64,000 nt of DNA from Solirubrobacter deserti (lineage in GTDB: Bacteria; Actinomycetota; Thermoleophilia; Solirubrobacterales; Solirubrobacteraceae): the NCBI RefSeq assembly GCF_027587175.1, contig NZ_JAPCID010000006.1, positions 124,001 to 188,000 on the forward strand, written 5' to 3'. The notes beneath the pieces are model-generated. The model saw only the letters and a program-made list of their open reading frames with translations, was not told where the DNA came from and made no database searches. The translations under genes were made by a program, and so were the position numbers. Positions 1 to 64,000 of the stretch are shown here, in pieces; the stretch's first letter is position 1; each line of letters begins with the position of its first letter.

Positions 1-2604
1 GGCATCCGGGTCAATGTGGCGGGCATCCCCGCGAGCGACCCCACCGGGCGGCTCAACGGCGAGCTGATGCGCGGCTTCGGGCTGACCTACGACGGCGACG
101 AGTCGTTCGCCACGACGACGCCCGTCGGGCTCGGCGGCGTGGCCATCAGCCGCACGATCAAGGTCTCCAAGCCGGGGAACTGGACGCGCTGGCTGGACAC
201 GTTCGCGAACACGACCGGCCGCGCGGTCACGGTCGACGTCACCTTCGGCGGCTCCGCGGGCCAGAACTCCGGCAGCAACCAGAGCAGGGTCACCGGCACT
301 TCGTCCGGGGACACGGCGATCGACAACACCGACCGCTGGGTCGCGATCAACTCGCCCAACGCGTCCGGGATGAGCACGCGTGGCCCGTCCGCGGTCGTGA
401 TCGGCTCCACCACGGGCACGTCGAACTTCCAGCGCGACCCGTTCGGCGCACCGCTGCCCACGTCCGGCCTCGAGGCCAACTTCTACGGCTACCGCAACAC
501 GCTCACGCTCGCGCCGGGCGAGACCGAGTCGCTGCTGCGTTTCGTCGTCGCGGGCCGCACGGAGACGGCGCAGACGAGCGGCGCGCAGACCGCGACGGTC
601 ACGACCGCCGCGACCGGCCTCGCCGGTGCGCCGGACCTCGCCGGGCTGAGCGCGAGCGCGCTGTGCACCGTCACGAATTTCCAGCTCGCTCAGGACTGCG
701 CGACCACGCCCGTCCCGCCGCTGCCGACGCTGCCCGAGGCCAAGCCGAAGACCACGTCCGCGGGCTATGACGTGGTCGACAAGTCGATCACGCAGCTCGT
801 CGCGGACATGGAGTCCGGCCTGACCACGTCGCAGGAGATCACGCGCGCGTACCTGGACCGGATCGAGGCCTACGACAAGGGCCAGTTCGGCTTCCACGCG
901 TTCATCACGGTCGCCAAGGACGCGATGGAGCAGGCCGCCGCGGCCGACGCCAAGCGCGCAGCGGGGGTCAAGGGCGACCTGCTCGGCGTACCGGTCGTGA
1001 TCAAGGACCTCTACGACACCAAGGACATGCCGACCACCGACGGCTCGCTCGCGTTCGAGGGCTGGCAGCCCAAGCGCGACGCCTTCCAGGTCGCCAAGCT
1101 GCGTGAGGCCGGCGCGATCATCCTCGGCAAGGGCAACATGTCCGAGTTCGCCAACTCCGGCTCCTACAGCGAGTCCGGCTACGGCATGGTGTGGAACGCG
1201 TTCAAGCCGTCCAAGACGTCGCTCGGCTCATCCGGTGGCTCCGCCGTCGCGGTGGCGACCAGCATGGCGGCGTTCGGCATGGGCTCGCAGACCGGCGTGT
1301 CCCTGTACGCGCCGTCCACCGGCGCCTCGCTCGTCACGCTGCGCGGCACGGACGGCATCGCGTCCGGCGCGGGCGTCATGCCGCTCACCTGGCTGCAGGA
1401 CTTCGCGGGCCCGATGGCGCGCACCACGTCCGACATCGCCCGCATCCTCAACGCCACGACCGGCACCGACCCGGACGACCTGTTCACGCTCCACAACAAC
1501 GCGGGCGCCAAGCGCCCAGCCGACTACAAGACCGCGCTCGACGCCAACGCCCTCAAGGGCAAGCGGATCGGCTACCTGCCCGCCGCGTTCACCGGCTCGC
1601 CCAGCTACGGCCAGAGCGACGGCACGATGGAGGCGGTCACGGCGCGCTTCGCCGACATCCAGGCCGCGGGCGCGACGATGGTCGAGCTCACCACCAACCC
1701 GCCGAGCGGCCCCGCCACCGGCACGCTCACCGGCAACCGCACGGAGGAGGGCTGGCAGCAGTACTTCGACCTGCACGAGAACCCGCCGTACACGACCGCG
1801 TCGGGCATCCTGAGCTCGCCCAAGGTCCTGCCGTACAACCGCCAGACGGTCCCGGTCCGCCCGCGCATGACAGCCGAGGACATCCAGAAGGTCCTCACCG
1901 CCCGCGACGGCTACAAGGACCGCATCAAGGCCTGGATGGACGAAAACAACGTCGACGCCGTCGTCTACCCGGGCTTCCGCTCCGACGTCTACGACAACGA
2001 CGGCGCCCAGACGCTCTCCAGCGACCGCAACAGCGGCGTGCTCACGTCCAACGTCGGCCTGCCGACCTTGGTCCTGCCGGTCGGCGCGAACCCGCACGGC
2101 GACCCGATCTCGATCCAGTTCGTCGGCCGCGCGTTCGACGACGCGAAAATGCTCGGCTTCGGCTACGCGCTCGAGCGCCAGCTCGGCGGCGCCGGCCACA
2201 TCGCCCCGACGACCGCGCCGCGGCTCACGTTCGCCAAGGACACCACCGGCACGGTCGGCGGGACGGTCCCGGCGACGCTGAACCTCACGCTGGGCGAGCC
2301 GGCCAAGTTCCAGCCGTTCATCCCGGGCGTCGAGCAGGAGTACACGGCGTCCACGACGGCCGGCGTGATCTCCACGGCGGGTGAGGCGACGCTGACGGTG
2401 TCCGAGCCGGGCCACCTGGCCAACGGGCCGTTCAGCCTCGCGGAGCCGCTGCGCGTGGAGACGACGCCCGCGTCCTGGACCGGGCCGGTCTCCAACGCGT
2501 CGGTGGACATCACGTTCAAGCAGCTGATCAAGCGCACCGACCCGCTGCGGACGGGCACCTACAGCAAGACGCTCACGTTCACGCTGAGCACCACGACGCC
2601 CTAG
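1..2604 (+). CDS. Secreted amidase-signature-family protein with C-terminal repeat module (5' end outside window)
   Basis: The reading frame is open from base 1, so the true start lies upstream; the first start codon inside the window is a GTG at 16 and residue numbers below count from it. Residues 1-250 form a Thr/Ser-rich beta-sandwich-like region. Residues ~255-730 are an amidase-signature domain, which hydrolyses C-N (amide) bonds. The Ser-cisSer-Lys triad is visible: Lys330 in VVIKD, Ser405 in GSSGGS and Ser429 in QTGVS. The usual TGGS nucleophile motif reads TGVS, an unusual substitution. Residues ~750-862 are a module that recurs at the C-terminus of the 10661-12082 protein. The substrate cannot be inferred. 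The gene ends inside a CTAG shared with the stop of the convergent histidine kinase. Confidence 0.85.
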   Translation, partial: GIRVNVAGIPASDPTGRLNGELMRGFGLTYDGDESFATTTPVGLGGVAISRTIKVSKPGNWTRWLDTFANTTGRAVTVDVTFGGSAGQNSGSNQSRVTGTSSGDTAIDNTDRWVAINSPNASGMSTRGPSAVVIGSTTGTSNFQRDPFGAPLPTSGLEANFYGYRNTLTLAPGETESLLRFVVAGRTETAQTSGAQTATVTTAATGLAGAPDLAGLSASALCTVTNFQLAQDCATTPVPPLPTLPEAKPKTTSAGYDVVDKSITQLVADMESGLTTSQEITRAYLDRIEAYDKGQFGFHAFITVAKDAMEQAAAADAKRAAGVKGDLLGVPVVIKDLYDTKDMPTTDGSLAFEGWQPKRDAFQVAKLREAGAIILGKGNMSEFANSGSYSESGYGMVWNAFKPSKTSLGSSGGSAVAVATSMAAFGMGSQTGVSLYAPSTGASLVTLRGTDGIASGAGVMPLTWLQDFAGPMARTTSDIARILNATTGTDPDDLFTLHNNAGAKRPADYKTALDANALKGKRIGYLPAAFTGSPSYGQSDGTMEAVTARFADIQAAGATMVELTTNPPSGPATGTLTGNRTEEGWQQYFDLHENPPYTTASGILSSPKVLPYNRQTVPVRPRMTAEDIQKVLTARDGYKDRIKAWMDENNVDAVVYPGFRSDVYDNDGAQTLSSDRNSGVLTSNVGLPTLVLPVGANPHGDPISIQFVGRAFDDAKMLGFGYALERQLGGAGHIAPTTAPRLTFAKDTTGTVGGTVPATLNLTLGEPAKFQPFIPGVEQEYTASTTAGVISTAGEATLTVSEPGHLANGPFSLAEPLRVETTPASWTGPVSNASVDITFKQLIKRTDPLRTGTYSKTLTFTLSTTTP

Positions 2605-3662
2605 AGGGGAAGCGTCGCGCTGATCGTCGTGCCGGCTCCAGGTCTGCTCGAGACCTGGAGCCGGCCGCGCAGCGCCTCGACGCGGTCACGCAGGCCGACG
2701 AGCCCTGAGCCGTCGGCGAGCGCCGCACCGCCACGACCGTCGTCGGCGACGGACAGCGCCAGCTCGTCGCCGTCGACGATCGCCGTCACGCGGATCACGG
2801 ACGCCTCCGCGTGCTTGACCGCGTTCGTGATCGCCTCGGCGATCACGTAGTACGCGGCGACCTCGATCGCCTCCGGCAGCCGGCCTTCGACCACGTCGTA
2901 CTCGACCGGCACGGGGGAGCGGGTCGCGAGCATGCCGACCGCGGCGTACAACCCGCGCGAGAGCGCCGCGGGATGCAGCCCGCGCGCGAGCTCGCGCAGC
3001 TCCTCGAGCGCGGCGCCGAGCTCGTCGATCACGGGGTCCAGCTCCGGTGTGTCCAGCTTGGACCGCAGCATCCGCAGCGTCAGCCGCGCCGCCACCAGCC
3101 GCTGCTGCGCGCCGTCGTGCAGGTTGCGCTCGAGCCGCTTGCGCTCGGCGTCCGCCGTGCGCACCAGCCGCTCGCGCGACTCCAGCAGCCGCTCGCGTGC
3201 ATCCGCGCTCGCGAGCGCCAGAGACGCGAGCTGCGCGAACTCGGTCAGCTTCTCCTCGGCGTCGGCCGGGAGCCGTTCGCCCCCGAACGCCGCCAGCAGC
3301 AGCGCGCCCCACACCGCGTCCTCGACGATCACGGGCGTCGCCGCGCCCTCGCGCAGCCCGTGCATCTCCGTGCCCGTCCGCTCGTACTCGTCGAAGCGCG
3401 CCGGCAGCCCGGTGTTGCGCACGAGCGTGAGCGCCCCGCCCGCGCCGAGCGGGAACACCGTGCCGGCCGGGAACGCGTCCACGCTGCCCCAGCGCCCGGC
3501 GATCGTCGCGCCGCCGTCCGCGAAGCGCACGACGGCGGCGGCGCTCACGCCGCACACCTGCGCGGCCTGCTCGCTGATGGCCGCGAACACGTTCGCCGGC
3601 GACGCCCCGTGCGCGACGAGCACGGCGATGTCCCGCAGCGCGGTGGCTACTCCCCGGGCCAC
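2601..3662 (-). CDS. GAF-domain sensor histidine kinase (NarL/DesK-type)
   Basis: About 353 residues. An N-terminal GAF domain (~10-155) is followed by a HisKA_3 dimerisation helix with phospho-acceptor His182 in the motif LHDGAQQRL, and by an HATPase_c domain (N box NAVKHAE, G boxes DDGRGG and GLVGLRDRV). No membrane segment is present, so it is a cytoplasmic sensor. I place the start at GTG 3662, which overlaps the end of the upstream VOC gene by 16 nt and gives the compact N-terminus typical of GAF kinases; the frame is open further upstream, but that translation is only an arginine-rich antisense-like shadow. No response regulator is adjacent, so it is an orphan kinase whose partner is unknown. 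Overlap with the VOC gene implies translational coupling. Confidence 0.85.
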   Translation of the reverse strand: MARGVATALRDIAVLVAHGASPANVFAAISEQAAQVCGVSAAAVVRFADGGATIAGRWGSVDAFPAGTVFPLGAGGALTLVRNTGLPARFDEYERTGTEMHGLREGAATPVIVEDAVWGALLLAAFGGERLPADAEEKLTEFAQLASLALASADARERLLESRERLVRTADAERKRLERNLHDGAQQRLVAARLTLRMLRSKLDTPELDPVIDELGAALEELRELARGLHPAALSRGLYAAVGMLATRSPVPVEYDVVEGRLPEAIEVAAYYVIAEAITNAVKHAEASVIRVTAIVDGDELALSVADDGRGGAALADGSGLVGLRDRVEALRGRLQVSSRPGAGTTISATLPL

Positions 3663-4018
3663 GGCAGGTGCGGCGGGGCCGACATGACCTCCACGCGGTG
3701 GCCGGCGGGGTCGCGCACGAACGTCCGCGGCGCGTCCCACGCGTTCGAGCCCTCGGTCAGCTCGTAGCCGGCTTCGGTGAGCGCCCGCAGGACGGCCTCG
3801 TAGTCGGGCGCGACGATCGCGACGTGCCCCTCGCGCGCGGGGCGCGACGGATCGTCGCTGGGCGCGTAGTGGATCTGCGTGCCCTCGCGCTCGACCCACG
3901 TGTAGCGGTCGCGCAGCATCGGCGGCGGGACCATCTCGGTGAACCCGAGCAGCGCCCAGAACGCGACGCAGTCGGCGACCTGGTCGGGGGCGATCTCGAG
4001 CGTGACGTGTTGCAGCAC
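3647..4018 (-). CDS. VOC (glyoxalase/bleomycin-resistance) family protein
   Basis: 123 residues with the two beta-alpha-beta-beta-beta halves of the vicinal-oxygen-chelate fold: the start LQHVTLEIAPDQ and the C-terminal FVRDPAGHRVEVMS are typical. The residues that usually bind metal (His4 and Glu near the C-terminus) are plausible, but the substrate is unknown. The start is GTG 4018, supported by a TACGCT hexamer (minus strand, 4026-4031) exactly 7 nt upstream, which suggests a leaderless transcript. The 3' end overlaps the histidine kinase, so both are probably made from one mRNA. Confidence 0.8.
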   Translation of the reverse strand: MLQHVTLEIAPDQVADCVAFWALLGFTEMVPPPMLRDRYTWVEREGTQIHYAPSDDPSRPAREGHVAIVAPDYEAVLRALTEAGYELTEGSNAWDAPRTFVRDPAGHRVEVMSAPPHLPWPGE

Positions 4019-4054
4019 GGCGCGGAGCGTACTCCGCGCCGTGTGCGAGCGCCC

Positions 4055-5677
4055 TCAGCGCTTCAGCAGCGCACGGACGGAGACCTTCTGGCTCGCCAAC
4101 TCGAGCTTGAAGCTCGTGGCGCGCCGCGGGAGTCGCGTGCGGGGCTTGAGCCTGACCGCCACGGTCTGGCCGGCGCGCGCGTTGAATGCCTTCGACGCGA
4201 GCATCGTCTTACCGCGCCGGAGCGTGAGCCGGTCGGCGCACGGGCCGCCCGTGCAGCGTGCGGTGACGACGACGGCGGTGCCCTTGACGCGCTGGCTGCG
4301 GATTGTCAGCCGGCCGGCTGACGTCTTCGTCGGCGTCGGGGTGGCCGTGGGCACGGGCGCGACCACCGCAGCGGGCTCCTGCGGCGCCGGGCCGGGATCG
4401 CCGATCGGTTCGGGGGTGACGATGCCGGGCACTGTCACCGCATCCGGGGTGGGCTCCGGGTCGACGGGGGTCTCAGGGCTCGGGTGCCCATAGGTGGCCT
4501 CGGCCGGGGACCACGACGCGTCGGAGCTGACCTCGGCGTCGCTGCTGGACTCGGGGTCGGGCGGGCCCACGGTCGGGACCAGCCGTTCCGCCCAGCGGCT
4601 GCTGTCTGAGCCCCCGACGGCGAGCACGCTGCCGTCCGACAGGCGCGCCGCGCTGACGTCGCCGCGCGCGACGGATAGGGAGCCCAGCGTGGTCCAGGTG
4701 TTCGTCGCCGGGTCGAAGCGCTCGGTGACCGCGGTGCCGCCGCCGAGCACGAGCGCGGAGCCGTCCGTCAGCCGCACGGAGACCGAGCCCTCCCCGTGCG
4801 CCGCGGCCATGTCGGGCGCGTCGGACCACGTGTTCGTCGCCGGGTCGTAGATCTCGGCCGAGTCAAGCGCCGGATGGGTCAGCGCGCCGGCCGCGTCGCG
4901 GTAGTGGAAGCCGCCGGAGACCAGCACGCGACCGTCGCTGAGCGTCACCGCCGTCGCGCCGACGCGCGGCACGCGCATGTCCGCGACGGGCGTCCAGCGG
5001 TTGGTCTTCGGGCTGTAGATGTCCGCGTTCGCCACCTCACGGGTGAAGCCGCCACCCGCCGCCAGCACGCGCCCGTCCTTGAGCCGCGCGACGGCGGGGT
5101 ACTGGCGATACCGCAGGCTGGGACCGGTGACCCTCCACGTGTTGGTGACCGGGTTCCACGTCTCGGCCATCGCGTTGATGAAGTTGATCGCGCCGCCGAC
5201 GGCCAAGACGCGGCCGTCCGCGAGCACCACGGACCGGTGACCGACCCGGGTCTGCAGGGGCGAGCCGGCGGCGGACCAGTCGCCGGTCGCGGGATCGAAG
5301 ACCTCGCCTCCCTGACTCAGGTAGTAGCCGTCGTGCAGCCGTTCACCGCCGGAGACGAGCACGCGTCCGTCCGGCAGCGTGACCGCCGTCGCGGTCGCGC
5401 GCCGGTCCTGCAGCCCGTGGGCCGCCGACCAGGTCTTCGTCGCCGCGTCGTACCGTGCGGCGGCGGTGAGGGCGGCGCCGGTGCCGGTCCAGCCGCCGAT
5501 CAGCAACGCGTCACCGTTCGGGAGCGCAGCGAGCGCCGCGCGTTCGAGCGGCTCGGCGATCTGGCCGGCAGGCGCCCACACATTGTCTGGCGTCTGCGCG
5601 TGGGCGGTGGCGGCAGGGACGACCAGCGCCATAGCCGCGAGAAGGAGGGTGCGTCCGTGCATGGATTGGCTGACCAT
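4055..5677 (-). CDS. Secreted Kelch-repeat protein
   Basis: 540 residues. A Sec signal peptide ends near AHA-Q (residue ~28). It is followed by about seven Kelch-type blades (~35-365), recognisable from recurring 'DGRVLVSGG' and 'YDPATNTWS' segments, which would fold into a beta-propeller. Then comes a Pro/Glu/Thr-rich linker (~370-430) and a C-terminal beta-rich domain with a Cys pair (CTGGPC) like the Ig-type domains of other secreted proteins in this window. Translation could start at the ATG at 5677 or at an internal ATG at 5662; the latter gives the more conventional signal peptide. Function is unknown; Kelch propellers usually bind proteins or carbohydrates. Confidence 0.85.
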   Translation of the reverse strand: MVSQSMHGRTLLLAAMALVVPAATAHAQTPDNVWAPAGQIAEPLERAALAALPNGDALLIGGWTGTGAALTAAARYDAATKTWSAAHGLQDRRATATAVTLPDGRVLVSGGERLHDGYYLSQGGEVFDPATGDWSAAGSPLQTRVGHRSVVLADGRVLAVGGAINFINAMAETWNPVTNTWRVTGPSLRYRQYPAVARLKDGRVLAAGGGFTREVANADIYSPKTNRWTPVADMRVPRVGATAVTLSDGRVLVSGGFHYRDAAGALTHPALDSAEIYDPATNTWSDAPDMAAAHGEGSVSVRLTDGSALVLGGGTAVTERFDPATNTWTTLGSLSVARGDVSAARLSDGSVLAVGGSDSSRWAERLVPTVGPPDPESSSDAEVSSDASWSPAEATYGHPSPETPVDPEPTPDAVTVPGIVTPEPIGDPGPAPQEPAAVVAPVPTATPTPTKTSAGRLTIRSQRVKGTAVVVTARCTGGPCADRLTLRRGKTMLASKAFNARAGQTVAVRLKPRTRLPRRATSFKLELASQKVSVRALLKR

Positions 5678-5753
5678 TCAGTCGGGACCTGGAGCCCAGA
5701 GTTTGCCACGGTGGTGCCCGTCCACGACCTAAATGTTTTGAACTCGGCCGGGG

Positions 5754-6416
5754 CTATCCCTCGACTCCCGTGTCGGTGTGCTGCGCGCCGACGGGCTTGG
5801 ACTCCGGTGACCCGCGCTGGCGCAGGTAGACGGCCAGCACGGCCATCGAGCCGACGGCCAGGAACTCCGACTGCCAGTTCTGCACCGTGCGGTTCCAGAA
5901 GTCCGGCGTGCCCAGGTAGGCGAGGTAGGAGATCGCGCTCTGCTGGTGCTCGAAGCGCTCGTCGTTGTAGGCGACGTGGCCCGCGATCGACTGCCCGGCC
6001 CATGCCCACAGCCAGATGAAGCCCATCAGCAGCAGCAGCGAGTTGGAGTAGATCACCGTGCGCAGACCGCCGACGCGCGCCCACTTCGGGGAGTCGGGCT
6101 CGGCGTGCTCGCCGATCTTCTGCTCGCGCTCGGACTCGCGGCCGCCCTTGCCCGGCTCCTTGGACTCGGGCGAGCCGCGCTGGATCAGCCACACGGTCCC
6201 GAGGATGAACAGGAAGAACTGCAGGTACTCGGACTGCCAGTTCTCGAGCACGTCGACGGCGAACGAGGAGGAGCGCACGTAGCGCCAGAGCGTGATCGGG
6301 TCGCCGTGGTGGGCGACCTGGTCGGCGTTGAAGTCGGCGAGCCCGACGAACGCCTGCGCGATCAGCGTGCCGAGGAAGAGCGCGCCGAAGGCCAGCGTCA
6401 GGCTGTTGCGCCTCAC
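5754..6416 (-). CDS. DUF6766-family membrane protein
   Basis: 220 residues with about four membrane segments arranged as an internal duplication: each half carries a tryptophan-rich WQSEYLQFF / WQSEFLAVG segment, then a hydrophobic helix ending in a 'QRGSPESK' loop. This architecture matches the actinobacterial DUF6766 family, whose role is unknown. The start is GTG 6416; it overlaps the stop of the 27-residue peptide gene (GTGA), so translation is coupled. The frame runs on upstream but would read antisense-like residues there. Confidence 0.75.
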   Translation of the reverse strand: MRRNSLTLAFGALFLGTLIAQAFVGLADFNADQVAHHGDPITLWRYVRSSSFAVDVLENWQSEYLQFFLFILGTVWLIQRGSPESKEPGKGGRESEREQKIGEHAEPDSPKWARVGGLRTVIYSNSLLLLMGFIWLWAWAGQSIAGHVAYNDERFEHQQSAISYLAYLGTPDFWNRTVQNWQSEFLAVGSMAVLAVYLRQRGSPESKPVGAQHTDTGVEG

Positions 6417-6496
6417 AAAGCCCAAAGCCCGAGCGCCGTGAAGTAGATCAGCCCCGCGAAGATCACCACGAGGTAGAGGACGAACATCGTGCGCAT
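6413..6496 (-). CDS. 27-residue single-pass membrane peptide
   Basis: This short reading frame (MRTMFVLYLVV... to LGLWAL) is almost entirely one hydrophobic helix. Its ATG at 6496 shares one base with the TGA of the lipoprotein gene, and its TGA overlaps the GTG of the DUF6766 gene, so it is locked between two neighbours by start/stop overlaps. That arrangement is strong evidence of translation. It may be a small subunit or partner of the DUF6766 protein; this is inference from position only. Confidence 0.6.
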   Translation of the reverse strand: MRTMFVLYLVVIFAGLIYFTALGLWAL

Positions 6497-6876
6497 CAGG
6501 CCTCGGCCTCGCAGTCGAACGGCTCGTCGTCCGGCGCGCGCGAGCACCCGGCGGCGGAGATCCGCCAGCCCGCCCGCGTCCACTCGAGGAAGTAGCGCTC
6601 GCCGCCGCGCAACTGCACCTGGGCGCTGATGCCATAGACCCGCGTGCGGTCCACGGCCGCAGGATCGACCTCGAGGTCCGTGACCGCCTCGGGGCAGGAG
6701 CGCGTGGCCGCGATCGACTCGGCCGCGGCCCGCGACAGCTGCGCACACGCGAGCTCGCCGTCGCCGGCCTCGACCGCGGCCAGGAACCGCTCGGTCACCG
6801 CGCCCACGGTGCGCTCGTCGTCGCCGCGCCCGCATCCGGCGAGCGCGACGACCACGGCAAGCATCAACCAACGCAC
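6496..6876 (-). CDS. Putative lipoprotein
   Basis: 126 residues. A short signal sequence ends in the lipobox LAGC (Cys15), predicting an acylated, membrane-anchored extracytoplasmic protein. The body (~22-120) resembles the cone-shaped NTF2-like fold: VGAVTERFLAAVEAGDGELACAQLS at the N-terminal helix and a C-terminal strand pair around YFLEWTRAGWRI. Three further Cys residues may form disulfides. First gene of a three-gene overlapping unit with the 27-residue peptide and the DUF6766 protein. Function unknown. Confidence 0.7.
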   Translation of the reverse strand: MRWLMLAVVVALAGCGRGDDERTVGAVTERFLAAVEAGDGELACAQLSRAAAESIAATRSCPEAVTDLEVDPAAVDRTRVYGISAQVQLRGGERYFLEWTRAGWRISAAGCSRAPDDEPFDCEAEA

Positions 6877-6911
6877 TCCGGATCGTTACCCGACCCGCAT
6901 GCGAAACCCTT

Positions 6912-7376
6912 CTAGCCGATGATGATCTCGGCGGCCTGACCGATCCGCTTGGACGCCGTGCGCATGTTCTTGAGCGCCTGCCGGGCCTTGCGGACACCCG
7001 AGTTGCCGCCGTTGGCGAGCGCCTGATTGATGCCCTTCTGCAAGCGGCGGATGCCCTTGTTGTAGAGGGCGAGCGCCTCGAGCATCCGGTCCTTGGCCGC
7101 GCCGATCGGCGCGGTGTCCGGCTGCTCGGCGGCCAGCGCGGTCTGCCACTGCGTCACCGAGGCGGCCTGGCGACCGGCCGCGGCCTTGGCCTTGCGCAGA
7201 TCCCGGCGCGAGTCCAGGTTCCGCATCGCCTTCAGGAAGCGCTTGTCCTCCTTGATCTGTCGCTGCGCGTGCGTGATGACGACCTCACGGATCGACGCGT
7301 CGCTGGCCTGCGCGGCCGGCGCGCCGCCCAACAGCACCGCGATCAGCAGCACACCACACAGAACACCCTTCGGCAT
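6912..7376 (-). CDS. Secreted helical protein of unknown function
   Basis: 154 residues with a clear signal peptide (cleavage near AAQAS, residue ~25). The mature part is predicted all-helical and rich in Lys, Arg, Ala and Gln (VITHAQRQIKEDKRFLKAM and KARQALKNMRTASKRIG). A GGGAGG Shine-Dalgarno-like sequence lies 8 nt before the ATG. No family is recognised. It stands alone between the lipoprotein operon and the F420-oxidoreductase operon. Confidence 0.65.
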   Translation of the reverse strand: MPKGVLCGVLLIAVLLGGAPAAQASDASIREVVITHAQRQIKEDKRFLKAMRNLDSRRDLRKAKAAAGRQAASVTQWQTALAAEQPDTAPIGAAKDRMLEALALYNKGIRRLQKGINQALANGGNSGVRKARQALKNMRTASKRIGQAAEIIIG

Positions 7377-7428
7377 TGCAAGAACCTCCCTGTAAAAGAA
7401 TCCGCAAATCCGAGTACCCCGGCGAGGC

Positions 7429-8370
7429 TCAGGCGAACCGCGACAGGACCTCGGGTGCCCAGTCGCGGAAGAACGCGTCCTTGTCCGGGCCGACCTGCTG
7501 GACGTAGAGCTCGTCGACGCCCGCCTGCTCGTACTGGCGCAGCGATTCTAGGTGCGTGTCGATGTCGGGCCCCACCGGCGTCTTGATGTGCTCGGCGGTC
7601 ACGAGCTCGCACGCCTGCTCGAAGTGCTTGGGTGTCGGCAGGATCTGCGCGAGCTCACCCGGCAGGCCCTCATTCGGCCACAGCCGCAGCACGGTCTTGA
7701 GCGCCTCCTCCTCCGACGGGCCGTAGCAGACCTTGGTGCCGGCGTGCACCGGGCCCCTGCCGCCCTGGTCCTTGTAGGACTGGATCGAGTCCTTGTCCGG
7801 CGACACCGTCACGAACCCGTCGCCGATGCGCGCGGCGACCTCGAGCGCCTTCGGCCCGAACGCGGAGACCAGCACGGGCGGCGGCGCGTCGGGCAGGTCG
7901 TACACGCGCGCGTTCTCGACCGTGTAGTGGCGGCCCCGGTGGCTCTGCTGGCCGCCCTGCCAGAGCGTGCGCATCACCTCGACGGCCTCCTCGAGCATCT
8001 CCAGCCGCACGTCCGCCTCCGGCCACTTGTCGCCCAGGATGTGCTCGTTGAGCGCCTCGCCCGAGCCGACGCCGAGGTTGAAGCCGCCGGGCAGCAGCAC
8101 CGAGGAGGTCGCGGCGGCCTGCGCGACCACGGCCGGGTGGACGCGGACGGTCGGGCAGGTCACGCCGGTCGTGACCTTCAGGTCGCAGACCTGGCTGATC
8201 GCGCCGATCATCGACCACACGAATCCGCTGTGGCCCTGCTCGTCGTTCCACGGGTGGTAGTGATCGGAGATCCAGAGCGCGTGGAAGCCGGCCTCCTGCG
8301 CCTGCTTGGCCTGCTGGACGAGGTCGCGGGGCGAGTTCTCCTCGCTCGAGAGGAAGTAGCCGATCTTCAT
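7429..8370 (-). CDS. LLM-class F420-dependent oxidoreductase
   Basis: 313 residues forming a luciferase-like TIM barrel. The start MKIGYFLSSE, the motif ALWISDHYHPW and the loop GVTCPTVRVHPAVVAQAAAT place it in the F420-dependent subfamily related to F420-glucose-6-phosphate dehydrogenase. Such enzymes transfer hydride between coenzyme F420 and an unknown substrate in the cytoplasm. The ATG at 8370 overlaps the udgX stop (ATGA), so it is the third gene of a coupled operon: flavodoxin-like reductase, UdgX, LLM. Presence of this family implies the host makes F420. Confidence 0.88.
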   Translation of the reverse strand: MKIGYFLSSEENSPRDLVQQAKQAQEAGFHALWISDHYHPWNDEQGHSGFVWSMIGAISQVCDLKVTTGVTCPTVRVHPAVVAQAAATSSVLLPGGFNLGVGSGEALNEHILGDKWPEADVRLEMLEEAVEVMRTLWQGGQQSHRGRHYTVENARVYDLPDAPPPVLVSAFGPKALEVAARIGDGFVTVSPDKDSIQSYKDQGGRGPVHAGTKVCYGPSEEEALKTVLRLWPNEGLPGELAQILPTPKHFEQACELVTAEHIKTPVGPDIDTHLESLRQYEQAGVDELYVQQVGPDKDAFFRDWAPEVLSRFA

Positions 8371-8963
8371 GGCGTCGGGCCTACCCGGCGCGCGACCTCG
8401 CGCAGGTCCTCGACGAAGCCTCGGTACGCCTGCTGACGCGCGTCCTCGTCGCGCTGGCGCAGGATCGAGGACGGGTGCACGGTGACGATGACGACGTCGG
8501 CGAGGTCGGACTCCAGCGGCTGGCCGTGGTCCTGCGTGACCTTCACGTGGCGCCCGACGAGCGCCTGCGCCGGCACCGCGCCGAGGCACACGAGCACCTT
8601 GGGCTTGACCTCCGCCAGTTCTGCGTCCAGCCACTGGCGGCACGCCTTGATGTGCTCCGCGCGCGGGCGCTCGTGAATGCGGCGCTTGCCGCGCTCGGAG
8701 TGGTTGAAGCGCTTGACCGTGTTGGTGACGTAGACGAGCGAGCGGTCGATGCCGGCCTCCTCGAGCGCCTGGTCGAGGAGGCGGCCCGCCGGACCGACGA
8801 ACGGGTGGCCCTCGCGGTCCTCCTTGTCGCCCGGCTGCTCGCCGACGAACATGACCTGCGCGTCCGCCGCGCCCTCGCCGAAGACGGCCTTGTCGGTGAT
8901 CTCGTGCAGGCCGCAGGCCGTGCACCGCTGCACATCCTCGCGCAGCTGCGTCAGGTTCGTCAT
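8367..8963 (-). CDS. udgX: UdgX-type uracil-DNA glycosylase / uracil-DNA crosslinking protein
   Basis: 198 residues of the family-4-like uracil-DNA glycosylase superfamily. Motif A is GEQPGDKED (41-49) and motif B is HPSSILR (163-169). Cysteines 14, 17, 108 and 126 are spaced as 4Fe-4S ligands. The diagnostic feature is the KRRIH loop (93-97): in Mycobacterium smegmatis UdgX the His of this loop attacks the sugar and leaves the protein covalently bound to the uracil site. All these residues are intact, so the same chemistry is expected. Start ATG 8963 overlaps the upstream reductase stop and the gene's own stop overlaps the LLM start (both ATGA). Confidence 0.92.
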   Translation of the reverse strand: MTNLTQLREDVQRCTACGLHEITDKAVFGEGAADAQVMFVGEQPGDKEDREGHPFVGPAGRLLDQALEEAGIDRSLVYVTNTVKRFNHSERGKRRIHERPRAEHIKACRQWLDAELAEVKPKVLVCLGAVPAQALVGRHVKVTQDHGQPLESDLADVVIVTVHPSSILRQRDEDARQQAYRGFVEDLREVARRVGPTP

Positions 8964-9544
8964 TGCAGCTTGCGCGCCGTCCTGAGCAGGTTCTTCGCGC
9001 AGGCTTCGCCGGTGGACGTCGACCACTCCTTCTCCTCGGTGGTGAGCCACTCCTCCTCGCCCGGCCCCGGGCCCTTGTTCCAGTAGGTCCAGTTCTGGCC
9101 CGGCAGCGTGTAGCCGATGTCGTTGAGCGCGCCGTTGATCTCGGAGATCACGTGGTGCGCGCCGTCCTCGTTGCCCACGACGACCACGCCCGCGACGCGG
9201 TCGTAGGCGATCGGGGTCTCCCCGTCCTCCTTGGTCTCGGAGATGAACGCGTCCATCCGCTCCAGCGCGCGCTTGGACACCGACGACGGCTGCCCGAGCC
9301 AGGTGGGGGAGGCCACGAGCAGGATGTCGGCCTTCAGGATGCGCGCACGGATCGCGGGCCACTCGTCACCCTCGGACACGGCCTCAGACACCACGCCCGG
9401 GTCGATCTGATGGTCGGCGAGCCGGATCGTGTCGGTCGTGACGCCCTCTTCGCGGAGCGCGCCGAGCACCACCTCGGCGAGCGACTCCGCGTTGGACGGC
9501 TCAGGCGATCGCTTCAGCGTGCAAACGAGGCAGGTGGCGTGCAT
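8960..9544 (-). CDS. Flavodoxin-fold NAD(P)H-dependent oxidoreductase
   Basis: 194 residues of the FMN reductase / flavodoxin-like family. The N-terminal strand and FMN phosphate loop region read CLVCTLKRSPEPSNAES, then ILLVASPTWLGQPSSVSKRALERMD (the 'P-T-W-x-G' FMN-binding loop) and VVVVGNEDGAHHVISE. A C-terminal acidic/aromatic tail follows. It probably reduces flavin or quinone-type substrates in the cytoplasm. First gene of the coupled operon with udgX and the F420 oxidoreductase; the functional reason for this grouping is not known. Confidence 0.8.
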   Translation of the reverse strand: MHATCLVCTLKRSPEPSNAESLAEVVLGALREEGVTTDTIRLADHQIDPGVVSEAVSEGDEWPAIRARILKADILLVASPTWLGQPSSVSKRALERMDAFISETKEDGETPIAYDRVAGVVVVGNEDGAHHVISEINGALNDIGYTLPGQNWTYWNKGPGPGEEEWLTTEEKEWSTSTGEACAKNLLRTARKLQ

Positions 9545-9553
9545 GCACGGTCG

Positions 9554-9997
9554 CTACCCGCGCTTCGGCGCCTTGAGCCGGGGCTCTTCGCCCGTGACCT
9601 CGATCCCGCTCTGCATCAGCTCGATCACGTGCCCGTCCGGGTCGGTGAGGAACACGCGCTTGACGCCGTCCCCGCGTGCGAACACCTCGCCCGGCGGGCG
9701 CACGCCCGCAGCGGCCGCCCGCGCGAGCGCCGCGTCCAGGTCGTCCACTTCCAGCGCGAGGTGCGTGCCGTACCCGATCACGACCTCCGCGTGGTCGTAG
9801 TCCGGCGTCATCTGCTTCGCCCGCCCGGGCTCGGTCTCGCCGATCAGGTGCAGCTGCTGCTCGCCGACCTGCAGCCACGCGCCGGGCGTGTCGAACGTCG
9901 ACGGCCGTGGCACCTCGGGCAGGCCCAGCGCGTCGACGTAGAACCGCACCGCCCGCCTGACATCCGATACGAGGAGCCCGCCGTGGTCGATCCGCAT
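9554..9997 (-). CDS. VOC family protein (glyoxalase-like)
   Basis: 147 residues with paired VOC modules: IDHGGLLVSDVRRAVRFYVDALGL at the start and VFLTDPDGHVIELMQ near the C-terminus. Candidate metal ligands are His5, His in THLALEVDD, and Glu in VIELMQ, so this copy may be catalytically competent, unlike more degenerate members. It lies 9 nt upstream of the flavodoxin-like reductase gene start on the same strand and could head that operon. Substrate unknown. Confidence 0.8.
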   Translation of the reverse strand: MRIDHGGLLVSDVRRAVRFYVDALGLPEVPRPSTFDTPGAWLQVGEQQLHLIGETEPGRAKQMTPDYDHAEVVIGYGTHLALEVDDLDAALARAAAAGVRPPGEVFARGDGVKRVFLTDPDGHVIELMQSGIEVTGEEPRLKAPKRG

Positions 9998-10006
9998 GGC
10001 GGGAAG

Positions 10007-10384
10007 TCAACCATCCGCGAAGCGACGGAGCACGTCTGCCATCGCCTCGACGTCGTCGAGCTCTCCGGCGGCGACGGCGATCACGAACTGGTAGGCGTCG
10101 TCTTCAACCGGGTCGAGCTCGACACCGTTCTTGGCCAAGAACACGTAGGTCGAGAGCCAGGCGAGACGCTTGTTGCCGTCGATGAGCGGGTGATTGCTCG
10201 CCAGCGAATGCAGCAGCGCCGCCGCCTTCGTAAACAGGTCCGGATACGCGTCCTGGCCGAACACGGTGGCGGCCGGCCGGTGAACCGCGGCCTCGAGCAA
10301 CCCGATGTCGCGGACGTACACCGGTCCGCCGACCGCCTGCCGAGCAATGCGCAGAGCCTGCTCGACCGTCAGGTGACGGGTCAC
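10007..10384 (-). CDS. doc: Doc-type (Fic fold) toxin of a type II toxin-antitoxin module
   Basis: 125 residues matching the death-on-curing family. The Fic core motif reads H65-P-L-I-D-G-N71-K72-R73, close to the canonical HxFx(D/N)(A/G)NK(R); the usual aromatic position is Leu. Doc proteins phosphorylate elongation factor Tu and stop translation. The N-terminal YVRDIGLLEAAVHRP segment is characteristic of Doc. Its ATG overlaps the antitoxin stop (ATGA), the usual toxin-second layout. Activity is inferred from the family. Confidence 0.88.
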   Translation of the reverse strand: MTRHLTVEQALRIARQAVGGPVYVRDIGLLEAAVHRPAATVFGQDAYPDLFTKAAALLHSLASNHPLIDGNKRLAWLSTYVFLAKNGVELDPVEDDAYQFVIAVAAGELDDVEAMADVLRRFADG

Positions 10385-10584
10385 TCGCCGAGCCGGCGCA
10401 AAAGGTTCGCGAAGCGCTCGGCACCGCGGGCCGCGAGTTCGTCCGTCAGCTCGTCGTCCGCCGTCCGCAGCAGGTACTCATCGACGGCGCTCAACGCCAC
10501 CTGCTGCATGCTGCGCCCTTCCTTCTCGGCGCGAGCGCGAAGCGCCTCAGCCTGCTGGTCGGAAAGACGGAGGTTCATCGCCAC
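10381..10584 (-). CDS. Ribbon-helix-helix antitoxin
   Basis: 67 residues: an N-terminal MNLRLSDQQAEALRARAEKEGRS segment typical of Arc/CopG ribbon-helix-helix DNA-binding domains, then a charged helical tail expected to wrap and block the Doc toxin. It replaces the Phd antitoxin that pairs with the classical phage P1 Doc. The start is either GTG 10584, which is 6 nt downstream of a TACCAT -10-like hexamer, or the ATG at 10578. The operator-like repeat just upstream suggests autoregulation. Confidence 0.85.
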   Translation of the reverse strand: MAMNLRLSDQQAEALRARAEKEGRSMQQVALSAVDEYLLRTADDELTDELAARGAERFANLLRRLGE

Positions 10585-10590
10585 AGGCCA

Positions 10591-10609
10591 ATGGTACCGA
10601 TCTGGTACC
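10591..10609 (-). promoter_or_regulatory. Operator/-10 region of the toxin-antitoxin operon
   Basis: Two copies of the palindrome GGTACC (10593-10598 and 10604-10609) are separated by 5 bp, i.e. 11 bp centre to centre or one helical turn, and the whole is an inverted repeat. The minus-strand hexamer TACCAT (10591-10596), 6 nt before the GTG start, overlaps the proximal copy, so a bound RHH dimer pair would cover the -10 element. Function is inferred from RHH antitoxin precedent. Confidence 0.6.
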
Positions 10610-10660
10610 GCCTCGTGCCGCCGCGGACGTCGATGCGTCCGCGGCGGCCCTCTCTCCGGG

Positions 10661-12082
10661 CTAGGGGTTGGTCGTGGACAGCGTGAAGGTCAGCGTCCGC
10701 GAGTACGTGCCGGTGCGCAGCGCGTCGTTGGCGCCGATCGGCTGGGTGAACGTGACCGTCACCGGGTCGTTGGACACGGGCGCGGTCCAGGTCGACTTCG
10801 ACAGAGAAACCTGCAGCGGCTGCGGCAGCGCGAACGCGCCGTTGGTCAGCGGGCCCGGGTTGTCGACGCTGAGCGTCGCGTCGCCGGCCGTCGAGATCAC
10901 GTTCGCCGTGGCGGTCGTGGTGTAGGTGGCCGCGACGCCCGGGACGAACGGGCCGAGCGGCGCGGGGGTGCTGAGCGTGAGCGAGAGCGTTGCGGGGACG
11001 GTCGCCGAGACGTCGAGCGGGTTGGGCATGATGCGGCCGAGCACGCCTTCGCTCTCGCCCATCGGGCCCGCGGTGTAGTAGAGCCAGTTGCGCGGGCCGC
11101 TGTTGGCGTTGCCGTTGCCGAACTGCAGCGCCCACAGGCCGGGGAGGACGAGCGGGTCCCCGGCCGTGTTGTTGAGGAAGCCGCTGTGCGTCCAGGTGCC
11201 GTCCGGGTTCTCGTGGAAGGCGTTGATGCGCCCGCCGCCGAAGTTGCCGATCAGCAGGTCACCGGCGAACGCGCCGAAGTTCGCGTGTGCGAGCGCGGTG
11301 CCCCACGGCGCGTTGAGCACCCCGCCCGGGCTCGCGATGCGCGCGAGGAAGTTGCCGGACAGATCGAACGCGTTCACCACGCCGAGGCCCGCGCCGCGCC
11401 GCTCGCGGTACGGGACCGCCGCCGGGTCGGCGGGCTGCTGGGCGTAGGTGACGATGATGCGGTTGCCGACGGTCTGCACGCCGTAGGCGCCGTAGCCCCC
11501 GGGGAGGTTCGGGTCCACGAACGCACCGGGCGCGTCGATCAGGCCCCACTGGGCGTTGACCATGTCGATCCGGTTGTTGCGCAGGTCGGCGACGTACAGT
11601 CGCGGCGCGCCGGCGACCGTCGCCAGCGCCATCCCGGTGTAGACGGCGCCGGGACGGGTGAGCTGGCGCACGCCGTTGTTGTTGGGCACGCCGCCGCGCC
11701 ACGAGTAGAGCTCACCGCCGAGCGTGCTGAAGATGAAGGCCGCGGGGTTACCGAGCGTGAGGAAGTTGCCCGCGCCCGCGCCGGTCGTGATGCCGGTCGG
11801 CCCGCCCGGCACGGTCACCACCGTGTTGTTGACGGCGCCGCTCGCGGGCACGATCGTCGAGGTGTTCGAGCGCTCGTTCGCCGGCCACCACGGCGACGTC
11901 GCGCTCGCCGCCAGGCCCCACGGGTTGCGCAGGTTCGGATCGGCTCGGTCCGCGGCGATCTTCGCCGTGTCGCTCGAGACGATGTTGTGCACGGCGTAGC
12001 GGTCGCTCGGCTGTGCGTGGGCGGCACTCGCCCATGCGAGCCCGGCCAGGATCACCGTCGCCGTCAGGCCCTTCTTGCGCAT
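10661..12082 (-). CDS. Secreted TIGR03118-family protein
   Basis: 473 residues. A signal peptide (to AHA-Q, ~24) precedes a beta-propeller-like domain (~30-355) with hallmark segments NPWGLAASATSPWWPANE and LYVADLRNNRIDMVN seen in the TIGR03118 family of secreted proteins of unknown function. Residues ~365-473 carry the same C-terminal module as the amidase at the left edge (VISTAGDATLSV, PVSNDPVTVTF, LRTGTYSRTLTFTLST). A strong AGGAGGAGGG Shine-Dalgarno lies upstream of the ATG. Probably exported to the surface or medium; ligand unknown. Confidence 0.85.
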   Translation of the reverse strand: MRKKGLTATVILAGLAWASAAHAQPSDRYAVHNIVSSDTAKIAADRADPNLRNPWGLAASATSPWWPANERSNTSTIVPASGAVNNTVVTVPGGPTGITTGAGAGNFLTLGNPAAFIFSTLGGELYSWRGGVPNNNGVRQLTRPGAVYTGMALATVAGAPRLYVADLRNNRIDMVNAQWGLIDAPGAFVDPNLPGGYGAYGVQTVGNRIIVTYAQQPADPAAVPYRERRGAGLGVVNAFDLSGNFLARIASPGGVLNAPWGTALAHANFGAFAGDLLIGNFGGGRINAFHENPDGTWTHSGFLNNTAGDPLVLPGLWALQFGNGNANSGPRNWLYYTAGPMGESEGVLGRIMPNPLDVSATVPATLSLTLSTPAPLGPFVPGVAATYTTTATANVISTAGDATLSVDNPGPLTNGAFALPQPLQVSLSKSTWTAPVSNDPVTVTFTQPIGANDALRTGTYSRTLTFTLSTTNP

Positions 12083-12136
12083 CAGACCCTCCTCCTTGGC
12101 GTTCAGAGGGCAGTACGCGCGAAGGCGCGCGGACGT

Positions 12137-12385
12137 TCAGCTGGAGCTGACGCCCTGCAGGCGAATCCCGCGCGTGGTGTCCGCGCGCAGCGTCGTGGGG
12201 ATCTTGCCGGGGTTCACCGGCTTGAGGTGCTCGCGCCGCTCGGGCCGCGGCGTCGTGTCCGCGCGTGCGGAGGCCGGACCGAGGAACGGCGCGCTGGAGG
12301 CGAGCGTCACGGCCGCCACAGCGGCGGGCAGCAGACGACGGAAGCGGCGGTCGGGGCGGCGCTGGTGCAGGGAGTCGTTCGTCAT
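12137..12385 (-). CDS. Small secreted protein of unknown function
   Basis: 82 residues from ATG 12385. A twin-arginine-like, basic N-terminus (RRPDRRFRRLLPAAVAAVTLASS) leads into a hydrophobic segment and a predicted cleavage near ASARA. The mature part is ~40 residues, Pro/Arg/Thr-rich, ending in GVSSS. The frame is open further upstream, but that part would translate through the perfect palindrome at 12441-12465 and is unlikely to be coding. No homologous family recognised. Confidence 0.5.
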   Translation of the reverse strand: MTNDSLHQRRPDRRFRRLLPAAVAAVTLASSAPFLGPASARADTTPRPERREHLKPVNPGKIPTTLRADTTRGIRLQGVSSS

Positions 12386-12440
12386 GTGGCCAGCTTCGGC
12401 GCCGCGCGTGGGAAGAACCTGCGTGAAGCCTGGGAGTTTC

Positions 12441-12465
12441 CTAAAGAGGGACAGTCCCTCTTTAG
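12441..12465. repeat. 25-bp perfect odd palindrome
   Basis: The 12-base arm CTAAAGAGGGAC is followed by a single A and then its exact reverse complement. It lies between the FMN dehydrogenase and the small secreted protein gene. Flanking bases add a hairpin of CCCCCC-GGCT-GGGGGG at 12533-12548, so this intergenic stretch is unusually structured. The shape (12-base arms, one central base) is the same as at 29726-29750, suggesting one repeat class. Confidence 0.6.
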
Positions 12466-12532
12466 CAACAGATGTCGCGTTTTGAGGTCCCTGGGACGGA
12501 CCGTTGGTCGAGGGGCGTGCGCGCACTGGACT

Positions 12533-12548
12533 CCCCCCGGCTGGGGGG
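12533..12548. repeat. Short C6/G6 hairpin
   Basis: Six C, the loop GGCT, then six G. It could act as a transcription barrier for minus-strand transcripts leaving the FMN dehydrogenase gene, but there is no T-tract and its role is uncertain. Confidence 0.35.
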
Positions 12549-12603
12549 TCCTGCCCCGGGCAACCGCGAAACCGCCGGGGGGTGCTTCATGTTGTGAAGG
12601 GTG

Positions 12604-12768
12604 ATGGCTCACGAGACTCCCCACCAGGCGCCGTCCACGACTGACGTGCCGCCGTTCCCCCACCACCTTGCACTCGCGCCGACCTCGCTCGAGGCCGCGG
12701 ACCGATTGAACGCCGACCCGCCCGCCGCTGCGCCGCGCTGGCAGCCCGAGGAAGGCGACTTCAGCTGA
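12604..12768 (+). CDS. Candidate 54-residue protein
   Basis: ATG 12604 to TGA 12766-12768 encodes a Pro/His/Ala-rich peptide (MAHETPHQAPSTTDVPPFPHH at the start, RWQPEEGDFS at the end). The third codon positions are GC-rich, as in real genes here, and a GAAGGG sequence lies immediately upstream, though closer to the ATG than ideal. Its end overlaps the convergent FMN dehydrogenase gene by 8 nt. No family recognised; may be a real small gene or chance. Confidence 0.4.
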   Translation: MAHETPHQAPSTTDVPPFPHHLALAPTSLEAADRLNADPPAAAPRWQPEEGDFS

Positions 12769-13981
12769 CCGCGTCGCGGCCGATCTCGGCCGCCCGCGGG
12801 TACCCGGCGAGCGCGAGCGCCACGCGCAGCTCGGCCTCCAGGATCGAGAACGCGCGGCGGGCGCCCGCCTCGCCGGCGGCGCCCAGCCCGTACATCAGCG
12901 CCCGCCCGATCAGCACCGCGCGGGCCCCGAGCGCGAGCGCCTTGACGATGTCCGTGCCGCGCCGGATGCCGCTGTCGAGGTAGACCTCCGCGCGGCCTGA
13001 GACGGCGTCCGCGATCGCGGGCAGCGCCTCGATGGCCGCGGCCGCGCCGTCGAGCTGGCGCCCGCCGTGGTTAGAGACCACGATCGCGTCGGCGCCGTGC
13101 TCGACGCAGCGCAGTGCGTCGTCGGCGCGCATGACGCCCTTGACGATCACCGGCCCCTTCCAGCGGGAGCGCAGGTCGGCGAGATCGTCCCAGGTCACGG
13201 TCGGGTCGAACGAGCGGTTGACGGCGCTGGCCAGCGTGGCGGTCGCCGACCCCTCCCAGCCGAGATTGGCCGGCACCATCCGTGGGTGGGCGACGAAGCC
13301 GGCGCTCCAGCGCGGGTGCGTGACGCCTTGCGCGAGCGTCTTGAGGGAGATCCGGGGCGGGACCGAGAAGCCGTTGCGCACGTCGCGCTCGCGCACCCCC
13401 GCGACCTGCACGTCGACGGTCAGCATCAGCGCCTCGTAGCCGTGCTCGGCCGCGCGCGCCAGCAGCGAGTCCACGAGCCCGCGGTCGCTCATCACGTACA
13501 GCTGGAACCAGCGCCGCCCGTCCGAAGCCGCCGCGACCTCCTCGATCGTGCACGACGCCATCGTCGAGAGCGTCGTGATCGTCCCGGCGGCGTGCGCGGC
13601 CCGCGCGATCGCCATCTCACCCTCCGGGTGCTGGAGCCCGGTCAGCCCGGTCGGCGCGGCGATGATCGGCAGCGCGATTTCCCCGCCGAGCACGCTCGTG
13701 CGCAGGTCGATCTCCGACACGTCCGTGAGCGCCTTCGGGTGCAGCGTGACGTCCTCGAAGGCGCTGATGTTGCGCCGCGCCGTCACCTCGTCCCAGGCGG
13801 CGCCGTCCGCGTAGTCGAAGATCGGCCTCGGCACGGAGCGCTTCGCGGCCGCGCGCAACTCGGCGATCGTGCGGCAGCGCGCCGCGCGGCCCTCGTCCGA
13901 CAACCGCTGCCGCACACGCCCGGGAGCGGTGGCCAGGTCGGCCCGCAGTTGCTGCGCGGCGAGGTCGAGGAGCGCGTTCAC
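12761..13981 (-). CDS. FMN-dependent alpha-hydroxy-acid dehydrogenase/oxidase (lactate family)
   Basis: 406 residues of the (S)-2-hydroxy-acid oxidase family, which oxidises L-lactate, mandelate or similar acids to 2-oxo acids. The FMN barrel shows PIFDYADGAAWDE, PIIAAPTGLTGLQHPEGE, VIVKGVMRADDA and the active-site motif SNHGGRQLDG with the catalytic base His305, followed by DSGIRRGTDIVKALALGA for phosphate binding. The N-terminal 45 residues are longer than in minimal members. Whether it is an oxidase, a monooxygenase or a quinone-linked dehydrogenase cannot be told from sequence reading alone. Confidence 0.9.
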   Translation of the reverse strand: MNALLDLAAQQLRADLATAPGRVRQRLSDEGRAARCRTIAELRAAAKRSVPRPIFDYADGAAWDEVTARRNISAFEDVTLHPKALTDVSEIDLRTSVLGGEIALPIIAAPTGLTGLQHPEGEMAIARAAHAAGTITTLSTMASCTIEEVAAASDGRRWFQLYVMSDRGLVDSLLARAAEHGYEALMLTVDVQVAGVRERDVRNGFSVPPRISLKTLAQGVTHPRWSAGFVAHPRMVPANLGWEGSATATLASAVNRSFDPTVTWDDLADLRSRWKGPVIVKGVMRADDALRCVEHGADAIVVSNHGGRQLDGAAAAIEALPAIADAVSGRAEVYLDSGIRRGTDIVKALALGARAVLIGRALMYGLGAAGEAGARRAFSILEAELRVALALAGYPRAAEIGRDAVS

Positions 13982-14002
13982 ACCCGCCTCATACCCGGAT
14001 CC

Positions 14003-15916
14003 TCAGCGCACGCGCACGAACCGGCGCTCCTCACCGAGCAGCGTTGCGACCCAGCGCACGCCCTGCGCGGGAAGGCTGACCGTGAACTGACGGCGGCCCG
14101 AAGACCCGATCAACGACGACGTCATCGTCAACGGCTCGACGTTGCCGCGCCGGTCGAACCCGCCCACGGCGAAGAACGCTCCATCCGGCAGCTTGAACTC
14201 CGAACGCACGGTCACGCGGATGCGGGACCCGCGCCGCTCCGCGCGCACGGCGTCGACCCGCAACAGCCGGTACTGGCGGCGGCCGTGGAGCCGATAGGTG
14301 GTGGTCCAGGTCCGGCTGCGGCGCCCGTCGAGCGCGCCGACGGTGAACCGCACCCGCACGGGACCCACCCGCCGCGGCGCGACGAAGTCCCGAAGCCGCA
14401 GACGACCAGAGCGGGCGGACGTCAGACGGGCGGAATCCTCGTACGCGTGCCGGTTGATCACCTGGGCGCGGATCTCGCACGGCCCGCTGCAGCGGAACGG
14501 CAGGACGAGGTCGCCGGTGACGCGGCTGGGCGGCGGCGTCACGCGCACATCGGGAATCGGCGTGGTGTCGGCGGGCGCATCCGTCAGCAGCCGCAGGCGG
14601 TGGGCGTTGCGCATGTCGGGCGCGTCGATCCACGCGAGCGCGACCTTGCCGTCGGCGAGCGGCACCGGGAACGCGTCCCAGGCGTCGCTGAGCTCACCGC
14701 CGACGGTCTGCCGCACGCCGGTCCCCGGGCCGAGCGGAAACGTCAACAGGTTGGCGGCGCGCGTGTGCCCGCGTGGGCCGGACCAGCCCAACAGAGCGAT
14801 ACCGTGCGCGATCGACGCGTTCACGCGGGCGCCGCCGAAGCCCCAGGTGTCGGCGGGCAAGGGCTGCGTGGCGCCGACCACCGCCGTCCAGACGTCGTAC
14901 TCGAGGCGCCGGTCCGCCGAGGCGGCGGGCAACTCCGAGCTGAAGGCGCCGCCGCCGCGACGGATGGCGGCGCTCACGCCGCCGAGCCCGGTGCCGCTCC
15001 AGGCGATCATCGCCTGGCCGTCCGGCCCGAGCGCCGTCGCCGCGCGTGTGCCCAGCGGGTCATTGACGTTCGCGACGGTCGCGGGCACTCCGAATGGCGT
15101 CCCGGCGGTGCGCTCGAGCACGCGCACACGCCGCGGGTCCGCCAGCGCGAGCAGGGCGCGTCCGTCGGGCGTCATCGCGAGCGCGCCGGTGGAGTAGCCG
15201 GTCTGCTCGCCGACGGTCACCGGGGTGCCGAACGCGCCGGTCGCCGGCGCGATCGCGACCTTGACGTCCGTGCGATGCGGCGGGCGCTCCGGCGGCAGGC
15301 CGCTCCAGGCGACGACCGCCTCACCGCCGTTCGCGATCCCAGCCGCGAACCAGCCGGTCTCACCTGACGCCCGGGCCGGCTCATCCGGACGGTCCGCGAG
15401 CCTCACCGGGGTGCCGAACGCGCCGCCGGCGAGGCGGCGGGCCGCGTACAACACGTCCCTGCGGCCTTCGCCTCCCTGCTCCCAGACGACGAGCGCGTCG
15501 CCCGCCTCAGACACCGCCACCGCAGCGCGGCCGCTCTGGAGGTAGCCGCCACCCGGGAAGCGCGTCGGCTCGCCCCACGTGCCGCCCGGCGCGCGGAGGT
15601 ACGCGAGCGTGCCGCTGTCGCCGGGGACGGCGAGCACCGCGGCGCCGTTGGGCTGGGAAGCCGCGACCGCGCAGCCCGCGACCGGGTGGTCGAACTGGAT
15701 CGTGTGCCCGCGCTGCAGCCTTGTCTGCGTCGCGCTGACGAGCTGAACCGCCTCCCGGTTGGCCGAGCCGGTCGTGACGACGATCTCGCCCGGGAAGCCG
15801 GTGGGCGCCTCGCAGCCCGGCCGGACGCCGGTCACGGTGAGCGGGGGCACCTCGGCGGCGGACGCAGAGACCGGTGCGACAAAGGCCATAAGAACGGCGA
15901 GGCTAAGTGCGCGCAT
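14003..15916 (-). CDS. Large secreted propeller-like protein with C-terminal Ig-like domain
   Basis: 637 residues. A signal peptide (to ASA-AE, ~20) is followed by ~400 residues of repeating beta segments of the type 'GTPVRLADRP', 'GEAVVAWSG', 'DGRALLALAD', consistent with a WD/FG-GAP-like propeller. Residues ~430-637 form beta-sandwich modules with a CSGPC Cys pair, also seen in the dockerin-like protein at 20587. No catalytic motif is visible. This kind of exported protein is common in Solirubrobacterales; its ligand is unknown. Confidence 0.75.
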   Translation of the reverse strand: MRALSLAVLMAFVAPVSASAAEVPPLTVTGVRPGCEAPTGFPGEIVVTTGSANREAVQLVSATQTRLQRGHTIQFDHPVAGCAVAASQPNGAAVLAVPGDSGTLAYLRAPGGTWGEPTRFPGGGYLQSGRAAVAVSEAGDALVVWEQGGEGRRDVLYAARRLAGGAFGTPVRLADRPDEPARASGETGWFAAGIANGGEAVVAWSGLPPERPPHRTDVKVAIAPATGAFGTPVTVGEQTGYSTGALAMTPDGRALLALADPRRVRVLERTAGTPFGVPATVANVNDPLGTRAATALGPDGQAMIAWSGTGLGGVSAAIRRGGGAFSSELPAASADRRLEYDVWTAVVGATQPLPADTWGFGGARVNASIAHGIALLGWSGPRGHTRAANLLTFPLGPGTGVRQTVGGELSDAWDAFPVPLADGKVALAWIDAPDMRNAHRLRLLTDAPADTTPIPDVRVTPPPSRVTGDLVLPFRCSGPCEIRAQVINRHAYEDSARLTSARSGRLRLRDFVAPRRVGPVRVRFTVGALDGRRSRTWTTTYRLHGRRQYRLLRVDAVRAERRGSRIRVTVRSEFKLPDGAFFAVGGFDRRGNVEPLTMTSSLIGSSGRRQFTVSLPAQGVRWVATLLGEERRFVRVR

Positions 15917-15951
15917 GTGGCGCCGAGGGTAGTGAGCGGCGCCGTGCCATA

Positions 15952-15970
15952 AGTTGCCAACTTGGAAACT
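15952..15970. promoter_or_regulatory. Imperfect 19-bp operator-like palindrome
   Basis: AGTTGCCAA, a central C, then TTGGAAACT: 9-bp arms with one mismatch, in the 74-bp divergent intergenic region between the secreted protein (minus) and the membrane protein/regulator pair (plus). It sits just upstream of a TACGCT -10-like element at 15978-15983. A plausible binding site for the winged-helix regulator encoded at 16440. Confidence 0.45.
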
Positions 15971-15990
15971 GATGCCCTACGCTTTCCGTC

Positions 15991-16443
15991 ATGGAAAGTT
16001 ATCGAGAGGCCCTTGCCGTCGCGGAGCGCGCCGGAGCCGCGCCGTACATCGACTATCCGGCGACGCCGAAGTGGTATCCGGCCGCCGCCGGCGCCTGGTT
16101 CGCGGCGCTGATCCTGGCGTGTCATGGCGCGTCCGAGCGCCCGGCGGTCTTCATCCCGCTGCTGGTGGCGCTGATCGGCGCCGAGTTTGCGTTCATCGCC
16201 TGGTACCGCCGCCGCTGGCAGACGTGGCCGTCGCTGCGCCACGCGCCGAAGGAGATTGCATCCGCCTACCGGCGCTACTTCCTCGTCGTCGTGCCGGCGT
16301 TCGCGGCCGGCATCGCGCTCTACGCGTTCGTGGGGCCGTTCGTGGCCGCCGCGTTCGCGTTCGTGGTGGTCACGGCCGGGCTCGCGGCCTACGAGCGCCT
16401 GTACCGCGACGCGGCCGACGCGACACGGCGCCGGCTGGCATGA
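15991..16443 (+). CDS. Four-helix membrane protein cotranscribed with a winged-helix regulator
   Basis: 150 residues with about four hydrophobic segments: WYPAAAGAWFAALILACHG, FIPLLVALIGAEFAFIAW, YFLVVVPAFAAGIALYAFV and AAAFAFVVVTAGLAAYE. The cytoplasmic loop contains WQTWPSLRHAPKE. The ATG lies 7 nt after TACGCT, pointing to leaderless expression. Its TGA overlaps the regulator's ATG. Membrane protein plus small HTH protein pairs of this type are common in Actinobacteria; function unknown. Confidence 0.7.
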   Translation: MESYREALAVAERAGAAPYIDYPATPKWYPAAAGAWFAALILACHGASERPAVFIPLLVALIGAEFAFIAWYRRRWQTWPSLRHAPKEIASAYRRYFLVVVPAFAAGIALYAFVGPFVAAAFAFVVVTAGLAAYERLYRDAADATRRRLA

Positions 16444-16736
16444 CGATCGAGCTCACCGGACTCGACCCGGTGATCCACGCGCCCAAGCGCCTGGCGGCGA
16501 TGGCGATCCTCGCCAACGCCCAGAGCGCCGACTTCGGCTTCCTGCGCGCGCAGCTCGACATCGCGGACTCGGACCTGTCCAAGCAGATGGCGACGCTCGA
16601 GAAGGCCGGGTACGTGACCGTGCGCAAGAGCGGCCACGGGCGCGGCGGCGTGACCACCTATCGCATCACCAAAGCGGGCAAGGCCGCGTTCCAGCGCCAC
16701 GTCGCGACTTTGCGCGCGATCACGGAAGGCGCATAG
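16440..16736 (+). CDS. Winged-helix transcriptional regulator (MarR/HTH_34 type)
   Basis: 98 residues, essentially a single winged-helix domain: KRLAAMAILANAQSADFGFLR, recognition helix DSDLSKQMATLEKAGYV and wing KSGHGRGGVTTYRITKAGKAAF. Start ATG 16440 overlaps the membrane-protein stop (ATGA), so the two are made together. It probably represses its own operon, perhaps through the palindrome at 15952-15970, with the membrane protein as sensor or target; this is inference. Confidence 0.82.
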   Translation: MTIELTGLDPVIHAPKRLAAMAILANAQSADFGFLRAQLDIADSDLSKQMATLEKAGYVTVRKSGHGRGGVTTYRITKAGKAAFQRHVATLRAITEGA

Positions 16737-16745
16737 GATCGCCCC

Positions 16746-17099
16746 ATGAGCTCCAAGCGGCGCAAGCAGCAGCACCACTTCCACATCGGCCGCAAGAAGA
16801 AGCGCAAGCGCGACCGCTTCGACAGCGACTGCTGCTGCATCGTGGGCGAGGTGTTCGACGGCCCGTGCTTCGTCGCGACCGCCGCGCACGGCAGCGCGGC
16901 GGCCGAGCCGGTCCGGACGCTGCGCGCATACCGCGATCAGCGGCTCGCGCGCAGCTATCCAGGGCGCGTGTTCACGAAGGTCTACTACCGCTACGGCCGC
17001 TACGGCGCGCGCTTGCTCCGCGCCTTCCCGGTGTTCAGGCCGCTCGTGCGGCTCGCGTTGCGCCCGCTCGTGGCCTACGCGCGCACGCGGGTTCGCTAG
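16746..17099 (+). CDS. CFI-box-CTERM domain protein
   Basis: 117 residues. A very basic N-terminus (Lys/Arg/His-rich, with CCC at ~35-37) precedes the CFI-box: CFVATAAHGSAAAEPVRTLRAY at ~54-75, followed by a helical hydrophobic tail ending PLVAYARTRVR. In this family the box is normally a C-terminal tag on larger proteins, so a small protein consisting of almost nothing else is notable. Start ATG lies 6 nt after TAGGAT. Role unknown. Confidence 0.7.
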   Translation: MSSKRRKQQHHFHIGRKKKRKRDRFDSDCCCIVGEVFDGPCFVATAAHGSAAAEPVRTLRAYRDQRLARSYPGRVFTKVYYRYGRYGARLLRAFPVFRPLVRLALRPLVAYARTRVR

Positions 17100-18154
17100 C
17101 GCGCTTCCAGCACCATGTTGAGCGGGGTCTCGGCCACGCGCCGCACCTGCTCGAAGCCGGCCTCGCGCAGGACCGCCGCGATCGCGGCCTCGCCGGCCTG
17201 CGTGCCAAGCCCGGCGCGGCCCGGCTGGGACAGCGAGCCCGGGGTGCAGCACATGGTCGAGAAGCCGTAGTACATGCGCCCGACCGGGTTCAGGTTGTCC
17301 TCGACCGTGTCGCCCGCGACCGGCTCCACGAGCACGCAGGTGCCGCCCGGCGCGAGCGCGGCGCGCGCCTGGCGGGCCGCGGCGAGCGGGTCGCCGAGGT
17401 CGTGGAAGGAGTCGAAGAACGCGACCACGTCGAAGCCGGTGCCCGTGTAGTCGGCGGCGCCGGCGACCTCGAACGTGACGCGGTCGGCGACCCCGGCGTG
17501 CTCGGCCCGGCGCCGCGCGATCTCGATCGAGCCCGCGTGGTAGTCGAACCCGACGAAGCGCGAGGCGGGGTAGGCCTGCGCGAGCAGGATGGTTGAGGCG
17601 CCGTGGCCGCAGCCGACGTCGGCGACGTACGCACCCGCCTCGAGCTTGTCCACGACGCCGTCGAGCGCCGGCAGCCACTCGGCCACCAGGTGCGTGCGGT
17701 ACGCGACCGCGAACGCGCGCTCGGTGCCGTGCCAGAGGTCGTGCGAGTGCTCGTGCCAGCCGACGCCGCCGCCGTCGACGAAGCGCTCGGCCAGCGCCTT
17801 GCGCACGCCGACGACGGCGTTCGCGGACTGGAACGAGCCCGTCGCCAGGAACGGCGAGGTCTCGTCCGCCAGCACGAGCGCATGCTCGAGCGGCAGGGAG
17901 TAGCGGCCGTCGGCGTACTCGACGTAGCCGGACGCGGCCTGGACGTTGAGCCACTCGCGCACGTAGCGCTCCAGCGTGCCCGTGCGGCTCGCCAGCTCGG
18001 CGGGGGAGACCGGCTCGCCGTCGGCCATCGCGCGGTACAGGCCCAGCTCGTCGCCGAGCGTGACCAGCGCGACGTTCATGGCCGCGCCGATCTCGGTGGC
18101 CACGAGCCCGAAGAACGCCTCGAGCTTGGCCTCGTCGATGTTCGTCGTGGCCAT
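17096..18154 (-). CDS. Class I SAM-dependent methyltransferase with N-terminal winged helix
   Basis: 352 residues. Residues ~10-100 form a winged-helix dimerisation/substrate domain (LGLYRAMADGEPVSPAELASRTGTLERYVREWL) like that of Rv2258c-type methyltransferases. The Rossmann domain has motif I VADVGCGHGASTI, motif II FVGFDYHAGSIEIA, and VVAFFDSFHDLGDP. These enzymes are expected to methylate small molecules. The start at ATG 18154 lies 2 nt after the stop of the small secreted protein gene. Its 3' end overlaps the CFI-box gene's stop region by 4 nt (convergent). Confidence 0.88.
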   Translation of the reverse strand: MATTNIDEAKLEAFFGLVATEIGAAMNVALVTLGDELGLYRAMADGEPVSPAELASRTGTLERYVREWLNVQAASGYVEYADGRYSLPLEHALVLADETSPFLATGSFQSANAVVGVRKALAERFVDGGGVGWHEHSHDLWHGTERAFAVAYRTHLVAEWLPALDGVVDKLEAGAYVADVGCGHGASTILLAQAYPASRFVGFDYHAGSIEIARRRAEHAGVADRVTFEVAGAADYTGTGFDVVAFFDSFHDLGDPLAAARQARAALAPGGTCVLVEPVAGDTVEDNLNPVGRMYYGFSTMCCTPGSLSQPGRAGLGTQAGEAAIAAVLREAGFEQVRRVAETPLNMVLEAR

Positions 18155-18156
18155 GC

Positions 18157-18381
18157 TCAGGCCTCGCACTGGCGGTAGTACTTGGGCCACGCGTACTCGT
18201 TCCACCAGTACGACGCGGCCTCCCAGCCGAAGAACCGCTCGATGATGCGGAACTCGCGCTCGATGCGCTCCAGCTTGCGGTCGCAGCGGTCGGGATGAGC
18301 GGCCATGGCGGGCGACGCGACACCCAGGGTCGCGGTCGCGATCAGGGAGGCGAGGACGGCTCGCCGGCGATTCCGTGTCAT
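18157..18381 (-). CDS. Small secreted protein
   Basis: 74 residues from ATG 18381 (an ATG at 18390 is possible). It has an arginine-rich N-terminus, a hydrophobic signal sequence ending near PAMAA, and a ~45-residue mature part rich in Arg, Glu, Trp and Tyr with two Cys (DRCDRKLERIE and YYRQCEA). Lies directly upstream of the methyltransferase. No recognisable family. Confidence 0.55.
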   Translation of the reverse strand: MTRNRRRAVLASLIATATLGVASPAMAAHPDRCDRKLERIEREFRIIERFFGWEAASYWWNEYAWPKYYRQCEA

Positions 18382-18478
18382 GCCGAGCATGGTCGGTCCG
18401 CGCGGCCCGCGCCTCGTGGCGAGTTCCTTAGCGCTTTCTGAGCGAGGTTCGGGGAACCGCCGCCAACTCGGGAGCCAG

Positions 18479-18490
18479 CGCGATATCGCG
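18479..18490. promoter_or_regulatory. 12-bp palindrome upstream of the DUF4242/regulator operon
   Basis: CGCGATATCGCG, a perfect palindrome, 30 bp before the DUF4242 ATG and upstream of the likely -10 element TAGCGT (18507-18512). A second inverted repeat, GGTTC-GGG-GAACC, lies at 18446-18458. Either could be the operator of the winged-helix ATPase encoded downstream; not demonstrated. Confidence 0.35.
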
Positions 18491-18520
18491 ACCGTGCGCA
18501 CCGGGTTAGCGTCGCGCGCA

Positions 18521-18787
18521 ATGAACCTCTACCTCGTCTCCCGCCGCCGCGCCTGGTTGTCCGAGGAGGAGCTCGCCGCCACCGCCGACTGCACGCCCGC
18601 CGTGCTCGGCATCTTCGACGGCGCCGTCCGCTGGGTGCGTTCCTACGTCTTCGAGGAGGCCGACGGCGCGTTCAGCGCCGACTGCGTCTACGAGGCCGAG
18701 AGCGTCGAGCGGCTGGAGGAGTACTTCGACGCGATGATGCTGCCGGCGGACGAGATCCGGCAGGTCGACCGGTTCGCGGCGGCGTGA
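18521..18787 (+). CDS. DUF4242-family (ferredoxin-like fold) protein
   Basis: 88 residues beginning MNLYLVSRRRAWLSEEELAATA, with a central strand WVRSYVFEEADGAFSADCVYEAESVERLEEYF. This fits the DUF4242/SCO4226-like fold, members of which can bind nickel. ATG 18521 lies 8 nt after TAGCGT. Its TGA overlaps the GTG of the downstream ATPase/regulator (GTGA), so the two proteins are produced in step. A sensory or ligand-binding role for the regulator is a reasonable guess. Confidence 0.75.
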   Translation: MNLYLVSRRRAWLSEEELAATADCTPAVLGIFDGAVRWVRSYVFEEADGAFSADCVYEAESVERLEEYFDAMMLPADEIRQVDRFAAA

Positions 18788-20541
18788 ACTTCGGGGCGCT
18801 GCTGGCCAAGCGCGCGCTGATCGGCCGCGACGACGAGCTGGCCGCGCTGCGCACCCTCCACGAGCCCGGAGGCCCGCTGGTGGCGGTCGTCCACGGCGTC
18901 GCCGGCTCGGGCAAGTCGGCGCTGATCCGGGCGTTCGCTGCCGAGCACGAGCACGCGACGATCGTCGACGGCCGCGCGATCGAGCCGACGCCGGCGGGGT
19001 TCGAGCAGGCCGCCGGGCGCCATCCGCGGCTCCTCGTCATCGACACCTTCGAGCGCCTGCGCCTGCTCGACGACTGGCTGCGCCACACCTACTTCCCGTC
19101 GCTGCCCGCGGACACCCGGGTCGTGATCGCCGCGCGCGACGCGCCGGGCGCCGTCTGGCGTGCGACGTTCGGCGAGTACCTGCGCGTGATCCCGCTCGGC
19201 CCGCTCGCGCCCGCCGACGCCGCCGCGGTGCTCGAGGGCGTCGGCTTGGACCCGCAGCAGGCCGTCGAAGTCAACCGCTTCGTACGGGGCCACCCGCTGT
19301 CGTTGCAGCTCGCGGCGTCCGCGGTCAAGGAGCATCCGGACGCGGTCATCCCGACCGTCACGCAGGAGCTCGCCGCGCTCTACCTCGACGGCCTCGACCC
19401 GGAGACGCGAGCCGCCCTGGACCGCGCGTGCGTCCTGCGCCGCGTCACGCGCAGCCTGCTGCCCGACGGGTTCGACCGGCTCGCCACGCTGCCGTTCGTC
19501 GAGCTCACCCCCGAGGGCCTGGTCATCCACGACACCGTGCGCGAGGCCGTCTCCGCGCTGCTGAAGGCCACCGATCCCGTCCGCCACCGCGAGCACCGTG
19601 CCGCGGCCTGGCGCCAGATCCGCCACGAGCTCCCGGACGGCGGCTGGGCCTCGATCGCGGACATGATCGCGCTCGTCGAGGAGCCGCTCGTGCGCGAGGC
19701 GTTCTTCCCGAGCGCCGTCCAGCACTACGCGGTCGAGACGGCCCGGCCGAGCGACCGCGACGCGATCCTGAAGATCGTCGCCCGTCACCATCCTGGGCCG
19801 ACGACGGCGCTGCTCAGCGACTGGTGGGACGCCGTCCCCGACGCCTTCCGCGTCGCGCGCGCCCCGCGCGGGACCGTCGTCGCGTTCGCGGTCCTGTGCG
19901 ACCTGCGCCGGATCCCCCAGGGCCTGTTCCTGCGCGACCCGGTCTGCCAGGCCTGGCGGGCGCACCTGCGCGCGCACCCCGTGCCGAAGGGCCAGCGCGT
20001 CCTCGCGGCGCGTGTCGCGCTCGCCCACGGCACGGGCTCGGCGCCGTCGCCGTGCTTCAGCGCACTGCTGCGCGACGTCGAGCGCGAGCGGCTGGAGGGC
20101 GTGGTCCGGCGCGTCTACGCCGTCTCCGGCGGCGCCGAGCTCGATGAGCAACTGGAGCCGCTCGGCTACCTGCCGATCGACGGCGGCGCGACGGTCTGCG
20201 ACCTGGGCGCGGAGTCCGTCGCGGGCTGGCTGTCGGAACTGGCCGCGCGCGACCTCCCGGTGCGGAAGACCGCGCTCGACCCCGAGGCGCGCGAGCTCAC
20301 GCTGGACGGGCGGACCGTCGCGCTCACGAAGCTCGAATGTGCGGTCCTGCGCTACCTGCAGGAGCGTCAGGGCCAGGTCGTCCCGCGGGCGGCCCTGCTT
20401 CACGACGTCTGGGGCTACGAGTGGGCCGGCGGCGCGAACGCCGTCGACGTGGCGATCTGCGGCCTGCGGCGCAAGCTCGGCGAGCACGCCAAGCGCCTGG
20501 AGACCGTGCGGGGCGTCGGGTTCCGGATGGTGCCGCTCTAA
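18784..20541 (+). CDS. ATPase with C-terminal OmpR-type winged-helix DNA-binding domain
   Basis: 585 residues. An N-terminal STAND/AAA-type NTPase has Walker A G38-VAGSGK44-S and a Walker B-like LLVIDTFE (~83-90). The middle (~230-490) is helical and without a recognised repeat. Residues ~490-585 are a Trans_reg_C winged helix: LDPEARELTLDGRTVALTK, then RAALLHDVWGYEW and VDVAICGLRRKLGEHAKRLETVRGVGFRM. In AfsR/SARP regulators this DNA-binding domain is N-terminal; here it is C-terminal. GTG start overlaps the DUF4242 stop. Probably an ATP-switched transcription regulator of unknown regulon. Confidence 0.85.
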   Translation: MNFGALLAKRALIGRDDELAALRTLHEPGGPLVAVVHGVAGSGKSALIRAFAAEHEHATIVDGRAIEPTPAGFEQAAGRHPRLLVIDTFERLRLLDDWLRHTYFPSLPADTRVVIAARDAPGAVWRATFGEYLRVIPLGPLAPADAAAVLEGVGLDPQQAVEVNRFVRGHPLSLQLAASAVKEHPDAVIPTVTQELAALYLDGLDPETRAALDRACVLRRVTRSLLPDGFDRLATLPFVELTPEGLVIHDTVREAVSALLKATDPVRHREHRAAAWRQIRHELPDGGWASIADMIALVEEPLVREAFFPSAVQHYAVETARPSDRDAILKIVARHHPGPTTALLSDWWDAVPDAFRVARAPRGTVVAFAVLCDLRRIPQGLFLRDPVCQAWRAHLRAHPVPKGQRVLAARVALAHGTGSAPSPCFSALLRDVERERLEGVVRRVYAVSGGAELDEQLEPLGYLPIDGGATVCDLGAESVAGWLSELAARDLPVRKTALDPEARELTLDGRTVALTKLECAVLRYLQERQGQVVPRAALLHDVWGYEWAGGANAVDVAICGLRRKLGEHAKRLETVRGVGFRMVPL

Positions 20542-20586
20542 CAAGAAATCCCCACCGGTCCGCTCGACCCATTAGGCTCGCCGCCG

Positions 20587-21702
20587 ATGAGGAGAGTGGT
20601 CGGTTGTGCGGCGCTGATGATCGCGCTGTGGGCGGCGCCGTCGGCGCACGCGGCGTTCAAGCCGGTGGCCGCGGCCACCGGAGTCACCCCGGGGTTCGCC
20701 GTCGGGGCTGACGTCAAGGGCGGCGTCTTGCGCACGCTGCGCATCGACAGCACGGGCGCGGGCGTGATCAAGTGGCGCTGCTCGGGCCCGTGCCGCCGGA
20801 CGGGCGGGCCGCCGGAGCGAATCACGCACCCCAAGGGCGCGACCGTCATCCACCGCCTCAACCTGCGGATGCTCAAGGGCACGTCGCTGATGATCGACGT
20901 CGTCGTGCCGAGCGGGCAGAGCCGGTTCCTGCGAGTCGCCGCGCGCAACCGGCGCCCGGTTGTGACCGCAGCCGGCTGCCTCGACGGGCAGGGCCGCCGC
21001 GGTGCGTGCCCCGCGCCGGTGACGCTGCCGTCGCCGCCGGGTCCCGGCCCGTCCGCTCCGGTACCGCCCGCGGCCACGCCGGCCGCCACGGTCACGCCCG
21101 AGCCGACGATCATGCCCCCGCCGACGGTCGCTCCGCCCGTCAACAACCCGGACGGAGCGCTCGAGAAGGTCACGCGCGTGGGCACGAGCCACGCGCGCGT
21201 CTCCGGCTGGGCGAGCGACGCCGACGTGGCGAGCGCGGCTATCACGGTGCGCTCGCTGGTAGAGGGCGCGCCCGCCGCGGAGGCGGCCGCCGGGCTTGTC
21301 CACGCCCAGTTCTCCGGGCACGGCTTCAACTTCCTCGTCCCGATCGACGACCGGCGCCGGAACATCTGCGTCGTTGCGGTGAACGTCGGCGGCGGAAGCG
21401 ATCGACTCCTGCGAGGTTGCCGCGCGGTGCCGGAATTGGCCGACCTCAATGACGACGGCTACGTCGGGTGCGTGGACCAGCAGCGCCTCCTTGCGCGCTA
21501 CGGCCAGAACGGGGTGGAGCTGCCCGAGGACCTCAACAACAACGGCACGGTCGAGATCATGGACCTATCGATGCTGCTCAGCCGCTTCCGGCCGCCGCCG
21601 GCCGAGCCGAAGTGCCCGTCGCTCAATACCAGCGCATACGGGGCATCGGCTCGGGATCGCGGGGATAGGTCTGCCGCGGGGCGGGCCGGCGGCGTCGCAT
21701 GA
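20587..21702 (+). CDS. Secreted protein with dockerin-like calcium-binding repeat pair
   Basis: 371 residues. A signal peptide (to AHA-AF, ~23) leads into a beta domain with a CSGPC pair (~50-130), a Pro/Thr linker (~145-190), a second beta domain (~190-285) and a C-terminal pair of F-hand-like calcium loops: DLNDDGYVGCVDQQRLLARYG and DLNNNGTVEIMDLSMLLSRF (~293-342). This duplicated D-x-N-x-D-G pattern is that of type I dockerin. The final ~30 residues look unstructured. ATG lies 8 nt after TAGGCT. No cohesin partner is seen in the window. Confidence 0.75.
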   Translation: MRRVVGCAALMIALWAAPSAHAAFKPVAAATGVTPGFAVGADVKGGVLRTLRIDSTGAGVIKWRCSGPCRRTGGPPERITHPKGATVIHRLNLRMLKGTSLMIDVVVPSGQSRFLRVAARNRRPVVTAAGCLDGQGRRGACPAPVTLPSPPGPGPSAPVPPAATPAATVTPEPTIMPPPTVAPPVNNPDGALEKVTRVGTSHARVSGWASDADVASAAITVRSLVEGAPAAEAAAGLVHAQFSGHGFNFLVPIDDRRRNICVVAVNVGGGSDRLLRGCRAVPELADLNDDGYVGCVDQQRLLARYGQNGVELPEDLNNNGTVEIMDLSMLLSRFRPPPAEPKCPSLNTSAYGASARDRGDRSAAGRAGGVA

Positions 21703-21733
21703 ACTTGAACATGGATAGCATCCTAGTACATAT

Positions 21734-21745
21734 CTTCCTAGGAAG
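21734..21745. promoter_or_regulatory. Operator-like palindrome before the MarR gene
   Basis: CTTCCTAGGAAG, a perfect 12-bp palindrome, with an additional half-like TCCTAG at 21721-21726. It lies just upstream of TAATCT (21762-21767), which is 7 nt before the marR ATG. The position over the -35 region fits autorepression by the encoded MarR protein. Confidence 0.5.
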
Positions 21746-21774
21746 CAATATCCCGCGACGATAATCTTTCGGCG

Positions 21775-22266
21775 ATGCGCGACAGCGTCGATGACATCCT
21801 CGACCAGTGGGCCCGCGAGCGGCCCGATCTCGACGCGACGCCGATCGGCGTGATCGGCCGCATGTCGCGGCTGGCGCGGGCGCTGGAGGCGCGGCTGGAA
21901 CCCGTCTACGCCGAACACGGGCTCGAGCCCGGCTGGCACGACCTGCTGGCCACGCTGCGCCGTCAGGGCCCGCCGTTCAAGCTGCGCCCGACCGACCTCA
22001 CGCACTCGTCCATGCTCACGTCGTCCGGCACCACCAAGCGCCTGGACAAGCTCGAGGCGGCCGGCCTGATCGCGCGCGAGCCCGACCCCAACGACCGCCG
22101 CGGCACGCTGATCGCGCTCACGGACAAGGGCCGGAAGCTCGTCGACGATGTCACCGGCCCGCACCTCGCCAACGAGGCGCGGCTGCTGGAGCCGCTGAGC
22201 CAGGCGGAGCGCGAACAGCTCGCCGGGCTCCTGCGCAAGCTCAATCTCGGTCTGCCACCGCTTTGA
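21775..22266 (+). CDS. MarR family transcriptional regulator
   Basis: 163 residues with the MarR layout: dimerisation helices at both ends, the winged helix at ~65-115 with THSSMLTSSGTTKRLDKLEAAGLI as recognition region and REPDPNDRRGTLIALTDKGRKL as wing. The DPNDRR motif is diagnostic. Probably leaderless (TAATCT 7 nt before ATG). Its 3' end overlaps the convergent methyltransferase gene by 26 nt. Ligand and targets unknown; self-regulation is likely. Confidence 0.92.
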   Translation: MRDSVDDILDQWARERPDLDATPIGVIGRMSRLARALEARLEPVYAEHGLEPGWHDLLATLRRQGPPFKLRPTDLTHSSMLTSSGTTKRLDKLEAAGLIAREPDPNDRRGTLIALTDKGRKLVDDVTGPHLANEARLLEPLSQAEREQLAGLLRKLNLGLPPL

Positions 22267-23005
22267 AGAACGTGTAGCTGAACGTTTCGGTCGCGGCCAG
22301 GTCGGCGATGCCGCGGTCGAAACGGTCGGCGTCGATCAACCCGCCGGCCAGCGCCGGCTCGCGCACGCCCTCGATCATCGCCGTGAACGTCTTGAGCGTG
22401 AAGGCGTCGACCAGCTCCGGCTTGCTCGCGTCGACGTAGACCATGCGCGGCGACACGCGCACGCTGCCGAACCCGGCCTCGGACACCAGCGGGTACAGCC
22501 GCCGGCCGATCTTCGCGTCCCCGCTCTGGAGCTTTATGAGGCAGTCGATGGCGTCGTTGGCGGCGTCGCTCTCGGGATGGAAGTAGGCCGAGCCGTGGTC
22601 ACCCTCGATCACGGTGATCGTGCCGCCGGGCCGCAGCAGGGTCCGCAGGCGGCGCAGCGCCGCGTACGGGTCGCGCAGGTGCTCGAGCACGAAGCACACG
22701 AAGATGTGGTCGAACGGCTCGGCCCGGAACGAGAACAGGTCGGCCTGCTCGAAGGTGACGTTGGGCGCGGTCACCCGCTCACGCGCGACCGCGAGCGACT
22801 GGGGCGAGATCTCGATGCTGGTGATCTGCGCTTCGGGCGAGTTCGCCGCGAGCGTGATCGTCTGCGCGCCGACCCCGCAGCCCGCCTCCAGCACGCGGCT
22901 GCCGGCCGGATACGCGGTGTCGTGGTGCAGCAGCTCGACGAGCGCGCCCGCCTGGTCGTTGAGGCGCTCGCTCTCGCGCTCCGCGTATCCGTGGACGTAG
23001 GCCAT
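22241..23005 (-). CDS. Class I SAM-dependent methyltransferase
   Basis: 254 residues. SAM-binding motif I reads VLEAGCGVGAQTITLA, motif II ITSIEISPQSLAVAR, and motif IV HIFVCFVLEHLRDPYAALRRLRTLLRPGG. The N-terminus MAYVHGYAERESERLNDQA is typical of the UbiE/MenG-like small-molecule methyltransferases found in Actinobacteria. The C-terminal ~90 residues (VYVDASKPELVDAF...) form the substrate cap. Substrate unknown. Confidence 0.88.
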   Translation of the reverse strand: MAYVHGYAERESERLNDQAGALVELLHHDTAYPAGSRVLEAGCGVGAQTITLAANSPEAQITSIEISPQSLAVARERVTAPNVTFEQADLFSFRAEPFDHIFVCFVLEHLRDPYAALRRLRTLLRPGGTITVIEGDHGSAYFHPESDAANDAIDCLIKLQSGDAKIGRRLYPLVSEAGFGSVRVSPRMVYVDASKPELVDAFTLKTFTAMIEGVREPALAGGLIDADRFDRGIADLAATETFSYTFFKAVADRD

Positions 23006-23025
23006 GGCCCGTAGTCTGCCTCACC

Positions 23026-23829
23026 GTGGCCATCGACATCGAACTGTTCACCGACCCGGCGTGCCCGTTCGCCTTTTCCGCCGAGCCGATGCGGCAGCGG
23101 CTGCGCTGGCACTACGGAGACGGCCTGCGCTGGCGCACGACGATGATCGTGCTCACGCTGGAACCGGGCGAGGCGGAGAAGCTGCAGTCCGGCGCGCCCG
23201 GGCTGCAGCGCAAGTACGGCATGCCGATCGACCCCGCGCCGTACCCCGAGCCGTCCTCGTCCGAGCCCGCGTGCCGGGCGGTCGTCGCCGCCCGCCTGAA
23301 CGCGCCCGAGCTGGAAGAGCGGCTGCTGCGCCGGCTGCGCGTGCGGCGCATGGACGGCGGTCTGCTCGATGACCCCGAGCTGATCGCGGGCGCCGCGGCC
23401 GAAGCCGGGCTGGACCCGGACGAGCTGCGCCGCTGGTGCGACACGGCCGGGGTGGAGGACGCGCTGCGCGACGACATCGCCCGCGCGCGCCACCCCTCGG
23501 CGGCCGCCCGCGCGCTCGACCACAAGCTCGGCGGCCCTGCCCAGGAGCGCCGCTACACGGCGCCGAGCTACGAGCTCGCCAGCGGCGGTCAGACGTTCTC
23601 GCTGCCCGGCTTCAACCCGGTCGAGGCCTACGAGGCGGCGATCGCGAACCTGGACCCGCAGCTGCCGCGGCGCCCCAAGCCCGAGAACGTGACCGAGCTG
23701 CTGAAGTGGGCGGACGAGCCGCTGGCCACGGCCGAGGTCGAGCTGATCATGCAGCGCCCGTCGCGCGCGCAGCTCGCGCGCGTGGCGCAGCCGATCCCGA
23801 CCGGCGCCGACTGCTACTGGAGGCTCTGA
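23026..23829 (+). CDS. DsbA-like thioredoxin-fold protein
   Basis: 267 residues of the DSBA/2-hydroxychromene-2-carboxylate isomerase-like superfamily: IDIELFTDPACPFAFSAEPMRQRL at the N-terminus, a helical insertion, and a C-terminal thioredoxin strand with SLPGFNPVEAYEAA. The usual CxxC active site is reduced to DPACPF with a single Cys, so it is probably not a disulfide oxidase; a GST-like or isomerase role is possible. GTG start lies 8 nt after TAGTCT. Its end overlaps the convergent LtrA gene by 16 nt. Confidence 0.75.
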   Translation: MAIDIELFTDPACPFAFSAEPMRQRLRWHYGDGLRWRTTMIVLTLEPGEAEKLQSGAPGLQRKYGMPIDPAPYPEPSSSEPACRAVVAARLNAPELEERLLRRLRVRRMDGGLLDDPELIAGAAAEAGLDPDELRRWCDTAGVEDALRDDIARARHPSAAARALDHKLGGPAQERRYTAPSYELASGGQTFSLPGFNPVEAYEAAIANLDPQLPRRPKPENVTELLKWADEPLATAEVELIMQRPSRAQLARVAQPIPTGADCYWRL

Positions 23830-24632
23830 AGCATCCAGCCGTCGATCGCGCTCACGAGGTACGCGTAGAGGCCGTAGATGCCGAGGATCGCGACCCCGAC
23901 CGGGATCGCGGTGGTGAGGATGGTCGCGGCGGCGCCGAGCTCTGAGTGATGCTCGATGTAGTAGGCGGCGACGTGCAGCCCGCCGCCGCCGGCGACGACC
24001 GCGGCGATGACCGGCACGTTCCCGTAGCCCCACCCGAACGACTTCTCGCGGCGCGCGTGCAGGAAGTCACCGAACGGGATCACGAAGTACGCCCACCAGA
24101 GCCCGAACGTGAGGCCGACGCCGGCGAACGCGACGACCGCCGCGGAGACGCTCCAGCCCGGCCCTTCCGGCCCGACGACCGCGCTGAGCGACGCGATAGC
24201 GCCGATGATCCCCTCGCCGAGGGCGATGATGATCAGCAGCCCGTAGCGCTCGGCGAGGTGGTGCGCGTGCCACGGCGTGCCGCCGCGGCGCGTCTCGGCG
24301 ATGTACGGGCCCGTGAACTCGAGCGCGGTCAGCAGGATCACGAAGATGAACGTCACGAGGATCGACGTGTGCGCGAACACGAGGACGATCCAGCCGACCT
24401 GGGCGACCGAGATCCAGTCGTCGACGTCGAACGCCCACGAGAACCACGAGAAGTTGATCCACGCCCACGTGATCCCGAAGGCCGCGAACGTGAAGCCGAT
24501 GATCCCGGCCTTCACGTGGCCATCGGCCAGGTAGTGCGCGAGCTCGTCGGCCGCCATGCCGTACGCGACGACGAAAAGCAGCTCGAGCGGCGTCGTGACG
24601 CGGTGCGTCTCGTGCGGATCGCGCCCGCCCAT
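23814..24632 (-). CDS. Low-temperature-requirement A (LtrA) family membrane protein, internally shortened
   Basis: 272 residues, whereas related LtrA proteins are roughly 360-400. Conserved pieces are present in order: RDPHETHRVTTPLELLF, WAWINFSWFSWAFDVDDW, WHAHHLAERYGLLIIIALGEGIIG and HARREKSFGWGYG. Compared with my knowledge of the family, three parts are missing: a few residues after TPLELLF (the conserved Asp-containing stretch), about 70 residues between DVDDW and VAQVGW (two or three membrane helices), and the C-terminal helices, since the protein stops at GWMLQSLQ. All gaps keep the frame. It may be a decaying gene or a compact variant. Follows a VOC gene on the same strand. Confidence 0.7.
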   Translation of the reverse strand: MGGRDPHETHRVTTPLELLFVVAYGMAADELAHYLADGHVKAGIIGFTFAAFGITWAWINFSWFSWAFDVDDWISVAQVGWIVLVFAHTSILVTFIFVILLTALEFTGPYIAETRRGGTPWHAHHLAERYGLLIIIALGEGIIGAIASLSAVVGPEGPGWSVSAAVVAFAGVGLTFGLWWAYFVIPFGDFLHARREKSFGWGYGNVPVIAAVVAGGGGLHVAAYYIEHHSELGAAATILTTAIPVGVAILGIYGLYAYLVSAIDGWMLQSLQ

Positions 24633-24662
24633 GCGCCGCGCGACGGTGGGCGAGCGGGCTCG

Positions 24663-25220
24663 TCACGTAGAGAGCGTCGGGCGCCGGGCCATCAGCTGCT
24701 CGATCGCGTCCGCGACGTGGATGCGATCGATGGCGCGGTCGCCGCGCTCGACGCGGATGGTGTGCGCGGTGAACAGCACGTCGGCGTGCGTGGTGCCGTG
24801 CGGCGGCTCGAAGCGGTAGGACGCGAGCTCGATCAGCAGGCCGAGCGGGTCCTGGAAGTAGATCGAGTCCATGAAGCCGCGGTCCTTGACGCCGCTGTGG
24901 CGGATGCCGCGCTCGTCGAGCCGCTCGACGGCCTGCGCGAACATCGCCTGGCTGAGCGCGAACGCGACGTGGTGGACGCAGCCGGGGTCCGTCGGCGTGC
25001 GGCTCGGGTCGGCTTCCCGGTCCTCCTTGGTGAAGATCGTGATCAGGCGGCCGTCGCCCGGGTCGAAGTACAGGTGGCTCTCGTCCGCGTTGTCGAGGTT
25101 GGGCTGCTCGAACACGAACGGCATCCCGAGCACGCCCTCCCAGAAGTCGATCGAGGTCTGGCGGTCGGCGCCGACGAGGGTGATGTGGTGGACGCCTTGG
25201 CTCTGGAGCTTGCGGTTCAT
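24663..25220 (-). CDS. VOC family protein, extradiol-dioxygenase-like
   Basis: 185 residues with two VOC modules. Candidate metal ligands are His in VHHITLVG (~12), His in VHHVAFALS (~83) and Glu in LLIELASYRFE (~131), the spacing of type I extradiol dioxygenase-like proteins. The C-terminal ~45 residues (HADVLFTAHTIRVERGDRAIDRIHVADAIEQL) resemble the tail of ring-cleaving dioxygenase PcpA-like enzymes. An aromatic or hydroquinone substrate is possible. Third VOC protein in this window. Lies 30 nt upstream of the LtrA gene, same strand. Confidence 0.82.
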   Translation of the reverse strand: MNRKLQSQGVHHITLVGADRQTSIDFWEGVLGMPFVFEQPNLDNADESHLYFDPGDGRLITIFTKEDREADPSRTPTDPGCVHHVAFALSQAMFAQAVERLDERGIRHSGVKDRGFMDSIYFQDPLGLLIELASYRFEPPHGTTHADVLFTAHTIRVERGDRAIDRIHVADAIEQLMARRPTLST

Positions 25221-25263
25221 CGGGGCCCGAAATTACCAGCGTCCACCACGGGTCACATCTTCG

Positions 25264-27222
25264 TCAGCGGCGGTCCAGCGGCCCGAACTCGGGCGGCGGA
25301 CTGCGGTGGTGCGTCGCGGCCTCGTAGGCCGCGGCGATGTCGAACAGCGTGTGCTCGCGGAACGGCAGCGCGAGGAAGTCCACGCCCACCGGCAGCCGCG
25401 CTGGCTTCGGCGCCAGCAGCTGGCCGTCCGGCCCACGGTCGTGGACCCGGGTCGTGAAGCCGGCCGGCACGGTCAGCGCCGGGAAGCCGCGACTCGAGAT
25501 CGCCGTCCAGTTCGAGCCCCGGTCGTTGACCGTCGGCTCCTGCACCGCGGTCAGCACGGCCGGCGGGATGTTCCCCGACGGGTAGACCACGGCGTCGAGG
25601 TCGAGCTCGGCGAAGCACTGGTGCACGACGGTCTGCATCGTGTGCTTGGCCTGCAGGGCGCTCGCGGTCGCCAGGGTGAGCGCGCGGTCCGCGCTCTCCA
25701 GGCTCGCCTTGCGGTTCACGAGCACCGGGTCGGTCCAGAAGTTCGCCTTGGTGATCAGGTCCGTGAGGCTCTTGATGTTGGCGTCACCACGCTCCCGGAT
25801 GTAGGCGTTGAGGTTGTACCGGGCGTCGCCCGCGTCGCTGCCCGTGCCGCCGATGTTGCGGATGCTCGGGCGCCCGGCCGCGGTGTGCGGCACCTTCGAG
25901 GTGTCGAAGAACAGGTCCAGCAACGTCGCGTTGTGGTCGCCGCCCGGCGGGAACAGCGCCGGCCACTGCGGCGTGAACTGCTGGTTGAGCCACTTCGGCA
26001 CGAAGCGGTCCACGCAGCTCTGGAACAGCGCACCCTTCGGGCCGGGGTCGACGACCGTGGCCCCGAGCCGGCGCAGCTCGCCGACGGCGCGGTCGACGAT
26101 GTCGATCGACTCTGCGTCCGCGGGCGTGAACAGGTCCTTGTCCATGTACTCGCGGATCACGCCGATCCGGTAGCCGAACAGCCGCCGGCTGCCGGTGTAG
26201 CTCTCGTACGGGCGCTCGGGCAGCCGCCCGTTGCTGAACGCGGTGAGCTCGTCCTTGGGGTCGAACCCGGCGTAGGCGCTGAGCACGCGCGCCGTGTCCT
26301 GGACCGTTCGGCACATGGGTCCGACGCGGGTGTTGAGCCCGCGCTGGATCATGCCGTCGGCGCTGACCAGCTCCCGCGTCGGCACCAGCCCGACGACGTT
26401 GTTCCAGCGCGCGGGCTTGACGACCGAGCCCCCGGTCTCCTCGGCGATCGAGCAGGTGACCATGTTCGTGGCCACCGACACGGCCGAGCCGCCGCTGGAG
26501 CCGCCCGGGTCGCGCTCGGTGTCGTACGGGTTGCAGCCCGTCCCGCCCCAGGAGCTGCGCGCGTCGCCGCCCGCGTACTCGTCCATGTTGGCCTTGGCGA
26601 GGATGATCGCGCCGGCCGCCCGCAGGCGCGCGACGACCGTCGCGTCGTCCGGCGGCCGGTCGTTGGCCCAGAACGCGTCCGCGCCGGAGGTCGTGCGCAG
26701 GTCGAACGTGTCGTACTGGTCCTTGATCGAGAACACCGCGCCGTGCAGCGGGCCGGCGAGCCGGCCCGTGCGCGCGAACTGCTGGTCGAGCCGCGCGGCG
26801 GTCTCGAGCGCGTCCGGCATCCGGGGGTCGTTGTCGGCCGGGTCGGTCTGGCTGCGCGCCTTGCGCGCGTCGAAGCCCCAGGCGACGCGGTGCTTGGGCC
26901 GGAGGTTGAGCGTGATGAGCGCGTTGACCTTGCCCGCGTGCGGGATCATCGTGATCGGACCGAGGATGCCCTGCGGCTCGCTCACGCACGTCCCGTTGTA
27001 GGCCTTGATGCGCTCGAGATAGAGCTTGACCACGTCGGTGGTCGTCACTTGACGGCGCTGGATCGCGTGCTGGATGTCGGCGATCGTCGCTTCCTCGATC
27101 TTGAAGCCGCGCCCGCGATCCCAGTCCCAGTCGCGGTCCCCGCTTGCGTGCGCCGCTGGCGCCGCGCCCAGGCCGATGACCATCGCGAACGCGCCCGCGA
27201 AGGCCGCTCTCCGTCTCCTCAT
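25264..27222 (-). CDS. Secreted amidase (amidase signature family)
   Basis: 652 residues from ATG 27222, which is preceded by a strong GAGGGGGAAC Shine-Dalgarno. Signal peptide to ~AHAS (27). The amidase-signature domain carries the full Ser-cisSer-Lys triad: Lys167 in FSIKD, Ser242 in GGSSGGS and Ser266 in ETGGSV. Long insertions (~85-110 and ~390-500) make it larger than the ~480-residue norm. It has no C-terminal repeat module, unlike the amidase at the left edge of the window. Likely hydrolyses an amide outside the cell; substrate unknown. Confidence 0.9.
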   Translation of the reverse strand: MRRRRAAFAGAFAMVIGLGAAPAAHASGDRDWDWDRGRGFKIEEATIADIQHAIQRRQVTTTDVVKLYLERIKAYNGTCVSEPQGILGPITMIPHAGKVNALITLNLRPKHRVAWGFDARKARSQTDPADNDPRMPDALETAARLDQQFARTGRLAGPLHGAVFSIKDQYDTFDLRTTSGADAFWANDRPPDDATVVARLRAAGAIILAKANMDEYAGGDARSSWGGTGCNPYDTERDPGGSSGGSAVSVATNMVTCSIAEETGGSVVKPARWNNVVGLVPTRELVSADGMIQRGLNTRVGPMCRTVQDTARVLSAYAGFDPKDELTAFSNGRLPERPYESYTGSRRLFGYRIGVIREYMDKDLFTPADAESIDIVDRAVGELRRLGATVVDPGPKGALFQSCVDRFVPKWLNQQFTPQWPALFPPGGDHNATLLDLFFDTSKVPHTAAGRPSIRNIGGTGSDAGDARYNLNAYIRERGDANIKSLTDLITKANFWTDPVLVNRKASLESADRALTLATASALQAKHTMQTVVHQCFAELDLDAVVYPSGNIPPAVLTAVQEPTVNDRGSNWTAISSRGFPALTVPAGFTTRVHDRGPDGQLLAPKPARLPVGVDFLALPFREHTLFDIAAAYEAATHHRSPPPEFGPLDRR

Positions 27223-27339
27223 GTTCCCCCTCTGTCGTGCGGACTTCCCCGCGAGGACGCTATTCGCGGGATGCGGGGCGAACCTAGGGACCGGCGGTCG
27301 GGACCGGCTCGACCGCGCGGCGGATGTACCCTTGGCCCC

Positions 27340-27672
27340 ATGCCGGCCCAAGGTCCTTGCCCGAACTGCAACGGGCAGCTCGTCCAGGTGGAGCGCAGCG
27401 GCGTCCACATCGACGCCTGTCGCCAGTGCCGCGGCGTCTTCCTCGACCGCGGCGAGCTCGACGAGATCCTCAAGCGCGAGCGTCAATACGTCGCGAGTGC
27501 GCACGACGACGACGAGGAGTTCTTCCGCGAGGTGTCCGGGAAGCCGCAGAAGCAGCAGAGCTACGGCATGGACGCGCAGAGCGCGATGAAGCTCTTCAAG
27601 GACTACCAGTCCCACAAGTCCCACAAGAGCAAGCACCGCAAGAAGAGCGTCCTCGACGAGCTGTTCGGCTGA
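27340..27672 (+). CDS. TFIIB-type zinc-ribbon (zf-TFIIB) protein
   Basis: 110 residues. The zinc ribbon uses Cys7, Cys10, Cys27 and Cys30 (CPNC...CRQC), followed by the hallmark GVFLDRGELDEIL. The C-terminal half is acidic then strongly basic (HKSHKSKHRKKSVLDELFG). Small proteins of this type are common in bacteria, function unknown. The ATG lies 7 nt after TACCCT. The EamA-type transporter starts at or near its stop codon. Confidence 0.85.
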   Translation: MPAQGPCPNCNGQLVQVERSGVHIDACRQCRGVFLDRGELDEILKRERQYVASAHDDDEEFFREVSGKPQKQQSYGMDAQSAMKLFKDYQSHKSHKSKHRKKSVLDELFG

Positions 27673-28547
27673 GCCGCGAGCAGAACGATCTGGCGCTGCT
27701 GGCGGTCGGCGTGCTCGGCGCGTCGACGGCGCCGCCGCTGATCGCTGCGTGCGCCGCGCCCGGGCTCGCGATCGCGTTCTGGCGCACTGGAGCGGCGGCG
27801 GCCGTGCTCGCGCCGGTGCTGCTCGCGCGTGAGAAGCGGCTGACGGTGCCGCGCGGGCGCGGGCTGTGGCTCGCGCTGGCGGCGGGGCTCGCGCTGGCCT
27901 TGCACTTCGGGACGTTCATTCCGTCGCTGAGTTACACGAGTGTCGCCTCTTCGGCCGCGCTGGTGTGCACGCAGCCGATCTGGGCGGGTGTGATCGGCTG
28001 GCTTTTGGGCGAGCGGCTGCCGGGGCGCGCGTGGGCCGGCGTGGGCGTGTGCCTGCTCGGGGTGCTGGCGATCACCGGCGTGGACTTCACGGTCTCCGGG
28101 GACGCGCTGCTGGGCGACGGGCTGGCCGTCGCGGGCGGCGTCTTCGGCGGCTTCTACATCGTCATCGGCGGCTTCGCGCGGCGCCATCTGAGCACGCTCG
28201 ACTACACGTTCGTGTGCTACGGGACGTGCGCCGTGTGGCTGGCCGCGGTGTGCCTGGCCGGTGGGGTCGCGCTCGGCGGGTACGCGGGCGAGGACTGGCT
28301 GCGGATCGCCGGGGTCACCGTCTTCGGCCAGCTGATCGGGCACTCGCTGTTCAACCTCGTGCTGCGCTCGATCAGCCCGACGATGGTCGCGCTCGGCGGG
28401 CTGTTCACGGTGCCGCTGGCGGCGATCATCGCGGCGGTCGCGCTGGGGGAGACGCCGCCCGCGGCGGCGATCCCGGCGATGGTGCTGCTCGTCGCCGGGA
28501 CCGCCCTGGTGATCAGTGCGCGGGCGCGCGCAGCAGCCGCGTCGTAG
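27669..28547 (+). CDS. EamA/DMT-family transporter
   Basis: About 292 residues with ten hydrophobic segments in two EamA repeats (LALHFGTFIPSLSYTSVASSAALVCTQPIWAGVIGWLLGE in repeat 1; LVLRSISPTMVALGGLFTVPLAAIIAAVALGE in repeat 2), a small-metabolite exporter fold. No ATG or GTG lies at the expected N-terminus; the best candidate is CTG 27669, overlapping the zinc-ribbon gene's TGA (CTGA), with the first helix beginning NDLALLAVGVLG. The 3' end overlaps the convergent VKOR gene by 35 nt. Confidence 0.85.
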   Translation: MSREQNDLALLAVGVLGASTAPPLIAACAAPGLAIAFWRTGAAAAVLAPVLLAREKRLTVPRGRGLWLALAAGLALALHFGTFIPSLSYTSVASSAALVCTQPIWAGVIGWLLGERLPGRAWAGVGVCLLGVLAITGVDFTVSGDALLGDGLAVAGGVFGGFYIVIGGFARRHLSTLDYTFVCYGTCAVWLAAVCLAGGVALGGYAGEDWLRIAGVTVFGQLIGHSLFNLVLRSISPTMVALGGLFTVPLAAIIAAVALGETPPAAAIPAMVLLVAGTALVISARARAAAAS

Positions 28548-28917
28548 CCAGCGCGGCGAGCAGCGCCATGCAGATCGCCGAGCCGACGCACCAGATGCAG
28601 ATCGCCTCGAGCTCCCAGATCTCGACGTAGGTCAGCCAGGCGCTGAACGCGAGCCCGCACAGCGCGAGCAGTGCCGTGATCGAGCGCGTGGTCTCGGTGT
28701 CCTTGAGCAGGGAGCCGAGGATCGCGACGTAGCCGAGCAGGCCGAGCAGCGCCACCGGGACGCCGGCGAACTCGGCGTAGCTGGACTTCTGCACGGTCGC
28801 GCAGCCATGGGCGATCGCGCACACCGGCTCGCCGCCTGCGTAGTGGACGATGGTCAGGTAGGTCGCGATCGCGAGGCCGGCGACGGCCACGACGATCGCG
28901 GCGACCCGGGAGATCAC
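28513..28917 (-). CDS. Vitamin K epoxide reductase (VKOR) family protein
   Basis: 134 residues, four or five membrane helices. It has the loop cysteines Cys33 and Cys39, a conserved Ser (~45-46) and the quinone-site CxxC Cys107-I-W-Cys110. Bacterial VKOR passes electrons from a DsbA-like partner to quinone and so drives disulfide bond formation outside the cytoplasm, replacing DsbB in Actinobacteria. Its ATG overlaps the stop of the adjacent DsbA-like gene (ATGA), matching that role. Confidence 0.92.
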   Translation of the reverse strand: MISRVAAIVVAVAGLAIATYLTIVHYAGGEPVCAIAHGCATVQKSSYAEFAGVPVALLGLLGYVAILGSLLKDTETTRSITALLALCGLAFSAWLTYVEIWELEAICIWCVGSAICMALLAALATTRLLRAPAH

Positions 28918-29657
28918 AGCGCCTTCTCCAGCTCTGCGCTCACGTCACCGGCGCCGACGAGCAGGACCTTCTCCTGGCCGTCCTGGGTGATCGTGAACGT
29001 CGGCGTGGAGTCGGCGCCGATGGCCTGCGCGGCCTGGTTGGCCTTGGTCAGCGCCTGCTCGGACGCGTCCGTGTCGGCGTAGTCCAGCGCGGCGTCGGCG
29101 TCCACGCCGGCGGTGGTCGCGACGTCCCTCAGGAACTCGTCGGTCGCGTAGCCGGAGTTCTCGGTCCCCTGGTTGGCGTAGAACGTCTCGACGAAGCTCC
29201 ACAGCTTGTTCTGCTGCTGCGCGCCGGCTGCGACGCGGGCCGACTTCACCGAGTCCGGGCCGAGGAAATGCATCGTGCGCAGTTCCAGCTTGACCTTGCC
29301 GGTCTTGACGTAGTCGTTGATGAGGGCGGGCAGCGCCGTCTTGGACGCCTCGGCGCACACGGGGCACTGCAGGTCGACGTACTCGGTGACCGTCACGGGG
29401 GCGTTCGGGTCGCCGAGGACGCCGTTGCGCTCGGGCACGCCGTCCACGACGGTGCTGCGGACGAGGTCGCCCGACGGCGCCGCGTCGGAGTTCGAGTTAG
29501 TGGAGACGAGGGCGGCGACGACGATCACCGCGATCGCCGCGGCCAGCGCCGCGCCGAGGATCGAGAAGCGGCGGCGCCGCGTGGTTCTGGCCGCTTCGGC
29601 GGCTTCGAGCGCCAGCCGGTGGGCACGGGCCTGTTCGCGCAGTTCGCGCTTGGTCAT
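28914..29657 (-). CDS. Membrane-anchored DsbA-like disulfide oxidoreductase
   Basis: 247 residues. A basic cytoplasmic N-terminus (1-30), one membrane anchor (~31-52) and an extracytoplasmic thioredoxin fold with active site Cys98-P-V-Cys101 (YVDLQCPVC) and a cis-Pro loop near ADSTPTFTI. It should oxidise thiols of exported proteins and be re-oxidised by the VKOR protein encoded next, with which it is translationally coupled. AAGGAG lies upstream of its ATG. The many secreted Cys-containing proteins of the window are plausible clients. Confidence 0.9.
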   Translation of the reverse strand: MTKRELREQARAHRLALEAAEAARTTRRRRFSILGAALAAAIAVIVVAALVSTNSNSDAAPSGDLVRSTVVDGVPERNGVLGDPNAPVTVTEYVDLQCPVCAEASKTALPALINDYVKTGKVKLELRTMHFLGPDSVKSARVAAGAQQQNKLWSFVETFYANQGTENSGYATDEFLRDVATTAGVDADAALDYADTDASEQALTKANQAAQAIGADSTPTFTITQDGQEKVLLVGAGDVSAELEKAL

Positions 29658-29725
29658 GGTGATGCTCCTTCAAGTTCGCGTGGGAGGACTGCCGCGCGGC
29701 GTCCTCACGCGCGGCGGCGGCGTCT

Positions 29726-29750
29726 CCTGAAGGGGCCCGGCCCCTTCAGG
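29726..29750 (-). terminator. 25-bp odd palindrome, probable terminator
   Basis: CCTGAAGGGGCC, one central C, then the exact reverse complement. It lies 5 nt downstream of the membrane-protein gene ending at 29755 (minus strand) and upstream of the DsbA-like gene, where a terminator is expected. No T-tract follows. Same arm length and single central base as the palindrome at 12441-12465. Confidence 0.55.
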
Positions 29751-29754
29751 TCGG

Positions 29755-30315
29755 CTACGCGAACGCGGGTGGAGCGCGGCCCCGCGTGAAGCGGGCGGGG
29801 CGGACGAGCGGCGGCGCGGCGAGGCGCGCGCCCTGAACGAGGAGCTCGTCGATCCGGACGACCAGCTGCGGGGCCCGGAGGCTGAAAGCGCGGCGGACGG
29901 TCCTGAGCGCGAGCGCGAGCAACGCCCCCGCGGCGGCCCCGAAGCCGAGGATCGGCAACCAGCCGCCGCCGACCAGGGCGCCCGTGTCGAGCGCGTCGGC
30001 GATCAACGCCTGGCCGCCCAGCGCGGCCCACAGGCCGGCGGTGGCGACGAACCACAGCGAGCTGCGGCCCCTGGCCAGCCGGCCGACCAGCGCCGCGATG
30101 CCCAGCATGTAGGTGAGCATCAGCAGGACGCCGACGGTGCCGAGGCTGCCGCTCGACGCGGCGTCCAGGCAGCTCTGCGCGCCGGGTGGGCAGATGAACG
30201 AGACGCGCGCCTGATCCAGGCCCACCGCCAGCAGCGGCACGAGCACGAGGGCTCGGAGCATGAGCGGCAGGCGGGAGATCACAGGCGTAATGTCGGCACC
30301 GTTTCTGCACCGCAC
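29755..30315 (-). CDS. Four-helix membrane protein of unknown function
   Basis: Up to 186 residues with four hydrophobic helices: ALVLVPLLAVGLD, TVGVLLMLTYMLGIAALVG, SLWFVATAGLWAALGG and WLPILGFGAAAGALLALAL. Two Cys in the first outer loop (ICPPGAQSC) may be disulfide-bonded, fitting the nearby DsbA/VKOR pair. The C-terminal ~40 residues are basic and cytoplasmic. The start is uncertain: GTG 30315, GTG 30282 and ATG 30261 are in frame, and the last gives a conventional N-terminus. Divergent from the sugar kinase gene. Confidence 0.65.
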   Translation of the reverse strand: MRCRNGADITPVISRLPLMLRALVLVPLLAVGLDQARVSFICPPGAQSCLDAASSGSLGTVGVLLMLTYMLGIAALVGRLARGRSSLWFVATAGLWAALGGQALIADALDTGALVGGGWLPILGFGAAAGALLALALRTVRRAFSLRAPQLVVRIDELLVQGARLAAPPLVRPARFTRGRAPPAFA

Positions 30316-30324
30316 CTAAAAGCT

Positions 30325-31143
30325 CTGCTCGTCGACGGTGGCCAGAGCGGCTGCCGCGTCGCGCTGCGTGTGCGCGGCGAGGTCGTCGCGCGCGAGTTGC
30401 TGCCGGGCTTCGCCCGTGCGGGCCGCGACTGGGCGCCGCTGCACGAGCTCGTCGCGCGGCACCAGCCGGACGTGGTGGCGGCGGGCCTGACGGGCTACGA
30501 CGGCGCCGATCTCGGCGTCCCGATGCTCGTGACCAACGACGCGGTCACCGCGCACCTCGGCGCGCTCGGCGGCGAGCCGGGCGCCGTGATCGTCGCGGGC
30601 ACCGGCGCGATCGCGCTGGCCGCCGGCGATGACGGGTGGGCCCGCGCGGACGGCTGGGGCGCGCTGCTCGGCGACGACGGCGGCGGCTTCTGGATCGCCC
30701 GCCGGTCGCTCGCGCTCGCGCTGCGCGCACACGACGGCCGCGGCGGGAGCGAGACGCTGCGCGCGGCCGCCGAGGCGCGGTTCGGGTCGCTCACAGAGAT
30801 CGCGCGGGCCGTGTACGACGCGCCCGACCCGGTGACGACGGTCGCCGCGTTCACGCGCGACGTGATCGACCTGGCCCGCGGGGGAGACGCCGACGCCACC
30901 GCGATCCTCGCCGCGGCCGGGGAAGAGCTCGCGCGGACGGTGAGCGCCGCGCTCGACCGCGCGCCCTCGTGCCCGCAGCGCGTGTCATGGTCCGGCGGTG
31001 TGTTCGCCGCCGGCGATCTCGTCCTGGACTCGTTGCGCGCGCGTCTCGACGCGGAACTCGTCCCGCCGCTCGGCGACGGGCTCGACGGCGCGGCGCGGTT
31101 GCTCGACCGCCCGAGGCGGTTTCGCGCTTTGATCCACGGATGA
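30325..31143 (+). CDS. BadF/BcrA-type ATPase: N-acetylglucosamine kinase-like
   Basis: About 272 residues of the ASKHA sugar-kinase superfamily. The phosphate-1 motif LLVDGGQSG is encoded at 30325-30351, so the gene must begin upstream of the first GTG in frame (30370). CTG 30325 is the nearest plausible start; an in-frame GTT at 30301 lies 7 nt after TAATGT but is not a standard start. Other motifs: VIVAGTGAIALA (adenosine/phosphate 2 region) and GWGALLGDDGGGFWIARRSL, typical of GlcNAc kinases. It is coupled (ATGA) to murQ and would phosphorylate GlcNAc released during wall recycling. Confidence 0.82.
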   Translation: MLVDGGQSGCRVALRVRGEVVARELLPGFARAGRDWAPLHELVARHQPDVVAAGLTGYDGADLGVPMLVTNDAVTAHLGALGGEPGAVIVAGTGAIALAAGDDGWARADGWGALLGDDGGGFWIARRSLALALRAHDGRGGSETLRAAAEARFGSLTEIARAVYDAPDPVTTVAAFTRDVIDLARGGDADATAILAAAGEELARTVSAALDRAPSCPQRVSWSGGVFAAGDLVLDSLRARLDAELVPPLGDGLDGAARLLDRPRRFRALIHG

Positions 31144-32018
31144 CGCGGCTCGGACATCTCTCGACGGAAGCGGCGCGGCCCGAGCGGGCCGAGATCGACC
31201 GGTTGCCGACCGGCGAGCTCGTGCGGCTGATGAACGAGGACGACCAGGCCGTCGCGCTCGCGGTCGCGGAGGCGCGCGCCCAGATCGCTGCGGCGATCGA
31301 CGCGATCGTGCCGCGGCTGCAACGCGGCGGCCGGCTGGTCTATGTCGGCGCGGGCACGGCCGGGCGGCTCGGCGTGCTGGACGCGAGTGAGTGCGGGCCG
31401 ACGTTCAACTCCGACCAGGTGGTCGGGTTCATCGCGGGCGGCGCGGGCGCCGTCAGCACCGCGACGGAGGCCGCCGAGGACGACGCCCACGCGGGCGCCG
31501 GCCTCCCGCTCAGCGCCGGCGACGCCGTCGTCGGGATCTCCGCGTCCGGCCGCACGCCCTATGTCCTCGGCGCGCTCGAGCACGCCGATGCCATCGGCGC
31601 GACCACGATCGCGCTCGTGTGCAACCCGGACACGCCGCTCGCGCGGGCCGCGCAGCACGCGATCGAGGTCGTCGTCGGCCCCGAGTTCATCGCGGGCTCC
31701 ACGCGCCTGAAGGCCGGCACGGCGCAGAAGCTCGTGCTCAACATGCTGTCCACGCTGGCGATGGTCCGGCTCGGGAAGACCTACGGGAACCTGATGGTCG
31801 ACGTGCGGGTCACCAACGAGAAGCTGCGCGACCGGGCGACGCGGATCGTCGAGCAGGTCACGGGCGCGCCGCGCGAGCAGGCCGTGCGCGCGCTCGCGCA
31901 GGCGGGCGACGACGCGAAGGTCGCGTCCGTGATGCTGCGCGTGGGCGTCTCGGCCGGCGAGGCGCGCGAGCGGTTGACCGCCGCCGACGGCCACCTGCGC
32001 AGGGCGCTGGGCGAATGA
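31140..32018 (+). CDS. murQ: N-acetylmuramic acid 6-phosphate etherase
   Basis: 292 residues. The N-terminal LSTEAARPERAEIDRLPTGE and the SIS-domain motifs YVGAGTAGRLGVLDASECGPTF and GISASGRTPYVLGAL are diagnostic for MurQ, which cleaves the lactyl ether of MurNAc-6-P to give GlcNAc-6-P and D-lactate. Cytoplasmic. ATG overlaps the kinase stop and its TGA overlaps anmK's ATG. Together with AnmK it forms the MurNAc branch of peptidoglycan recycling. Confidence 0.95.
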   Translation: MTRLGHLSTEAARPERAEIDRLPTGELVRLMNEDDQAVALAVAEARAQIAAAIDAIVPRLQRGGRLVYVGAGTAGRLGVLDASECGPTFNSDQVVGFIAGGAGAVSTATEAAEDDAHAGAGLPLSAGDAVVGISASGRTPYVLGALEHADAIGATTIALVCNPDTPLARAAQHAIEVVVGPEFIAGSTRLKAGTAQKLVLNMLSTLAMVRLGKTYGNLMVDVRVTNEKLRDRATRIVEQVTGAPREQAVRALAQAGDDAKVASVMLRVGVSAGEARERLTAADGHLRRALGE

Positions 32019-33097
32019 GGGTCGTCGGGATCATGTCCGGCACGTCGCTGGACGCGATCGATGCCGCGGTCGCGGACATCACGCTGGAGGGCGAAACCGT
32101 CGCTCTGCACCCGCTCGGCAGCGTCCGGGCGCTCTACGACGACGACCTGCGCGAGGGGATCGTGGCCGCGCTCCCGCCCGCGCGCACGACGATGGAGGCG
32201 GTGTGCCGGCTGGACACGCGCATCGGGCAGGCGTTCGCGGAGGTCGCCGTGGCCGCCATCGAGCTGGCCGGTCCGGTCGACCTGATCGCGTCCCATGGCC
32301 AGACGCTGTTCCATTGGGTCGAGGACGGTGCCGCGAAGGGCACGCTGCAACTGGGCCAGCCCGCCTGGATCGCCGAGCGCACGCGCGTGCCGGTCATCAG
32401 CGACTTCCGCGCCCGCGACATCGCCGCCGGCGGCCAGGGCGCCCCGCTCGTCGCGCTGCTGGACACGCTGCTGCTCGCGGGCCGCCCCGGCCGGCCCGCC
32501 GCGCTCAACCTGGGCGGGATCGCGAACCTCACCGTCCCGCCGCTCGCGTTCGACACCGGCCCCGGCAACGCGCTGCTCGACGCCGTCGCGCCCCCGTACG
32601 ACGAGGGCGGCGCCCGCGCGGCCGCGGGCACGGTCATCCGCGAGCTGCTCGACCGCCTGCTTGCCGACCCCTACTACGCGCGCCCCGCGCCCAAGTCCAC
32701 CGGCAAGGAGCACTTCAACCTCGCCTATCTCGGCGACCTGTCCGCCTACGCGACCGACGACGTCCTCGCCACGCTCACCGAGCTGACCGCGCGCACGGTC
32801 CTCGACGCGGCGCGCGAGCACGGGGCGACGGAGCTGATCGTGAGCGGCGGCGGCGTCCACAACGCCACGCTGCTGGCCCGCCTGGCCGCAGCGCTGCCGA
32901 CGACCACGAGCGACACGCTCGGCCTCCCCGCGCAGGACAAGGAGGCGTACGCGTTCGCGCTGCTCGGCTTCCTCACCATCCACGGCCTCCCGGGCACGCT
33001 CGCGCGCACCACCGGCGCCCGCCGCCCCGCCATCCTCGGCTCGATCACGCCCGGGCTCGAGACCGGCCCGGCCCCGAAGCGGCTCGCGATCATGTGA
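32015..33097 (+). CDS. anmK: Anhydro-N-acetylmuramic acid kinase
   Basis: 360 residues. The signature start VVGIMSGTSLDAIDAAV, then SHGQTLFHW, QLGQPAWIAERTRVPVISDFRARDIAAGGQGAPLV, LNLGGIAN and FDTGPGNALLDA match AnmK, which opens and phosphorylates 1,6-anhydroMurNAc to MurNAc-6-P for MurQ. All catalytic and ATP-site motifs are intact. Coupled upstream (ATGA with murQ) and downstream (GTGA with the TauE gene). Presence implies a lytic transglycosylase-derived anhydro sugar is imported. Confidence 0.95.
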   Translation: MRVVGIMSGTSLDAIDAAVADITLEGETVALHPLGSVRALYDDDLREGIVAALPPARTTMEAVCRLDTRIGQAFAEVAVAAIELAGPVDLIASHGQTLFHWVEDGAAKGTLQLGQPAWIAERTRVPVISDFRARDIAAGGQGAPLVALLDTLLLAGRPGRPAALNLGGIANLTVPPLAFDTGPGNALLDAVAPPYDEGGARAAAGTVIRELLDRLLADPYYARPAPKSTGKEHFNLAYLGDLSAYATDDVLATLTELTARTVLDAAREHGATELIVSGGGVHNATLLARLAAALPTTTSDTLGLPAQDKEAYAFALLGFLTIHGLPGTLARTTGARRPAILGSITPGLETGPAPKRLAIM

Positions 33098-33864
33098 TCG
33101 GGCTCGCGGTCGTCCTCGGGCTGGCGATCGGAATGATCGTCGGCGCGGTCGGTGGGGGAGGCGCGATCCTCGCCCTGCCGGTGCTCGTCTACGTGCTCGG
33201 CGAGCCGGTCGGCCCCGCGTCCACCGCGAGCCTGGTGGTCGTCAGCCTCGCCGCCGCGATCGGCGCCGGCTCGCTCGCCCGCCACGGCCGCGTGTGCTGG
33301 CGGCTCGCGTTCACGTTCGCCGCGCCCGCCGCGCTCGGCTCGATCCTCGGCACCGCCGCCAGCCACGAGATCGGAGGGGACGCGCTGATCCTCGCCTTCG
33401 TGCCGGTGATGGCGCTCGCCGCCGTGCTCACGTGGAAGCGTGCGGGGGAGAGCGGCGACGAAGGCGAGTGCCCGGACCCGCCGCGCTCGCGCACGCTGCT
33501 CGCCGGCCTGCTGGTCGGCGTGCTCACGGGCTTCTTCGGCGTCGGCGGCGGCTTCGTGATCGTCCCCGTGTTGAGCGTGTGGCTCGGCACCCCGTTCCGG
33601 CGCGCGGTTGCGACCTCGCTCGTGATCATCGCGCTGACCGGCGTCGTCGCGCTGGCCAGCCACCTCGCGGCGGGCTCGCGTCCCGACCTCGCCGTGACGG
33701 GCACGCTGTCGGCCGCGACCGGCGCGGGCGCGCTGCTCGGCACGCTGTTCGCCGAGCGCGTCCCGCAGTCACTGTTGCGGCGCGGGTTCGCGGTGCTGGT
33801 GGGCGCGGTGGCGCTGGCGTTGCTGATCGACGTGCTCGCGCTCGGGGGTCCGCCCGGCCGTTGA
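33094..33864 (+). CDS. TauE/SafE-family membrane exporter
   Basis: 256 residues, about eight helices in two halves; each half carries the TauE/SafE glycine signature (GMIVGAVGGGGAILALPVLVY and GVLTGFFGVGGGFVIVPVLSVWLG). The family exports sulfonates, sulfite or other small anions. GTG 33094 overlaps the anmK stop (GTGA), making this the last gene of the recycling operon; export of D-lactate or another by-product is a tempting but unproven idea. Its end overlaps the convergent membrane-protein gene by 96 nt. Confidence 0.85.
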   Translation: MIGLAVVLGLAIGMIVGAVGGGGAILALPVLVYVLGEPVGPASTASLVVVSLAAAIGAGSLARHGRVCWRLAFTFAAPAALGSILGTAASHEIGGDALILAFVPVMALAAVLTWKRAGESGDEGECPDPPRSRTLLAGLLVGVLTGFFGVGGGFVIVPVLSVWLGTPFRRAVATSLVIIALTGVVALASHLAAGSRPDLAVTGTLSAATGAGALLGTLFAERVPQSLLRRGFAVLVGAVALALLIDVLALGGPPGR

Positions 33865-35547
33865 GACGCGGTGCACGCCCCACACGAGCGCGACCAGGAA
33901 CGCCAGCGCGATGGCCAGCACGACGCCGTAGCCCGTGCCCCACAGCCAGCCGGCGACGTCGGTCTTGCGCTCTCGCTGAAGCAGCTGCTGCTCGGGCCCG
34001 AAGTCACGTGTGATCTCCGGCCGCACCGGGATCTCGTGCACCGGGATCGCCGGATCGGCGGGCAGGTACACCGGCAGCGCGCTCAGCGTCCGGCCCGAGT
34101 GCAGGCGGATCATCGTCTTCCAGTCGCCGTCGAGTGGGATCGGCTGCGTCGTGCGGTACTCGCCCGGAGCGACCTGCTCCAGCCGGTCGACGACCAGCCC
34201 GCCGCCCTGCCAGGAGGTGCTCGTGAACCAGTTCGCGTCCTGCGGGTCGGCGCGCACGATCAGGTGATCGCCCTGCACCAGCACGGTCCCGCGCAGGCCT
34301 TGCGTCCCGTTCGACCACAGCCCGTAGGCGGTGAGGGCGAAGATCGCCGCGGCGCTCGCGAGGGCCGCCCCGCGCAGCGAAGACGTGCGGTCAAGCGCCA
34401 GGCGCGAGCCCACCCACGCGCCGACGCAGGACGCGGCCACGGCCATGATCAGGCCCGCGATCAGCCCTTCGGGAAACAGCGCGGCGGGCCACGGCAGCGG
34501 CATGAAGACGTGCGTCCAGGCCCATTCGGCGGCGAGCCCGACCGTGCCCAGCAGCGCGCCGGCGGCGAGTGCGAGCGGCAGCGGCTGCTTCACCCGCAGC
34601 GCGACCAGCTCGACGATCAGCGCCTCGACCAGGAACAGCGGGAAGTAGGGCGTCGGCTCGCCCAGCACCGGGCCGACGAGCAGGGCCATGATCCCGCGCA
34701 TCGCCAGAAAGAACACGGCGGCGCCGAGCGCCGCGCCGCGGCCGAGCCAGATCCGCGCCGCGAGCAGCGACACGCCCGCGGCGAGCATGATCAGCATCGG
34801 CTGGAAGACCATCCGGAACTGCGGGACACCGAAGTCGAACTCGGCCTGGAAGGTGGAGAGGCCGAGCAGGAACGCGCCCGGCAGCGAGATGCGGCGCAGG
34901 AAGCCGACCCACGTCGGCGCCGAGCGGGTCGCGCCACCCGCCTCGACGAACAGCACCGCGAGCCCGATCAGCGTCATCGCGGCGCCGCCGATCAGCATCA
35001 GGTGCGTCGGCCCCCACAGCGTCACGTCCTGCCCGAACAGCCGGTGCCAGACGTCGTCGAGCGGGAAGCCGATCAGCGCGAACGTGCCCGCGGACGCGAT
35101 CAGCACGCCGCCCAGGGGCGCGTACCAGCCCGGCGCGACCTTCACCGCCACGCGCGACGGCTTCTCCAGCGGCAGGCACATCGACAGAAAGCCCGACGCG
35201 AACACGCCGAACAGCCCCGCGAGGATGAAGTAGTGCGCGATGTTGGCCAGCGGACCCTCATCGCGGCCCTGCGCGATGTGCAGGGAGATGTCCCACAGCA
35301 TCCCGAACAGCGCCGTGATCAGCGACACGACGATCATCGCGGACGGGATCGCCAGCCACGCGGGGAGGCCGGAGACGCGTTCGGAGTAGCGCGCCCAGCG
35401 TCCGAGCAGCGCGACCTTTCCGCTCCGATGGCCCATCCCCAGCCACAGCAGCACGACGGTGACGATCCCGGCGGCGCCCGTCGCGATCGCGACCTGGTCC
35501 AGCGCGGCGCCGCCCGCGGGCTTGGCCTGGGCGATGAGCTCGAACAT
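33769..35547 (-). CDS. Large polytopic membrane protein with C-terminal extracytoplasmic domain
   Basis: About 592 residues from ATG 35547. Roughly twelve hydrophobic helices (~15-420) are followed by a soluble segment (~430-530: GTVLVQGDHLIVRADPQDANWFTS, DGDWKTMIRLHSGRTLSALPVYLPADPAIP) and a final helix (~550-575). I do not recognise the family with confidence; homologues seem confined to Actinobacteria. The last ~30 residues are His/Arg/Gln-rich and run antisense to the TauE gene, so the true C-terminus is well supported only as far as the last helix. Divergent from a MerR regulator with a shared operator, so a likely MerR target. Confidence 0.7.
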   Translation of the reverse strand: MFELIAQAKPAGGAALDQVAIATGAAGIVTVVLLWLGMGHRSGKVALLGRWARYSERVSGLPAWLAIPSAMIVVSLITALFGMLWDISLHIAQGRDEGPLANIAHYFILAGLFGVFASGFLSMCLPLEKPSRVAVKVAPGWYAPLGGVLIASAGTFALIGFPLDDVWHRLFGQDVTLWGPTHLMLIGGAAMTLIGLAVLFVEAGGATRSAPTWVGFLRRISLPGAFLLGLSTFQAEFDFGVPQFRMVFQPMLIMLAAGVSLLAARIWLGRGAALGAAVFFLAMRGIMALLVGPVLGEPTPYFPLFLVEALIVELVALRVKQPLPLALAAGALLGTVGLAAEWAWTHVFMPLPWPAALFPEGLIAGLIMAVAASCVGAWVGSRLALDRTSSLRGAALASAAAIFALTAYGLWSNGTQGLRGTVLVQGDHLIVRADPQDANWFTSTSWQGGGLVVDRLEQVAPGEYRTTQPIPLDGDWKTMIRLHSGRTLSALPVYLPADPAIPVHEIPVRPEITRDFGPEQQLLQRERKTDVAGWLWGTGYGVVLAIALAFLVALVWGVHRVSTAGRTPEREHVDQQRQRHRAHQHREPAPQQ

Positions 35548-35567
35548 GCCGGCGAATGTATCGTCGT

Positions 35568-35599
35568 TTGACGTCACGTTCTGTGACGTCCGATACCCT
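35568..35599 (+). promoter_or_regulatory. MerR-type promoter with dyad operator
   Basis: TTGACG (35568-35573) and TACCCT (35594-35599) are separated by 20 bp, the long spacer typical of MerR-controlled promoters. A perfect inverted repeat GACGTCAC-N5-GTGACGTC (35570-35590) fills the interval. The GTG start of the MerR gene follows 7 nt after TACCCT. The divergent membrane-protein gene starts 20 bp on the other side. Strong positional case for autoregulation and control of both genes. Confidence 0.6.
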
Positions 35600-35606
35600 C
35601 GAACGT

Positions 35607-36311
35607 GTGATGACGATCGACGAGTTGGCCCGCGAGACCGGTCTGACGGTCCGCAACGTCCGTTCGCATCACGCGCGCGGGCTGCTTCCGCCGCCCGAGG
35701 TGCGCGGGCGCACGGGTTACTACGGGCCCGAGCACGTCGAGCGGCTGCGGCTCATCCAGGAGCTGCAGGCCGAGGGGATGAAGCTGAGCGGGATCAAGCG
35801 CCTGCTCGGCGACCCGGGGGAGCGGCTGCTCGCGCTCAAACGCGCGTCGCTCGAGACGCCCGAGGAGTCCGAGGTGGTCACGGCGGCCGACCTCGGGCAG
35901 CGACTTCGCCTCACCGAGAAGGACGACCCGCGCCAGCTGATCGAGAAGGCGACCAAGCTCGGTCTCCTGCATCCGCTCGGCGAAGGCCACTACGAGGTGC
36001 CGTCGCCGGCGCTGCTCGCCGCGGCCGAGCAGGTGGTCACGCGCGGCGTGAGCCTCGGTCACGCGTTGGACATGCTCGAGAGCGTCGTTCGTCACTCGCG
36101 CGCGGTGTCCAAGGAGTTCGTGAAGCTGTTCACCGACGACGTGATCAAGCCGTACGCCGAGGAGGAACGCTGGGACGAGCTGGCGGAGTCGATCCAGGCC
36201 TCGCGCCCGCTCGCCGCCCAGGCGCTGCTCGCGGTCTTCCGCCGGACCATGGACGAGGAGGTCGAGGCCGCGTTCTCAGACCTCGCTCATCGGATGGCCT
36301 CGAAGCGCTGA
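35607..36311 (+). CDS. MerR family transcriptional regulator
   Basis: About 234 residues from GTG 35607 (ATG 35610 also possible). N-terminal MerR winged helix: MTIDELARETGLTVRNVRSHHARGLLPPPEVRGRTGYYGPEHVERLRLIQ. A conserved helical ligand/dimer region with no metal-binding Cys pattern follows, so this is not a metal sensor of the classical kind. It belongs to the larger MerR proteins with a ~150-residue C-terminal domain. Likely controls the divergent membrane-protein gene and perhaps the downstream exporter. Confidence 0.88.
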   Translation: MMTIDELARETGLTVRNVRSHHARGLLPPPEVRGRTGYYGPEHVERLRLIQELQAEGMKLSGIKRLLGDPGERLLALKRASLETPEESEVVTAADLGQRLRLTEKDDPRQLIEKATKLGLLHPLGEGHYEVPSPALLAAAEQVVTRGVSLGHALDMLESVVRHSRAVSKEFVKLFTDDVIKPYAEEERWDELAESIQASRPLAAQALLAVFRRTMDEEVEAAFSDLAHRMASKR

Positions 36312-36335
36312 CGCGGCGTAAGTAAGCTGCCCGGC

Positions 36336-37727
36336 GTGAACGCCGCACCGTCGCAGCGGCCGACCCCGGTTCTCCTCACGCTCACCGGCGCCGGTATCGC
36401 CTTCGCCCTCTCGCAGACCCTGGTCGTCCCGGCGCTGCCGGCGCTGGCCCAGGAGTTCGAGGCCTCGCCCTCCGCCGTCAGCTGGGTGCTGACCGGCTTT
36501 CTCGTCAGCGCGTCGATCGCGACGCCGATCGCCGGCAAGCTCGGCGACCTCTACGGCAAGGGTCGTGTGCTGACCGCGATCATGGTCATCTTCGCGATCG
36601 GCGCGGTGATCAACGCGCTCGCGCCGTCGGTCGAGGTGCTGATCGCGGGGCGCGTGCTCCAGGGGGTCGCGGGCGGCGTGTTCCCGCTCGCGTTCGGGAT
36701 CATCCGCGACACGTTCCCGCGCGATCAGGTCGCCACCGGCATCGCGATCATCAGCGCGGTGTTCGGGATCGGCGGCGGCATCGGGTTGCCGCTGTCCGGT
36801 CTGATCGTCGACCACCTGAACCTGGACTGGCTGTTCTGGATCAGCTTGATCGCGCTGCCGGTGGCGTACCTGGTGCACCGCTTCGTGCCGCCCTCGCCGC
36901 CCGTGGAGAACGCGAAGGTGGACTGGCTCGGGGCGGTGGTGTTGAGCTTGGGGCTGGCCGCGATCCTGCTGGGCGTCTCGCAGGCGGGCGAGTGGGGGTG
37001 GGGCTCGGCGGAGAACGTCGGCTCGATTCTCGGCGGCCTCGCACTGATCGGCGTGTTCGTGTGGATCGAGACGCGCGTGCGCCAGCCGCTGATCGACATG
37101 GCGGTGCTGCGCAAGCCCGCGGTCGCGTTCACGAACCTGACCGGCTTCCTGGTCGGCGTCGCGATGTTCTCGAGCTTCCTCACGTTCCCGCAGTTCGCGC
37201 AGGCGCCGGAGAGCACGGGCTACGGGTTCGGCTTCAGCGTGACCGCGGCCGGCTTCCTGATGCTGCCGACCGCGCTCGCGCAGCTCGCCGCCGGACCGCC
37301 CGCGGCGAAGCTCGGCGAGAGGATCGGCTTCCGCTCGGTGCTCACACTCGGTGCGATCCTCATCACGCTCTCGTTCCTGATCAACACGTTCGCGCACGAG
37401 CACCCGTGGGAGCTCGTGATCGGCGGCATGCTGATGGGCGTAGGCATCACGTTCGGCTTCGCCGCGATGGCGAACCTGATCGTGGACGCGGTCCCGCAGT
37501 CCGAGGTCGGCATCGCGACCGGCATCAACACCGTCATGCGGACGGTCGGCGGCTCCTTCGGCGCCGCGATCGTGACCGCGATCCTCACCTCCGGCACGAC
37601 CCCGCTGCCGAGCGAGGACCTGTACACGACCGCGTTCGCGTTCTCGGCCGTGGCGGGCTTCATCGCGGTGCTCGCTTCGCTGCTGATCCCGCGGGGGCCG
37701 CGCATGCAGCCCGCTCCCGCCACCTGA
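36336..37727 (+). CDS. MFS transporter, DHA2 (14-helix) drug-exporter type
   Basis: 463 residues, 13-14 hydrophobic helices. Motif C-like region [21 protein letters not shown] and motif [16 protein letters not shown] are those of proton-coupled multidrug exporters (EmrB/QacA group). GTG start lies 7 nt after TAAGCT. The stop overlaps the ATG of the LLM oxidoreductase by one base. Follows merR by 24 nt, so regulation by that protein is possible. Substrate unknown. Confidence 0.9.
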
Positions 37728-38737
37728 TGGAGCTCGGCATCTACACGTTCGGTGAGCGCACGGACCCGGCGGTCACCGTCCAGCAGCGGATGGCGAACCT
37801 GCTCGAGGAGATCGCGCTGGCCGACGAGGTCGGGCTGGACGTGTTCGGCGTGGGGGAGCACCACCGACCCGACTTCACGGTGTCTTCTCCCGCCGTGGTG
37901 CTCGCGGCCGCGGCGGCGCGCACGCAGCGCATCCGGCTCACCTCGGCCGTGTCCGTGCTGTCCTCGGATGACCCGGTGCGGGTGTTCCAGGACTTCGCGA
38001 CGCTCGACCTGCTGTCCGGCGGACGCGCCGAAATCATGGCCGGGCGCGGCTCGTTCATCGAGTCCTTCCCGCTGTTCGGCTACTCGCTCGACGACTACGA
38101 CGAGCTGTTCGCCGAGCACCTCGCGCTGTTGCTGGAGCTGCGCTCGAACGAGGTCGTGCACTGGCAGGGCGAGCACCGTCCGTCGATCGACGGCCGCGGC
38201 GTCTATCCGCGCCCCGTCCAGGACCCGCTGCCCGTCTGGGTCGCGGTCGGCGGCACACCGCAGTCGGTCGCGCGGGCCGGCGCCCTGGGTCTTCCGATGG
38301 CGCTGGCGATCATCGGCGGCCAGCCCGCCCGCTTCGGCCCGTTCGCCGAGCTGCACCGCCAGGTCGCGGAGGAGTACTGCCACGAGCGGCCTTTGTTGAG
38401 CATCAACTCGCACGGCTTCATCGCCGACGACACGCAGACCGCGCTCGATGTGGCATTCCCGGCGCACAAGACCGTCATGGACCAGATCGGCCGCGAGCGC
38501 GGCTGGCCGCCCATGACCCGCGCCCAGTTCGAGGCGGGCGCCACCCTCGAGGGCCACAACGTCGTCGGCTCACCCGAGGCCGTGATCGAGAAGATCCTCT
38601 ACCAGCACAAGCTCTTCCAGCACGACCGCTTCCTGCTCCAGCTGTCGGTCGGCTCGATCCCGCACGACGCCATGCTGCGCGCGATCGAGCTCTACGGCAC
38701 GGTCGTCGCCCCCGCGGTGCGCGAAGCCTTGACGTAG
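37727..38737 (+). CDS. LLM-class flavin-dependent oxidoreductase
   Basis: 336 residues of the bacterial luciferase-like family: [12 protein letters not shown], then [13 protein letters not shown] (the conserved EHH), [40 protein letters not shown], and the C-terminal [19 protein letters not shown]. It probably uses FMNH2 or F420. The ATG overlaps the TGA of the MFS exporter gene (TGATG), so the oxidoreductase and exporter are a functional pair, plausibly modification plus efflux of one compound. Confidence 0.88.
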
Positions 38738-38750
38738 TTGGCACACAGTT

Positions 38751-38777
38751 GTTGCGGAGCGTGCGTAGATCCGCAAC
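38751..38777 (+). terminator. Hairpin after the LLM oxidoreductase gene
   Basis: GTTGCGGA, an 11-base loop, then TCCGCAAC: an 8-bp perfect stem 14 nt after the stop codon. No T-tract, so a factor-dependent or weak intrinsic terminator at best. Confidence 0.4.
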
Positions 38778-38804
38778 GCGGTGTCGCGCGATGCTCCGCG
38801 CTAT

Positions 38805-38861
38805 GCCACGCGAGCGTTCACGAACCCGGCGAAACCTCGAGTTGGTGAACGCTCGCGTGGC
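38805..38861. repeat. 17-bp perfect inverted repeat at the edge of a gene relic
   Basis: GCCACGCGAGCGTTCAC (38805-38821) and its exact reverse complement (38845-38861) flank 23 bases; three further pairs form inside after one mismatch. It marks the 5' break point of the AbiEi-like relic that begins directly after it. Could be a small insertion footprint or a stem-loop RNA. Confidence 0.5.
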
Positions 38862-39210
38862 GAACGTCGCGGCCGGCTCTGGGGGCTGCTCGAACCCACC
38901 GGCCGTCACCCTGACGTGGTCGCGCCGACGGTCAAGCGTCACGAGGGCATCAACACGCACCGGGCCGCCGAGTTCGCGACCACCACCCGCAGGGGCATCC
39001 CGGTCACCACGCCCGCGCAGACGATCGTCCACCTGTCCGCCGTAGCGAGCTTCGAGACGCTGCGCCGGGCGGTCAATCAGGCCCCTCACGCTCCGCCTCC
39101 TCACGGTGCGCGATCTCGTCACGCACGGGCATCGCGGCGCGAAGAAGCTGCGAGCCGTGCTCGCGACCGCGGCGCCGACCCGTTCGGAGAACGCGGCCGG
39201 GCCGGATGAT
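38862..39210 (+). pseudogene. Relic of an AbiEi/DUF559-type protein
   Basis: One frame reads RLWGLLEPTGRHPDVVAP, then TTRRGIPVTTPAQTIVHLSAVASFETLRRAVNQA, the conserved middle of actinobacterial AbiEi-type antitoxin / DUF559 proteins (ALWGL ... RRGIPVTTPARTLVDLA ... LRRAVREA). The match then jumps frame near 39085 to LTVRDLVTHGHRGAKKLRAVLATAAPTRSE, the next conserved block. The N-terminal winged-helix part and the C-terminal nuclease-like domain are missing. So this is a truncated, frameshifted remnant, not an active gene. No AbiEii toxin lies nearby. Confidence 0.6.
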
Positions 39211-39218
39211 CGCGCGCG

Positions 39219-39647
39219 TCAGCGCGGGCCGTGCTGCGTGACGGCGAAGCCGCCGCCCGCCGGGGCGGGCGCACCCATCGTCTCGATCCGGCCGTAGAAG
39301 GCGCGGGCGACGCGGGTCGCGTGATGCTTGGCGTAGCCGGCACGCGGGCCCTCGAACAGCTCGTCGACGGTGGTCGTCCACAGGACGAGCCAGCGCTCGA
39401 AGTGGCCGGCGCGTAGCGGGCTCTTCATGTGCAACTGGGCGTGCGGGGCGAACGCGCCGCCGCGGTAGCTCTGGGCGCCGAGCAGGATCGTCTCCCAGAA
39501 GGAGGTGATCTCCGGCACGTGCGCCTCGAGGTCGAGCTCTGCGACGTCGGTGAAGAGGTAGCCGATCATCGGGTCCGACATGGCGCGGCCGTAGAAGGCG
39601 CGCACCAGCCGCTCGACGTCTGCGCGTGTCTCGATGTCGGGCTTCAA
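39219..39647 (-). CDS. Group III truncated haemoglobin
   Basis: About 142 residues. The globin core is DVERLVRAFYGRAMSDPMIGYLF (A-B helices), ITSFWETILLGAQSYRGG, and the proximal His82 in LRAGHFERWLVLW; the C-terminal HHATRVARAFYGRIETM completes it. Group III proteins bind heme and O2/NO; roles include NO detoxification or redox sensing. The best start is TTG 39647, one base after the stop of the SnoaL-like gene, implying translational coupling. The frame extends upstream only as an antisense-like shadow of that gene. Confidence 0.88.
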   Translation of the reverse strand: MKPDIETRADVERLVRAFYGRAMSDPMIGYLFTDVAELDLEAHVPEITSFWETILLGAQSYRGGAFAPHAQLHMKSPLRAGHFERWLVLWTTTVDELFEGPRAGYAKHHATRVARAFYGRIETMGAPAPAGGGFAVTQHGPR

Positions 39648-39648
39648 A

Positions 39649-40056
39649 TCACAAGTCGCCGAGATCGGCGGCCTTGACCGACGTGGCGAGACCGTCGGCG
39701 ACCTTCCACGTCCACACGGCCGCGCGCTGCACGTCCAGGCCCTGGCGGCGGCCGGTGATGTGTCCCATGACGATGACGGAGCCGGGCACGGCGCGATAGT
39801 CCTCCACGTGCAGGACGAGCTCCTCCCACAGGCGGTCGACGTCGGCGAGGTACTCGCGCAGGCCGTCGTGGCCGCGGTAGGGCTCGGTGCGGCCGGCCAG
39901 GCGCGCGGTGCCCTCCAGGAACAGCTCGGCGTTCTCGCTGAAGCCGGCCAGCATGGCGTCCAGATCGCGGCGCTCGAAGGCGTCGTAGAGCGCGCGGACA
40001 ACCTCGATCTCGTCCACGAGGCCGGCCGGGTTGCCGTAGTAGTCGGGGCGCGCCAC
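39649..40056 (-). CDS. SnoaL/NTF2-like family protein
   Basis: 135 residues with the NTF2-like cone fold: EVVRALYDAFERRDLDAMLAGFSENAELFLEG at the N-terminus, YRGHDGLREYLADVDRLWEEL in the middle, and strands ending AAVWTWKVADGLATSVKAADL. GTG start lies 7 nt after TAAGCT (minus strand, 40064-40069), so leaderless expression is likely. Cotranscribed with the truncated haemoglobin. Ligand unknown. Confidence 0.82.
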   Translation of the reverse strand: MARPDYYGNPAGLVDEIEVVRALYDAFERRDLDAMLAGFSENAELFLEGTARLAGRTEPYRGHDGLREYLADVDRLWEELVLHVEDYRAVPGSVIVMGHITGRRQGLDVQRAAVWTWKVADGLATSVKAADLGDL

Positions 40057-40129
40057 CGCCTAGAGCTTAGGCAGTGCCCACGGTGTGAGCAGTTCGGTCA
40101 GCACCCGAGTTGGCTAGGGTGCGGCCATC

Positions 40130-41551
40130 ATGAGCCAGATCGGAGTCACGGGGCTCGCCGTCATGGGGGCGAACCTCGCGCGCAACATCGCACGCCGTGG
40201 CGTGCCCATTGCTGTACACAACCGCACCGCGGCGAAGATGAATGACTTCGTATCCGAGTTCGGTTCTGAGGGCGACTTCACCGGGGCCGAGAGCCTCGAG
40301 GACTTCGTGCAGGCGCTCGACCGCCCGCGTCGGATCATCGTCATGGTCAAGGCGGGCGCGCCCGTCGACGGCGTGATCGAGGACCTCGTCCCGCTGCTCG
40401 ACAAGGACGACATCATCATCGACGCGGGCAACTCGCACTACGTCGACACGCGCCGGCGCGAGCAGTACCTGACCGAGAAGGGCCTGCGCTTCATCGGCAC
40501 CGGCGTGTCCGGCGGCGAGGAGGGCGCGCTCAACGGCCCGTCGATCATGCCGGGCGGGCCGCGCGCCGCGTACGGCGAGGTGGAGGAGATCTTCACCACG
40601 ATCGCCGCGCAGGTCGACGGCGAGCCCTGCTGCGCCTACATCGGCGCCGACGGCGCGGGCCACTACGTGAAGATGGTCCACAACGGCATCGAGTACGCCG
40701 ACATGCAGCTGATCGCGGAGGCCTACGACCTCCTGCGCTTCGGCGTCGGCCTCGACGTCCCGACGATCAAGGGCATCTTCGACGAGTGGAACTCGGGCGA
40801 CCTCGAGTCCTTCCTGATCGAGATCACCGCAACCGTGCTGGGCAAGACCGACGAGGCGACGGGCAAGCCGCTCGTGGACGTGATCGTCGACCAGGCCGAG
40901 CAGAAGGGCACCGGCCGCTGGACCGCGCAGGACGCGCTCGAGCTCGGCGTGCCGCTCACGGGCATCACCGAAGCCGTGTTCGCGCGCTCGCTCTCCGCCC
41001 TGCGCGACCAGCGGCGTGAGGCCAGCGGCTTCCTCGCCGGCCCGAAGCCGGGCGGGCTGAACGAGTCGCTCGTCGACGACATCCGCAAGGCGCTCTACGC
41101 CTCGAAGGTCGTCGCCTACGCCCAGGGCTTCGAGCAGATGGCCGCGGCCGCCCGCACCTACGACTGGGACCTGCAGATGGGCGAGCTGGCGAAGATCTGG
41201 CGCGGCGGCTGCATCATCCGCGCCCGCTTCCTGAACCGCATCACCGAGTCCTATGCCGAGAAGCCCGACCTCGTGAACCTGCTGATGGCGCCGTACTTCC
41301 GCGACGCCGTCGCCGACGCCCAGGACGCCTGGCGCAAGGTGATCATCAGCGCGGTCGAGCAGGGCGTCGCCGTCCCGGCCTTCTCGAGCTCGCTCGCCTA
41401 CTACGACGGCTACCGCCGCGAGCGCGGCCCCGCGAACCTGATCCAGGGCCAGCGCGACTTCTTCGGCGCCCACACCTACCGCCGCGTGGACAAGGAAGGC
41501 TCCTTCCACACCCGCTGGTCGCAGGACGGCACCGAGGTCCAGAGCGACTAG
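40130..41551 (+). CDS. gnd: 6-phosphogluconate dehydrogenase (decarboxylating)
   Basis: 473 residues, the normal length of the long form. The Rossmann start IGVTGLAVMGANLARNIARRG, VHNRTAAKM (NADP site), GTGVSGGEEGALNGPSIMPGG, the catalytic Lys in HYVKMVHNGIEYADMQLIAE and the C-terminal RRVDKEGSFHTRW are all present. It oxidises 6-phosphogluconate to ribulose-5-phosphate in the oxidative pentose phosphate pathway. TAGGGT lies 7 nt upstream of the start (leaderless). yaaA starts directly after its stop. Confidence 0.96.
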   Translation: MSQIGVTGLAVMGANLARNIARRGVPIAVHNRTAAKMNDFVSEFGSEGDFTGAESLEDFVQALDRPRRIIVMVKAGAPVDGVIEDLVPLLDKDDIIIDAGNSHYVDTRRREQYLTEKGLRFIGTGVSGGEEGALNGPSIMPGGPRAAYGEVEEIFTTIAAQVDGEPCCAYIGADGAGHYVKMVHNGIEYADMQLIAEAYDLLRFGVGLDVPTIKGIFDEWNSGDLESFLIEITATVLGKTDEATGKPLVDVIVDQAEQKGTGRWTAQDALELGVPLTGITEAVFARSLSALRDQRREASGFLAGPKPGGLNESLVDDIRKALYASKVVAYAQGFEQMAAAARTYDWDLQMGELAKIWRGGCIIRARFLNRITESYAEKPDLVNLLMAPYFRDAVADAQDAWRKVIISAVEQGVAVPAFSSSLAYYDGYRRERGPANLIQGQRDFFGAHTYRRVDKEGSFHTRWSQDGTEVQSD

Positions 41552-42259
41552 ATGTTGATCCTGCTCCCGCCGTCGGAGGGCAAGACCGCGCCCTCCGGCG
41601 GGGAGCCGGTCGACGTCGCCGCGCTGCCGTTCCCGGGCCTGAACAAGACGCGGGAGCGGCTGCTGGACGTGCTGTCCCGGCTGACGTTCCCGCGCGCGCT
41701 GACCTACCTCGACATCGGACCGGGGCTGGAGGAGGAGGCGCGCCGCAACCTGACGCTGCGCGACGAGCCCGCCGCGCCCGCCCACGAGGTCTACACCGGC
41801 GTGCTCTACGAGCACCTCGGCCTCGGCTCGTTCGCGGACACCGAGAACGTGTTGATCGCGAGCGCGCTGTGGGGCTTCGTCCGGCCCGGCGACCGCATCC
41901 CGGCCTACCGGCTCTCGATGGGCGCGACGCTCCCGCACATCGCCTCGCTGCCGGCGCTGTGGCGCGACCCGCTGCGCAAGGCGCTGCCGGACGAGGGGCT
42001 GATCGTCGACCTGCGCTCCGGCGCCTACATCGCCGCCTGGAAGCCGAAGCAGGCCACGGTCGTCGGCGTCCGCGCCTTCGTCGACGGCAAGACCGTCAGC
42101 CACATGGTCAAGGCCACCCGCGGTGACGTCGCCCGCATCCTGCTGCAGGCCGATCCGGCCGAGACGCCCGAGGACGTCGCCGGCGCCGTCCGCGCCGCGG
42201 GCCACACCGTCGAGCTCAGCGGCTCCGGCCGCAGCTGGACCGTCGACGTCATCACCTGA
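41552..42259 (+). CDS. yaaA: Peroxide stress protein YaaA (DUF328/UPF0246)
   Basis: 235 residues. Family hallmarks are MLILLPPSEGKTAPSGG at the start, PHEVYTGVLYEHL-like AHEVYTGVLYEHLGL, and VDLRSGAYIAAWKPK plus the Lys-rich HMVKATRGDVAR. In E. coli YaaA is a DNA-binding protein of the OxyR regulon that limits iron and protects from peroxide. It follows gnd with no spacer, linking NADPH supply with oxidative-stress protection. Confidence 0.9.
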   Translation: MLILLPPSEGKTAPSGGEPVDVAALPFPGLNKTRERLLDVLSRLTFPRALTYLDIGPGLEEEARRNLTLRDEPAAPAHEVYTGVLYEHLGLGSFADTENVLIASALWGFVRPGDRIPAYRLSMGATLPHIASLPALWRDPLRKALPDEGLIVDLRSGAYIAAWKPKQATVVGVRAFVDGKTVSHMVKATRGDVARILLQADPAETPEDVAGAVRAAGHTVELSGSGRSWTVDVIT

Positions 42260-42291
42260 ACTTTCCGGCGCCCCGCGGACAAACAGGGGCG

Positions 42292-42792
42292 ATGAACGAC
42301 CGCGACCGCTTCGCCGAGCTCTACGACCGACACGCAGCCGAGCTCCTGCGCTTCTGCTTTCGGCAGTGCGGGAACGCGGCGGACGCGCAGGACCTGCTCT
42401 CGATCACGTTCCTGGAGGCGTGGCGGCGCCGCGGGGACCTGCGGCCCGAGACGGCCCGCCCGTGGCTGTACGGGATCGCGACCAACGTCGCCCACAATCA
42501 GCGGCGGCTCGCCCGGCGGCACGCCGCCGCGCTCGACCGCCTCAAAGCCGTGCGGCCGCCCGCGAGCCACGACCAGCAAGTCCGCGAGCTGCTCGACGAC
42601 CTGCGCACCCTCCCGCGCCGCGAGCTCGACGTCGTCGCGCTGTGCGCCTGGGCCGGCCTCAGCTACGAGGAGACCGCGCTCGCGCTCGAGATCCCGGTCG
42701 GCACCGTCCGCTCGCGCCTGAACCGCGCCCGCCGCCGCCTCGGCGAGCTGCGCGCCACGCCCACCCGCCCCGCAGGAGCACTCCATGATTGA
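42292..42792 (+). CDS. ECF-type RNA polymerase sigma factor
   Basis: 166 residues with sigma-2 (RFAELYDRHAAELLRFCFRQCGNAADAQDLLSITFLEAWRR) and sigma-4 (LPRRELDVVALCAWAGLSYEETALALEIPVGTVRSRLNRARRRL) regions and no sigma-3. The last bases overlap the start of the adjacent membrane protein gene by 8 nt, the usual arrangement of sigma and partner. Target promoters not known. Confidence 0.92.
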   Translation: MNDRDRFAELYDRHAAELLRFCFRQCGNAADAQDLLSITFLEAWRRRGDLRPETARPWLYGIATNVAHNQRRLARRHAAALDRLKAVRPPASHDQQVRELLDDLRTLPRRELDVVALCAWAGLSYEETALALEIPVGTVRSRLNRARRRLGELRATPTRPAGALHD

Positions 42793-43267
42793 CGCCGACG
42801 CCCGTCTCGCCGCCCTGCGCGGCCCGCTGCTCGCCGAGCTGCAGGAGACCGCACGGCCGCGCCGCCGGAAGCTCGCCCTGCCCGCGCTCGTCGCAATCCT
42901 CACCGCGCTGATCGTCTGGCCCTCGAGCGCCTCGCTCGCGGTCGAGCGCCGCGACGGCTGGATCGAGTTGCGGATCGAGGACGCCACGGCGAGTCCCGAG
43001 ACGCTCACCCGCGAGCTCCGCGACGCCGGCATCAACGGCGAGGTCCGCGTGCTGGCCGTCCCGCCTCACCTGGTGGGGAAGTGGGTGTCGTTCAACCAGC
43101 GCGAGCCGTCCAGCGAGGGCCGCGTGCGCTTCGCCCCCGACACCGTGCGCGTCCAGGCGATCGCCGTCGAGGACAACACGTTCGTGTTCATGGCCGGCCG
43201 CGCCGCCCGCCCCGGGGAGCCGTACGACTGGGACGGCCGCAAATTCCGCGAAGGCGTGTTCAAGTAG
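42785..43267 (+). CDS. Single-pass membrane partner of the ECF sigma factor
   Basis: 160 residues. A ~28-residue basic cytoplasmic N-terminus (ARLAALRGPLLAELQETARPRRRK), one membrane helix (~29-48) and an extracytoplasmic domain of ~110 residues (IELRIEDATASPETLTRELRDAGINGEVRVLAVPPHLVG...). By position and topology it could be an anti-sigma-like protein, but the cytoplasmic part is too short for a classical anti-sigma domain. Such sigma-associated proteins are frequent in Actinobacteria; function otherwise unknown. Confidence 0.7.
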   Translation: MIDADARLAALRGPLLAELQETARPRRRKLALPALVAILTALIVWPSSASLAVERRDGWIELRIEDATASPETLTRELRDAGINGEVRVLAVPPHLVGKWVSFNQREPSSEGRVRFAPDTVRVQAIAVEDNTFVFMAGRAARPGEPYDWDGRKFREGVFK

Positions 43268-43376
43268 CCCGCGCCGGCTGCCGATATCAGGGGTGTCAGA
43301 CAGAGACGGCACCCAGAGGGCTGAGACCTCGTTTTACGACGTCCCCCGACCATTATTCGCCCGACTTCTGATGGCC
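43268..43376 (+). other. Structured intergenic stretch, possible small RNA or 3' UTR
   Basis: Less GC-rich than its surroundings, without an open frame of note. It contains the stem GGGTGTC/GGCACCC (43291-43297 with 43308-43314, one G-T pair), a GCTGAGA heptamer at 43320-43326, and leads straight into the terminator at 43377. I cannot assign it to a known RNA family. Confidence 0.3.
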
Positions 43377-43402
43377 GAAGCCCGTCCTCTGTGACGGGCT
43401 TC
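43377..43402. terminator. Bidirectional terminator between convergent genes
   Basis: GAAGCCCGTC, loop CTCTGT, then GACGGGCTTC: a perfect 10-bp stem followed by CGCGTTT on the plus strand. It lies between the sigma-factor partner gene (plus) and the DNA ligase gene (minus), both of which end toward it. Confidence 0.75.
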
Positions 43403-43407
43403 CGCGT

Positions 43408-44307
43408 TTAAGCGGTGCCCTCGCGCACGACCGCGCGCGGGTCCTTGTCCTCCCGTAGCCCCAGGTAGCGCGGATGGCGCAGGCGGCCGTCGTTCGTCCA
43501 CTCCGCGAAGCCGCACTGAGCGACCAGCCGCGGCTCCACCCACGTGACGTCGCGGAACCGCGGCGCGTCGTAGAACGGCGATAGTGCCCGCTCCAGCGGC
43601 CGGAGCAACCCGGCCAGCCGCACGAGCTCGGCCCGGTCGAAGCCCGTCCCGACCTTGCCCGCGTAGTGCAGGTGCTCGCCCTCGTAGACGCCCACGAGCA
43701 GCGCGCCGAACTCGACCCGCGAGCCCTTCGGGGGCGTGAACCCGCCGATCACCAGCTCCTGCCCGTGCTCGCACTTGAACTTCAGCCAGTCGCGGGGACG
43801 CTTGTCGGTGTAGAGCGAGTCCGCCCGCTTGGCGATCACGCCCTCCCAGCCGGACGCGCACGCCTCGGCGAACATCGCCTCACCGTCCTCGTTGCGATAC
43901 TCGGTCAACCGCAGCGGGTCGTCCCACGCCAGCGCCTCCCGCAGCAGCGCCTTGCGTTCCCGCAAAGGAAGCCCGCGCACGTCCGATCCGTCCAGCCACT
44001 GGACGTCGAAGACGTAGTAGAAGAACGGCCCGGAACGGTCCTGGAACTTGCCCGACGCGCTGACGATCTCGCCGTCGACGGCGAACCGCGCCCGCGCCTG
44101 CCCGTCGAGCGCCTCCGCCACCGCCGGGTAGCGCTCGCGCAGCGACAGGTCGTTGCGCGAGAGCATCCGCGCCGGACCGTCGCCGTCACGGATCGCGACG
44201 CAGCGGATGCCGTCCAGCTTGCGCTCGAAGATCCACTCGGGGTCGGAGAACCGCTCGTCGGTGAGGACGGCCTTCATCGCGCCCGCCGTCGTGGGTGCCG
44301 CGCTCAT
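43408..44307 (-). CDS. ATP-dependent DNA ligase (LigC/LigD-ligase-domain type)
   Basis: 299 residues, a stand-alone nucleotidyltransferase plus OB fold. The adenylation motif is Lys30-L-D-G (ERKLDGIR), with motif III FAVDGEIVSA-like, IV GWEGVIAKRADSLY and V RDWLKFKC. The C-terminal OB domain carries GFTPPKGSRVEFGALLVG and KVGTGFD. This matches the ligase domain of LigD and the separate LigC proteins involved in non-homologous end joining or gap repair. No Ku gene is present in the window. Starts 12 nt after the chemoreceptor gene. Confidence 0.9.
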   Translation of the reverse strand: MSAAPTTAGAMKAVLTDERFSDPEWIFERKLDGIRCVAIRDGDGPARMLSRNDLSLRERYPAVAEALDGQARARFAVDGEIVSASGKFQDRSGPFFYYVFDVQWLDGSDVRGLPLRERKALLREALAWDDPLRLTEYRNEDGEAMFAEACASGWEGVIAKRADSLYTDKRPRDWLKFKCEHGQELVIGGFTPPKGSRVEFGALLVGVYEGEHLHYAGKVGTGFDRAELVRLAGLLRPLERALSPFYDAPRFRDVTWVEPRLVAQCGFAEWTNDGRLRHPRYLGLREDKDPRAVVREGTA

Positions 44308-44319
44308 CGCGGCATGATC

Positions 44320-46368
44320 TCAGACGACGAAGCGACCCACGAGCGAGTCGAGATCCGCCGCCGTGCGCGACAAGCCCGCCGCCGACGCCGCGATCTCCTG
44401 CGTCGAGGCGCCCGTCTGGTGCGTGGAGGCGGACACCTGCTCCGCGGACGCCGAGGACTCCTCGGCCACGGCCGCGACGTCGTCGACCTCGCGCTCGGCC
44501 CGCTCGGCCTCGGCCGCGATCTGCCCGACCGCCGCGGAGATCTCGGCCACGCGCGCGGTCATGTCCTCAACGGTCGCGCCGATGGCCTCGAACGCCGCCC
44601 GCGTGGACGCGACCGTCGCCACGCCCGCCTCGGTCTCACGCCGGCTCTCGGCCACGACGCTCACGACCCGCGCCGTCTCGCCCTGGATCTCCCGCACGAG
44701 TGCCGAGATCTGCGAAGCGGCGCCCTGGGACTCCTCGGCGAGCTTGCGCACCTCCTCGGCGACGACCGCGAACCCTCGCCCGGCCTCGCCCGCGCGGGCC
44801 GCCTCGATCGCCGCGTTCAGCGCCAGCAGGTTCGTCTGCTCGGCGATCGCGGTGATTGCGTCGACGATCCCGCCGATCCGCGCCGAGCGCTCCGACAGGT
44901 CCTCGATGGCGCCGCCGACCGCGTCCGAGGTCGCGGCGATGCGCGTGATCGATTCGCTCGCGCGCTCGGCCGTGACCGCGCCTTCGCCCGCGGCGCGGCG
45001 CACGCTCTCGGCGGCCTCGGAGGTGGCCAGCGCGGTGACCGCCGAGGCCGACGCCGCGCGCGCCGCCTCCTGCACCGCCGTGCGGGTGGACTCGACGAGC
45101 TTGACCTGCCGCTCAGCGCCCTGCGCCACGTCGTTGACCGCGGCCGCGATGTCGCCCACCGCGCGCCCCGCGTCCTGCGAGGTCGCGGCCATCTGCTGCG
45201 AAGCGGCCGACACCGTGCCCGCGTTCAGCGACACGCTGCCGATCAACTCGGCCAGCGAGGCGCGCATCGCGTTGTAGGCGCCGATCGACTCGACCGTGCT
45301 CTCGCGGACCCCGTCCACGGCCACCGCCACCTGCCCGAGCTCGTCGCGCGAGACGTGCGCGACGGGCGGCGTGACGGAGGTGATCTCCACCGTCAGGTCG
45401 CCGTCGGCCATCCGCCGCAGCGCGTCCGAGAGGTCGGCGGAGCAGTGGTCGCGCAGGGAGGTGAGCCGGTCGGAGATCTCCCGCACGCCGCGGCGCGTGG
45501 ACACGAAGAAGCCGACGAACAGGAACAGCGCGACGAGCGCGCCGAGCGCCACGAGCAGCGCGACCTTCAACCGCGCGGCCGAGAACTTGTCGATGCGGGC
45601 GACCAGCAGCGCGTCCAGGGCGGGCGTCGCGGCGTGCTCGAGCGCGCGCACGTCGCGCGACGCCGCCAGCGGCTTGAGCGCCGGCTCGAGCTTCGGGTCC
45701 GCCGTCTCGGCGAACGCGGTCTCGAACCCGCCGCGCATCGCGGCGACGGTCGAGGCGAGGGAGTTCTCCGCGGCCGCCAGCGCGATCCGGTCGTCCATCG
45801 TCTCGGCGATCGCCTGCAGGTCGTTCACGCGCCCCGTGCCGTCCGCGATCGCGGGCAGCTTGGTGATCAGCGCGTCCATCACGTAGAAGGAGTCCAGGTC
45901 GGGGTCGAGGATGAGCTTGGAGCCGTCACCCGCCTTCACCACCAGCCCGAGCGACCCGGCGACCGCGCCCTCGTAGGCCTCGTACGCGGCGCGGCCCGAC
46001 GCCTTCGTCTCCAGCGCCTTGAGCACCTTCGCGCGCGTCTCGCGCCACGCCCCGTCGACGCCGATCGCCGACCCGTCGGCCGCGTCGACCGCGGTCACGG
46101 CGCGACGCACCGCGTCGGACGGCACGGCCTCGCCGCGCACGGCGGCCGAGCGGGCGGCCACGACGGCCAGCACCAGGTCGTTCGCGGGCGCCACGAACGC
46201 GACGCCGGCGCGCTCGCTCTCGGCGAACGCGATCGTCTCGCCTTGCGTCTGCCAGTACGCGTGCAACGCGTAGACGGCGGGCGCGAGCAGCACGAGGCCG
46301 AGGAGCAGGAACTTGCGCGCGTACGTGAGGCGAGCCATCAGCGCGGCTGAGGCGTTGAAGGGGTTCAT
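44320..46368 (-). CDS. Methyl-accepting chemotaxis protein
   Basis: 682 residues from ATG 46368, preceded by AAAGGGGG. TM1 ~18-38, a ~225-residue helical sensor region facing outward, TM2 ~265-285, a HAMP-like linker, and a coiled-coil signalling domain whose hairpin tip reads [38 protein letters not shown]. The C-terminal MCP domain has many Ala/Ser/Glu heptads. It should signal to CheA/CheW, but no che gene is in this window. The ligand is unknown. Confidence 0.93.
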
Positions 46369-46397
46369 GGTGCCCCCTTTGTCGGCAGCTCCCTTGA

Positions 46398-46937
46398 CTA
46401 ATTGAGCGACGCGTCCTCCGATTGGACGACCCGCAGCCCGTCCATCAGTACGCGCAGCATCCGTCGCGCGCGCTCGGGGTCGGTGATCTGCCACACGGCG
46501 CCCATCATCGCGCGCACGTCGTCGGCGTCCACGTCGGCGCGCAGCACGCCCGCCTCGACACCCGCCGCCCGCAGCGTCTCGACCGCCCCGCGGATCTTGC
46601 CGCTCTGCACCGCCTTGAAGTCCGCGTCCAGGGCCGCCGCCATCCCGCGTTTGGTCGCCGTGTAGTCGATGAAGCGATCCATCCAGCGCTCCAGCGCGAC
46701 GTCCGGCGGATGCTCGGCGAGCAGCGCATCAGCGGTCGCGCGCAGGTCCTCGACCTCCGCCTCGTAGGCGGCCGCGACCAGTTCGTCCCGCGTCGGGAAG
46801 TGGCGGTAGAGCGTCCCGATCCCGACGCCCGCACGCTTCGCCACCGCCTCGAGCGACGCCTCGGATCCGCGCAGCGCGAACTCCTCCGCGGCGGCGGACA
46901 ACAGCTTCGAGCGATTTCGGGCAGCGTCGGCGCGCAT
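46398..46937 (-). CDS. TetR family transcriptional regulator
   Basis: 179 residues from ATG 46937. The N-terminal TetR HTH is [48 protein letters not shown]; a helical ligand domain follows. Divergent from two short-chain dehydrogenase genes; two near-identical palindromes between them are its likely operators, so it probably represses both itself and the dehydrogenases until a ligand binds. Confidence 0.92.
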
Positions 46938-46942
46938 CGAAA

Positions 46943-46991
46943 CGGAGGCACCCTCCGCTATGCTGGAAAAGCAACCGGAGGAACCCTCCGG
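46943..46991. promoter_or_regulatory. Twin TetR operators flanking the SDR promoter
   Basis: CGGAGG-CAC-CCTCCG (46943-46957) and CCGGAGG-AAC-CCTCCGG (46975-46991) share the core GGAGGNACCCTCC-like pattern; their centres are 33 bp apart, close to three helical turns. A -10-like TATGCT (46959-46964) sits between them, and a strong AGGAGG Shine-Dalgarno (47001-47006) follows before the SDR ATG. Confidence 0.72.
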
Positions 46992-47012
46992 ATCAAGTTT
47001 AGGAGGCAATCC

Positions 47013-47846
47013 ATGTCGAAGGTCTGGTTCATCACCGGCACGTCGAAGGGCTTCGGCCGGATCTGGGCGGAGGCCGCGCTCGAGCGCGGGGACCGCGTCG
47101 CCGCCACCGCGCGCGACGCGTCCACGCTCGACGCCCTGGTCGAACGCTTCGGCGACAACGTGCTCGCGCTGGCGCTCGACGTCACCGACAAGGCCGCGGT
47201 CGAGGCGGCGGTCAAGCAGGCGCACGAGCGCTTCGGGCGGCTCGACGTCGTCATCAACAACGCCGGCTACGGGCTCTTCGGGTTCATCGAGGAGGTCAGC
47301 GAGCAGGAGGCACGCGCGCAGCTGGAGACCAACCTGTTCGGCGCGCTGTGGGTGACGCAGGCAGCGCTCCCGATCCTGCGCGAGCAGCGCTCCGGGCACA
47401 TCATCCAGGTGTCCTCGATCGGCGGCGTGAACGCGTTCCCGCTCGTCGGGCTCTACCACGCCTCCAAGTGGGGGCTCGAGGGCTTCAGCCAGGCGCTGGC
47501 GCAGGAGGTCGCCGGCTTCGGCGTCAAGGTGACGCTCGTCGAGCCGACCGGCTTCTCGACCGACTGGTCCGGCCCGTCGGCCGTGCACGCCCAGCCGCTG
47601 GAGGCCTACGCCGAGATCCGCGAGCAGGTCATGGAGGCGCGCAAGGCGCGGCTGGCCGTGCCGGGCGACCCGGAGGCCACCGGCTCCGCGATCCTGCAGC
47701 TGGTCGACGCCGAGGAGCCGCCGCTGCGGCTGTTCCTCGGCCAAGGCACGCTCGAGATGATCAAGGCCGAGTACGCCAAGCGGATCGCCGAGTGGGAGCG
47801 CTGGGACGATGTCGCCGTCGCCGCGCACGGTGGGGTGGCGCGATGA
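47013..47846 (+). CDS. Short-chain dehydrogenase/reductase (classical SDR)
   Basis: 277 residues. Cofactor motif TGTSKGFG (TGxxxGxG), NNAGYG, VSSIGG and the catalytic YHASK (YxxxK). The basic/acidic pattern after the second strand (ATARDAS) suggests NADP use. Strong AGGAGG Shine-Dalgarno 6 nt before ATG. First gene of a two-gene operon under the TetR operators; substrate unknown. Confidence 0.9.
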   Translation: MSKVWFITGTSKGFGRIWAEAALERGDRVAATARDASTLDALVERFGDNVLALALDVTDKAAVEAAVKQAHERFGRLDVVINNAGYGLFGFIEEVSEQEARAQLETNLFGALWVTQAALPILREQRSGHIIQVSSIGGVNAFPLVGLYHASKWGLEGFSQALAQEVAGFGVKVTLVEPTGFSTDWSGPSAVHAQPLEAYAEIREQVMEARKARLAVPGDPEATGSAILQLVDAEEPPLRLFLGQGTLEMIKAEYAKRIAEWERWDDVAVAAHGGVAR

Positions 47847-48736
47847 GCTTCGAGACCACCGCGGCCGAGGTCGTCGCGGGCATCGACCTGACCGGCAGGC
47901 GCGCCTTCGTGACCGGCGGCGCGTCCGGGATCGGCGTCGAGACCGCTCGTGCGCTGGCCGGCGTGGGCGCCGAGGTCACGCTCGCCGTCCGCAACACTGA
48001 GGCCGCCTCTGGGCTGGCGGCCGAGATCGGCGCCGACGTGCGCCGGCTCGACCTCGCCGACCTGGACTCGGTCGACGCGTTCGCGCGCGCCTGGGACGGC
48101 CCGCTCCACCTGCTCATCAACAACGCCGGTGTGATGGCGCTGCCCGAGCTCCAGCTCAGCCGCGAGGGCTTCGAGCTGCAGCTCGCGACCAACCACCTCG
48201 GCCACTTCGCGCTCGCGGTCGGCCTGCACGGCGCCCTCGCGGCCGAAGGGGCGCGGATCGTGAGCGTCTCCTCGCGCGCCCACCTGCGCTCGCCGGTGAT
48301 CTTCGACGACGTCAACTTCGCCTTCCGGGACTATGACCCATGGGCGGCGTACGGACAGGCGAAGACGGCCAACGTGCTGTTCGCGGTCGGCGCGACCGCG
48401 CGCTGGGCGCGCGACGGGATCTTCGCCAACGCGGTCCATCCCGGTGGCATCGCCACCAACCTGCAGCGCCACGTCGACCCTGAGTTCATCGAGCGCTACG
48501 TCGCGAGTGGCTTCCAGCTCAAGACACCCGAGCAGGGCGCCGCGACCAGCGTCTACGTCGCCACCGCGCCCGCGCTGGAGGGCGTGGGCGGCCGCTACTA
48601 CGAGGACACGGCCGAAGCCCCGGTCATCGATCGCCGCGAGGAGGCGGGCGTCGCGCGCTACGCGCTCGATCCCGACAACGCCGACCGGTTGTGGGCGCTC
48701 TCGACCGAAGCGGTGGGGCGCCAGATCGCCGTGTGA
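47843..48736 (+). CDS. Short-chain dehydrogenase/reductase (retinol-dehydrogenase-like)
   Basis: 297 residues. TGGASGIG cofactor motif, NNAGVM, TNHLGHFAL and YGQAK active site; the C-terminal part (VHPGGIATNLQRHV, GGRYYEDTAEAP) is typical of the atypical SDRs related to WW-domain oxidoreductase/retinol dehydrogenases in Actinobacteria. Start ATG overlaps the first SDR stop (ATGA). A strong hairpin terminator follows. Confidence 0.9.
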   Translation: MSFETTAAEVVAGIDLTGRRAFVTGGASGIGVETARALAGVGAEVTLAVRNTEAASGLAAEIGADVRRLDLADLDSVDAFARAWDGPLHLLINNAGVMALPELQLSREGFELQLATNHLGHFALAVGLHGALAAEGARIVSVSSRAHLRSPVIFDDVNFAFRDYDPWAAYGQAKTANVLFAVGATARWARDGIFANAVHPGGIATNLQRHVDPEFIERYVASGFQLKTPEQGAATSVYVATAPALEGVGGRYYEDTAEAPVIDRREEAGVARYALDPDNADRLWALSTEAVGRQIAV

Positions 48737-48746
48737 GGAGCTTCAC

Positions 48747-48781
48747 CCCGCCGAGCGATGTCTGTTTCGTCGCTCGGCGGG
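48747..48781 (+). terminator. Hairpin terminator after the SDR operon
   Basis: CCCGCCGAGCGATG, loop TCTGTTT, then CGTCGCTCGGCGGG: a 14-bp stem with one T-G pair, 10 nt after the stop. No T-tract; long GC stems of this type are typical of high-GC bacteria. Confidence 0.7.
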
Positions 48782-48794
48782 CACACTTGGATCC

Positions 48795-48878
48795 ATGACC
48801 TGCATCGTGAAGCGCATCATGGACGTGGTCTTCGGCCGCGAAGAGCAGATCGCCTACGTGACCGTGACGACCCGCTGA
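48795..48878 (+). CDS. Candidate 27-residue peptide (weak)
   Basis: MTCIVKRIMDVVFGREEQIA followed by seven residues; it starts 13 nt after the terminator hairpin and overlaps the end of the convergent cNMP-protein gene. No Shine-Dalgarno is evident. Could be a chance frame. Confidence 0.2.
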   Translation: MTCIVKRIMDVVFGREEQIAYVTVTTR

Positions 48879-50586
48879 GGGTCTCGGCCTGCGCCTGTAG
48901 CCGCGTCTGCATCTCGTCCTCGAGCATCTGACGCAGCACCGGCCGGGCCTCGAGGATCGGCTCGTACTGCTTGCGGCCGACCTCGTAGACGAGCGCGCCG
49001 TCCAGCGCCCGCACGGTCGCGGAGCGCGGTGCGCCGGTGAGCAGTGACATCTCGCCGAGCACGGCGCCCTGCGAGCGCGTGCCCAGGTCGACCTCCTCGC
49101 CGTCGTGGCGGCGCAGGAACACCTCGACGGTGCCCTCGACGACCACGAACAGGCTGTCGCCGGGCTCGTCCTGGACGAGGATCCGCTCGGCCGGGCCGAA
49201 CGTGAGCGGCCGCGCGGTGTGCGCGAGCGTGTCCAGCTCCTCGGGCGTCAACGGCGCGAAGATCGGCGCGGCGCCGAGCAGCGCCGCGACGTCGCGCAGC
49301 GGCGGCGTGTAGTCCGGCGGCAGGTCCTCGCCGACCTCGAGCCCGCGCTCGGGGTCGTAGCCGTCGCGGGCCTGCAGCAGCGCGACCCGGCTGGGCTGGT
49401 TCATGTGCGCCTCCAGCAGGGACACCTGGCGCGGGACGCACTCGCCGCCGGCGTGCTCCATCAGCCCGCGCTCGGCCGCCCACTCGGCGACGTCGTTCAT
49501 CGACGCCCGGTACTGGTTGCAGGCCGAGGCGAACAGCCCGTCCTGGTCGCCGACCAGCTTGGGCAGCGGGCCGGGAACGCGCAGCGCGCGCAGCATCCGC
49601 ACGTGCCCGCGCCGGTGCCAGAGGATGAACTCGCGCAGCTCGTCGGGAAGCAGCCCAAGCTCCGGGAACGCCTCCGGCGTCTTGCACAGCACGGCTCGCT
49701 CGGCGTCGCGGAACACCCGGTGCCAGGTCTCCTGGGCGTTGGTGCGGTTGGGCCCGGCGAGCTCGATGGCGTGCTTGAGGTCCTCGTGGTGCACATGCAG
49801 GAACTCGAGCGTCGCCTTCTTCTTGGCCAGCAGGTTGCGCAGGCCGATCGGCTGCGCGACCTTGCGCAGCTTGGCCACCTCGCGCCAGCCGTCGACGTTG
49901 ATCGTCAGGTCGTCCCAGGTGTCCGCCGCGGCGCGCTCCTCGGGGCTGAGCAGATCCCCGGGATCGTCGCGCACGGCCGCGATCACGCCCAGCGCGGTCA
50001 TCAGCTCCAGGTAGAGCCCGACGCGCGTCAGCCAGCCCGGGTCGGCGAGGTTCTGGCGCTTGCGCACGACGTCGCCGACGAGCGCGCGCGTGTACAGCTC
50101 GGCCTTGTGGGACCCGATCAGCAGCACCGGGTACCACGGGTGCGTCTTGTAGGACAGCCATGGCGCCTGGCGCTCGACGTCGGGCTTGACCACCTGCTCG
50201 ACGATCCGCTGGTACAGCGACCCGAGCTGGGAGAGGTCGAACACGTCGATCGTCGTCGCGGCCTCCTCGCCGCCGAAGCGCACGCTGACCTGCACGGTCT
50301 GCATGAACCGGTGCGCGAAGCCGTAGTCGCCCGCGCAGTCCGTGTCGGGGTCGAGCGCCAGCACCGCCCGCTCACCCACCCGCTCGGGCGTGAAGGCCCG
50401 CCGCCGGATGTGGTTCCCGGTGAGCGTCGTGACCTCGCCCTCACCGTCCCCGTCGAGCTCGAGCAGCAGCAGGCAGCGGTTGCCCGGTCCCGCGTTGAGG
50501 AACGCGACCGGGTCGCTGGAGCCCTGCCCGGCGCTGCGGGCCTCGTCGGTCGGGCGGCGACCGGGGACGAACGGGACGATCCGCAC
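48817..50586 (-). CDS. Protein with C-terminal cyclic-nucleotide-binding domain
   Basis: 589 residues. Residues ~1-430 are a soluble region I do not recognise, with helical stretches (KPDVERQAPWLSYKTHPWYPVLLIGSHK and LVGDVVRKRQNLADPGWLTRVGLYLELM). Residues ~445-560 are a cNMP-binding jelly roll: PLTFGPAERILVQDEPGDSLFVVVEGTVEVF, then the phosphate-binding cassette GAVLGEMSLLTGAPRSATVRAL. No membrane segment or kinase/cyclase motif is seen. A cAMP-regulated enzyme or scaffold is possible. Precedes ackA on the opposite end of a same-strand cluster but is not overlapping it. Confidence 0.75.
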   Translation of the reverse strand: MRIVPFVPGRRPTDEARSAGQGSSDPVAFLNAGPGNRCLLLLELDGDGEGEVTTLTGNHIRRRAFTPERVGERAVLALDPDTDCAGDYGFAHRFMQTVQVSVRFGGEEAATTIDVFDLSQLGSLYQRIVEQVVKPDVERQAPWLSYKTHPWYPVLLIGSHKAELYTRALVGDVVRKRQNLADPGWLTRVGLYLELMTALGVIAAVRDDPGDLLSPEERAAADTWDDLTINVDGWREVAKLRKVAQPIGLRNLLAKKKATLEFLHVHHEDLKHAIELAGPNRTNAQETWHRVFRDAERAVLCKTPEAFPELGLLPDELREFILWHRRGHVRMLRALRVPGPLPKLVGDQDGLFASACNQYRASMNDVAEWAAERGLMEHAGGECVPRQVSLLEAHMNQPSRVALLQARDGYDPERGLEVGEDLPPDYTPPLRDVAALLGAAPIFAPLTPEELDTLAHTARPLTFGPAERILVQDEPGDSLFVVVEGTVEVFLRRHDGEEVDLGTRSQGAVLGEMSLLTGAPRSATVRALDGALVYEVGRKQYEPILEARPVLRQMLEDEMQTRLQAQAETLSGSSRSRRRSALRGRRPRP

Positions 50587-50595
50587 GACCCGACG

Positions 50596-51666
50596 TTACC
50601 GGACCAACGCGACCGCCTGGGAGGCCATTTCGAGTTCTTCGTCGGTCGGCACGACGAGCACCGTCACGGGGGAGTCGTCGCCGGAGATGACCGGGCCGCC
50701 GGCCGCGTTGCGCTGGGGGTCCACGACGATCCCGAGCCGCTCGAGCCCTGCCAGGGAGCGCTCCCGCACGACCGCGTCGTTCTCGCCCACGCCGGCGGTG
50801 AACGCGATCGCGTCCGCGCCGCCGAGCGCGGCCAGGTAGGCGCCGACGTACTTCTTGATCCGGTAGCAGTAGACGTCCAGCGCGAGCTCGGCTGCGGCGT
50901 CGCCGGCCTCGATCCGGCGGTGCACCTCGCGCAGGTCATTGTCCCCGGCCAGCGCGAGCAGCCCGGAGCGCGAGTTGAGCACCCGGTCGATCTCGTCCGT
51001 GTCCAGGTTGAGCGTGCGCCGCAGGTGGAGGATGAGCGCCGGGTCGACGTCCCCCGAGCGCGTGCCCATCACCAGCCCTTCCAGCGGTGTCAGGCCCATC
51101 GACGTGTCGATCGAGCGCCCGCCGGCGACGGCCGAGGCCGAAGCGCCGTTGCCCAGGTGCAGGACGATCACGTTCACGTCCTCGGGCGGCCGCTCGAGCA
51201 GCCGGGCCGCCTCACGCGCGACGTACGCGTGCGAGGTGCCGTGGAAGCCGTAGCGGCGCACGTTCCAGGCGCGCGGGACGGCGTAGGTGTACGCGCGCGG
51301 CGGCAGCGTGGCGTGGAAGGCGGTGTCGAAGACGGCGACGTGGGGGACGTCGGGCAGCGCCTTCATCGCCACCTCGATCCCGTCCGCATTGACGGGGTTG
51401 TGAAGCGGGGCGAGCACGCTCAGGTCGCGGATCGAGTCGAGCACGGCGTCGGTGATGCGCACCGGCGCGGAGTAGCGCTCACCGCCGTGGACGACGCGGT
51501 GGGCGACGACCTCCAGGCCGTCCAGCGGCGCCTTGCTCAATACCTCGGTGAGCGCCTCCGAGTGGTCCTCCACACGCTGGACGGTCCCGGACGCGAGCGT
51601 CTCCGGCGGGTCGATGACCGACCACTTCAGCGAGGAGGAGCCGCAGTTGACGGTGAGGACGCTCAT
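50596..51666 (-). CDS. ackA: Acetate kinase
   Basis: 356 residues. Diagnostic motifs are VLTVNCGSSSLKWSVID, VAHRVVHGGERY, VAVFDTAFHATLPPRAYTYAVP, YGFHGTSHAYVAREA and TAGVGEN. It interconverts acetyl phosphate + ADP and acetate + ATP. ATG 51666 overlaps the pta stop (ATGA), so Pta and AckA are produced together. Slightly shorter than the ~400-residue E. coli enzyme but with all conserved sites. Confidence 0.95.
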   Translation of the reverse strand: MSVLTVNCGSSSLKWSVIDPPETLASGTVQRVEDHSEALTEVLSKAPLDGLEVVAHRVVHGGERYSAPVRITDAVLDSIRDLSVLAPLHNPVNADGIEVAMKALPDVPHVAVFDTAFHATLPPRAYTYAVPRAWNVRRYGFHGTSHAYVAREAARLLERPPEDVNVIVLHLGNGASASAVAGGRSIDTSMGLTPLEGLVMGTRSGDVDPALILHLRRTLNLDTDEIDRVLNSRSGLLALAGDNDLREVHRRIEAGDAAAELALDVYCYRIKKYVGAYLAALGGADAIAFTAGVGENDAVVRERSLAGLERLGIVVDPQRNAAGGPVISGDDSPVTVLVVPTDEELEMASQAVALVR

Positions 51667-53699
51667 CCGGCGGCTTGGATCGCGGTGATCGCGACGGTGT
51701 TGACGATGTCGTGCACGGTCGCGCCGCGCGAGAGGTCGTTGACCGGTTTGTTCAGGCCCTGCAGCACCGGGCCGACGGCGATCGCGTTGGCCGAGCGCTG
51801 CACGGCCTTGTAGGTGTTGTTGCCCGTGTTGAGGTCGGGGAAGATGAACACGGTCGCACGGCCGGCCACCTGCGAGCCGGGCAGCTTGGTCTTCGCCACG
51901 CCCGCGTCGACGGCGGCGTCGTACTGGATCGGGCCCTCGACGGAGAGCTCCGGCGCCCGTTCCTTCACGAGCTCGGTCGCCGTGCGCACGCGCTCGACCT
52001 CCGCGCCCGCACCGGACTGACCCGTCGAGTAGGAGAGCATCGCGACGCGCGGCTCGATGCCGAACTGCGCGGCGGTGGCGGCGGACGAGATCGCGATGTC
52101 GGCCAGCTGCTCGGCGGTCGGGTTCGGGTTCACGGCGCAGTCGCCGTACACGAGCACCTGGTCGGCCAGGCACATGAAGAACACGCTGGACACGACGCCG
52201 GCGCCCGGCGCGGACTTGATCACCTCGAACGCGGGCCGGATCGTCTCCGCGGTGGTGTGCGTGGCGCCGCTCACCATCCCGTCCGCCATCCCCAGCGCGA
52301 CCATCAGCGTGCCGAAGTAGGAGACGTCGGTGACGATGTCGCGGGCCGCGTCCAACACCATGCCCTTGTGCCGGCGTCGCTCGGTGTACTCGGCGGCGAA
52401 GCGCTCGCGCAGCTCCTCGTCGGTCGGGTCGAGGATGTTCGCGCCCCACAGGTCCACGCCCAGCCGGGAGGCCGCGCCGCGCACCTCGTCCTCCCGGCCG
52501 AGCAGCGTGAGCTCCACCACGCGCCGGCGCAGCAGCGTCTCGGCGGCCCGCAGGACGCGCTCGTCCGTGCCTTCGGGCAGCACGATGTGCTTTCCGGCCG
52601 CCCGCGCCCGGTCCAGCAGCTCGTACTCGAACATCAGCGGCGTGACCGCCTCCGAGCGCGTCACGTCCACGCGCGAGAGGAACTCGTCCCCGTCGACGTA
52701 CTCCTCGAACACGGCCAGCGCCTTGGTGATCTTGCGCGGCGTGTCGACCGCGATGACGCCTTCGCGTGAGCCCGCGAGCGTGGCGGTCTCGTACGTCCCG
52801 TGCTCGGTCAGGACGACCGGCAGCATGGTGGGGAAGCCCTCGAGCGGCTTCAGGAACGTGTCCGACGGCCGCAACCCGCCCGTGAGGACGACGCCGGCGG
52901 GGGAGGGAAGCTCCTTCGACGCGTGCGCGAACAGCGCCGCGAGCAGCACCTCGGCCCGGTCGCCGGGCGTGATCAGCACCGCGCCGTCCTCGATCCGCTC
53001 CATCAGGTTCGGCAGCGTCATCGCGGCGACCGTGAGGTGCAGCGCCTCACGCCCGAGCAGTTCCGCGTCGCCCGCGATGATCTCGCCGTCGCAGGCCGCG
53101 GCGACCTGGCCGACGGTCGGCGCCATCAGCAGGTCGATCTCCGGCAGCGCATAGATCGGCGGGCCGCCGACGCCCTGGACGTCGGCGACCAGGTCGAAGC
53201 GCACGCGGTTGGCGACGACGCCGACGACCTCGGCGCCCACGCCCTTGACCGCGCTCACGGCCACCGCGACCGCCTCCTGCACCTCGGCCACGGAGCGATC
53301 GTGCCCGCTGACCACCAGCAGCGTCGGCAACCCGAGGTTGAGCGCGACGCGCGCGTTGAACGCGACCTCGCCCCCGGCGCCGACCGCATGGAAGTCCGTG
53401 CCGACCACGAGTACGCCGTCACACTGTGCGGCGAGCGCCCGGTAGCGCGCCACGATCTCCTCCAGCGCCCGCTCCTCGTCCGCGCGCACCTCGTCGTGAG
53501 TGACGCCGATGGACGCTTCGTAGGGAAACGCGTCCGAGCGCAGCACGGACACCAACGCATCCTGCTCGGGATCGGCCACGACCGGCCGGAACACCCCGAG
53601 CCGCGTCAGCCGGCGTGCGAGCAGTTGTCGCACGCCGAGCGCGACCGCGGACTTGCCGGTGGCGGGCTCGCAGCCCATCACGTACACCCCTGGCGTCAT
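51663..53699 (-). CDS. pta: Phosphate acetyltransferase, long form
   Basis: 678 residues in three parts: an N-terminal P-loop domain (VYVMGCEPATGKSAVALGVRQLL), a DRTGG regulatory domain (~210-340) and the catalytic PTA domain (~365-675: AGKHIVLPEGTDERVLRAAE, VSGATHTTAETIRPAFEVIKS, RATVFIFPDLNTGNNTYKAVQRS, GLNKPVNDLSRG). It converts acetyl-CoA and phosphate to acetyl phosphate. Both ends overlap neighbours (ATGA with the MMPL stop and with ackA), so it is the middle gene of MMPL-pta-ackA. Confidence 0.95.
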   Translation of the reverse strand: MTPGVYVMGCEPATGKSAVALGVRQLLARRLTRLGVFRPVVADPEQDALVSVLRSDAFPYEASIGVTHDEVRADEERALEEIVARYRALAAQCDGVLVVGTDFHAVGAGGEVAFNARVALNLGLPTLLVVSGHDRSVAEVQEAVAVAVSAVKGVGAEVVGVVANRVRFDLVADVQGVGGPPIYALPEIDLLMAPTVGQVAAACDGEIIAGDAELLGREALHLTVAAMTLPNLMERIEDGAVLITPGDRAEVLLAALFAHASKELPSPAGVVLTGGLRPSDTFLKPLEGFPTMLPVVLTEHGTYETATLAGSREGVIAVDTPRKITKALAVFEEYVDGDEFLSRVDVTRSEAVTPLMFEYELLDRARAAGKHIVLPEGTDERVLRAAETLLRRRVVELTLLGREDEVRGAASRLGVDLWGANILDPTDEELRERFAAEYTERRRHKGMVLDAARDIVTDVSYFGTLMVALGMADGMVSGATHTTAETIRPAFEVIKSAPGAGVVSSVFFMCLADQVLVYGDCAVNPNPTAEQLADIAISSAATAAQFGIEPRVAMLSYSTGQSGAGAEVERVRTATELVKERAPELSVEGPIQYDAAVDAGVAKTKLPGSQVAGRATVFIFPDLNTGNNTYKAVQRSANAIAVGPVLQGLNKPVNDLSRGATVHDIVNTVAITAIQAAG

Positions 53700-55867
53700 G
53701 CCGGGGACGATGGCACGTCCCGCTCGCGGACGCGGACCAGCCGCCGGCGCAGCTGCTCTCCCTCGACGTCCACGCGCGGGAGCACCCGGTCAAGCCACCC
53801 CGGCAGCCACCACGCGCGTTCGCCGAGCAGCGCGAGCAGCGCGGGGATCAACGTCATCCGCACGACGAAGGCGTCGACCAGGATTCCGAACGCGAGGGCG
53901 AAGCCGATCGACTTGATGATCGCGACGTCCTCGACGATGAAGCCCGCGAAGACCGCCGCCATGATCAGCGCGGCGCCGGTGACGACGCGGGCGCCGTGCC
54001 GGAAGCCCTCGGTGATCGCCCGCGTCGGCTGCGCGCCGTGGACGTGCTCCTCACGCATCCGCGAGACCAGGAACACCTGGTAGTCCATCGCGAGGCCGAA
54101 CAGGATGCCGACGATGAAGATCGGCAGCACCGAGACGATCGGCGCCTGCTCGACGCCGAACACGCTCGAGAGCGCCCCCTGCTGGAAGACCCCGACGAGC
54201 GCGCCGAACGCGGCGCCGATCGTCAGCAGGAACCCGCCGACGGCCGTGAGCGGGACGAGGATCGACCGGAACGCGAGCGTCAGCAGCACGAACGCGAGCC
54301 CGACGATGACCGCGAGGTAGGGCACCAGCGCGCCGGAGAGGCGATCGGCGAAGTCGATGTTGGCCGCGGTCGGCCCGGTCACGAGGGTCCGGGCGTTCAG
54401 CTCGCCGTCGAGCGTGTCGGTGCGGTCCCGGATCCGCTGGACGAGGTCCTTCGTCGCGTCCGTGGACGGGCCGCTGCGCGGGGTGAGCGTGACGATCGCG
54501 GTGTCACCGCCCTCGTTGAGCGTCGGCTCGCTCACGTCGGCGACATCCGCGAGCCGGCCGAACTCCGCCGCGACCGCGTCGCCGGCGGCCTCGGCGTCGC
54601 CGCCGCGGCCGGCGTCGACCACGAGCGTGAGCGGTCCGTTGAAGCCCGGGCCGAAGCCCGCGACGAGCAGGTCATAGGCCTTGCGGTTGGTCTCCTGGGG
54701 CGCGGCGGTCGAGTCGTCGGGCTGGCCGAGGCGCATGTCGAGCACCGGGACCGACAGCGCGCTCAGCGCGAGCACCGACAGCAGGACCGCGGGCCGCGGG
54801 TGCCGCGTGAGCAGGCCGACCCAGCGCGCCCCGAGGGTCGGCCGGGCCGCGCGCGGGCCGGTGTCGAAGTTCTTGCCCTTGGCGATCCGCCGGCCCGCGA
54901 AGCCCAGCAGGGCGGGCACGAGGGTGAGCGAGACCGCGACGGCCACGGCGACCGTCGCGGCCGCCGCGAGCCCCATCGCGCTCATGAACGGGATGCCGAC
55001 GACGGTCAGCGAAGCGAGCGCGATCAGCACCGTCGCGCCCGCGAACACGACCGCGCTGCCGGCCGTGCCGACGGCGCGGCCGACGGACTCCTCGAGCTCC
55101 ATCCCTTCGAACAGCTGCGTGCGGTGGCGCGAGATGATGAACAGCGCGTAGTCGATGCCGACGGCGAGGCCGAGCATCAGGGCGACGGTCGGGACCGTCG
55201 AGTCCATGTCGACGAAGCCGGTGGCCGCCGTGATGCCCATGATCCCGACGGCGACGCCGATCAGCGCTGTCAACAGCGGCAGCCCGGCGGCCACGAGCGA
55301 GCCGAACGTGATCGCGAGCACGAGCGCCGCGACGGCGAAGCCGAGGATCTCCCCGAGCCCGCCGAGGGAGGCCTCGGAGGCGACCGCGTCGCCGCCGAAC
55401 TCGACCTGGACGTCGGCGGCGCGCGCGGTCCCGGCAGCGCGCTGCACGGCCTCGACCGACCCTTCAGGGATGTCCTCCGCCGTGGTGGCCCAGCTCACCT
55501 GGGCGAGCGCGACGCGCCCGTCCTCGGAGGTGACGGGCTCGCTGACGGCGGTCACGCCGGGTGCCTCGGCGGCACCGGCGACCGCGTCCGCGACGGCCGC
55601 CGCCCGCTCGCCGCCGGTCAGCTGCTCGCCCTTGGGTGCGGCGAACACGATCCGCCCGGACGCGCCGTTGGCCTGGGGCAGGCGTTCCTCGAGCAGGTCG
55701 ACCGCCTCCTGCGACTCGGTGCCGGGCATCGTGGCGGAGTCGGTGGTGGGTCCGCTGAGCGTCGCGGCGGCCGCGAACATGCCGCCGAGCACGACCAGCC
55801 AGACGGCCAGAAACGTCTTGCGGCGGCGGAAGGCCAAGCGGCCCAATCTGTAGAGAGCAGTTGCCAT
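53696..55867 (-). CDS. MMPL/RND-family membrane transporter
   Basis: 723 residues with about twelve helices in two repeats, each with a large extracytoplasmic loop after TM1 and TM7. The signature GLAVGIDYALFIISRHR and its second-half counterpart GILFGLAMDYQVFLVSRMREE carry the proton-relay Asp-Tyr pairs of MmpL proteins, which export lipids, siderophores or drugs. GAGGAACCTCC lies before its ATG. Its stop overlaps pta's ATG. The divergent histidine kinase/response regulator pair is a candidate controller. Confidence 0.92.
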   Translation of the reverse strand: MATALYRLGRLAFRRRKTFLAVWLVVLGGMFAAAATLSGPTTDSATMPGTESQEAVDLLEERLPQANGASGRIVFAAPKGEQLTGGERAAAVADAVAGAAEAPGVTAVSEPVTSEDGRVALAQVSWATTAEDIPEGSVEAVQRAAGTARAADVQVEFGGDAVASEASLGGLGEILGFAVAALVLAITFGSLVAAGLPLLTALIGVAVGIMGITAATGFVDMDSTVPTVALMLGLAVGIDYALFIISRHRTQLFEGMELEESVGRAVGTAGSAVVFAGATVLIALASLTVVGIPFMSAMGLAAAATVAVAVAVSLTLVPALLGFAGRRIAKGKNFDTGPRAARPTLGARWVGLLTRHPRPAVLLSVLALSALSVPVLDMRLGQPDDSTAAPQETNRKAYDLLVAGFGPGFNGPLTLVVDAGRGGDAEAAGDAVAAEFGRLADVADVSEPTLNEGGDTAIVTLTPRSGPSTDATKDLVQRIRDRTDTLDGELNARTLVTGPTAANIDFADRLSGALVPYLAVIVGLAFVLLTLAFRSILVPLTAVGGFLLTIGAAFGALVGVFQQGALSSVFGVEQAPIVSVLPIFIVGILFGLAMDYQVFLVSRMREEHVHGAQPTRAITEGFRHGARVVTGAALIMAAVFAGFIVEDVAIIKSIGFALAFGILVDAFVVRMTLIPALLALLGERAWWLPGWLDRVLPRVDVEGEQLRRRLVRVRERDVPSSPA

Positions 55868-55911
55868 CGGAGGTTCCTCGGTGGGGAGCAGGGTTCGCCT
55901 TCACCATCGGG

Positions 55912-55929
55912 GTCGCGGCGCGCCGCGAC
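55912..55929. promoter_or_regulatory. 18-bp palindrome between the transporter and the kinase genes
   Basis: GTCGCGGCG followed by its exact reverse complement, in the 160-bp divergent intergenic region between the MMPL transporter and the two-component system. It might be a response-regulator site, but GC-only palindromes of this length can arise by chance here. Confidence 0.3.
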
Positions 55930-56027
55930 GACCGCCGAAGGAGCCCTTCTGCTTGGCCCACGAGGACGCATCCGGTTCCGCCTTTAGGGGGAAGCGGCCG
56001 GGCGCCGCGCGCCTCTACGCTGGCTGC

Positions 56028-57182
56028 GTGCCTCGACGCGCCGATGTGCTGTGGACCGCGCTGGTGACCGCGGCGGCGCTCGCGGTGTTGCAGGTCGATC
56101 TCGCACGCACGACGCCGCCCGATCGCGCCCCCGACCTGCTCGGCGCGTTGCTCGTGATCGCGGCCTGCGCGCCGCTCGCCGTCCGGCGCGAGCACCCGCT
56201 GGCGGCGGCGGTCGTCGCGCTGCCGTTCGCCGGGGCCGCGCTGTCGCTCGGCTACTCGGTGATCGTGCCGGTGCTGCTCGCGCTCATGCTCGGCGGCCGC
56301 GCGGCGCTCGTCAGCGCGCACCGGGTGACGGTCCCGCTCGCCGCGTACACCGGGACCGTGATGGCGGCGGCGGTGGCGATCACGGGCGAGGACAGCCCGG
56401 TGCTGGTGCGGATCCTCGGCGGTGTCGCGATCGGCGTCACGGCCGTGCTGATCGGCGATGCGATCCGCAGCGAGCGCGAACGGGTCCGCGAGGCGCAGGA
56501 GCTCGCGCGCCGGATCGCGGAGCTGCGCGACCGCGACGTCGAGCGCGCGGTCGTCGAGGAGCGGCTGCGGATCGCCCGCGACGTGCACGACATCACCGGT
56601 CACCATCTGAGCGCGATCTCCCTCCAGGCCGCGGGCGCCGGACGCACCACGACCGACCCGGGCGCGCGTGCCGCCCTGGAACGCATCCACCGGCTCACCT
56701 CGGAGGCGCTCGGCCAGACGCGGCGCACGCTCGGCGTCCTGCGGGAGTCGGGACCGGCCGCCCGCGCACCGGCGCCGCGGCTGGGGCACGTCGAGGAGCT
56801 GCTGGACCCGGCGCGCGACGCCGGCCTCGCCGTCGACCTGCGCGTGGACGGGGCCGACCGCCCGCTCTCGGACGAGCTCGAGGTCTGCGCCTACCGGGTC
56901 GTGCAGGAGTCGCTGACCAACGTCGTTCGCCACGCGGGCGCGAGCGCGGTTCGCGTGCGGATCGCCTACGGGGAGCACGAGTTGCTGATCGCCGTCGACG
57001 ACGACGGCGTCGGCGGCCCCGCCCGGCCCGGCGGCGGCATCGAGGGGATGCGCGAGCGCGTCGCGATCGTCGGCGGCCGCTTCTCGGCGGGCCCGACCGC
57101 CGGCGGCGGCTGGTCGGTGCGGGCGGCGCTGCCGCTGGACGCGGAGCCGGCGCCGGCGCGTGTCGCCGGGGTGGCGCCGTGA
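56028..57182 (+). CDS. Membrane sensor histidine kinase
   Basis: 384 residues from GTG 56028 (6 nt after TACGCT). Four to five N-terminal helices (~8-145) with little extracytoplasmic loop, then HisKA_3 with His187 in RIARDVHDITGHHL, and HATPase_c (ESLTNVVRHAGA, DDDGVGG, GIEGMRERVAIVGG). This is the intramembrane-sensing NarL-family type, often responding to envelope stress. Its TGA overlaps the GTG of the response regulator gene (GTGA). The frame extends upstream but without a good start. Confidence 0.92.
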   Translation: MPRRADVLWTALVTAAALAVLQVDLARTTPPDRAPDLLGALLVIAACAPLAVRREHPLAAAVVALPFAGAALSLGYSVIVPVLLALMLGGRAALVSAHRVTVPLAAYTGTVMAAAVAITGEDSPVLVRILGGVAIGVTAVLIGDAIRSERERVREAQELARRIAELRDRDVERAVVEERLRIARDVHDITGHHLSAISLQAAGAGRTTTDPGARAALERIHRLTSEALGQTRRTLGVLRESGPAARAPAPRLGHVEELLDPARDAGLAVDLRVDGADRPLSDELEVCAYRVVQESLTNVVRHAGASAVRVRIAYGEHELLIAVDDDGVGGPARPGGGIEGMRERVAIVGGRFSAGPTAGGGWSVRAALPLDAEPAPARVAGVAP

Positions 57183-57847
57183 GCATCCGCGTGATCGTCG
57201 CCGACGACCAGGCGATCGCCCGCCAAGGCCTGCGGATGATCCTCGAGAGCGAGCCGGACATCGAGGTCGTGGGGGAGGCCGTCGACGGCCTCGACGCGCT
57301 CGGCCAGGTCGAGCGTCGCGCGCCCGAAGTCCTGCTCATCGACATCCGCATGCCGCGCATGGACGGGCTCGAGGCCGCGCGCCGCCTGCGCGACACCGCC
57401 GGCGTCGAGGTGATCGTGATCACGACGTTCGACCTCGACGAGTACGTCTTCGAGGCGCTGCGCGCCGGAGCGGTCGGCTTCCTCGTCAAGGACTCGCCGC
57501 CCGATCGCATCATCGACGCCGTCCGCGCGGTCGCCCGCGGCGACGCGCTGATCTCGCCCGAGGTGACGCGCCGTCTGCTCGACCAGTTCGTCTCGGCCGC
57601 GCCGGCCCGCGCCGGCGATCCCGCGCTCGCCGACCTGACCCCGCGTGAGCGCGACGTCCTGCTCGGCATCGCCGCCGGGCGCAGCAACGCCGACATCGCC
57701 GCCCACCTGCACCTGGAGGAGAGCACCGTCAAGAGCCACGTGGGGCGCATGCTCGCCAAGCTCGAGCTCACCAGCCGCGTCCAGGCGGTGATCTTCGCCT
57801 ACGAGACCGGCCTGGTCGCACCGGGCACCGCGCGCGAGTTGCCCTAG
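57179..57847 (+). CDS. NarL/FixJ-family response regulator
   Basis: 222 residues. Receiver domain with phospho-acceptor Asp55 (VLLIDIRMPRMDG), acidic pocket Asp9/Asp10 and Lys in FLVKDSPP; LuxR-type HTH at ~150-195 (LTPRERDVLLGIAAGRSNADIAAHLHLEESTVKSHVGRML). Cognate partner of the overlapping histidine kinase. Likely targets are its own operon and the divergent MMPL-pta-ackA operon (inference). Confidence 0.95.
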   Translation: MSIRVIVADDQAIARQGLRMILESEPDIEVVGEAVDGLDALGQVERRAPEVLLIDIRMPRMDGLEAARRLRDTAGVEVIVITTFDLDEYVFEALRAGAVGFLVKDSPPDRIIDAVRAVARGDALISPEVTRRLLDQFVSAAPARAGDPALADLTPRERDVLLGIAAGRSNADIAAHLHLEESTVKSHVGRMLAKLELTSRVQAVIFAYETGLVAPGTARELP

Positions 57848-57857
57848 GGTGGGTGCC

Positions 57858-58856
57858 ATGGAGGGTTCACAGCGGTTCGGCGTGCGCGGCGACTCACCCG
57901 GCCATGCCGGGATCGGCGGGACGTTCGCCGGCCGCCGGCTGGTGCTCGATGCCGAAGGGCTCGAGGGGGTCGACGTGGCGGTCGTCGGCGCGCCGTTCGA
58001 CGACGGCACGTCCAACCGGCCGGGCGCGCGGTTCGGCCCGCGCGCGATTCGCGCCGCCGACGACGGCGGGCACGCCGGGCGCCCGCACCTCGGCACCGGG
58101 CTGGACCCGTTCGCCGTGTTCGAGGTGATCGACCACGGCGACTGCACCGTCGCCCCCGCCGATCTGGAGCGCTCGCACGAGCACCTCGCGGACGTCCTGC
58201 GCAGCGTCCTCGCGGCCGGCGCCGTGCCGCTCGTGCTCGGCGGTGACCACTCGCTGTCGTTGCCGACCCTGCGCGTGCTCTCAGAACGGTATGGCCGCGA
58301 CGGGTACGCCGTCGTGCACTTCGACACCCACGCCGACACCGCCGCCGAGCTCTACGGCGTGCGGATCTCCCACGGCACGCCGTTCCGCGTCGCGGTCGAG
58401 GAGGGCTACCTGGACGGCCGTCGCGCGGTCCAGATCGGCCTGCGCGGCACGTGGCCGGGCCCGGACGACTTCACCTGGATGCGCGAAGCCGGCTTCCGCT
58501 GGCACACGATGGACGAGATCGAGGAGCGCGGCCTGCACCGCGTCCTCGACGACGCGATCGCGCACGTGGCCGGCGCGGCGCCGCGCGTCTACCTCACCGT
58601 CGACGTCGACGTCCTCGATCCGGCCTTCGCGCCCGGCACCGGCACACCCGAGCCGGGCGGGCTCTCCACCCGCGAGCTGCGCGGGGCGTTGCGCCGGGTG
58701 GCCTCCGAGCTGGAGATCTGCGCCGCCGACGTCGTCGAGGTGTGCCCGCCGTTCGACGTGGCCGGAATCACCGCGCTGGCCGCCGAGCGGATCGCGCTCG
58801 ACATCCTCACCGGTATGGCGTCCAGGCGGGCGTCATCTTCGGCTGGGCGACGGTGA
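57858..58856 (+). CDS. Agmatinase/arginase (ureohydrolase) family protein
   Basis: About 332 residues from ATG 57858, which lies 7 nt after TAGGGT; a GTG at 57849 is also in frame. The binuclear manganese ligands are present: His in LGGDHSLSLP, the D-T-H-A-D run in VVHFDTHADTA, and D-V-D in LTVDVDVLDPAFAPGTGTPEPGG. It hydrolyses a guanidino compound (agmatine, guanidinobutyrate or similar) to urea and an amine. The exact substrate cannot be read from sequence. The C-terminus (RRASSSAGRR) is unusual and may reflect a nearby recombination. Confidence 0.9.
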   Translation: MEGSQRFGVRGDSPGHAGIGGTFAGRRLVLDAEGLEGVDVAVVGAPFDDGTSNRPGARFGPRAIRAADDGGHAGRPHLGTGLDPFAVFEVIDHGDCTVAPADLERSHEHLADVLRSVLAAGAVPLVLGGDHSLSLPTLRVLSERYGRDGYAVVHFDTHADTAAELYGVRISHGTPFRVAVEEGYLDGRRAVQIGLRGTWPGPDDFTWMREAGFRWHTMDEIEERGLHRVLDDAIAHVAGAAPRVYLTVDVDVLDPAFAPGTGTPEPGGLSTRELRGALRRVASELEICAADVVEVCPPFDVAGITALAAERIALDILTGMASRRASSSAGRR

Positions 58857-59096
58857 CCGGTCGGACGGTGGACACTGCGCTCGTGCCCATCGACGAGTAG
58901 GCCCTCGTGACGGCAGGAGTGGACACGGCCGTCAAGACGGGTGCCGGTCCGGTCGAAGTTGCGGGAGGGGGACTCGATGCCGGCGCATATCCAAGTTCGC
59001 GCGGAGGCGTGAGTTGTACGAGAGCCGGGATCGGTACGGACCGGGCTGTGGCTCCGCCGAGCTGCGTTCGTCCTGACCGCTCCCGCGGGCTCCCAC

Positions 59097-59132
59097 TCGA
59101 GCTCTTCGAACTTCCTCGAACTGTTTGGAACC
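59097..59132 (+). promoter_or_regulatory. Direct heptamer repeats upstream of the DUF6355-like gene
   Basis: TCGAGCT (59097), TCGAACT (59106), TCGAACT (59116) and TGGAACC (59126) recur with 9-10 bp spacing. This resembles the TCGAGnn direct repeats bound by SARP/OmpR-type activators, although those usually recur every 11 bp. Confidence 0.4.
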
Positions 59133-59164
59133 AACGGCGCTCATCGCGATTCTCTCGTTCCGCA

Positions 59165-59188
59165 GTCGTCGGCTCGCGAGCCGACGAC
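59165..59188. promoter_or_regulatory. 24-bp perfect palindrome
   Basis: GTCGTCGGCTCG followed directly by its reverse complement, ending 31 bp before the ATG at 59220. Operator or RNA hairpin in the leader of the small secreted protein gene. Confidence 0.5.
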
Positions 59189-59219
59189 AGACCGAGATCA
59201 ACGGAACGGGAGACCGATC

Positions 59220-59591
59220 ATGAACTTGACACGGAAGGCTTTGGTCGCCGCAGTCACCGTTGCAGCGACCGCCGTCCCGGTGGCCGGCCACACTGCCGCG
59301 GCCGCCCAGGCCCCCGCCCTAAGCACGGCCCCGCCCGCGACGATCACCTCGTTCGCTGCCGGCCCGGCCGCTTCCACGAGCACGCGCGTCCCCGCCGCGC
59401 GGCGCGCATGCGGCTTCGTCGGCGGCGAAACGTACCGCCATTGCGCAACGCGGGGGCGCGTCCTCATCGACGCCGAGAACATCTGGGGGACGACCTACAG
59501 GAACATCTGCGTCAAGCCCGGGGACACGCACCTCGGATACCTGTCGTACTGGGTGATCGCCTACGCGTGGTACATCGGCAGGACCTGCTGA
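59220..59591 (+). CDS. Small secreted DUF6355-like protein
   Basis: 123 residues. A signal peptide (NLTRKALVAAVTVAATAVPVAGHTAAAA) leads into an Ala/Ser/Thr linker and a ~62-residue cysteine-containing domain: ACGFVGGETYRHCATRGRV, then RNICVKPGDTHLG and a C-terminal AWYIGRTC. Four Cys suggest two disulfides. The pattern CGF...HC...CV.PG.T.LG...GxxC resembles the DUF6355 family found near natural-product clusters. GGGAG lies upstream of the ATG. Exported; function unknown. Confidence 0.7.
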   Translation: MNLTRKALVAAVTVAATAVPVAGHTAAAAQAPALSTAPPATITSFAAGPAASTSTRVPAARRACGFVGGETYRHCATRGRVLIDAENIWGTTYRNICVKPGDTHLGYLSYWVIAYAWYIGRTC

Positions 59592-59863
59592 CGACACGGA
59601 TCAGCCTCTAGTGCTCGAGTAATCCGAGGAGCGCCTTGCCGCGCGACGAGCCCTGCAACTTCCAAAGCGTCGAGGTGGGAGGTCGCGGGAGCTCGGACCC
59701 GCGTCGAGCGCCCGCGCCTTCCCGAGCGGGACCGTCGGGAGCGGGTAGGGCGTGCGACGCGAGCCTCACCCGCGACCGAATGATCAACGACGCAGCGCGC
59801 AAACACAACGGGCTCGGGTAGGACGCAGATGCGACGTCGCACCGCCAAACGTAGGAGGCTCAC

Positions 59864-59995
59864 ATGCAGACCGTCTCAGTGCCCGTCCCCGATCCGGCTC
59901 CGCCGCAGCCGTACCCGGGAGAGCCCGTTCCTGACCCGACGCCGCCGAACCCCGGGCCGCCCACGCCCCCTGGCCCAGACCCGGTACCCGGCTGA
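59864..59995 (+). CDS. 43-residue proline-rich peptide
   Basis: ATG 59864 is preceded by a perfect AGGAGG (59853-59858) at 5-nt spacing. The product begins MQTVSVPVPDPAPPQPYPGE and ends PGPDPVPG; 20 of 43 residues are Pro, with Asp, Glu and Gly between. No signal peptide and no Cys. Proline-rich short proteins with the same MQTV-type opening occur in other high-GC Actinobacteria to my recollection, but no function is known. It has a good translation signal, so I treat it as real. Confidence 0.6.
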   Translation: MQTVSVPVPDPAPPQPYPGEPVPDPTPPNPGPPTPPGPDPVPG

Positions 59996-60041
59996 GGTCG
60001 CGCTGGCGAGCTGGCCTCGTCGTGGCGCTCGGTGACGCTGC

Positions 60042-60491
60042 TCACCGGAGCCAGATCGCGCCCTCCCGGACCGTGACCGGGTACGTCTTGAGCCGCGCCA
60101 TCTCGCCGAACCCTCGTACCGCGGCGGAGTAGGGCTTGAAGCCGAACACGCGTCCCTTCGGCCCCGACGTCATCGAACCGCTGTGGACATTGAAGCGAGC
60201 GCGGTGCCACGGGCACTCGAGGCAGCCGTCCTCGGTCACCTGGCCGCGGCCCAGCTTGGCGAACTGGTGCCGGCAGACGTTGGAGACCGCGAACGGCTCG
60301 CCGCCGGCCATGCCCACCGCCAGCACGCCGTGCTCAGCGGTCCGCACCTCGACGACGCCCCGGTCGCCGAGCGCGTCGATGTCCACGAGGCGGTCCCCGG
60401 CGGCCACTCGCAGCTCACCGTGCGTGACGGGCGGCAGCGCGCCCGCGGTCGGCACGGCGCGTCCTTCGGGTTCGTTGCGCAGAAGTCCCAT
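60042..60491 (-). CDS. Rieske [2Fe-2S] protein
   Basis: 149 residues. Cluster ligands are Cys73-x-His75 (NVCRHQ) and Cys93-x2-His96 (ECPWHRARFN), the spacing of Rieske ferredoxin-type domains. N-terminal ~20 residues are extra. No membrane helix, so a soluble electron carrier, or the Rieske subunit of an oxygenase. Neighbours give no obvious oxygenase partner. It ends convergently with the proline-rich peptide gene. Confidence 0.85.
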   Translation of the reverse strand: MGLLRNEPEGRAVPTAGALPPVTHGELRVAAGDRLVDIDALGDRGVVEVRTAEHGVLAVGMAGGEPFAVSNVCRHQFAKLGRGQVTEDGCLECPWHRARFNVHSGSMTSGPKGRVFGFKPYSAAVRGFGEMARLKTYPVTVREGAIWLR

Positions 60492-60731
60492 GCCCGACGT
60501 ACGCGCGCGAGGCGATCGTATCGCCGACGCCTGTCTTAGATGCGACGGCGGCCCAGCGTGGGCCGTGGGTCACCGTGACGACCAGCATCAACGTGTCCGA
60601 GCCATAGCCCAGTTGATCTGGGGTGCATACCTCGCGTTCGCGAGCTCGATCGTGCTCGCTGTCGCCGCAGGTCCGGCCTCGAGGAGCAGCCGCGAGGTGC
60701 TCGCGTAGTCCCTGCGTGGGCTGTTCCCGGC

Positions 60732-61265
60732 CTAGAGCGGCTCCGGCTGGGGGAGGCGTAGCTCCATGAACCGCGCGATGCCGTCGACCGCAGCGATGCC
60801 GTCGAACTCGCGGCCGGCGTAGGGATCGTGGTCGACAAAGCCGGCGCTCGCATAGAGTCCGTGCGCCTCAGCCATCCAGGGTGCCGTCTCGAGACGCAAT
60901 CGCGTCAAACCCGCTCGCTGGGCGTCGCCGATGAGCGCGCTGAGCACAGCGCGCCCGATCCCCCGCCGGCGCGCCGCCGGCTCGACGTACATGCGCTTGA
61001 TCTCGCCCACCCCGTCGCCGAGGTGCCGGAGAGCTCCGGTCGCGCTCGCCTGTCCGTCAACCTCCGCCACGTAGAGCACGTTCGGCGCGTCCAGAAGCGG
61101 CTCGATCTCGGTCAGCAGGTCCGCGCCCGGCGCGAGCTCGGCCAGGACGAGGCCATACTCGCGCTGCGCCCGTTCGGCCACGGCGGCTCCGTAGGCCGCG
61201 AGCAGCGCCTCGACGGCGCTCAAGTCGTCGCGCCGCGTGAGCCTGCGCAAGTCGACGACGGTCAC
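60732..61265 (-). CDS. GNAT family N-acetyltransferase
   Basis: 177 residues from GTG 61265. Acetyl-CoA binding motif A is RMYVEPAARRRGIGRAVLSALI, followed by LRLETAPWMAEAHGLYASAGF and a C-terminal F-M-E-L-R-L strand. Substrate unknown. GTG overlaps the stop of the upstream cupin-like gene (GTGA), so both are made from one transcript. Confidence 0.88.
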   Translation of the reverse strand: MTVVDLRRLTRRDDLSAVEALLAAYGAAVAERAQREYGLVLAELAPGADLLTEIEPLLDAPNVLYVAEVDGQASATGALRHLGDGVGEIKRMYVEPAARRRGIGRAVLSALIGDAQRAGLTRLRLETAPWMAEAHGLYASAGFVDHDPYAGREFDGIAAVDGIARFMELRLPQPEPL

Positions 61266-61654
61266 GGCTGGGACCCGGAGATCGGGGCGATCATCTCGAC
61301 GCCGCGGCGCGCGACGAGCTCGAGCGCATCGCGCATCGTCGACTCGGTCAGGGCCCCGGCCGGAGCGACGCGCTCGAACGGCTCGCCCGGCGTGTGCACG
61401 ACGAGGGCCGGGGCCGCGGCGCTCGACGCGCGGATCGTGCGTGACTGGCCGGCCGGGATGGGCGCGACCGCTCGGGCCGCGCCGGTGCTGTGTTGCACGG
61501 TCCCGCCTTCGTCGGCGCTGTAGAACGCGACTTCTCCGTCGAGTGCGCCGTGGCGCTCGTTGGCAGCGTGGCGCTGCATGAGCGGTGGGCCACTGTCGAC
61601 CTCGGTGGCGAACAGCGCGCCGGTGCGAGCGCGCGCGATGCTGAGCGTGTCCAT
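61262..61654 (-). CDS. Cupin-fold protein lacking the metal-binding histidines
   Basis: 130 residues from ATG 61654. The strand order GPPLMQRHAANERHGALDGEVAFYSADEG ... APIPAGQSRTIRASSAAAPALVVHTPGEPFE follows small cupins, but the usual HxH...E and later His positions are not conserved (MQRH and GQSRT instead), so metal catalysis is unlikely. May be a ligand-binding or vestigial cupin. Coupled to the GNAT gene by a GTGA overlap. Alternative: an unrelated beta-sandwich. Confidence 0.6.
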   Translation of the reverse strand: MDTLSIARARTGALFATEVDSGPPLMQRHAANERHGALDGEVAFYSADEGGTVQHSTGAARAVAPIPAGQSRTIRASSAAAPALVVHTPGEPFERVAPAGALTESTMRDALELVARRGVEMIAPISGSQP

Positions 61655-61962
61655 ACGCCGCCTGACGCCGGGACCCCGCCCGGTATGCCCGGACTTCCGC
61701 CCGGTTGCTGGCCCTGCGCCTCGTGAAAGGTGCGGCACCGCCCCGATAACGAGGTGTAGTCGCCCGGGACGTCCAGCGGCCCGACGCGGACGTGCACATT
61801 CTGCTGTACAGTAGTGCCCAACGTAATGGCCACCACCTCTCCGTTTTCTGCCGTGCGCCGCGCCCGCGCCGGTGAAGGGCCCGCGCTCGCCGCATGCCGG
61901 CGTCAACGATCTCCTGCCGCGCGTCCCGGCCTGGAGATGAGCTCGGAGCGGGGACCGGTTCG
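61655..61962. other. Divergent intergenic region with no supported gene
   Basis: A minus-strand frame starting GTG 61836 after GGAGAGG reads MVAITLGTTVQQNVHVRVGP, then DVPGDYTSLSGRC, but runs into the cupin gene in another frame and shows no family match. Promoters for the cupin-GNAT and LuxR pairs must lie here; I see no convincing operator. Confidence 0.4.
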
Positions 61963-62544
61963 GTGACACAGCCCAGCGTGCTCGTCGCCGATCACACCGG
62001 CACGCTCGCGACCATGGTGGAGCCCGGGGCCGTCCTCGCGGCCGATGCCGACGCCGCGGTCGAGACCGCGCGCGCCCGGCGAGCGAACGTTGCGGTGGTG
62101 CACGCCGACCTGCCGCCGGAGGGTGGCGTGGCCGCCGTTTCCCGCCTCTCGAAGCTCAAGGTCGCGGTCGTGCTCGTCGGGGCGGGCCCGGGCGGGCCGG
62201 CCGCCGCGCTGCGCGCCGGAGCGCGGGCCGTGATCGACACAGCGGACAGCGGGCTGCTCGAGCTTGCCCTCGCCGCGGCGCGTGCGGGAGAGCTGTTCGT
62301 TGCTCCGGCGCCTGACTTGCAGGCGCTGCTGTCGCCCGGCAACGACCCGTTCCCGGGACTGACACCGCGCGAGCGCGACGTGCTCGCGCAGCTCGCGGCG
62401 GGTGCCGATCCGCCGCGGGTGGCGACGCGGCTCGGGCTTGCCCCCAAGACAGCCCGCCGGCACGTGCGCGCGGTCCTGGAAAAGGTCGGCGCGCCCGATG
62501 TCGCGACCGCCGCGCGGCTGGCGCGCGGTGCCGGGCTCGGGTGA
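61963..62544 (+). CDS. LuxR-type regulator with degenerate receiver (first of a pair)
   Basis: About 193 residues from GTG 61963. The N-terminal ~115 residues follow the receiver pattern (SVLVADHTGTLATMVE, VAVVHADLPPEGGVAAVSRL, AALRAGARAVIDTA) but the phospho-acceptor Asp position is His in VVHADLP, so it is probably not phosphorylated. LuxR HTH: LTPRERDVLAQLAAGADPPRVATRLGLAPKTARRHVRAVLEKV. Its TGA overlaps the GTG of the next regulator. No kinase gene is adjacent. Confidence 0.8.
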   Translation: MTQPSVLVADHTGTLATMVEPGAVLAADADAAVETARARRANVAVVHADLPPEGGVAAVSRLSKLKVAVVLVGAGPGGPAAALRAGARAVIDTADSGLLELALAAARAGELFVAPAPDLQALLSPGNDPFPGLTPRERDVLAQLAAGADPPRVATRLGLAPKTARRHVRAVLEKVGAPDVATAARLARGAGLG

Positions 62545-63131
62545 GGTCGGCCGTGCACTCGGTGCTGGTCGTCGACCCCTACCCGCTCTTTCGGCGCGGT
62601 CTGGAGCAGCTCGTCCACGAACATCCCGCACTCGTCCTGGCGGCAGCCGGGCCGGCCGTCGACCCGAGCGTGGACGCGGACATCGCGGTGCTCGGTCTGG
62701 GCGACGGCCTGGCCAAGGTGGCCGCGCGGCTGCCCGTGCTCGTGTTGCTCGACGATCCCGCGCCGGGTGCCGCGGTCCGGATGCTGCGCACGGGAGCGTC
62801 GGGCGTCCTGCACCGCGGCGCCGAGCCGGCGGCGGTCGCCCGAGCGCTGGTCGCGGTTGCGCGGGGCGCGGCCGTCGCCGGGCCGCGCGTGGCGGAGCAC
62901 CTGGCCCGCCCGCGCGACCGTGCCGACGCGGCGTTTCCGACGCTCACGCCGCGCGAGCGCGACGTGCTCGAACAGCTCGCGCTCGGTTCCACCAATGGCC
63001 ACATCGCACGTTCGCTCGGGCTCTCGGCGAAGACCGTGCGCAACCACATGTCAAGCATCTGCAGCAAGCTGCGTGTGCTGGATCGCGCCCAGGCGGCGCT
63101 TGCGGCACGCGACGCCGGCCTGGGCGCCTGA
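62541..63131 (+). CDS. LuxR-type regulator with degenerate receiver (second of a pair)
   Basis: 196 residues from GTG 62541 (GTGA overlap with the first). Receiver-like start SVLVVDPYPLFRRGLEQLVHEHP, but the acceptor region is DADIAVLGLGDGLAKVAARLP with Gly in the Asp position. HTH: LTPRERDVLEQLALGSTNGHIARSLGLSAKTVRNHMSSICSKLRV. Similar length and layout to the first, so likely a tandem duplication followed by divergence, perhaps acting as a heterodimer. Confidence 0.82.
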   Translation: MRSAVHSVLVVDPYPLFRRGLEQLVHEHPALVLAAAGPAVDPSVDADIAVLGLGDGLAKVAARLPVLVLLDDPAPGAAVRMLRTGASGVLHRGAEPAAVARALVAVARGAAVAGPRVAEHLARPRDRADAAFPTLTPRERDVLEQLALGSTNGHIARSLGLSAKTVRNHMSSICSKLRVLDRAQAALAARDAGLGA

Positions 63132-63485
63132 GCGCTCACGCCGACGGCCAACAGGCGGCTCGTGCTGCCGTAGGCGAAGCTCTCGGCCGGTGAGGCGTCG
63201 ACCCGGGCGCGCCGGCTCGGCGCGGCGGTGGCGCACGTCCGTGCTCGGCCGCAGTCACGCGCTGAGCGCGACCGCCGGGCTTCAGCGCCAGGACGAACCG
63301 GCCGACGCAGCGTCCACAGCGACGCTCGCGACCACCGCCCGCAAGCGGCCTGATCGCGGTCCGGCGTCGTCGTGCGGCGCCGGACCAAGCCATGGACGGC
63401 CCGCACATCTCGCGCTGGCTCGCCGCCCTTAGGCGCGGCGGCTCGACCACGTCATGCCCGCACGAACGTGTGCGACGCTTGACAC
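63132..63485. other. Intergenic region with no supported gene
   Basis: Open frames here are short, arginine-rich and without family resemblance. No convincing promoter, hairpin or repeat is seen; a TTGACA hexamer at 63479-63484 directly abuts the downstream GTG and is too close to be its -35 element. Confidence 0.5.
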
Positions 63486-64000
63486 GTGGGCAGTCAATCG
63501 ACTCCGTCCGTCGGCGAGCCGGCTACCGATCCCACCCTGCTGAGGACGCTGGCGGCCGCCGGTCTGCCGGCAACCGGACGCTTTCTTCGAAAGGCCGGGT
63601 GGGTTAGTCGAGTGTGGGTCGGCGACGAGTACGTCGTACGACTGAGCAACGGACAGTTCCGAGACGCGTATCGCCACGAGGCTACGGTCGTCAACCTGCT
63701 CGCCGGCAGCGAGGTCCCACACGCCCGGCAGCTCGCCCACGGCGACGGCCCGGATGGGTCGTGGTCTGTCACTGAACGCCTGCCGGGCCGAACCTTGTAC
63801 GAGGCAGGCCGGCGGCGGACTCGCACACGCGTCAAGCCATCATCGAGAGCCTCGGCGCTGCGTTGCGCGTCCTACACCGCGTCCCTGTCCCGGCCGACCT
63901 GCTGCCGCCCTGGCTGGCCGACGCGCTCGCCGGCGAGCCGTGGCCGGCGTTCCACCCACCGGTAGTGAGCGCGGCGCTCCAGCAGGTCGAGGCTGCCCGG
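63486..64000 (+). pseudogene. Aminoglycoside-phosphotransferase-family gene, frameshifted and cut by the window edge
   Basis: From GTG 63486 the first ~105 residues read like an APH/choline-kinase N-lobe: GWVSRVWVGDEYVVRLSN, AYRHEATVVNLLAG, HGDGPDGSWSVTERLPGRTLYEA. The match then continues in another frame: RQAIIESLGAALRVLHRVPV from ~63828 and PADLLPPWLADALAGEPWP on to the last base. The shift lies within a GGCCGGCGGCGG stretch at about 63806-63820 and needs one inserted or two deleted bases. It may be a true mutation or a base-call error in a GC run. The catalytic C-lobe lies beyond the window. Confidence 0.7.

What the first reader, a model, noticed from the sequence alone, without database searches (positions are those of the whole stretch)
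18521..20541. DUF4242 protein translationally coupled to an ATPase with a C-terminal OmpR-type winged helix
A GTGA overlap ties an 88-residue DUF4242 protein to a 585-residue regulator with an N-terminal P-loop ATPase and a C-terminal Trans_reg_C domain, the reverse of the AfsR/SARP order. Two palindromes lie in the leader. A small ligand- or metal-binding protein feeding an ATP-switched regulator would be a little-described one-operon sensing system.
Basis: partly seen in the sequence, partly recalled or inferred. Interest (0 to 1): 0.55.

Follow-up and report, generated by a model that had tools for sequence, protein, structure and literature searches.

The report
Small partner of ATP-switch gene regulators
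In the soil bacterium Solirubrobacter a small protein of unknown role is made together with an ATP-driven gene switch, and relatives of that small protein sit beside many other ATP-driven gene switches, which suggests, but does not prove, that it helps to run them.

Summary
In detail: an 88-residue DUF4242 (PF14026) gene overlaps by 4 nt a 585-residue regulator with an N-terminal P-loop ATPase and a C-terminal Trans_reg_C domain. The ATPase core matches MalT best (Z 17.2): a STAND-type regulator with an OmpR-type DNA-binding domain. The exact pair is kept, with the overlap, in 4 of 6 Solirubrobacter genomes and was found nowhere else; distant homologues of this ATPase have other small neighbours (YdhR, SnoaL). 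Seen from the other side the pairing is recurrent: 27 of 60 DUF4242 genes in the class have an AAA_16 ATPase regulator within 640 nt, 26 on the same strand, none farther off; 9 of 40 outside the class, three AfsR-type at 13-15 nt; an ABM control gave 1 of 30. Pairing changes at least 12 times on the DUF4242 tree. Some DUF4242 proteins are fused to a cyclase domain. Likely mechanism, inferred: DUF4242 is a detachable partner of the ATP switch, as MalY is of MalT. A rival nearly as good: it is an enzyme that the switch controls. Nickel sensing is unlikely: this copy has no histidine.

The parts
18521..18787 (+). DUF4242 / PF14026 SCO4226-like protein, 88 aa, predicted ferredoxin-like fold; no histidine; Cys24 and Cys55 kept in 4 of 4 Solirubrobacter orthologues
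   Evidence: Pfam; alignment; model; best structural match 4oi6 (SCO4226) Z 8.6
18784..20541 (+). STAND-type ATPase with C-terminal OmpR/PhoB-type winged helix, 585 aa, GTG start overlapping the DUF4242 stop
   Evidence: Pfam; model of residues 1-280; MalT 8bob_C Z 17.2
18784..18787 (+). GTGA stop/start overlap (ATGA in the three orthologues)
   Evidence: orthologues
18895..18918 (+). Walker A stretch of the regulator (GVAGSGKS, residues 38-45; G38, A40, G41, G43, K44, S45 invariant in five full-length homologues)
   Evidence: alignment A1; motif name recalled
19639..20268 (+). middle region of the regulator (about residues 286-495), unassigned, shared by the wider family; no clear Pfam or PDB sequence match
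   Evidence: not modelled with confidence
20308..20529 (+). Trans_reg_C winged helix, residues 509-582
   Evidence: solved relatives of the OmpR/PhoB type
18427..18453 (.). conserved leader block CTTAGCGCTTTCTGAGCGAGGTTCGGG, candidate operator with a CTnAGCG direct repeat at 11 nt (6 of 7 here, exact in G003)
   Evidence: not significant in the window alone (293 of 1000 shuffles)
18157..18390 (-). divergent small ORF, 77 aa, with a signal-peptide-like start (my reading), kept in 3 other Solirubrobacter genomes (83, 69, 65%)
17096..18154 (-). divergent SAM-methyltransferase-fold protein with Rv2258c-like N-terminal winged helix; likely target; same divergent place in G157
   Evidence: Pfam; synteny; closest solved chains TnmJ 8g5s and 5f8c

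Best explanation
An operon of a small ferredoxin-like protein (DUF4242) and a STAND transcription regulator. Shown: two overlapping genes, STAND-type ATPase core, OmpR-type DNA-binding domain, conservation in the genus, and a recurrent linkage of DUF4242 genes to ATPase regulators of several architectures. Inferred: the regulator rests in an ADP-bound closed form; the DUF4242 dimer, made in matched supply through the overlap, binds it and either holds it inactive, as MalY holds MalT, or hands on a signal; on the signal the ATPase takes ATP, oligomerises and binds the 18427-18453 block through its winged helices, changing its own operon and the divergent small-protein and methyltransferase genes.
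For: Overlap of 4 nt in 4 of 4 orthologous pairs. STAND core: MalT Z 17.2, STAND-TPR protein 6mfv Z 15.5, Apaf-1 Z 14.4. DUF4242 next to AAA_16 ATPase regulators in 27 of 60 class loci, all within 640 nt, 26 same strand, 0 farther; 9 of 40 phylum loci near, 5 hits farther; ABM control 1 of 30 against 29 of 60 and 15 of 40 by one method. At least 12 changes paired/unpaired on a 104-row tree. In the genus 8 of 8 DUF4242 genes examined (of 12 found) lie next to an ATPase regulator. Partners include LuxR-type (GerE in 24 of 27) and AfsR-type regulators at 13-15 nt. DUF4242 fused to Guanylate_cyc in 3 of 3 scanned long versions. Precedent of a STAND regulator held by a partner protein: MalY-MalT, abstract of PMC10427625.
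Against: No interaction was tested or modelled. 33 of 60 class loci and 31 of 40 phylum loci have no such ATPase within 700 nt by the first method. Homologues of this very ATPase outside the genus have YdhR or SnoaL neighbours instead, which fits an enzyme slot as well as a partner slot. SCO4226, the one characterised member that I found, sits beside phoU-phoRP (PMC4991794, passages). The leader repeat is not significant in the window itself.
Confidence: 0.42

Rival explanations
1. DUF4242 is a small enzyme or ligand carrier that the regulator controls; it shares the operon because it is a target, and it does not act on the ATPase.
For: In relatives of this regulator the neighbouring slot holds enzyme-type families: ydhR (G049, G157), SnoaL (G768, G293), CMD (G695), and the methyltransferase-fold gene recurs beside ATPase or SARP regulators in 17 of 26 loci. 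DUF4242 and YdhR are both small ferredoxin-like folds (SCO4226 fold; YdhR fold recalled).
Against: The same small family recurs with different regulators in many clades and is fused to a cyclase domain, more like a signalling module; I know of no catalytic residues for it.
Confidence: 0.37
2. A metal (nickel) sensor: DUF4242 binds Ni and reports it to the regulator.
For: SCO4226 binds four Ni per dimer (PMC4186839, abstract and passages).
Against: The paper gives Kd 10 uM and solvent-exposed sites; the one complete conserved site is Asp43, Ser46, His76, and P0001 holds no histidine at all.
Confidence: 0.05
3. Neutral neighbourhood: DUF4242 and ATPase regulators are both common in these genomes and meet by chance or by shared horizontal transfer.
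For: The window genome has 106 AAA_16 places at E up to 0.001.
Against: All 27 class hits lie within 640 nt and none in the remaining 351 kb searched; ABM control 1 of 30; at least 12 changes on the tree.
Confidence: 0.06

Closest known systems
MalT (E. coli STAND transcription activator) with its partner proteins MalY, Aes, MalK
   Same: STAND ATPase core (Z 17.2 to 8bob_C); transcription regulator; a protein partner that holds it (PMC10427625 abstract; Aes and MalK recalled)
   Different: MalT ends in a LuxR-type (GerE) domain after a repeat sensor (recalled); here the output is Trans_reg_C and the middle region is unassigned; MalY is a PLP enzyme (recalled), not a ferredoxin-like protein
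AfsR / SARP regulators
   Same: ATPase plus OmpR-type winged helix in one chain; three DUF4242 genes elsewhere lie 13-15 nt after an AfsR-type regulator
   Different: Here the winged helix is at the C-terminus and there is no BTAD domain
SCO4226 of Streptomyces coelicolor (PDB 4OI3, 4OI6)
   Same: same Pfam family; model matches 4oi6 at Z 8.6, 80 residues, 2.8 A
   Different: No histidine in the window protein; SCO4226 lies beside phoU-phoRP
LuxR-type large ATPase regulators (LAL type, name recalled)
   Same: AAA_16 ATPase regulators; commonest DUF4242 neighbours (27 of 27 AAA_16, 24 of 27 GerE)
   Different: mostly 900-1000 residues with GerE output, not a 585-residue chain with Trans_reg_C

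Membership tests
PF14026 SCO4226-like (DUF4242) | profile match above the curated cut-off | tested here: met
   35.2 bits, cut-off 28.5
PF14026 SCO4226-like (DUF4242) | ferredoxin-like fold | tested here: met
   model strand-helix-strand-strand-helix-strand, pLDDT 69 from 2 sequences; 4oi6 best, Z 8.6
nickel-binding protein of the SCO4226 kind | Ni-1 ligands Asp43, Ser46, His76 | tested here: not met
   P0001 has no histidine; ligands from PMC4186839 passages
STAND NTPase | P-loop core followed by helical and winged-helix subdomains as in MalT/Apaf-1 | tested here: met
   residues 4-309 to MalT, 285 aligned, Z 17.2, rmsd 5.9; Walker A and GHP 169-171 invariant in 5
STAND NTPase | ADP/ATP switch and inducer-driven oligomerisation | not testable with these tools
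   needs protein
OmpR/PhoB-type DNA-binding domain | Trans_reg_C match | tested here: met
   70.2 bits; OmpR/PhoB-type chains best in the PDB
two-component response regulator | receiver domain | tested here: not met
   no receiver among the Pfam matches up to E 1
AfsR/SARP | N-terminal winged helix and BTAD domain | tested here: not met
   winged helix at 509-582, no BTAD
MalT / LuxR-type ATPase regulators | C-terminal GerE domain | tested here: not met
   no GerE
GNAT acetyltransferase (middle region) | profile match | tested here: inconclusive
   one of 28 members hits Acetyltransf_18 at E 0.2 only

The most novel reading that the evidence does not exclude
DUF4242 proteins are a general detachable input subunit of ATP-switched signalling proteins in Actinomycetota: encoded beside STAND, LuxR-ATPase and AfsR-type regulators, or fused to a cyclase domain, they bind the ATPase and set its switch, making a two-protein signalling module in which sensor and ATP-driven output are re-paired in evolution.
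Probability: 0.33. Interest if true: 0.75.

Novelty: new variant of a known kind. Interest (0 to 1): 0.56.

Why it matters
DUF4242 has one characterised member that I found, named for weak nickel binding, and no known role. A linkage to ATPase regulators that arose repeatedly gives the family a testable role and offers a clue to how the large ATP-driven regulators of actinobacteria, most without a known inducer (my understanding, not tested here), receive their signals. The window pair is a compact test case: 88 and 585 residues, from overlapping genes.

Tried and rejected
Nickel sensing: rejected for this copy (no histidine). GNAT identity of the middle region, my own first idea: not supported. 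Fold of residues 283-585: model not confident with 3 sequences; nothing claimed. P0001 alone found no solved chain; an 18-row profile found 4oi3 at E 0.0096. The phylum loci with 1.5 kb flanks cannot show an upstream ATPase core and were replaced by stretches of up to 8 kb. Errors corrected: three orthologue rows of A3 were out of frame, redone in A4; the small divergent ORF was first translated in a wrong frame, redone. 4 of the 20 rows of the neutral ATPase model were cut to 5 residues or fewer. The A1 search outside the class is sparse: 396 genomes drawn evenly from the phylum. Selection: the 60 class DUF4242 loci were picked mainly down the score list, with some skipped, before neighbours were looked at; the 40 phylum loci were picked down the list, leaving out class members, after I had seen 1.5 kb flanks of 30 of its hits. 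Row labels of the tree: L209 (regulator cut by the contig end) and L321 (SARP seen by eye) count as unpaired. The methyltransferase count (17 of 26) used the ATPase and the SARP models; by the ATPase model alone it is 15 of 26, and only that model was run on the ABM control. The first survey and the control comparison use different models and flanks, so their counts differ.

Full report
What is there. The DUF4242 gene (18521-18787) and the regulator gene (18784-20541) overlap by GTGA. Pfam gives PF14026 for the first, AAA_16 and Trans_reg_C for the second, all above the curated cut-offs. The genome belongs to Solirubrobacter: the orthologue L075 is from S. taibaiensis and lies on a contig of the same length as that of G004 (106,731 bases), a genome of the window's genus.

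How far the pair goes. Orthologues of the regulator (82-83% identity) occur in 3 of the 5 other genomes of the genus (G001, G003, G004), not in G002 or G005. In all 4 genomes with the gene the DUF4242 gene lies upstream with a 4-nt overlap. Full-length homologues with Trans_reg_C elsewhere are few. In 145 genomes of the family: G049 and G157. In 396 of the phylum: G368 and G571. In 298 of the class: G768 and G293, the latter with a Trans_reg_C match of 25.4 bits on a cut protein, just under the cut-off. None of the five with readable surroundings has DUF4242 next to it; G571 ends at the contig end. G049 has a co-directional ydhR gene upstream (69.4 bits), G157 a divergent ydhR gene (57 bits), G368 a glycosyltransferase-like gene (my reading), G768 and G293 a SnoaL gene downstream. 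Near relatives end otherwise: GerE in G695, Guanylate_cyc in G722. So both the output domain and the small neighbour of this ATPase are exchanged.

The divergent side. The methyltransferase-fold gene 17096-18154 (-) lies divergent from the regulator in 4 of 4 Solirubrobacter genomes (84-89%) and in G157 (58% over the full length), but was not found near the G049 regulator. Its closest solved chains are TnmJ (8g5s, 206.7 bits) and 5f8c (151.4 bits; the Rv2258c name comes from the Pfam domain HTH_65 and from recall). Members of this gene family occur in 42 of 145 genomes of the family; of 26 such loci with 1.5 kb flanks 17 hold an ATPase or SARP regulator. In one more genome (L179) a SARP-like regulator lies divergent from the methyltransferase with a DUF4242 remnant, interrupted by a stop, beyond it. 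A small ORF (18157-18390, -) between the two is kept in three other genomes.

The regulator. The model is confident only for residues 1-280. That part matches MalT (8bob_C, Z 17.2), a STAND-TPR protein (6mfv, Z 15.5) and Apaf-1 (3sfz, Z 14.4). Residues from about 286 to 495 have no clear family match. The C-terminal domain matches solved OmpR/PhoB-type domains.

The DUF4242 protein. It has no histidine, while SCO4226 coordinates nickel through His76 with Asp43 and Ser46, at 10 uM, with solvent-exposed sites (PMC4186839, abstract and passages). Tyr4, Arg8, Trp38, Cys55 and Pro75 are invariant in an 18-row family alignment; Cys24 is kept in the 4 Solirubrobacter orthologues.

The wider linkage. 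PF14026 occurs in 118 of 299 genomes of near relatives. I took 60 of these genes with up to 4 kb on each side. A model built from ATPase regulators of the window genome (20 places taken, none chosen for DUF4242; 16 rows useful) finds an ATPase ORF near 27 of 60: 23 within 140 nt, 4 at 430-632 nt, 26 on the same strand; none in the 351 kb farther out. All 27 are AAA_16 by Pfam and 24 carry GerE. The ATPase gene may precede or follow DUF4242. The second DUF4242 gene of the window genome is one of them (L244). In the genus 12 DUF4242 matches were found; the 8 whose surroundings I read all lie beside an ATPase regulator. Outside the class I took 40 loci: 9 have such an ATPase within 700 nt (one, L324, by an overlapping open frame), against 5 hits farther off; a SARP model adds L305, L310, L311, L314 and L315. 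L328, L332 and L334 have an AfsR-type regulator 13-15 nt upstream; for L328 and L332 Pfam shows Trans_reg_C, BTAD, AAA_16 and TPR. With 1.5 kb flanks and one full-length model the counts are 29 of 60, 15 of 40, and 1 of 30 for the control family ABM in 61 relatives (Fisher 9e-6 and 1e-3). On a tree of 104 DUF4242 proteins (84 columns, about half of the forks unresolved) paired and unpaired need at least 12 changes; the window clade stands apart. In L192, L195 and L204 DUF4242 is fused to Guanylate_cyc; L202 reads alike (not scanned).

The leader. In the alignment of four leaders the block 18427-18453 is nearly invariant. It holds CTnAGCG twice at 11 nt, the spacing known for OmpR/PhoB-type operators (recalled). 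The repeat is exact in G003 (8 of 8; 7 of 1000 shuffles) and another exact 7-mer repeat at 11 nt stands in the G157 intergenic region (19 of 1000), but in the window it is 6 of 7 (293 of 1000), and G049, G768 and G293 show none. The pattern occurs once in the genome. I treat it as a candidate operator only.

Mechanism. A STAND regulator needs a signal; MalT is held by a partner protein (MalY, abstract of PMC10427625). A small protein from an overlapping gene, of a family that recurs beside ATPase regulators, is a good candidate for such a partner. The rival, an enzyme under the regulator's control, explains the exchange for YdhR and SnoaL as well or better; only biochemistry will separate them.

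In print. The held library has DUF4242 in 3 papers and SCO4226 in 6; a search joining nickel-binding protein, LuxR, SARP and operon gave none, and PF14026 gave matches that look like Plasmodium gene identifiers, judged from the listing. I read passages of PMC4186839 and PMC4991794 and the abstract and outline of PMC10427625, not the whole texts. Subscription journals are mostly not held, so a description may exist elsewhere.

Noticed in passing
L192, L195, L204 (DUF4242 at about 4000-4300); L202 by reading: DUF4242 fused to a class III cyclase-like domain (Guanylate_cyc) in genomes of the window's class.
   Followed up: partly
window 17096-18154 (-); L143-L168: The TnmJ/Rv2258c-like methyltransferase-fold family is itself recurrently beside ATPase or SARP regulators (17 of 26 loci).
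   Followed up: partly
L138 (G722): A homologue of the window ATPase ends in a Guanylate_cyc domain instead of a DNA-binding domain.
   Followed up: no
L117/L134 (G648): A further homologue of the regulator is broken across frames (its Trans_reg_C part is in another frame), next to a methyltransferase-like gene.
   Followed up: no
L191, L198, L203: A small ORF of 104-128 residues with a secretion-signal-like start lies between DUF4242 and the ATPase regulator in one DUF4242 clade.
   Followed up: no
L190, L201, L223: Another DUF4242 clade is followed, with a slight overlap, by a gene of 343-373 residues that looks like a flavin dehydrogenase (my reading, not scanned), a different stable partner.
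   Followed up: no
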